Part shown: positions 1 to 21,367 of the stretch, in pieces
Layout of the letters: the number at the start of each line of letters is the position of its first letter
Position numbering within the stretch: the stretch's first letter is position 1
Virus record (IMG/VR): IMGVR_UViG_3300048112_000125
Coordinates: 1-21,367 of that record
Strand: one strand, 5' to 3'
Origin: a virus
Length of the DNA: 21,367 nt
The notes under the pieces: generated by a model
What the model saw: only the letters and a program-made list of their open reading frames with translations
Database searches by the model: none
Told to the model about the DNA's origin: nothing
Position numbers and translations under genes: made by a program

Positions 1-8
1 TTATAATT

Positions 9-155
9 ATGCCATTTTTAAAACCAAAGAAATACGAAGAGAAGGCAAACTTCTTAGCAAGGTTCATGAACAATGCAAAAATGATCTTAGAGTACCCAGA
101 TACTAAACAAAGGTATGCAGTTGGTTTAGATGTCTGGAAAAAGAATTTCATGTAA
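9..155 (+). CDS. Small basic protein, 48 aa, unknown function
   Basis: The ORF runs from an ATG near the window edge to TAA and encodes 48 residues starting MPFLKPKKYEEKANF and ending in WKKNFM. It is rich in Lys, Phe and Met, with no signal peptide or membrane segment. The stretch DTKQRYAVGLDVWKK looks constrained rather than random, and the reading frame has the A/T-ending codons of its neighbours. I do not recognise the family. It lies upstream of the promoter at 159-188, so it probably ends the transcript coming from the left of the window. An earlier start outside the window cannot be excluded. Confidence 0.6.
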   Translation: MPFLKPKKYEEKANFLARFMNNAKMILEYPDTKQRYAVGLDVWKKNFM

Positions 156-158
156 TAG

Positions 159-188
159 TTGCATATATAAGTTCTTTTATTAACTTTG
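159..188 (+). promoter_or_regulatory. Bacteroidota-type promoter upstream of the lipoprotein operon
   Basis: TTG at 159-161 is followed after 19 bases by TAACTTTG at 181-188. This matches the -33 TTG/TTTG and -7 TAnnTTTG boxes known for the Bacteroidota primary sigma factor, with allowed spacing. It lies in the only gap before the gene starting at 207, giving a leader of roughly 10-15 bases that is A-rich and has no Shine-Dalgarno sequence. Assignment is by motif match only. Confidence 0.65.
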
Positions 189-206
189 TGTTGAAAACAA
201 AGAAAT

Positions 207-449
207 ATGAGAACATTATTTTACACATTAATTTTATGCACATTACTAAGTTGTGAGGACAACTGCGATCTAAGTAGCTATCCTTCAGCACCTTACAACG
301 AACCTTACCATGTTGACTACGGAGACAACACTGTTAGATATGTTTATCTATGCAGAGATGGTTATAACAATGAGGTTTTTAATTATTACATAGCAGACGG
401 ATGTTGGGAATATAGTTTATCATATCAGTATAACTCAAATTGTAATTAA
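207..449 (+). CDS. Small predicted lipoprotein, 80 aa
   Basis: The N-terminus is a short type II signal peptide: Met-Arg, a hydrophobic stretch at about residues 4-14, then lipobox LLSC with the acylated Cys at 16. The mature protein would be about 65 residues, rich in Tyr and Asn and with three more cysteines (20, 49 and 66). Residues just after the lipid Cys are Glu-Asp-Asn; acidic residues there resemble the lipoprotein export signal that sends Bacteroidota lipoproteins to the cell surface. The gene is first after the promoter at 159-188 and sits 1 base before the nuclease gene. Phage lipoproteins often act in superinfection exclusion, but nothing here proves that role. The lipoprotein call is firm; the function is unknown. 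Confidence 0.75.
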   Translation: MRTLFYTLILCTLLSCEDNCDLSSYPSAPYNEPYHVDYGDNTVRYVYLCRDGYNNEVFNYYIADGCWEYSLSYQYNSNCN

Positions 450-450
450 T

Positions 451-1266
451 ATGAAAGAACCGATTATCACACTAGACAACGAAATTCATGACAGACATGA
501 GATCACACAAAAAGCAATAGAAGACAGTTTCTATTATGGCTATTTAGCTAAAGCTTGTTTATCAAGTAGTGCAATAAGTCAACTACTTAAATCACCACTT
601 GAATACTTAAATCAAATAAACCTACCTACTGAATCTGATGCATTGGCACAAGGTTATTTATTTCATGCAAGTATATTAGAAGAGCATAAGTTTAATGAGT
701 GTTTGTTTTTAGATGTAAAGACAAAAGCAAATAAAGAATATAAACTAGCTAAACAAGAAAGGTGGGATGTGTTTACTGTTAAAGATAGAGATGTGGCTTT
801 AAGAATGAGAGATAGATTTTATAATTGTGATGAGGCAAAAGAACTTATAGAGAACAGTAAGTTTGAAGTGCCTATGGTAAACAATTTAATGGATTATCCA
901 TTTAGAGGTAAAGCAGATATTTTAGGAGAACACTTAATAGATTTAAAAAGCACTGCACAAATAAATAAGTCATTTTATAATAAAAATGGAGAACTTATAG
1001 AATATAATAGTTTCAAAGGAAGTGCTAATAAATTTAATTATGATAGCCAGTGTTTTATATATTGTAATTTATTTGGCAAAAGTTATAAAGATTTTAAGTA
1101 TATTGTCATTGACAAATCTCCTACAAATGAAATAGGCATATTTGATGTGAGCGAAGAGTTTTATTATAGTGGAGAACAAAAGGTTGAATATGCAATAAAA
1201 GTATATGAAAACTATATTAAAAATGAATATGATCTTGAAAACTACATAGTAAAAGCAACATTATAA
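451..1266 (+). CDS. PD-(D/E)XK exonuclease, DUF3799/RecE-like
   Basis: The 271-aa protein has the layout of the PD-(D/E)XK-like DUF3799 family, which includes the nuclease part of exodeoxyribonuclease VIII (RecE). Visible motifs are LSSSAISQLLKSP at about 37-49, GYLFHASILE at 68-77, GKAD at 153-156 (Asp156), DLKST at 164-168 (Asp164, Lys166) and a QxxxY-like motif at Gln200/Tyr204. These give a metal-dependent 5'-3' DNA exonuclease core. In phages such enzymes resect ends for single-strand annealing recombination, usually with a RecT/Erf-type annealer; none was recognised in this window. It starts right after the lipoprotein stop and leads a tightly packed operon running to the terminase. The family call is fairly secure; substrate polarity is inferred. 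Confidence 0.8.
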   Translation: MKEPIITLDNEIHDRHEITQKAIEDSFYYGYLAKACLSSSAISQLLKSPLEYLNQINLPTESDALAQGYLFHASILEEHKFNECLFLDVKTKANKEYKLAKQERWDVFTVKDRDVALRMRDRFYNCDEAKELIENSKFEVPMVNNLMDYPFRGKADILGEHLIDLKSTAQINKSFYNKNGELIEYNSFKGSANKFNYDSQCFIYCNLFGKSYKDFKYIVIDKSPTNEIGIFDVSEEFYYSGEQKVEYAIKVYENYIKNEYDLENYIVKATL

Positions 1267-1458
1267 ATGCCATCAGAATACTTAGATTACTTAGATTGCT
1301 ATGAAGATACTTTAATGTGTCTAAAAAAAAGAGTAATATCAGAAAAAGAAATACCTCTTCTTATAGAGCAATACGAAATGGAAGAACACTATGAGTGTTG
1401 TAGTGCCATGATTCATGCCTTAGAAGATTATCAAAAACATCAAAATTATTTACCATAA
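1267..1458 (+). CDS. Small acidic protein, 63 aa, unknown function
   Basis: The ATG follows the nuclease stop codon directly, and the TAA overlaps the next start by one base (TAATG), so it is translationally coupled on both sides. The protein is acidic (many Glu and Asp), helical in look, and has four cysteines: 11, 18 and a CC pair at about 44-45. The latter could bind metal, but the spacing matches no zinc motif I know. I do not recognise a family. Its place between a RecE-like nuclease and a DnaA-like protein suggests a role in DNA metabolism, by context only. Confidence 0.7.
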   Translation: MPSEYLDYLDCYEDTLMCLKKRVISEKEIPLLIEQYEMEEHYECCSAMIHALEDYQKHQNYLP

Positions 1459-1877
1459 TGATTACACCTAAACAAATTGCAGACGAATTAATTAAATTAT
1501 CTAAAATAGATATATTCAAAATAACAAGACAAAGAGAGTATGTAGAAGTTAGATCATTGTTTAATTACATATTGTATAACTATAAAAAAATGGGTTATAC
1601 AAAGATTAAAGAATTTTATCAATCTAATGATTGGTATATAAACCATGCTACTATAATTTATTCTATTGAATCTTATCAGCAACACAAACTTTATAATCCT
1701 GATTTGGTTATTTGGTTAGAACACATAGTTGATAATATAAATAAAATGGATAATTTTACTAAAAGGGAATTTATTAGAGGCAAGATTAATTCATTATCTA
1801 ATACTGACATTGATGAACTAACTATGGTTATTAGTAATATGCCAGAAAACACAACAAAACATGAACAACAAGTATAG
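1458..1877 (+). CDS. DnaA domain IV-like DNA-binding protein, 139 aa
   Basis: Residues about 20-75 resemble the DNA-binding domain IV of DnaA. There is a conserved-looking helix RQREYVEVRSLFNYIL (24-39), a short helix with a YTKIKEFY stretch (47-54), and an HATIIYSI motif (63-70) that parallels the DnaA signature [RD]-H-[ST/A]-T-[VI]-[LI]-x-[AS]. No AAA+ ATPase domain is present, so it would bind DnaA-box-like sites without being an initiator ATPase. Stand-alone domains of this sort occur in phages and may recruit or block the host initiator or act in regulation. The gene overlaps both neighbours (1 and 17 bases). The assignment is by eye; a diverged helix-turn-helix of another family is the alternative. 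Confidence 0.55.
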   Translation: MITPKQIADELIKLSKIDIFKITRQREYVEVRSLFNYILYNYKKMGYTKIKEFYQSNDWYINHATIIYSIESYQQHKLYNPDLVIWLEHIVDNINKMDNFTKREFIRGKINSLSNTDIDELTMVISNMPENTTKHEQQV

Positions 1878-2199
1878 AAAATTATTATTAAAAGAATGTC
1901 CTAACTTGTATAAAAGTTATGAGACAATAGTTGAAGAGCAGTTTGAACTCTTTGCAAAAAAGCAATTAGATTATGGTATTGGCAATATAAGTACTGGTGC
2001 AAACTTAGAAACTAAACAAGGTAAAGATTTTGCTTTACATGGTTTATGGTTTAGAATGAATGATAAAATAAGTAGATGGAAAAATTTAATAATAAAGAAT
2101 CGTAAAGGCAATAATGAAACTTTAATAGATACATATCAGGACTTAGGCAATTACTCTATTATATGCCAATTAATAAATAGAGGTTTATGGAAGGAATAG
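1861..2199 (+). CDS. DUF1599 / nucleotide modification associated domain 1 (Nmad1) protein
   Basis: The 112-aa all-helical protein matches the Nmad1 (DUF1599) pattern: FAKKQLDYG at 31-39, then GLWFRMNDKISRWKNL at 61-76, then ETLIDTYQDLGNYSII at 86-101. The order DYG, R-x-x-DK-x-x-R and E-x-x-x-D-x-x-D-L-x-N is what defines the family to my knowledge. The family was named because it co-occurs with DNA base hypermodification genes in phages; its biochemical activity is not firmly established, and its fold is compared with all-alpha nucleotide pyrophosphatases. The start overlaps the previous gene by 17 bases and the end overlaps the small terminase by 13, so it is cotranscribed with packaging genes. 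No partner transferase or kinase was seen in this window. Confidence 0.75.
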   Translation: MNNKYRKLLLKECPNLYKSYETIVEEQFELFAKKQLDYGIGNISTGANLETKQGKDFALHGLWFRMNDKISRWKNLIIKNRKGNNETLIDTYQDLGNYSIICQLINRGLWKE

Positions 2200-2558
2200 A
2201 AGACAACAAAAAGAAAAAAGACGGAAGGTCAAACAACGGAGCTCTTAAAGGTATTTCAAGAGGTCAAGGACGACCACCAAAAGCAAGAGAAAAAAAGCTA
2301 GGTAACTATGCTTTGGGAGCTATGAAAAAAGTGTTTGGCAGTGAAGAGAAAGCTTGGCTTGAATTAGCTAAACAATCTAAAGATAGCTTTCCACATATGA
2401 GATTACTTTGGGAATATAAATATGGTAAACCAAAAGAATTAAAAGAACTTAATGTTAAAACAGAAGTTAACATTCCAATAATTAATTTTGGTGATAAAGA
2501 CAAAACAATAGATATAGAATCAGAAGAAATAAAAGATGAAGAAACTAAACCTCAATAA
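2187..2558 (+). CDS. terS: Probable terminase small subunit
   Basis: The 123-aa protein lies directly upstream of and overlaps the large terminase by 23 bases, the usual place for TerS. Residues 8-40 are strongly basic and include GRSNNG and an AT-hook-like GRPPK (28-32), fitting DNA binding. The middle (about 40-85) is helical and contains KYGKPKELKEL, a phrase seen in phage small terminase-like proteins. The last 30 residues are very acidic and could contact TerL. The role would be recognising the packaging site and loading the TerL motor. Assignment rests on position and composition more than on a clear HTH domain. Confidence 0.6.
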   Translation: MEGIEDNKKKKDGRSNNGALKGISRGQGRPPKAREKKLGNYALGAMKKVFGSEEKAWLELAKQSKDSFPHMRLLWEYKYGKPKELKELNVKTEVNIPIINFGDKDKTIDIESEEIKDEETKPQ

Positions 2559-3750
2559 GAAGTATCAAACTTTGTTTAACTCTAAAAGTCGTTACTTTGT
2601 AATAACTGGAGGGAGAGGTTCTGGAAAATCATTTGCTACAAACACATTCTTAGTATTACTTACATACGAAAAAGGACATAGAATATTATTCACTCGTTAT
2701 ACAATGACTTCAGCAGGTATGTCTATTATCCCTGAGTTTATAGAGAAGCTAGAATTGATGGGTGTACTTGATCAGTTCACTGTAAACAAGACAGAGATCA
2801 TAAACAATTTAACAGGCAGTTCAATATACTTCAGCGGGATTAGAACTTCAAGTGGAGATCAAACTGCAAAGCTTAAATCTATACAGGGTGTTAGTTCGTT
2901 TGTTTTAGATGAAGCAGAAGAGTTAACAGATGAAGAGAGTTTTGATAAGATAGATTTTAGCATTAGATCAAAGCTTGTAAAGAACAGATGTATATTAATT
3001 CTAAACCCTACAACAAAAGAGAATTGGATATACCAAAGGTTCTTTCAAAACAGAGGAGTTCCTGATGGATTTAATGGCACTAAAGAAAACATAACTTACA
3101 TACACACTACATATCAAGACAACTTAGATCATTTGTCAGATTCATTTGTTAAGCAAATTGATGACATGAAAGTTAGACGACCAGAGAAGTTTAAACATCA
3201 AATTATGGGTGGTTGGCTAAAAAGTGCAGAGGGTGTTATCTTTAAGGACTGGAACATTGGTAAATTCAATAATGAAATAGATTCAATATTTGGCATGGAC
3301 ATAGGATTTTCAGTTGATCCCTCAGTTTTAGTAGAAGGTGCAATAGATAAAGAAAGAAAGATTATCTGGTTAAAAGAACATTATTATAAAGCAGGATTAA
3401 GCACAACTCAAATATATGAATTGAATAGAAGGTTTGCAGGTGCCAATTTAATAGTAATGGACAATAGCGAACCGCGACTTTTAGCTTCCATAAAATCTAA
3501 AGGACTGAATGTAATACCGACCATAAAAAAGAAAGGCAGTATCTTAGCAGGAATCTCTTTAATGCAAGATTATCAAATAATAATAGACGATAAATCTGTA
3601 AATTTAATAAGGGAGTTTAACAACTATACTTGGAAATTAAACGGTGCAATTCCTATCGATAAATTCAATCATGGCATTGACGCCTCGAGATACCTCTGTC
3701 AATACGTCTTAACTAGATCAGTGCCACATGGTAGCTACTTTATAAAATAA
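2536..3750 (+). CDS. terL: Terminase large subunit (packaging ATPase and nuclease)
   Basis: The 404-aa protein has both TerL domains. The ATPase part shows Walker A GGRGSGKS at 25-32, Walker B FVLDEAEE at 122-129 (Asp125, catalytic Glu126) and the coupling motif ILNPTT at 155-160. The RNase H-like nuclease part shows the expected acidic triad: MDIG (Asp255), VMDN (Asp309) and HGIDASRY (Asp382). Length fits the compact PBSX/XtmB-type (terminase_3/6) group. It would pump DNA into proheads through the portal and cut concatemers. It is unusual that the portal gene is not next to it but starts about 17 kb further on, at 21154. Confidence 0.95.
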   Translation: MKKLNLNKKYQTLFNSKSRYFVITGGRGSGKSFATNTFLVLLTYEKGHRILFTRYTMTSAGMSIIPEFIEKLELMGVLDQFTVNKTEIINNLTGSSIYFSGIRTSSGDQTAKLKSIQGVSSFVLDEAEELTDEESFDKIDFSIRSKLVKNRCILILNPTTKENWIYQRFFQNRGVPDGFNGTKENITYIHTTYQDNLDHLSDSFVKQIDDMKVRRPEKFKHQIMGGWLKSAEGVIFKDWNIGKFNNEIDSIFGMDIGFSVDPSVLVEGAIDKERKIIWLKEHYYKAGLSTTQIYELNRRFAGANLIVMDNSEPRLLASIKSKGLNVIPTIKKKGSILAGISLMQDYQIIIDDKSVNLIREFNNYTWKLNGAIPIDKFNHGIDASRYLCQYVLTRSVPHGSYFIK

Positions 3751-3753
3751 AAA

Positions 3754-4251
3754 ATGAAGATAGGAAATGTTTACATACTAGACAAAACTGAACAAGAAAT
3801 TGTTGAATTAGTTGCAAGTCAAAGACAGAACAACAAGGTTAAAACAGGTTGGGATGGTAAAGGTACAGTAAACGAAAAAAGTGGTGTAGATTTAAATATA
3901 GTTGGCTTTGGTGCTGAGTTTATATTTTGTAGGGAATTGAATCTATATCCTGACTTTAAGATACACAATACGTCTAAATCTAATGGCACAGATTATTATG
4001 ATGCAGTTTATAAAAGTAAGACAATAGATGTAAAAGTAAATAGAAATCATAAACACCCATTAATGATTCCAAGCTATGCCAAAAGTGAATGTGATCTGTT
4101 TGCTCTGTTTAGTTGCATATACCCTAGATATAGATTTGAAGGGTTTGCTACTAACGAAATGGTATTCAATAAATCTAATATAAGAATGACAAGAGTTGAA
4201 AGTTTCGTAATAGAAAAGGCAGATTTATTAGAGATAGACAAAGTATTTTAG
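3754..4251 (+). CDS. PD-(D/E)XK nuclease-like protein, 165 aa
   Basis: It starts 3 bases after terL, so it belongs to the same operon. The pattern GFGAEFIFCRELN (51-63), TDYYDAVY (79-86) and TIDVKVN (90-96) fits the restriction-endonuclease-like fold: helix with Glu55, strand with Asp83, then strand with Asp92-x-Lys94. This is followed by a DLFALF strand (114-119) and an FEGFAT segment like those of small single-domain nucleases. Possible roles are Holliday junction resolution, DNA cleavage linked to packaging, or host DNA degradation. An N-terminal region of about 50 residues looks helical. The family is inferred from motif spacing alone, with no named homologue recalled. Confidence 0.55.
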   Translation: MKIGNVYILDKTEQEIVELVASQRQNNKVKTGWDGKGTVNEKSGVDLNIVGFGAEFIFCRELNLYPDFKIHNTSKSNGTDYYDAVYKSKTIDVKVNRNHKHPLMIPSYAKSECDLFALFSCIYPRYRFEGFATNEMVFNKSNIRMTRVESFVIEKADLLEIDKVF

Positions 4252-4267
4252 TTTTTTTTTATATTTA

Positions 4268-4299
4268 TTTGGTCAGTTGGAAATTATTAACTATATTTG
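4268..4299 (+). promoter_or_regulatory. Promoter for the middle block, with TCAGTTGGA motif
   Basis: TTTG at 4268-4271 and TATATTTG at 4292-4299, 20 bases apart, match the Bacteroidota -33/-7 consensus. The spacer holds TCAGTTGGAAAT (4273-4284), which recurs in two other gene-free leaders at 7151 and 9321. It follows the T-rich stretch after the nuclease stop, where I see no good terminator hairpin. The first gene downstream starts at 4331. Confidence 0.7.
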
Positions 4300-4330
4300 T
4301 TAATATCTAATAATTAAAACAAAGAAAATT

Positions 4331-4507
4331 ATGAAAATTTACAAGCAGTACAAAGATGAATCTTTTAAAACGCTAACGCCATTAAAGAAGTTTATAGAAC
4401 TTACAGAAGGCAAGGGTGCTTACAAAAAAAATACAGCATTACAAACATTAATAGAATGTGGTATTGTTGAAACTAATTGGGCATGGTACACGATAATTAA
4501 TGATTAA
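4331..4507 (+). CDS. Small protein, 58 aa, unknown function
   Basis: This is the first ORF after the promoter at 4268-4299, with an A-rich leader (AAAACAAAGAAAATT) like that of the lipoprotein gene. It encodes MKIYKQYKDESFKTL through NWAWYTIIND. The segment TPLKKFIELTEGKGAYKKNTALQTLIECGIV could be two helices with a turn, as in a small DNA-binding or winged-helix protein, but no family is recognised. Codon use is like that of its neighbours. Position at the head of an early-type block fits a regulatory or host-takeover role, which is context only. Confidence 0.6.
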   Translation: MKIYKQYKDESFKTLTPLKKFIELTEGKGAYKKNTALQTLIECGIVETNWAWYTIIND

Positions 4508-4520
4508 AATAAAGAAAACA

Positions 4521-4640
4521 ATGAGAGAAAACAAAAAGATTACCCCAAAACATTTTAAGATTAACGAGGATTGGATACAGAAATCTAATCAAAATCTAGT
4601 AATAGATTTATTAAGAAAACAATTTAAAACAAATAAATAA
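4521..4640 (+). CDS. Very small basic protein, 39 aa
   Basis: The ATG at 4521 follows an A-rich leader (AATAAAGAAAACA) and the TAA overlaps the ParB-like gene start as TAATG, the junction type used elsewhere in this genome. The product MRENKKITPKHFK to LRKQFKTNK is basic and probably one or two helices. No family is recognised. The stop/start coupling is the main argument that it is translated. Confidence 0.5.
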   Translation: MRENKKITPKHFKINEDWIQKSNQNLVIDLLRKQFKTNK

Positions 4641-5395
4641 TGAAACTAGAATTTACAAAGAAAGAAGTAAAAGAGATGTTAAAACCTAAAAACCTATTAG
4701 AATTTAATAGAGAAATAAGTGAAAGACATTCAAACACCTTAGCAAAAAGTATTAATGAATGTGGGGTTTTAAGGTATCCTGTAATTGGCAATATATCTAA
4801 ATTTGATAAAAGAAAGTATGTAATAGTAGATGGTCAGCATTTATGTTTTGCATTAGTTAATATGTCAAAAAACAAAGCAAAAATAAATTGTATTGTTAAG
4901 GATTATGAAACTAAAGAACAATTAATAAAAGATGTTGCTACACTAAATAATGTAAATAAAACTTGGACAGACAAAGATTATTTACACGCTTGGTTTAAGT
5001 ATGGTATTAGCAATATTAATTATTTCACTAATTACTCTTATTTATGGAATATGTATGAGACATATTTAGATTGTTTACCATGTGGTTATTTAGTTGATCT
5101 ATATTCTAATAACAAAGACGATTTTAGAACAGGAAAGCTTGAATTTAAAGATAGAGTTTTCAGCGATAAGTTAGCACAAATATCATGTATGTTAAAAAAT
5201 GATTTTAATAAAGGATCATTTACTTTACAGGGTTTAAGAACATGGGCGTTTGAAATGCATAGAAAAAATATAGAGATTGACTTTGAAAAACTAAAGTTAA
5301 GAATCATGACTGCTATAATGAACAATGAAGATAATAATTGCAACGGCAGAGATGATTTTAGAGATTTAATAGAAGAAGTTTATAATAGAATTTAA
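4640..5395 (+). CDS. ParB/sulfiredoxin-like domain protein, 251 aa
   Basis: The first 110 residues resemble the ParB/Srx N-terminal fold: NR at 23-24, a helix leading into LAKSINECGVLRYPVIG (34-50), the strand-turn-helix YVIVDGQHLCFAL (60-72) and an ATLNNVNKTW segment (100-109). DGQHL replaces the GERR/GxHR motif that binds nucleotide in ParB; the same form appears in phage ParB-like proteins. The C-terminal half is helical, with no clear domain. Such proteins are not needed for plasmid-style partition in a lytic phage; suggested roles include nuclease or NTPase activity, or regulation. No parA is nearby. The fold assignment is reasonable; the function is open. Confidence 0.6.
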   Translation: MKLEFTKKEVKEMLKPKNLLEFNREISERHSNTLAKSINECGVLRYPVIGNISKFDKRKYVIVDGQHLCFALVNMSKNKAKINCIVKDYETKEQLIKDVATLNNVNKTWTDKDYLHAWFKYGISNINYFTNYSYLWNMYETYLDCLPCGYLVDLYSNNKDDFRTGKLEFKDRVFSDKLAQISCMLKNDFNKGSFTLQGLRTWAFEMHRKNIEIDFEKLKLRIMTAIMNNEDNNCNGRDDFRDLIEEVYNRI

Positions 5396-5407
5396 AAACA
5401 AATAATT

Positions 5408-5566
5408 ATGAATAAAGTAAACGCATTTGAAAACGAGATATTTGATCACTACAGAAAAAGAGTAAATCAAATAGGAAAATCAATTAACCTATTAAAAAGT
5501 CATGGCTACACAGTTGTAGATTTAGAAGGTAAGATAATAGAAAACGAAATAGAATTAACTGAATAA
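5408..5566 (+). CDS. Small acidic helical protein, 52 aa
   Basis: The ATG at 5408 has the A-rich leader AAAAACAAATAATT and the TAA lies one base before the next ATG. The product starts MNKVNAFENEIFDHY and has the segment SINLLKSHGYTVVDLEGKII, a helix followed by a hairpin like the end of a small HTH or wing. No family is recognised. Close spacing on both sides supports expression within the middle-block operon. Confidence 0.55.
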   Translation: MNKVNAFENEIFDHYRKRVNQIGKSINLLKSHGYTVVDLEGKIIENEIELTE

Positions 5567-5567
5567 A

Positions 5568-5759
5568 ATGGGAACATCAAAAGACAATTTAATAGATAAA
5601 ATATATGAGTTAGAAGAAGAGGTGGTAAGCTTACAATATGATATTAATTGGCAAAATCATTACATGGACTTCTTAGAAGGAAAGAATGACGAACTACATC
5701 ATAAAGCTACTGTACACGCTAACTACATTATGAACTCAACTAAAACCTATGAGATATGA
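5568..5759 (+). CDS. Small coiled-coil protein, 63 aa
   Basis: Residues about 6-40 form heptad-like repeats (LIDKIYELEEEVVSLQYDI), so a short coiled coil or helical dimer is likely. The rest has several His and Asn residues. The stop overlaps the next ATG (ATGA). No family is recognised; similar short coiled coils in phage early regions are mostly uncharacterised. Confidence 0.6.
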   Translation: MGTSKDNLIDKIYELEEEVVSLQYDINWQNHYMDFLEGKNDELHHKATVHANYIMNSTKTYEI

Positions 5760-5899
5760 GAACAAAGAAATGTGAAATGTGTGGTTATGAAAACCATGAA
5801 GACAATTTTAAATGTGAAGGTTATGATTGTGGCATTCCTTTAGATTTAACTATAGAAATTAACTCGTTTGGTTTGCCAGACATAATACAAATCAAATGA
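5756..5899 (+). CDS. Zinc-ribbon mini-protein A, 47 aa
   Basis: The ORF overlaps both neighbours by ATGA junctions. Its first half has two cysteine knuckles, KCEMCG (Cys6/Cys9) and FKCEGYDCG (Cys20/Cys25), the layout of a rubredoxin/zinc-ribbon site. The last 20 residues, DLTIEINSFGLPDIIQIK, look like a strand-rich tail. It would bind one Zn ion and probably nucleic acid or protein. The next gene encodes a second, different zinc ribbon, so the pair may act together. Confidence 0.65.
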   Translation: MRTKKCEMCGYENHEDNFKCEGYDCGIPLDLTIEINSFGLPDIIQIK

Positions 5900-6033
5900 G
5901 AAAGTGTAACAAATGTGCAACAATAATAGAACAGAAAGCAAAGCAACTATTCTGTTATAATTGCAAAGGGTATAAGATGCCTTACGAAACTTATAAATTT
6001 TATTCACTAGCAAACCAATTTAAAAACAAATAA
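5896..6033 (+). CDS. Zinc-ribbon mini-protein B, 45 aa
   Basis: It starts on the ATGA overlap with mini-protein A. It shows CNKC (Cys4/Cys7) and FCYNCKG (Cys20/Cys23), a classic CxxC...CxxC zinc ribbon in a protein of only 45 residues, with a Tyr- and Lys-rich C-terminus. Small ribbons like this are found in phages and archaeal viruses as transcription or translation modulators, but no specific family is recognised. Expression is supported by the overlap and by the 1-base gap to the next gene. Confidence 0.65.
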   Translation: MRKCNKCATIIEQKAKQLFCYNCKGYKMPYETYKFYSLANQFKNK

Positions 6034-6034
6034 T

Positions 6035-6232
6035 ATGAAAGTAAACAAAGTATATAAAACAGTACGCCCTATGCGAAAGTTTGGCAATTTAATAAAGGAT
6101 TTATTTATGCCCAAGCAATCTAATCATTTTTGGATTAGAGTAAAAGAAATCGCAGAAACTCAAGAGGAAAAAGAAGAGCAAATTTATGCCATAATAGAAT
6201 TGTTAAACAATAGAATAGATATAAAAATATGA
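6035..6232 (+). CDS. Small protein, 65 aa, unknown function
   Basis: The N-terminal 25 residues are strongly basic (MKVNKVYKTVRPMRKFG) and the C-terminal half is acidic and helical (VKEIAETQEEKEEQIYAIIELLNN). The leader is A-rich (AAAAACAAATAAT), and the stop overlaps the next start as ATGA. No family is recognised. A basic arm with a helical dimerisation region would fit nucleic-acid binding, but this is a guess from composition. Confidence 0.55.
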   Translation: MKVNKVYKTVRPMRKFGNLIKDLFMPKQSNHFWIRVKEIAETQEEKEEQIYAIIELLNNRIDIKI

Positions 6233-6417
6233 GTAATTTAAAAGCACACTTACAACAGGATTTACTTGAAGCACATGAGTGTTTTTACAATGTAAATAGA
6301 AATATAAATAACTATGTTGTAGATAATCAATACAACAATGAATTTAAAAGAAACCTAGAGAAGCTAGACAATTTCTTTACTTATTGGAATTATCACGCTA
6401 AAAACTTAAATAAATAA
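6229..6417 (+). CDS. Small helical protein, 62 aa
   Basis: The start overlaps the previous stop (ATGA). The sequence is rich in Asn, Tyr and His and appears to be two long helices, with LKAHLQQDLLEAHECF and FKRNLEKLDNFFTYW segments. There are no membrane segments and only one cysteine. No family is recognised. Tight packing in the middle-block operon supports it as a gene. Confidence 0.55.
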   Translation: MSNLKAHLQQDLLEAHECFYNVNRNINNYVVDNQYNNEFKRNLEKLDNFFTYWNYHAKNLNK

Positions 6418-6419
6418 AT

Positions 6420-6590
6420 ATGACACATCAAGAAGATTTAAACAGAATTGAAATCAAACACCTTAGAGATATGAATCAAATATTCAAATCTGAGATCATG
6501 AAGCTAAAGAATATGAATCGAACACTAGAAGCAAAGAATGAATTGTATAGGCAAGAATTAGAATCAGAATATAGAAAAAGTAAAGTTTAA
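6420..6590 (+). CDS. Small coiled-coil protein, 56 aa
   Basis: The ATG lies two bases after the preceding stop with an AATAAATA leader. The product is almost wholly charged helix (MTHQEDLNRIEIKHL, then MKLKNMNRTLEAKNELYRQEL) with Leu/Ile/Met heptads, so a parallel coiled coil is likely. It is the second such mini-protein in this block after the one at 5568. No family is recognised. Confidence 0.5.
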   Translation: MTHQEDLNRIEIKHLRDMNQIFKSEIMKLKNMNRTLEAKNELYRQELESEYRKSKV

Positions 6591-6593
6591 AAG

Positions 6594-6839
6594 ATGCAAC
6601 ATAAATTTATTAGGGAGTTAGTAGAGTTTAAATTTAAAGCTATTAGAACTGCCACAAAGAAAGCTAAACTATTTATCGAGTATGATAATTCAATGGTGTG
6701 GATTCCAAACTATATGATATTTAGATATAATTGGGATAAAAAAAATAATGTTGTAAGAGTGTTATGTCCTAAAAAACATTTGGTTAGTATTATAAACCAA
6801 CCCAGAGAAGAACGTAAATATAGAAAACGTAAATCATGA
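6594..6839 (+). CDS. Small basic protein, 81 aa, unknown function
   Basis: The core reads KKAKLFIEYDNSMVWIPNYM (22-41), a strand pair ending in W-I-P that looks like a small beta-barrel or SH3-like element. The C-terminus is very basic (PREERKYRKRKS), suggesting RNA or DNA binding. The TGA overlaps the following ATG (ATGA). I have seen similar W-I-P mini-proteins in phage early regions but cannot name the family. Confidence 0.6.
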   Translation: MQHKFIRELVEFKFKAIRTATKKAKLFIEYDNSMVWIPNYMIFRYNWDKKNNVVRVLCPKKHLVSIINQPREERKYRKRKS

Positions 6840-6976
6840 AGCAACTAACATTTGAGATAAAAGAAGTAGGACAAGAAGTTTATACTAAGCAATTCAATAC
6901 GGATAGATCAATTCAATACACCATTGAGCAATACTCAAGGCATCGCCAAATTCAATACATGAATTTAATAGAGTAG
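6836..6976 (+). CDS. Small protein, 46 aa, whose 3' half is built of AATTCAATAC repeats
   Basis: The ORF starts on an ATGA overlap and ends TAG. The first 18 residues (MKQLTFEIKEVGQEVYTK) look like a normal strand-turn-strand. From there the repeated DNA motif AATTCAATAC gives QFNT, SIQYT and QIQYM in the protein. The repeats continue past the stop codon, so they are probably kept for a DNA role and the protein tail may be incidental. Coding confidence is modest. Confidence 0.4.
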   Translation: MKQLTFEIKEVGQEVYTKQFNTDRSIQYTIEQYSRHRQIQYMNLIE

Positions 6977-7004
6977 ATTATAAATTCAATACATAAATTT
7001 AATA
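6891..7004. repeat. AATTCAATAC / AATTTAATA short-repeat cluster
   Basis: AATTCAATAC occurs exactly at 6891, 6910, 6949 and 6983. The last two copies are each followed by CAT(G/A) and AATTTAATA (6962 and 6996), making a 22-bp direct repeat with one mismatch. A fifth AATTCAATAC is at 8884. The cluster spans the end of the small ORF and the gap before the promoters at 7127-7178, so it may be an operator or iteron set. Direct repeats are seen; function is inferred. Confidence 0.6.
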
Positions 7005-7105
7005 TACCCCACCCATTCAAAAAATGTCTATTTTCTGTTCGGCTATTCTTGGGCAATTTGCAAAGCTAAAAACAAATAAAGCATAAAAGCAAACTAATAT
7101 TCTTA

Positions 7106-7178
7106 TTTAGAATTAATATAAATTATTAACTTTGTTTGTTAATTGTTTTGTCAGTTGGAAATATTATTTATATATTAG
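7106..7178 (+). promoter_or_regulatory. Tandem promoter region with second TCAGTTGGA motif
   Basis: A perfect -7 box TAACTTTG lies at 7127-7134, with only a weak -33 (TTTAG at 7106-7110). A second candidate has TTTG at 7147-7150 and TATATTAG at 7171-7178, 20 bases apart, with TCAGTTGGAAAT (7151-7162) in the spacer exactly as in the promoter at 4268. The rest of the 217-base gap (6977-7193) has no ORF I can support. The first gene downstream starts at 7194. Confidence 0.55.
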
Positions 7179-7193
7179 CTAAAAATTAATACT

Positions 7194-7295
7194 ATGAAAA
7201 ACTTAATTAAAATATTATCCGAAATTTTCGCCTTTGGTATGTTCGCCTTTGTTATGGGTGTTTGCCTTATCTTATTAATAGATCTAATTTTATAA
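7194..7295 (+). CDS. Single-span membrane mini-protein, 33 aa
   Basis: The product starts MKNLIKILSEIFAFG and is almost entirely hydrophobic from residue 10 to 33 (FAFGMFAFVMGVCLILL...), so it should insert as one membrane helix. It is the first ORF after the tandem promoter region, with an A-rich leader, and ends 2 bases before the next ATG. No family is recognised. Small phage membrane proteins can be holins, antiholins or exclusion factors; no lysis enzyme is nearby, so no role is assigned. Confidence 0.5.
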   Translation: MKNLIKILSEIFAFGMFAFVMGVCLILLIDLIL

Positions 7296-7297
7296 CT

Positions 7298-7615
7298 ATG
7301 AAAACAAAAAGAATTAAAGAACTCAACAACCTTTTGAGCAAAGAAAAAATAATGTCAAATAAATTTGAAGTAAACAGATTTAACAATATGACAGAAAAAG
7401 AACAGAAAAAATGGATCGACTTTTTAATTTATACAGGTGTGTCCTCAAAAGAACTAAACAACCTTTATGCAGTGCCAACAGGCAAAGTGTACAAAGTAAA
7501 AAGAAACGCCCTAAAAAGCATCTTAAAACGTGTTTTATTGCACCCTTTCACGGTAGCGTTAACCGTTTATTCATTAATAATATTATCAATTATTATTTTA
7601 ACCATAAAAATCTAA
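7298..7615 (+). CDS. Protein with C-terminal membrane anchor, 105 aa
   Basis: I place the start at ATG 7298 rather than the in-frame ATG at 7262, because 7262 lies inside the preceding membrane mini-protein gene and 7298 follows its stop by 2 bases. The N-terminal 80 residues are charged and helical (MKTKRIKELNNLLSKEK, then TEKEQKKWIDFL). The last 25 residues form a hydrophobic segment (FTVALTVYSLIILSIIILTI), giving a tail-anchored layout with the charged part in the cytoplasm. The stop is 2 bases before the next ATG. No family is recognised. Confidence 0.6.
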   Translation: MKTKRIKELNNLLSKEKIMSNKFEVNRFNNMTEKEQKKWIDFLIYTGVSSKELNNLYAVPTGKVYKVKRNALKSILKRVLLHPFTVALTVYSLIILSIIILTIKI

Positions 7616-7617
7616 AT

Positions 7618-7950
7618 ATGAAAACAAAAACTATTGACGTAAACGCAAAAGAATGGTTTGATAAAATTAATGGCAATTCTTATTTTTGTGGCACAATAAC
7701 CCTTAATTATTTAATGGATAATGAGGAAACTTTTTTAATGCCGTTTCAATATGGTTACGGTTCTTCTTATGAATGTGAAGCTAAAGCAATATTAACAGAG
7801 TTTAATAAAATTAGTGCTAATTCGTTTCAAGGTTTATATACTTATTGTAAAGACAATAATATTATTTACAGATCAAACATAAAAAGAAACTCATTAAAAA
7901 GAGAATTAAAACAAATTGAAAATGATTATAATAATAACCTAAATAAATAA
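7618..7950 (+). CDS. Conserved-looking phage protein, 110 aa, unknown function
   Basis: Start ATG 7618 is chosen over a longer in-frame reading beginning at 7411, because the extra part overlaps the upstream gene in another frame. The N-terminus is like that of the neighbouring genes (MKTK). The stretch INGNSYFCGTITLNYL (27-42 or so) followed by FLMPFQYGYGSSYECEA is Gly/Tyr-rich and strand-rich and resembles a family I have seen in many marine phages next to the type of gene that follows here. I cannot give it a function. The C-terminal 35 residues are a charged helix. Confidence 0.7.
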   Translation: MKTKTIDVNAKEWFDKINGNSYFCGTITLNYLMDNEETFLMPFQYGYGSSYECEAKAILTEFNKISANSFQGLYTYCKDNNIIYRSNIKRNSLKRELKQIENDYNNNLNK

Positions 7951-7954
7951 ACAA

Positions 7955-8488
7955 ATGAAAACAAACAAAGAAACAATGAAAACCTATTTGGAACAATGGC
8001 ACACACACGGAAACAGTGCAAATATATTTTTTGAATATAGCCGTATTTATTCGTACGGTTATCACTATATTTTAGGTCGTTTTTTAGATGATAATTTATT
8101 AATAATCAATGACACTGGATATAGTGCGACAACCTCAAAACATATACACCTATTAAGAAACACGGCAAACGAATTGAATATTATAAATTATAGCGTGTCA
8201 AATGTTGAAATAAACAGCGTTTATAGTGAATTAAAATACTTAGAAAGTAAACTACATAAGGCAAGGAAGCCAGAACTTTGGTATAACAGAATAAATAGCT
8301 TATATAATAATTGGTTTAAATTCACTAAAAAATATGGTGCGTTAATTATGTATAAAGAAAAACAATACAGTAAAGATTTAACACTTTCTTTAATAGCTAA
8401 ACAAAGTAATAAAGCGAAAGATATTAGTAAAATTATATTAAGAGTCGAGCAATACTACACTACATTAACATTAAATTTAGCCGTGTAA
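7955..8488 (+). CDS. Conserved-looking phage protein, 177 aa, unknown function
   Basis: Residues about 25-75 (YSYGYHYILGRFLDD, then IINDTGYSATTSKHIHLLR) are strand-rich and carry the TGYSxTTSKH phrase that I associate with a widespread uncharacterised phage family, often adjacent to a protein like the 110-aa one upstream. The rest is helical and basic. It is the last gene before the intrinsic terminator at 8531, so it closes the middle transcription unit. The spacing of 4 bases to the preceding stop supports cotranscription. No enzymatic motif is evident. Confidence 0.7.
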   Translation: MKTNKETMKTYLEQWHTHGNSANIFFEYSRIYSYGYHYILGRFLDDNLLIINDTGYSATTSKHIHLLRNTANELNIINYSVSNVEINSVYSELKYLESKLHKARKPELWYNRINSLYNNWFKFTKKYGALIMYKEKQYSKDLTLSLIAKQSNKAKDISKIILRVEQYYTTLTLNLAV

Positions 8489-8530
8489 ATTAAAATATAT
8501 TAATCTTTTAACGGCTTTTATTAATATTAC

Positions 8531-8554
8531 ACCCCTTTAATTAGGGGTTTTTTT
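8531..8554 (+). terminator. Rho-independent terminator of the middle block
   Basis: ACCCCT (8531-8536) pairs with AGGGGT (8543-8548) around a 6-base loop, followed by a run of seven T (8548-8554). It lies 43 bases after the stop at 8488. Confidence 0.85.
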
Positions 8555-8663
8555 ATATCTAACATTTTGTTATATTCTTAACATTCAGATGATTAGAATT
8601 AATTAAATAGTAAATATATAACTTTCTTTATACTTAATCAGCTACATAAAGCCATATTAAGCT

Positions 8664-8677
8664 ATCTAACGTTAGAT
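8664..8677. repeat. Perfect 14-bp palindrome (operator candidate)
   Basis: ATCTAACGTTAGAT reads the same on both strands with no spacer, the usual form of a dimeric repressor site. It sits in gene-free DNA about 250 bases before the 77-aa ORF. No other exact copy was noticed in the window. Confidence 0.5.
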
Positions 8678-8790
8678 TTAACACACTTTAATTCAATTAT
8701 AGTGTATTCATATACCTTGATCAATTTAATGCTCTTATATCGTCTTAAATTCATTATATATTATTTTTTATCTTGTTTATTTCTATTATA

Positions 8791-8850
8791 TAGGGACTCT
8801 GGGTGTTTTGCACCCCACAGGTGTAAGTAACCAACTCTCTCTACACCTCT
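8791..8850. other. GC-rich island with two inverted repeats (structured RNA or DNA site)
   Basis: By hand count 8791-8870 is about 47% G+C, far above the surrounding gap. It holds GGGTG (8801-8805) with CACCC (8811-8815) around TTTTG, then AGGTGTA (8819-8825) with TACACCT (8842-8848) around a 16-base loop. Two adjacent stems in otherwise AT-rich, non-coding DNA suggest a small RNA, an origin element or a packaging site. No T-tract follows, so it is not a simple terminator. Confidence 0.45.
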
Positions 8851-8875
8851 TACTTTCCATCTGACACTTGTATAT

Positions 8876-8909
8876 CCTTTATGAATTCAATACCTTTATG
8901 AATCTAATA
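8876..8909. repeat. 17-bp tandem direct repeat pair before the 77-aa ORF
   Basis: CCTTTATGAATTCAATA (8876-8892) is followed immediately by CCTTTATGAATCTAATA (8893-8909), with 15 of 17 bases identical. The pair includes the AATTCAATAC motif (8884-8893) of the cluster at 6891-7004. It ends 4 bases before the next ATG, so a bound protein would cover the start of that gene. Confidence 0.6.
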
Positions 8910-8913
8910 GGGT

Positions 8914-9147
8914 ATGGCAAGAAAAATTATACATGACGAGAATTATCTTAAGGCAATATCATATTGCATGGATCATGGCATAAAGATATATGCAGTGCCA
9001 AAGAACAGCAAAGAATACTTTGTGGAGGTTAATGACAATGGAAATATATATCGTAGTCCTGAGGCATATAATCTTAAACAATGGAGCAATAAAATCATTG
9101 AGCTTTATGTATTCTACTATTACAAATATAACCCAACCGACAAATAG
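8914..9147 (+). CDS. Small protein, 77 aa, unknown function
   Basis: It is an isolated ORF inside the control region, starting 4 bases after the 17-bp direct repeat pair and ending 27 bases before the iteron-like array. The N-terminal part is helical (DENYLKAISYCMDHGIKI), the middle has a strand pair (YFVEVNDNGNIYRSP), and the C-terminus is rich in Tyr (ELYVFYYYKYN). Codon use is like that of other genes here. No family is recognised. A gene whose start is flanked by repeats, beside an array of possible binding sites, could encode the protein that binds them, but this is positional inference only. Confidence 0.6.
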   Translation: MARKIIHDENYLKAISYCMDHGIKIYAVPKNSKEYFVEVNDNGNIYRSPEAYNLKQWSNKIIELYVFYYYKYNPTDK

Positions 9148-9174
9148 TCAGATTATAGTTATTATATATACATA

Positions 9175-9283
9175 CATAGTGTATTATATTACATAGTGTA
9201 TTATAATACATAGTGTATTATATAACATAATGTATTATATTGCATAGTGTATTATATTACATAGTGTAATACATAGTATGTAA
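9175..9283. repeat. Iteron-like array: five 17-bp and two 12-bp units
   Basis: Units CATAGTGTATTATATTA or close variants start at 9175, 9192, 9209, 9226 and 9243, each exactly 17 bases. Two shortened 12-base units, CATAGTGTAATA and CATAGTATGTAA, follow at 9260 and 9272. Unit 2 contains the perfect palindrome TGTATTATAATACA (9197-9210). The run is A+T-rich and gene-free and lies about 90 bases before the structural operon. Regular direct repeats of this length are typical of initiator-binding iterons or cooperative operators; which one applies cannot be told from sequence alone. Confidence 0.75.
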
Positions 9284-9320
9284 CATATACATATATAATA
9301 CATATATAACTGACATATAT

Positions 9321-9332
9321 TCAGTTGGAGAT
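9321..9332 (+). promoter_or_regulatory. Third TCAGTTGGA motif, leader of the structural operon
   Basis: TCAGTTGGAGAT at 9321-9332 matches the motif at 4273 and 7151 in 11 of 12 bases and sits 51 bases before the first structural gene (the others are 58 and 43 bases before theirs). No TTTG or TAnnTTTG boxes are in register here, so either this promoter uses another sigma or activator, or the motif acts in the 5' leader. Confidence 0.45.
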
Positions 9333-9371
9333 ATGTAAAGTACAAAAACCAATTAAACTATTAATTATAAT

Positions 9372-10088
9372 ATGGCACTACAACAAATCGAATTAGAAGT
9401 ACCAACTACTCTATCTGACATTAAACTTTGGCAATACCAAAAGTACATGAAGATCATAGAGCAGAACAAGATGGAGGATGCCGAAGACAAAGAAAAAGTT
9501 AATGATTTCTTAAACATGAAACTTGTAGAAATATTCTGCAACGTATCTTTAAGAGATGTTGTTAAGATACCACTAAAAGAGTATAGCCAAGTGCTAGAAA
9601 TACTAAGTAAAGCTTTTAGTGAAAAACCTAAACTTATACAAAGATTTGACTTGTTAGATGTAGATATGGGATTCATACCAAAACTAGATGAAATAACACT
9701 AGGCGAATATGTAGATATAGAAACAAATATTTCTGATTGGCAGAAAGCACATAAAGCTATGGCTGTATTATATCGACCTGTTAATTTTAAGGCAAAAGAT
9801 AAATATGGAATAGCACCATACAAGGTAAATGAAGAAATACAAGAGCTAATGAAAGAGATGCCTTTAGATGTAGCCATGAGTTCAATGGTTTTTTTTTACA
9901 GTTTAGGCAAGGACTTACTGGGAGCTATACCGAAATATTTGGAACAGAACCTGAAGAAAGAGGATATGCAGACGCTAGACAATCATTTGCAAAAAAATGG
10001 GGTTGGTATCAATCAATTTATGCACTCGCTAAAGGAGATGTCAGAAACTTCGATGCAGTTACCGAACTTCCACTCTACCAATGTTTAA
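9372..10088 (+). CDS. Tail assembly chaperone, zero-frame product (gpG-like)
   Basis: The 238-aa protein opens the structural operon. It is helical and acidic, without membrane segments or enzyme motifs. Residues 1-140 (MALQQIELEVPTTLSDIKL, then FIPKLDEITLGEYVDIETNI) have the look of the N-terminal domain of siphovirus tail assembly chaperones. From about 9900 the zero frame shows unusually many codons ending in G or C (16 of the 30 codons at 9900-9989), which is not the habit of this genome. There the overlapping -1 frame looks like the real coding frame. So the true product is probably a 262-aa fusion made by -1 slippage, with or without this shorter form. Chaperones of this kind coat the tape measure during tail assembly; the tape measure gene is further down the same operon, at 14956. 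Confidence 0.75.
   Translation: MALQQIELEVPTTLSDIKLWQYQKYMKIIEQNKMEDAEDKEKVNDFLNMKLVEIFCNVSLRDVVKIPLKEYSQVLEILSKAFSEKPKLIQRFDLLDVDMGFIPKLDEITLGEYVDIETNISDWQKAHKAMAVLYRPVNFKAKDKYGIAPYKVNEEIQELMKEMPLDVAMSSMVFFYSLGKDLLGAIPKYLEQNLKKEDMQTLDNHLQKNGVGINQFMHSLKEMSETSMQLPNFHSTNV
9889..9897 (+). other. Probable -1 ribosomal frameshift site (T9 run)
   Basis: In the zero frame the run reads GTT TTT TTT TAC, so a T TTT TTT heptamer (9890-9896) is in the correct phase for a -1 slip. A second heptamer in phase, A AAA AAT (9992-9998), is a fallback. The -1 frame is open from 9833 to its stop at 10159. A homopolymer length error in the assembly would look the same. Confidence 0.6.
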
Positions 10089-10159
10089 ATTATTTAGCAT
10101 TTGAAAAAGAGAGAATAGAGATAGAACAAAAAGAAATAAAAAAAGCATATAAAAGATGA
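9896..10159 (+). CDS. Tail assembly chaperone, -1 frameshift extension (gpGT-like T domain)
   Basis: The -1 frame encodes about 87 residues including SFAKKWGWYQSIYALAKGD, FDAVTELPLYQCLNYLAFE and a charged helical end. This is the T-type extension I associate with tail chaperones of Bacteroidota phages. It has no ATG, GTG or TTG codon anywhere in the open stretch from 9833, so it cannot start on its own and must be reached by frameshift. It ends on an ATGA overlap with the next gene, the junction style used throughout this operon, which the zero-frame stop at 10088 does not give. Slippage at either candidate site would give a fusion of 262 residues. It is not a separate gene. Confidence 0.7.
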   Translation, partial: LQFRQGLTGSYTEIFGTEPEERGYADARQSFAKKWGWYQSIYALAKGDVRNFDAVTELPLYQCLNYLAFEKERIEIEQKEIKKAYKR

Positions 10160-10647
10160 CAAGTTTTTACGACATACTAGATAAACTTAAAACTTACTTA
10201 GAAGGTAATACAAATGTTAACTCAGTTACCTTTGGAGATATATTTGAAGTTGACTTATCAAAACAAACTATATTTCCGTTGTCACACATAATTGTAAATA
10301 GCTGTACATTTCAAGATCATGTTGTTCAATTCAATTTACAAATACTATCTATGGATATTGTTAATGAAACAAAAGAAGATGAGAAAGATTTAGACAACTA
10401 CTTTCATGACATAAACAACAAACAAGATGTACTAAACACTCAATTTGCAGTAATTAACGGATTACAATCTGCTTTAAGAAGAGGCGAGTTGTTTTCTGAA
10501 TTATATCAAATAGATACAGATTATACTGCTAATATGTTTGAAGACAGATTTGAGAACTTGCTAGCTGGTTGGACACTTGATATATCTATAACTGTTCCTA
10601 ACAATCAAATATCAGATATTAATGCTAATGGTCAATCTCCTTGCTAA
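10156..10647 (+). CDS. Tail terminator / tail completion-like protein, 163 aa
   Basis: The start overlaps the stop of the frameshift extension (ATGA), and the stop overlaps the next ATG (TAATG). The pattern FPLSHIIVNSCTFQDHVVQF at about 41-60, an MDIVNE strand, and a late DRFENLLAGWTLDISITVPN (132-151) resembles the small alpha/beta tail terminator or completion proteins that join the tail to the head connector. Pairing with an HK97 gp10-like gene next door supports this. There are no enzyme motifs. Assignment is by pattern and neighbourhood. Confidence 0.6.
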   Translation: MTSFYDILDKLKTYLEGNTNVNSVTFGDIFEVDLSKQTIFPLSHIIVNSCTFQDHVVQFNLQILSMDIVNETKEDEKDLDNYFHDINNKQDVLNTQFAVINGLQSALRRGELFSELYQIDTDYTANMFEDRFENLLAGWTLDISITVPNNQISDINANGQSPC

Positions 10648-11228
10648 TGAACTTAAGATTACACAATACTAAAGTATATTTAAAAGATTATTCTAAGAAT
10701 CTATTAAAACTAGCATACGGTCAAATAGAAAAAACAGATAGAAAAAGAAATTATAAAAGCGGTACAATTACAGGACCTATAGACGCTAGTGGAAGTTTAA
10801 AAGAAAGTTTAGAAGTAAGAGGAGCAAAGACATCAGATGTTGTATATAACTATAGTATAATAGGGAATGAATATGGAGAAGCTGTTGACGAAGGAACAAG
10901 AAGCTCTACACCTCCAGTATCAAAGCTAATTAATTGGTTAGTATCAAAAAATAAAACACTTGTAGATTCCAAGCAAAAAACAGTTGATCTTAGTGACATA
11001 AAAAAGGTTAGAAGAATTGCTTTTGCAATACAAAAATCATTAAAGTTAAGAGGAATACAAAAAACAGGTTTCTTAACAAATTTAGTTAAACAAGAATTTA
11101 AACAACTTAATGATATATACAAACCTGTAGTTAAAGACATAGAGGTAGATATAGATGGTATTTTAAAAAATGCAGGTTATAAAAAAACAGGTAAAGAAAC
11201 GTATGTTATAGAAACACAAATAAAATAA
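10647..11228 (+). CDS. HK97 gp10-like tail completion / neck protein, 193 aa
   Basis: I choose ATG 10647, which makes a TAATG overlap with the previous gene, over an upstream in-frame TTG at 10641. The protein is basic. Its centre has the phrase VDEGTRSSTPPVSKLINWL, in which the Y/V-x-x-GT and P-P-x-x-x-L-x-x-W elements are typical of gp10-like proteins that sit between connector and tail tube. C-terminal to that is AIQKSLKLRGIQKTGFLTNL, also usual for the family. It probably works with the preceding protein in the neck. Confidence 0.7.
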   Translation: MNLRLHNTKVYLKDYSKNLLKLAYGQIEKTDRKRNYKSGTITGPIDASGSLKESLEVRGAKTSDVVYNYSIIGNEYGEAVDEGTRSSTPPVSKLINWLVSKNKTLVDSKQKTVDLSDIKKVRRIAFAIQKSLKLRGIQKTGFLTNLVKQEFKQLNDIYKPVVKDIEVDIDGILKNAGYKKTGKETYVIETQIK

Positions 11229-11230
11229 TA

Positions 11231-12397
11231 ATGTCAACAATAATTAATACAAGATCACCATTTTATAAAAAGATAACTAATGCTTCTTTAGCATCTACTA
11301 AATTGGAATTATATATATGGCAAGGTACTTATTCACAAAGAGCTAGTACAGATAAAAAATACACCTTAACTAAAGTTGAAGTAGGCGGAAATAATTATGT
11401 GACTTATGAATTGAGCAAGCTTATAAGAGATTACATGATAACTGAATATGGTGATTATTCTACAGATAGTTTATGGGTTGATGCTGTTGTTACAATATAC
11501 AATTCAAGTGGTAATATTGTACAAGTAGGTGGATCGAATACAACTACATCTACATATTTAGGAATAGATGGATATGGATATTTTCAAGATGGCATAAATC
11601 CAAGAAGTGTACAATACACTACTCCTATGCTTTTACAAGATAATACTACAGTTTATTATAGTGATGGACAAGATATAAAAATACCTGTATATGCAGAAGC
11701 TCAAACAATAACAGCAACCTTATCTCCAGCAGTACCTGGTAATGATGTTAAATGGAATGAAGCAAATGTCTTTTGGGAAACAAACGCTAGTGGTACTTGG
11801 AATGGAGGAGGAACAACACAAAGCATTACAGATAACGGTGATACAGATCAAAAGATACAATATCTTCTTATTACAGGAACACAAGATTTAGTTTCTAATG
11901 CAACTTTAACTTTGTCAAGTAATAATTCTAGTTACAGCAATATTGTTATAAAACTAGAGAAAGTATGTGAACCTAAATTTGTTCCTCTTAGTATTATATT
12001 TTATAATAAATATGGTGCACTACAAAATATGTGGTTCTTTAAGAAGTCGATGACAGATATAAATATTAAATCTGAAACATTTAAGAATAACATGGTTGAC
12101 TTTGATAATAGTGGTGGAGCTCCAACCTATGCATTAACTAAGCATCAAGAAAAGAAATTTACAGCTAATGGCAAAGAATCTATTACTATTAATTCTGGAT
12201 TCTATGATGAATCGTTTAATGAGGTAGTAAGACAATTATTACTATCAGAACAAGTATGGATTTATGATGGTAGCAGTACATTACCTATAAACCTTAAATC
12301 TAATACACTACAATTTAAAAAGTCAGTAAATGATAAATTAATAAGTTATACTATATCATTTGACTATGCCTTTGATAAAATAAATAATATTATATAG
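11231..12397 (+). CDS. Structural tail protein, 388 aa, beta-rich
   Basis: The protein is rich in Thr, Ser, Asn and Tyr with few Lys clusters, as in beta-sandwich virion proteins. The N-terminal 110 residues begin STIINTRSPFYKKITN and contain YELSKLIRDYMI. The middle has a Gly/Thr-rich segment, and the C-terminal 150 residues begin CEPKFVPLSIIFYNKYGAL, including WFFKKS and VWIYDG phrases. This layout recurs in phages and prophages of Bacteroidota, just before a larger tail protein. A distal-tail or tube-associated role is likely but not shown. It lies between neck genes and the tape measure, and its TAG overlaps the next GTG start. Confidence 0.65.
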   Translation: MSTIINTRSPFYKKITNASLASTKLELYIWQGTYSQRASTDKKYTLTKVEVGGNNYVTYELSKLIRDYMITEYGDYSTDSLWVDAVVTIYNSSGNIVQVGGSNTTTSTYLGIDGYGYFQDGINPRSVQYTTPMLLQDNTTVYYSDGQDIKIPVYAEAQTITATLSPAVPGNDVKWNEANVFWETNASGTWNGGGTTQSITDNGDTDQKIQYLLITGTQDLVSNATLTLSSNNSSYSNIVIKLEKVCEPKFVPLSIIFYNKYGALQNMWFFKKSMTDINIKSETFKNNMVDFDNSGGAPTYALTKHQEKKFTANGKESITINSGFYDESFNEVVRQLLLSEQVWIYDGSSTLPINLKSNTLQFKKSVNDKLISYTISFDYAFDKINNII

Positions 12398-14823
12398 TGA
12401 GACAAGTCGTATTATACATAAAAGATAATGATGGTAATTATCAGCAAACAGAAATGTTTAGTGATGAAACAATTACAGTAACATCTAAACTACAAGACGT
12501 AAGAGACATATCTAAAGTATTTACTGATTTTAGTCAACCTTTTACAATACCAGCATCTAAAGAAAATAATAAAATATTACAACATTGGTATAATTTTAAT
12601 GTAGATGTAATTTATACAGATGGTGTTATAACGTCTGGATTTGATAATAGAATTAAAAGAGATGCTTTATTAGAAATAGATTACTCTCCTTATAAAACAG
12701 GTAAGATTGATTTACAATCTGTTGATTTAAGAGATGGTAAACCTTTTTCATATACACTAATATTTTATGGCAATACTGTTTCTTTAGGAGATATGATGGG
12801 AGATGATGAATTAAAAACACTATCACAATTAGATACAAACTACAATCATGATTATAATGCTAGTGATATTAGAGCTGCTGTTAGAAATGGCAAGTTTTCT
12901 CAATCAATTATATACCCATTAATATCACATACTAAAAGGTTTTACTATGATTCTTTAAACAGTTTACCACAATTTAGCGGTAATTTATATCATAACAATT
13001 CTTCACCTTCAGATAATCAAGGATTAGCTTGGACAGATGTAAAACCTGCTGTAAAATGCTTAAATGTAATAGAAGCAATAGAAAGTAAATATGGTATAAC
13101 TTTTACTAGAAACTTTTTTGGCTCAACTGCATTTTCTAATTTATATCTATGGTTAAGCAGAAACAAAGGACCTATTGGCGGAGAAGATAATGATGTTCTA
13201 AAAACTAGAATAATAGGAGATTGGACAAGAACATCTGGTTATACTGGATTCACTGTATCAGGAAGTGTTTGGAGTTTTACAACAAACAGATTTACTAATA
13301 CATTTACAGGGCAATTAGACGTCACTACTAGCAGTACAGAACCCTATACGCTAAAAGCAATAGATTTAGTAAGTGGCACAACCATTTCTGAAGCAGATGG
13401 ATTAGTTGGTGATCAAACATTAAGTGTTATAGAAATATTTACTAACACAAGACAAATAAGATTTATATTAGAATCTACAGCATCTATATCTTTTAGTTCA
13501 ACATTAGAAATTACAGAATACATTTATGACACAGACACAACTAATGTAGCATATTATTCAGCACCAACAATTAGTTCTACAGAGCAGATTATAATAACAG
13601 AGAATGTGCCACAAATGAAAAATATAGATTTTCTTACTGGTTTATTTAAAATGTTTAATTTGACAGCATATTATATAGACGATATTAGTGATGCAGATTA
13701 CGGTAAAATATATGTAAATACTTTAGATGGATATTACGAAAACGCTGCCACAAATCCTTCAGGCGGTTCTTATGATATAAGCAAATATATAGACGTAACA
13801 ACTTCTAGTATAGATGCTCCTACAAATTACAGCGGAATAGATTTTAAGTATGAAGAACCAAGTACATTGTTATCTATAAATCACCAAGAACAATTTAATG
13901 ATATATTTGGAAACGAAAAAGTTAGAATAGACATTGATAAAACAGAAATATATAAAGTTGAAGCTCCGTTTGAGCACATGAAATATGAAAGAATATTTGA
14001 TACAAATAAATCCAATACAAGTCCATATCATACAGGAACTGATGATACATACTTAACGGATATTCTTTGGGGTTATTCAGCAGCAGGTGAATTTAATGGC
14101 GACTTTAATGCTAAAGTACAAGGAGCTGCTACAAGCACTTTTTCTAGTAAATTAAAAGATACAAATCAAGAATTTGATAATAAGGTAGAAGTTGGAGATG
14201 TTGTAAGAAATTTAACAGATAACACATCTGCAAGAGTTACTGCTGTAGATAGCTCAGACACACTATCTCTAAGTCAAAATATAATGGCTAGTGGAGAAAG
14301 CTATATGATATTAGGGGATTATGATCAAGGAAATTATGAAGCTGTATTGACTAAGCCACTTGTATTTTATGGAATTAGAGAAGAAGCTTTGCCAGTTAAT
14401 AAATGTATAAATTGGATAAGTGACGGTAGTAATACTTTACAATACTATTTTCGACCATCTAATACTAATCAAGATAGCTCAATTACAACTCCTCCTTCTT
14501 TTACAATAAATTTTGACAATGAAGTTGATGAATGGAACTTGACAGATTATAGTACATTAACTCCTCCACAAAAAACAAACTCATTGTTTAAGAAGTTTTA
14601 TCAATCTTATATAGAAGATTTATTTGACGTAAATAAAAGAATAATAAAAGTAAAAGCTAGATTATCAATGGAGGTAATAATTAATCTTAGATTAAATGAT
14701 CGCCTTGTAATAAATAATCAAGTTTATATAATAAATTCTATTAAAACAAACCTAAAAACAGAATTAAGTGAATTAGAGTTACTTAATGTAGTTAATAATT
14801 ATATACCACAATATCAACCATGA
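12397..14823 (+). CDS. Large structural tail protein, 808 aa
   Basis: The start is GTG at 12397 on a TAGTG overlap; the first downstream ATG in frame would drop 10 residues of a sensible strand (RQVVLYIKDNDG). The first 130 residues include DVRDISKVFTDFSQPFTIPA, a phrase I associate with a family of Bacteroidota phage tail or baseplate proteins. The rest is beta-rich, with many Ser, Thr, Asn and Tyr. The C-terminus has LNDRLVINNQVYIINSIKT. Size and position next to the tape measure suggest a tail-tip, hub or fibre-anchoring protein, with host contact possible. No hydrolase motif is seen. The stop overlaps the next ATG (ATGA). Confidence 0.65.
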   Translation: MRQVVLYIKDNDGNYQQTEMFSDETITVTSKLQDVRDISKVFTDFSQPFTIPASKENNKILQHWYNFNVDVIYTDGVITSGFDNRIKRDALLEIDYSPYKTGKIDLQSVDLRDGKPFSYTLIFYGNTVSLGDMMGDDELKTLSQLDTNYNHDYNASDIRAAVRNGKFSQSIIYPLISHTKRFYYDSLNSLPQFSGNLYHNNSSPSDNQGLAWTDVKPAVKCLNVIEAIESKYGITFTRNFFGSTAFSNLYLWLSRNKGPIGGEDNDVLKTRIIGDWTRTSGYTGFTVSGSVWSFTTNRFTNTFTGQLDVTTSSTEPYTLKAIDLVSGTTISEADGLVGDQTLSVIEIFTNTRQIRFILESTASISFSSTLEITEYIYDTDTTNVAYYSAPTISSTEQIIITENVPQMKNIDFLTGLFKMFNLTAYYIDDISDADYGKIYVNTLDGYYENAATNPSGGSYDISKYIDVTTSSIDAPTNYSGIDFKYEEPSTLLSINHQEQFNDIFGNEKVRIDIDKTEIYKVEAPFEHMKYERIFDTNKSNTSPYHTGTDDTYLTDILWGYSAAGEFNGDFNAKVQGAATSTFSSKLKDTNQEFDNKVEVGDVVRNLTDNTSARVTAVDSSDTLSLSQNIMASGESYMILGDYDQGNYEAVLTKPLVFYGIREEALPVNKCINWISDGSNTLQYYFRPSNTNQDSSITTPPSFTINFDNEVDEWNLTDYSTLTPPQKTNSLFKKFYQSYIEDLFDVNKRIIKVKARLSMEVIINLRLNDRLVINNQVYIINSIKTNLKTELSELELLNVVNNYIPQYQP

Positions 14824-14966
14824 TAAAAAATATACTTGACTTATTAAATGCAGATCACTGGTACGGTGTTAGCGAGAATGTAGAGATTGCCAAAGGTAAA
14901 TATGCAGGAGTGAAAGATTTTAAACAAATGAAAGAACAACTAAAAAGATTAAGACATGGCAACTAA
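14820..14966 (+). CDS. Small basic protein, 48 aa, between tail protein and tape measure
   Basis: It begins on an ATGA overlap with the 808-aa gene and overlaps the tape measure start by 11 bases, so it is coupled to both. The product starts MIKNILDLLNADHWYGVSEN and ends in a basic helix (FKQMKEQLKRLRHGN). No family is recognised. Its place suggests an accessory tail assembly protein. Confidence 0.6.
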   Translation: MIKNILDLLNADHWYGVSENVEIAKGKYAGVKDFKQMKEQLKRLRHGN

Positions 14967-17085
14967 AAAGATACTTATACAGGTTATACTTGATGATAAA
15001 GCTAGAAATCCAATAAAAAAAACTGGAAAAGAGGTTGAGGTATTAGCTAGTAAAGTTACTATATTAAATGAAGCACAACGACAGCAGATTATTAATGACG
15101 AAAAATCAGCTATACAAAAGAAAGCTCTTATAACGCAATTAAAACTACAGGCAGCTGCCGAAATGAATGCCGCAGCAGCAACTGGCAAAGGTAGGGCACA
15201 GTCAGGATTAAATAATGCTATACTTTTAGAGACAGGTAGATTAGCTTCAGATGCTGCTTATGGGTTTACCGCTATGGCAAATAACTTAGGTCAAATAGTA
15301 TCTTTATTTAGTAGTTTTGTTGAAACAAACAAAGGTGTAGTTGCATCTTTCAAAGAGTTAGGAAGATCATTACTAGGTATGGGTGGAATAATGATTGGAA
15401 TACAATTATTAATTTCATTTGGTCCAAAACTAATAAAGTTATTTCAGAATTTAGGATCAGAAACAAGGTTTTTAAGAGAAACATTTGATAAAGCAGGTGA
15501 AACCGTTTCTGGTTTAGCTGGCAAATTTGAAATATATATAAATGTTTTACAAAGCTCAACACAATCAGAAAAAAACAAACAAAAAGCTATAAAAGCATTA
15601 AAAGATGAATATCCAGAATTTATAGAAAGCTTAGATAAATCTGGTATATCTATGGACAATGTAAAAGACAGCACTAAACTAGCAAATGAACAAATTGAAT
15701 TACAAAGAACTGCAATACTTGAATTAGCTAAATCAAGAGCTGCTACAAATAAAATACAAGAAATACAATCTGAAATAATCAATAAAAAAATAGTAAGAGA
15801 TTTAGATATTATTAGTGTAGGAGCAGAAAACTTAAGTGCAGAGCAAATGAAAGCTCAAGCAAATCTTTTAGATGTCACTAGTGAGTTTGCTGATATGAAG
15901 GATAGGGAGAGATACAGTACATTATTACGTTTAGCAGATGAAGAAAAAGAACATAATCAATTTATTAAAGACAAAGAAAAAGAAATAGATTTATTAAGTG
16001 AATATGTAAATATAGAATTATCAAGAACTTCATCTGGTCCTGATAAGAAAAAATATACTAAACTGCTTGTAGATAATTTTAATAAAGAAATAAAAGCTAT
16101 AAAAGAATTAGGTAAAATAAGATCAAGGTTTTTTAATAAGAATTTAGCACAAGATGTTAAAAATAAAGAGTTACAAAAAGACAAAATAAAACTTCTTAGA
16201 ACACAAGCTTTAGCAGAAGTTGATGCTATAAAAGGAGGTGAAGTTGCAAAAAGACAAGCTAGATTAGAAATAAACACTTATTATGATAAATTACAGGAAG
16301 AAGCAAAAACAAAAAGAGAAGAGAAATTAAAAAAAATAGAAGATAAGTTTGCTGTTAAATCATTAAAAAAAGCAGTTGATGTAGCAGATGAGGATTTGTT
16401 TAAAGAAAAAGATGTTATTGCTTTAGAAGAAAAACAAAACGCATTATTAGAAAAACAAAAAGAATTAGATTTAGCAGCTATTGATAAATTAACTGATTCT
16501 GAAACAGAAAAAGAAGAGGCAAAAAAAGCGGTTAGAGATTATTACGATAATCTAGCTTTAGAAAATGAACAAAAAAATGCTGATGCTAGAGAAAAAATAA
16601 CTGAAATAGAAAAAAAATCTAAGTTACAAGCTTTAGACGATATGGGTAAAGGATTAATGGCTGCATCACAAATAGCAGGTAAAGCAACTGGTGCAGGTAA
16701 AGGTTTAGCTGTAGCAGGAACTTTAGTGTCCACATATTCAGCAGCACAAAAAGCTTATGAAAGTCAAATGGTTCCTCCTTCTATTGATTCGCCTGTTAGA
16801 GCAGCAATCGCAGCAGCATCAGCTATAGCACAAGGTTTAGCTAATGTAAAAGCTATAATGTCTGTTAAAGTTGCTGGTGTCTCAAGTCCTTCAGTTTCTG
16901 GCTCTGGACCAACTACAGTACAAGCACCTGACTTTAATGTTGTAGGTCAAGGAGTTGGCAGTCAATTAGCAGGTGTGGTTAGTAATCAATTTGGTGGAGC
17001 ATTAAGAGCTTATGTAGTAAGCGGAGACATATCATCAGCACAAGAATTAGATAGAAAAATAAACACAACAGCAACGATAGGTTAA
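14956..17085 (+). CDS. Tape measure protein, 709 aa
   Basis: This is the longest helical protein in the window. Residues about 20-100 are Ala/Lys-rich helix. The segment ASDAAYGFTAMANNLGQIVS (97-116) precedes a hydrophobic stretch at about 139-163 (LLGMGGIMIGIQLLISFG) of the kind that can enter the host membrane. Residues about 185-570 are long charged coiled coil. An Ala/Gly-rich region with AAIAAASAIAQGLANVKAIM (about 612-631) ends the protein. This order is typical of tape measure proteins, which set tail length and help DNA enter the cell. At about 1.5 angstrom per residue the tail would be roughly 100 nm. No lysozyme or peptidase motif was seen. Confidence 0.9.
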   Translation: MATKKILIQVILDDKARNPIKKTGKEVEVLASKVTILNEAQRQQIINDEKSAIQKKALITQLKLQAAAEMNAAAATGKGRAQSGLNNAILLETGRLASDAAYGFTAMANNLGQIVSLFSSFVETNKGVVASFKELGRSLLGMGGIMIGIQLLISFGPKLIKLFQNLGSETRFLRETFDKAGETVSGLAGKFEIYINVLQSSTQSEKNKQKAIKALKDEYPEFIESLDKSGISMDNVKDSTKLANEQIELQRTAILELAKSRAATNKIQEIQSEIINKKIVRDLDIISVGAENLSAEQMKAQANLLDVTSEFADMKDRERYSTLLRLADEEKEHNQFIKDKEKEIDLLSEYVNIELSRTSSGPDKKKYTKLLVDNFNKEIKAIKELGKIRSRFFNKNLAQDVKNKELQKDKIKLLRTQALAEVDAIKGGEVAKRQARLEINTYYDKLQEEAKTKREEKLKKIEDKFAVKSLKKAVDVADEDLFKEKDVIALEEKQNALLEKQKELDLAAIDKLTDSETEKEEAKKAVRDYYDNLALENEQKNADAREKITEIEKKSKLQALDDMGKGLMAASQIAGKATGAGKGLAVAGTLVSTYSAAQKAYESQMVPPSIDSPVRAAIAAASAIAQGLANVKAIMSVKVAGVSSPSVSGSGPTTVQAPDFNVVGQGVGSQLAGVVSNQFGGALRAYVVSGDISSAQELDRKINTTATIG

Positions 17086-17102
17086 TTATAAATAAATTTA
17101 AT

Positions 17103-18110
17103 ATGAAAATAGTAGAACTACTTATAGACGAAGAACAATTATTATCAGGAATAGAAGCTATATCTATTGTAGATGAACCAGCAATAGAAGAAAACTTTAT
17201 TGCATTATCTAAACAACACGAAATACAATTAGCTGAGGTTAGTAAAGAAAAGAAAATATTAATGGGTGCTGCCTTAGTTCCTAATAAAAATATTTATAGA
17301 AGAAACGGTGAAGATGAGTATTATATATTCTTTAGTGAAGATACAGTTAGACAAGCATCTCAATTATTCTTAATGAGAGGCAATCAAAACAAATCTACAT
17401 TAGAACATCAAGCTGAATTGCATGGATTATCTGTTGTTGAATCTTGGATTATAGAAGATGAAATACATGATAAATCGAGAAAGTATGATATGAATCTACC
17501 AGTAGGTACATGGATGGTTTCTATGAAAGTTAACAATGACGAGGTTTGGAATGATTATGTTAAAACAGGAAAAGTAAAAGGATTTTCTATAGAAGGTTAT
17601 TTTACTGATAAAATAGCTATGAGTAGGATAAATGAAATAGACGATGAAGAAGAAGCTAAAGAAATACTATTAGAAATTGCTAATTCAATACTAGATAATA
17701 AATATGAGTTTGCTACTTATGGTGATTACGGAAGTGGTGTTAGAAACAATGCTAAAAGAGGTATTGAACTAAATAAAAAGGTAAATAATAAATGTGCCAC
17801 AAGCGTAGGAAAAATTCGTGCACAGCAGCTCAGTAGAGGCGAGAAACTGAGTGTGTCAACAATTAAGAGGATGTATTCTTATTTATCAAGAGCAGAAACT
17901 TATTATGATGCTGGAGACAGTAAAGCTTGTGGAACTATATCTTATTTATTATGGGGAGGTAAAGCAGGTTTAGGTTGGTCAAGAAGCAAGTTAAAAGAGT
18001 TAGGTGAGATAGATTTAAACGATGACGATCCATGTCAAGCAGGATATGAGCAAGTAGGAATGAAAGATAAAGATGGCAGAAAAGTACCTAACTGTGTACC
18101 TAAACAATAA
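17103..18110 (+). CDS. XkdF-like head maturation protease with extra C-terminal domains, 335 aa
   Basis: Residues 15-170 match the XkdF/prohead protease-like pattern: AISIVDEPAIEENF (19-32), MGAALVPNKNIYRR (54-67), FFSEDTV, TLEHQ (His102), HDKSRKY (122-128), PVGTWMVSMKV and KGFSIEGYF (159-167, Ser162). His102 and Ser162 are candidate catalytic residues by analogy with HK97-type proteases. Residues 215-300 form a second domain with VGKIRAQQLSRGEKLSV (235-251) and YLLWGGKAG (281-289), found attached to other phage head proteins. A third short motif at 311-333 is Cys-x-x-GYEQVGMKDKDGRKVPNC. The gene precedes the scaffold and capsid genes, as expected for a maturation protease. Confidence 0.75.
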   Translation: MKIVELLIDEEQLLSGIEAISIVDEPAIEENFIALSKQHEIQLAEVSKEKKILMGAALVPNKNIYRRNGEDEYYIFFSEDTVRQASQLFLMRGNQNKSTLEHQAELHGLSVVESWIIEDEIHDKSRKYDMNLPVGTWMVSMKVNNDEVWNDYVKTGKVKGFSIEGYFTDKIAMSRINEIDDEEEAKEILLEIANSILDNKYEFATYGDYGSGVRNNAKRGIELNKKVNNKCATSVGKIRAQQLSRGEKLSVSTIKRMYSYLSRAETYYDAGDSKACGTISYLLWGGKAGLGWSRSKLKELGEIDLNDDDPCQAGYEQVGMKDKDGRKVPNCVPKQ

Positions 18111-18114
18111 CTAA

Positions 18115-18483
18115 ATGGCAAAATCAAACGAAACATTAGGAAACGCTGTTCCAAGCGGCAGTAGAAGAGGTTGTATGTGTAAAGACGGCACATACTCAAG
18201 AAAGTGTTGTGATGGAACTTTAAGAAGTCAGGGTGTTGGAAGAACAAGAGCTGAAGCACTAAAATCTAATATGTATAGAGTTGAGTTTTGTTCAGATGGT
18301 CACAAACATAATATTTGGTCAGATACAATATCTTTAGTTGTTGGAAATATTTATCATTTAACATTAAAAAACAGTCATCACACAGGATGTTATACTATTC
18401 TTAGAACAACTACAGAAGTTGGATTAGAAATTCAATCTGTTAATGTATATGATAATTGTACAGCTTGCCTTGCTGCAAACTAA
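18115..18483 (+). CDS. Cysteine-rich virion-associated protein, 122 aa
   Basis: Eight cysteines occur in 122 residues: GCMCKDGTYSRKCCDG (19-34) gives four (20, 22, 31, 32), then Cys59, Cys92, Cys115 and Cys118. The N-terminal motif recurs in many phages near head or tail genes. The C-terminal 60 residues have the GCYTI (91-95) and YDNCTACLA (112-120) phrases of a small beta domain found repeatedly in phage structural proteins. It sits between the maturation protease and the scaffold, so a head-decoration or minor virion role is plausible. Metal or disulfide use is undetermined. Confidence 0.6.
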   Translation: MAKSNETLGNAVPSGSRRGCMCKDGTYSRKCCDGTLRSQGVGRTRAEALKSNMYRVEFCSDGHKHNIWSDTISLVVGNIYHLTLKNSHHTGCYTILRTTTEVGLEIQSVNVYDNCTACLAAN

Positions 18484-18546
18484 AAATCTAACAACCTTTT
18501 TGTATATAGTTAGTTAACTAATAAATTAATTTAATAATCGAAATTT

Positions 18547-19077
18547 ATGGAAAACACTAAAGCTACCTCGATTTTGAACGACATCATGCAAAAACTATCC
18601 TTAGTTAAAAAAGATGAAGTAAAAGAAATCGAAGTTAAAGACGAAGTAAATCTTTCGGAACAAGTTAAAGAAGAAGAGACATTATCTCAAGAATTAACAG
18701 AACTTGCTTGCCAAGAAGAAGTTAAAGAGGAATTATCTACTGAAGAAGTTGTTTCTGAAGAATTACAAGAGGAAGTTCCTGTTATAGAGGAAGTTTCTGA
18801 AGAAATTGAAATGGATGAAACTAAATACGTTGGGAGAGACGAGTTTGATTCTAAAATCTCTGAATTAAAAGGAATGATTGAGGAAATGAAATTAGGTTAC
18901 AGTGAAGAAAAACTATCTATGGAAAACAAAATAGAGAAGTTATCTGCTGAACCAGCTTCTGAACCAATCTCACACAACCCTGAAGGGGAAGTAAAACAAA
19001 ACTTTAAATCTTTTGGTCAAAACAGAACAATGAACACTAGAGATAGAGTAATGAACGCAATTGCTAATTTAAAATAA
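18547..19077 (+). CDS. Capsid scaffold-like protein, 176 aa
   Basis: The protein is extremely acidic in the middle, with repeated EEV/EEL units at about 40-90. A helical coiled coil follows at about 97-135 (RDEFDSKISELKGMIEEM), then an EPASEPISHNPEG linker and a short, more basic C-terminus (NRTMNTRDRVMNAIANLK). This composition, small size and position directly upstream of the major capsid gene are typical of scaffolding proteins, whose basic end binds the capsid protein. The 63-base gap before it has an A+T-rich leader, with TTAGTTAACTAA as a short palindrome and no clear promoter. Confidence 0.7.
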   Translation: MENTKATSILNDIMQKLSLVKKDEVKEIEVKDEVNLSEQVKEEETLSQELTELACQEEVKEELSTEEVVSEELQEEVPVIEEVSEEIEMDETKYVGRDEFDSKISELKGMIEEMKLGYSEEKLSMENKIEKLSAEPASEPISHNPEGEVKQNFKSFGQNRTMNTRDRVMNAIANLK

Positions 19078-19100
19078 ACCAAAACTAAAACAATTAAAAA

Positions 19101-20060
19101 ATGGCTACTACTACATCAATTACTACTACTTATGCTGGAGAATTTGCAGGTAAGTACATTTCTGCTGCTTTATTATCTGGGGTTACACTAGATAGAGGTG
19201 GTATAGAAATCAAACCTAACATTAAATACAAGGAAGTTATTAAAAAACTTGCTACTGATTCTAATGTTATTAAAGATGCAACTTGTGACTTTACAGACAC
19301 AGCTGCTGTTACATTAACAGAGAGAATAATTCAACCAGAAGAATTCCAAGTAAACTTAGAGCTTTGTAAGAAAGATTTCAGATCTGACTGGGAAGCTGTA
19401 CAAATGGGATATTCTGCATTTGACAATCTACCTCCTAAATTTAGCGACTACTTAATCGGACACGTTTCTGGTTTAGTTGCTGAAAAAACAGAAAATAATA
19501 TCTGGAAAGGTGTAAATGCAAATGCTGGTGAATTTGACGGATTTACTACATTGGCTGCTGCTGATGGAGATGTTATTGACGTTGCTGCTGCAACTGTTAC
19601 TTCATCTAACGTAATTGCTCAATTAGGAGCTATCGTTGATGCAATTCCTTCTCAACTTTACGGAAAAGAAGATTTATACATCTATGTTTCACAAAACATC
19701 GCTAGAGCTTATGTAAGAGCTTTAGGTGGATTTGGAATACTACAAAATGCTGCTGGATCAGAAAATGTATCTGATATAGGAGCAAATGGAGTTGGAGGAC
19801 AAGGAACTATGTGGTGGCAAAACGGAGCATTATCTTTTGATGGTGTGAAATTATTTGTTGCTAATGGACTTGCTGACAACAGAGCTATGGCTGCTCAAAA
19901 ATCTAACTTATTCTTTGGAACTGGATTATTATCTGACCACAATGAAGTTAAGGTTATTGACATGGCTGACCTTGATGGTTCTCAAAACGTAAGAGTTGTT
20001 ATGAGATTTACATCTGGAGTACAATACGGAATTGGATCAGAGATTGTTCTTTATTCTTAA
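19101..20060 (+). CDS. Major capsid protein, 319 aa
   Basis: The position after a maturation protease and scaffold, the size, and the composition (rich in Ala, Gly, Val, Asn, with many strands) fit an HK97-fold major capsid protein. Phrases such as YAGEFAGKYISAALLSG (11-27), GGIEIKPNIKYKEVIKKL and a VSQNIARAYVRALGG segment in the middle are like those of capsid proteins in Bacteroidota phages. Codons are richer in GCT, AAC and ATC than those of neighbouring genes, as expected for the most abundant product. A strong terminator follows 22 bases after the stop. The fold is inferred; no other gene in the window fits better. Confidence 0.85.
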   Translation: MATTTSITTTYAGEFAGKYISAALLSGVTLDRGGIEIKPNIKYKEVIKKLATDSNVIKDATCDFTDTAAVTLTERIIQPEEFQVNLELCKKDFRSDWEAVQMGYSAFDNLPPKFSDYLIGHVSGLVAEKTENNIWKGVNANAGEFDGFTTLAAADGDVIDVAAATVTSSNVIAQLGAIVDAIPSQLYGKEDLYIYVSQNIARAYVRALGGFGILQNAAGSENVSDIGANGVGGQGTMWWQNGALSFDGVKLFVANGLADNRAMAAQKSNLFFGTGLLSDHNEVKVIDMADLDGSQNVRVVMRFTSGVQYGIGSEIVLYS

Positions 20061-20082
20061 TAAATTAAATTAACCAAAAATT

Positions 20083-20118
20083 AGGGTAGGTAGGTAAATA
20101 CCTGCTTACCCTTTTTTT
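20083..20118 (+). terminator. Strong rho-independent terminator after the capsid gene
   Basis: A 13-bp stem (20083-20095 with 20100-20112, two G-T pairs) closes on an AAAT loop and runs into seven T (20112-20118). It separates the capsid gene from the tail tube gene. Confidence 0.9.
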
Positions 20119-20136
20119 ATAATAAAAAATAAAACT

Positions 20137-20712
20137 ATGAGCTGTGGAATAAACTTAGGTAGAAAAGAACCTTGTAAAGATGTTGTTGGCGGTTTAAGAA
20201 ATGTTTACTTTATAAATTATGACGATACTAATAAAAGTATCAGCTTTAATTCATCAGATGACACTTTAGTAGAAACTATAGGTACAAGTGGAACTGAAGA
20301 AGTAGAGGGTCATAAATACGAACTTAAAGGTAACTCATCTTTTGAACAAAACATCACCTCGTCAAGAGAGAATGGAACAACCTTCTTTGAACAAACATTA
20401 AACTTAACACTACACAAATTGACTAAAGAAGACAATAAAGAATTAAAATTGTTAGCTTATGGTCGTCCTGTAGTAGTTGTAGAAGATTATAACAGTAATT
20501 TATTTGTAATGGGAGTTGAACATGGTGCTGATGTTTCTGGTGGAACAATAGTCACTGGTGCTGCTATGGGAGATTTAAGTGGTTACACACTTACGTTGAC
20601 TGGTATGGAAAAAGCTCCTGCAAATTTTATATTAAAAACTTCAGCAACTGAAACGGTACAAACTACATTAGACAATGCTTTTGTTAATGTAATTTTAGGT
20701 ACTAATTCATAA
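20137..20712 (+). CDS. Major tail tube protein, 191 aa
   Basis: The protein begins MSCGINLGRKEPCKDVVGGL and is strand-rich. Its second half has the phrase YGRPVVVVEDYNSNLFVMG (about 108-126) and TIVTGAAMGDLSGYTLTLTG (136-155), then MEKAPANFI, which I associate with phage tail tube proteins of Bacteroidota. Its size is right for a siphovirus tube subunit. It is the only gene between two strong terminators, which fits a separate, abundant transcript or a trimmed end. A clear TAnnTTTG box was not seen in the 18-base leader after the first terminator, so expression may rely on readthrough. Confidence 0.75.
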   Translation: MSCGINLGRKEPCKDVVGGLRNVYFINYDDTNKSISFNSSDDTLVETIGTSGTEEVEGHKYELKGNSSFEQNITSSRENGTTFFEQTLNLTLHKLTKEDNKELKLLAYGRPVVVVEDYNSNLFVMGVEHGADVSGGTIVTGAAMGDLSGYTLTLTGMEKAPANFILKTSATETVQTTLDNAFVNVILGTNS

Positions 20713-20737
20713 TAACTAAATTTAATTAGGTTAAATC

Positions 20738-20764
20738 AAGGGATGCTTCGGTGTCCCTTTTTTT
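20738..20764 (+). terminator. Rho-independent terminator after the tail tube gene
   Basis: GGGATGC (20740-20746) pairs with GTGTCCC (20751-20757, two G-T pairs) around a TTCG tetraloop closed by C-G, the extra-stable cUUCGg form. It is followed by seven T (20758-20764). Confidence 0.9.
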
Positions 20765-20800
20765 ATTAAAACAAATACCAAATTATTTGTTATTTATAAT

Positions 20801-21157
20801 ATGGTAATATTAACTACATCAACAAGTGCAAAGAGTTTTAAAGTCATTCCTAGAAGTGCACAAAGCTCTGTTACATTTGAACTTACTGATAAATCTACAA
20901 GAAAAACTACTGCTATTGCCGTTACTGTAACTAACTCTAATGGTTATATGACTGTAACAGGTACATTTGTAGATTCACAATCTAATAATTTAATGATTGA
21001 AGGAAGATTCTATTCGTTTATTATAAAGAATGGTTCTACAATTATATATAGAGGTTCTATTTTTTGTACAGATCAAACTAATTTTAATACCTTTGATGTA
21101 CATTCTGGAGAATACACTACAGAAAACACATACGATAACGATTTTGTAATAATATGA
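20801..21157 (+). CDS. Small beta-rich structural protein, 118 aa
   Basis: The protein is rich in Thr, Ser, Asn and Val, with alternating strand patterns. FYSFIIKNGSTIIYRGSIFC (70-89) and FDVHSGEYTTENTYDNDFVI (98-117) form a C-terminal domain seen beside portal genes in phages of Bacteroidota. A virion accessory or connector-associated role is likely but unproved. It follows the second terminator with an 36-base leader containing a TTATTTG that is not a full -7 box. Its TGA overlaps the portal ATG (ATGA). Confidence 0.6.
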   Translation: MVILTTSTSAKSFKVIPRSAQSSVTFELTDKSTRKTTAIAVTVTNSNGYMTVTGTFVDSQSNNLMIEGRFYSFIIKNGSTIIYRGSIFCTDQTNFNTFDVHSGEYTTENTYDNDFVII

Positions 21158-21367
21158 GAAAAGTAAATAAAATGGCAAAAAAGAGATTAGCTCGTAATCC
21201 TTTGCCTAAAGCAGAAAAAGGCAAGATACATATAGTTAATATGTCATCTTATACACGACCAGAAGTTGTAGAACAATACAATAGAGAGTGGGTAGAATAT
21301 GGAGCGGACAATAATTACTTTGATTATCTTATAGATAGATATAATGGTAGTGCTACAAATAATGCTG
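21154..21367 (+). CDS. Portal protein, N-terminal fragment (runs off the window)
   Basis: The ORF starts on an ATGA overlap with the previous gene and is open to the window end (71 codons). A second in-frame ATG at 21172 is an alternative start. The N-terminus is basic, followed by the phrase YNREWVEYGADNNYFDYLID (49-68), then RYNGSATNNA. W-x-x-YG-x-DN-x-(Y/F)-x-x-x-L-x-D-x-x-x-x-S-x-x-x-N is the typical opening of portal proteins in Bacteroidota phages. The portal is the ring through which TerL packages DNA. Its place at the end of the structural block, after the tail tube, is unusual. Confidence 0.75.
   Translation, partial: MRKVNKMAKKRLARNPLPKAEKGKIHIVNMSSYTRPEVVEQYNREWVEYGADNNYFDYLIDRYNGSATNNA

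Follow-up and report, generated by a model that had tools for sequence, protein, structure and literature searches.

In phage lambda, the zero-frame tail chaperone G is accompanied by GT, a minor fusion product made by a -1 shift (PMC5009743), and this system is the source of the roles proposed below; its slip site, G GGA AAG, lies near the end of G. In phage P2, the annotation of gene E places a -1 shift at T TTT TTG, 20 bases ahead of the stop codon, so that a run of six Ts is followed by about six zero-frame codons, and the gene adjoins that of the tape-measure protein. In SPP1, the products 17.5 and 17.5* have been described as an analogue of G/GT in which a -1 shift is proposed at U UUU UUC; the short product has 173 aa, of which 112 are common with the long one, leaving 61 zero-frame codons past the slip (PMC6316719). 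G/GT frameshifting, slip sites on T runs (P2 and SPP1) and a 61-codon zero-frame tail (SPP1) are already known.

Runs of nine As or Ts are also sites of transcriptional slippage, as in Thermus dnaX, Shigella mxiE and IS elements, which the run described below resembles in length and conservation (PMC1088944; PMC5009743). Where such a run keeps its length in all homologs, transcriptional slippage is considered very likely (Baranov 2005, PMC1088944), and slippage of bacterial RNA polymerase is efficient in vivo at nine As or Ts (Atkins 2016, PMC5009743). No report of transcriptional slippage in tail chaperones was found in the literature searched. For the family treated here, we found no published account of a frameshift in the open-access literature, a scope that excludes most subscription journals.

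Direct homologs of the locus occur in Nonlabens phages P12024S and P12024L (Inhavirus; PHROGs 32199 and 38404), with the same T9 run and the same -1 relation, although they are annotated as two separate hypothetical genes and their zero-frame tail has about 25 codons only. What is new here is that these two PHROG families, both without a known function, are assigned to such a system, that the arrangement is so deeply conserved, that both frames show selection and that the run never falls below nine Ts. The locus very probably encodes a tail chaperone pair of the lambda/P2 type with a frame switch at the T run.

Gene layout and probable identity of the two proteins

The window, by which we mean the whole 21,367-nt stretch of DNA analysed (positions 1 to 21,367 of IMG/VR record IMGVR_UViG_3300048112_000125), belongs to a phage of marine flavobacteria. 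All features of the locus lie on the plus strand. Gene G (9372..10088) is the putative zero-frame tail chaperone of 238 aa and contains, between a G and an A, a run of exactly nine Ts (9889..9897), within which the heptamer T TTT TTT at 9890-9896 is in phase; about 63-64 zero-frame codons follow the run. The -1 frame is shut upstream by a TGA at 9830..9832, is open from 9833 to 10156, and ends on a TGA at 10157-10159 without a single ATG, GTG or TTG. The T segment proper (9896..10159), beginning with the Leu codon TTA at 9896-9898, is conserved over its 89 codons, includes KKWGWY and has no start codon, and its stop shares an ATGA overlap with the ATG (10156) of a 163-aa gene (10156..10647) matching phrog_30964, of unknown function. 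The predicted GT fusion would have 262 aa, with G residues 1-175 followed by LQFRQG...KKWGWYQSIYALAKGD...AYKR, while the zero-frame tail of G, which includes the peptide GAIPKYLEQNLK, overlaps the T segment from 9897 to 10088. An earlier note, drawn up from the window alone, had given the limits of the -1 frame and its lack of start codons, the ATGA overlap, an in-phase A AAA AAT heptamer at 9992-9998 beside the T heptamer, and the length of the fusion, all of which were reproduced on recheck.

A probable tape-measure protein of 709 aa (14956..17085), the expected partner of G and GT, is proposed from its size and position; no family match to this ORF names a tape-measure function. Two features further upstream are worth recording. 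The non-coding gap just 5' of gene G contains 5.6 copies of a 17-base tandem unit, TACATAGTGTATTATAT (9168-9275), which may serve in regulation or replication, and two sizeable ORFs (7262-7615 and 7411-7950) overlap on the same strand in different frames.

All 28 G representatives matched phrog_32199, a family of unknown function, and nine of them also matched phrog_166, annotated as 'tail protein', with a best E value of 2e-4. P2 gpE matches this same family at 4e-7. The link is weak and covers about residues 10-75 of G, but since G shares this profile with P2 gpE, a chaperone whose -1 shift is placed at T TTT TTG, it points to a G/GT-type chaperone. The sequence arrangement is likewise that of frameshift-type G/GT genes, with a zero-frame protein, a fusion to another frame and a conserved slip site. 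The profile link to P2 gpE and this architecture lend fair support to a putative chaperone function, and the former adds a further argument to the earlier assignment of the locus as a tail chaperone. The Pfam chaperone families were not reached by G, one member giving an E value of 0.099 against Phage_TAC_7, searches of the PDB by sequence and by fold gave no match, and no sequence match was found between lambda G/GT and the proteins of the window.

AlphaFold predicts for G a confident mixed fold up to about residue 180, declining thereafter, with a poorly predicted tail from residue 205, and for the T segment three helices with moderate confidence. Foldseek searches with G returned many unnamed phage proteins, a 175-aa protein of Nonlabens phage P12024S and, weakly (E 0.2), one annotated tail assembly chaperone. 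A distant structural match was also observed with gp10 of Flavobacterium phage 6H (L446, minus strand, 10352-10927). This match ends with CFFYSTR over T TTT TTC, and plausible coding continues in two other frames, which may point to a frame switch of a related kind or to errors of sequencing.

The family resembles P2 E/E+E' in the phrog_166 profile, in the -1 shift on a T run, in the short fusion segment and in the overlap with the start of the next gene. It differs in having at least nine Ts, zero-frame tails of 25-100 codons, and four genes between G and the probable tape-measure gene, which thus do not adjoin. SPP1, to which the locus can be likened from its published description, has T6C instead of T9, a longer T part and different hosts. 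The overlap of about 64 codons had been thought unusually long in the earlier note; it is indeed long, but the 61 codons of SPP1 17.5 provide a precedent.

Position of the frame switch

Relatives for each of the two frames were found in IMG/VR, with at least about 600 matches. Among the matches listed, we retained 383 distinct loci, corresponding to 128 lineages under 75% nucleotide identity; part of them were found by a pattern requiring six Ts, and most by protein searches that made no requirement on Ts. Conservation of the two frames extends over 160 IMG/VR loci and the two Nonlabens phages, whose genomes contain homologs of each frame by tblastn, the zero-frame match stopping and the -1 match beginning at the T run. 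The locus is also present in three metagenome-assembled Bacteroidota genomes, and a prophage search in 395 genomes of the phylum yielded, beyond the one already known, a single marginal match. This phage family is large and almost wholly uncultured.

The junction carries nine or ten Ts in every one of the 383 loci, and no homolog was found that encodes both parts in one frame without a slippery run. All 101 distinct sequences of a first-round set had T9, with no change of phase. Elsewhere in the loci, runs of nine or more Ts occur only 57 times in 2.2 Mb of sense strand. The T part stands in the -1 relation in 382 of the 383 loci, and all split-frame homologs keep the in-phase T TTT TTT. Five placements of the run with respect to the codons were observed, with zero to two extra Ts on either side of the heptamer, the two sides together always adding at least two. 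We also noted that the run is phase-shifted in L278 and L296 (AGT TTT TTT TTG), where Ser precedes it and nine Ts are still present.

One locus, L520, has ten Ts at the run, which puts G and T in a single continuous frame and may reflect faulty assembly or a naturally occurring slip variant. It is the one sequence that would fit a homopolymer sequencing error in the window, where a true run of T8 or T10 would make one continuous gene. With the -1 relation present in the remaining 382 loci and both frames under selection past the run, we give this reading practically no weight, and comparison of homologs led us to reject it.

Directly after the run, the -1 frame reads FFLxFR in nearly all homologs, the Nonlabens phages included. 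Upstream, a -1 stop lies at most one codon from the run in 20 of 383 homologs, and at most three codons away in 39 of 288. As FFLxFR starts at the run and these stops lie zero to three codons before it, only the T run remains as a place for the switch.

These same data bear on the idea that G and T are two ordinary overlapping genes, T having its own start and no frameshift being involved. The Nonlabens phages are annotated in this way, as gp40 and gp41, and some start-like codon is found in the -1 frame of many homologs, only 59 of 282 being devoid of any. However, 164 of 263 homologs have no ATG, GTG or TTG before the WxWY motif, the window has none at all in this frame, and a separate T gene would offer no reason for the conservation of the T run, precisely where FFLxFR begins. 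An independent start for T therefore appears highly improbable, and was rejected for want of any start codon in the -1 frame of the window.

Even less probable, by a little, is a programmed slip at the A AAA AAT heptamer (9992..9998; the A run itself consists of seven As at 9991-9997), with the -1 frame between the two runs left untranslated. An in-phase A heptamer does exist in the window and is intact in 30 of the 99 homologs scored, but it is missing in the other 69, among them the Nonlabens phages, whereas in all homologs the -1 frame past the T run is both open and conserved. Moreover, the zero-frame synonymous rate falls at the T run and not at the A run (see below). Slippage at the A run was accordingly rejected as its heptamer is poorly kept. 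The homolog alignment called for in the earlier note thus places the switch of frames at the T run, the site which that note had favoured, and the sequence comparisons as a whole single it out over the A run.

Selection on two frames past the run

In the clade of the window, the zero-frame synonymous rate goes from about 0.5-0.6 upstream to 0.09-0.2 just past the run, and in a second clade it goes from about 0.25 to 0-0.04 at the run. Substitutions distribute over the three codon positions as 26/12/62% before the run, a zero-frame pattern, as 31/30/38% between the T run and the A run, that is evenly, and as 14/53/33% past the A run, a -1-frame pattern. This succession, together with the synonymous drop, implies that constraint on the -1 frame sets in at the T run. 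The earlier note had reached the same view, that constraint on the -1 frame begins before the A run, from a hand count of codons ending in G or C at 9900-9989 (16 of 30 in the zero frame and 6 of 30 in the -1 frame), and the count proved exact.

Constraint on the zero frame over the same stretch differs in extent between the clades. In the clade of the window, the zero-frame tail shows constraint as far as the A run and little sign of it beyond. In the second clade, the -1 synonymous rate in the overlap is about 5-8-fold below that found past the zero-frame stop, and both frames are therefore constrained over the whole overlap.

Past the run, both frames are open for about 25-100 codons in all homologs, the Nonlabens phages being at the short end with about 25. 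We assessed this openness by resampling codons with local usage while holding one protein fixed, in 105 lineages. The mean probability per lineage that the zero frame would be open over the overlap by chance, with the -1 protein fixed, was 0.024, and that of the -1 frame being open, with the zero-frame protein fixed, was 0.010; the product over lineages is not a true probability because lineages are related, but the direction is clear. Two open frames far exceed chance expectation. A separate observation concerns Nonlabens phage P12024L (L002, 2558-3252), where the zero-frame tail of a relative aligns beyond the stop, which suggests that its short tail is a secondary loss.

At the level of sequence, these comparisons establish the site and frame of the switch, the joint conservation of the two parts and selection on both frames past the site.

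Ribosomal or transcriptional switch

In the lambda/P2-type chaperone pair that we propose, most translation would yield the 238-aa G, while a minority would switch to the -1 frame on T9 and yield the 262-aa GT. On the lambda model, the G part would serve as a coat for the tape-measure protein, with the T part bringing in the tail-tube protein. In the ribosomal route, two tRNA-Phe would slip in tandem on T TTT TTT, a conserved in-phase heptamer of the X XXY YYZ type that characterises ribosomal frameshift sites. A comparable slip has been proposed for U UUU UUC in SPP1 (PMC6316719) and is annotated for T TTT TTG in P2. We lean, without great assurance, towards this tandem tRNA-Phe slippage. To our knowledge, the tail chaperone shifts so far known, that of the P2 relative included, are all ribosomal, and the T heptamer is in phase in all split-frame homologs.

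Alternatively, RNA polymerase may slip on T9 and add one U, and normal translation of the resulting U10 mRNA would yield a 262-aa protein identical to that of a -1 ribosomal slip. Such a polymerase slip is a serious contender, to which we would give somewhat less than an even chance; if the case is widened to polymerase slippage to U10 that either replaces the ribosomal switch or contributes to it, the chance comes close to even. The earlier reading of a -1 frameshift at this locus thus stands as far as a -1 switch at the T run is concerned, but a ribosomal slip is not the only fit, as polymerase slippage fits too.

Several features of the run speak for the polymerase. Seven Ts suffice for the heptamer, yet at least nine are present in 383 of 383 homologs, as expected from the published rule by which a 9A/9T run whose length is kept in every homolog very likely serves for transcriptional slippage (PMC1088944). 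In the main class, the second Phe codon always ends in T, although a C there would alter neither protein and TTC makes up 27% of the other Phe codons. Moreover, in three loci (L319, L586 and L278) with TTC or TTG at the second Phe codon, the run has moved one codon further upstream and still retains nine or ten Ts.

On the other side, the extra Ts may be by-products of protein constraint, which favours V, L, I or F and Y or W beside the FF, and the T that follows the heptamer is needed for the Leu of the -1 frame. The residue before FF is V, L, I or F in 127 of 127 lineages; since three other columns are equally strict, this column is not unique and does not decide between ribosome and polymerase. 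The same is true of RNA structure. No stimulatory stem is conserved beside the run (RNAalifold, two clades), which is consistent with slippage by the polymerase, but such stems are a common and not an obligatory companion of ribosomal frameshifting, and their absence is a strong pointer to neither. More tentatively, the ratio of G to GT in this family may be fixed at transcription, through polymerase slippage on the invariant run of at least nine Ts.

These results offer a likely function and a joint reading for PHROG families 32199 and 38404, both of unknown function, and a family with at least about 600 IMG/VR matches thereby gains a likely chaperone role. They also provide a natural alignment of exceptional depth for a dual-coded overlap, and raise the question of whether the ratios of tail chaperones may sometimes be set by RNA polymerase instead of the ribosome.
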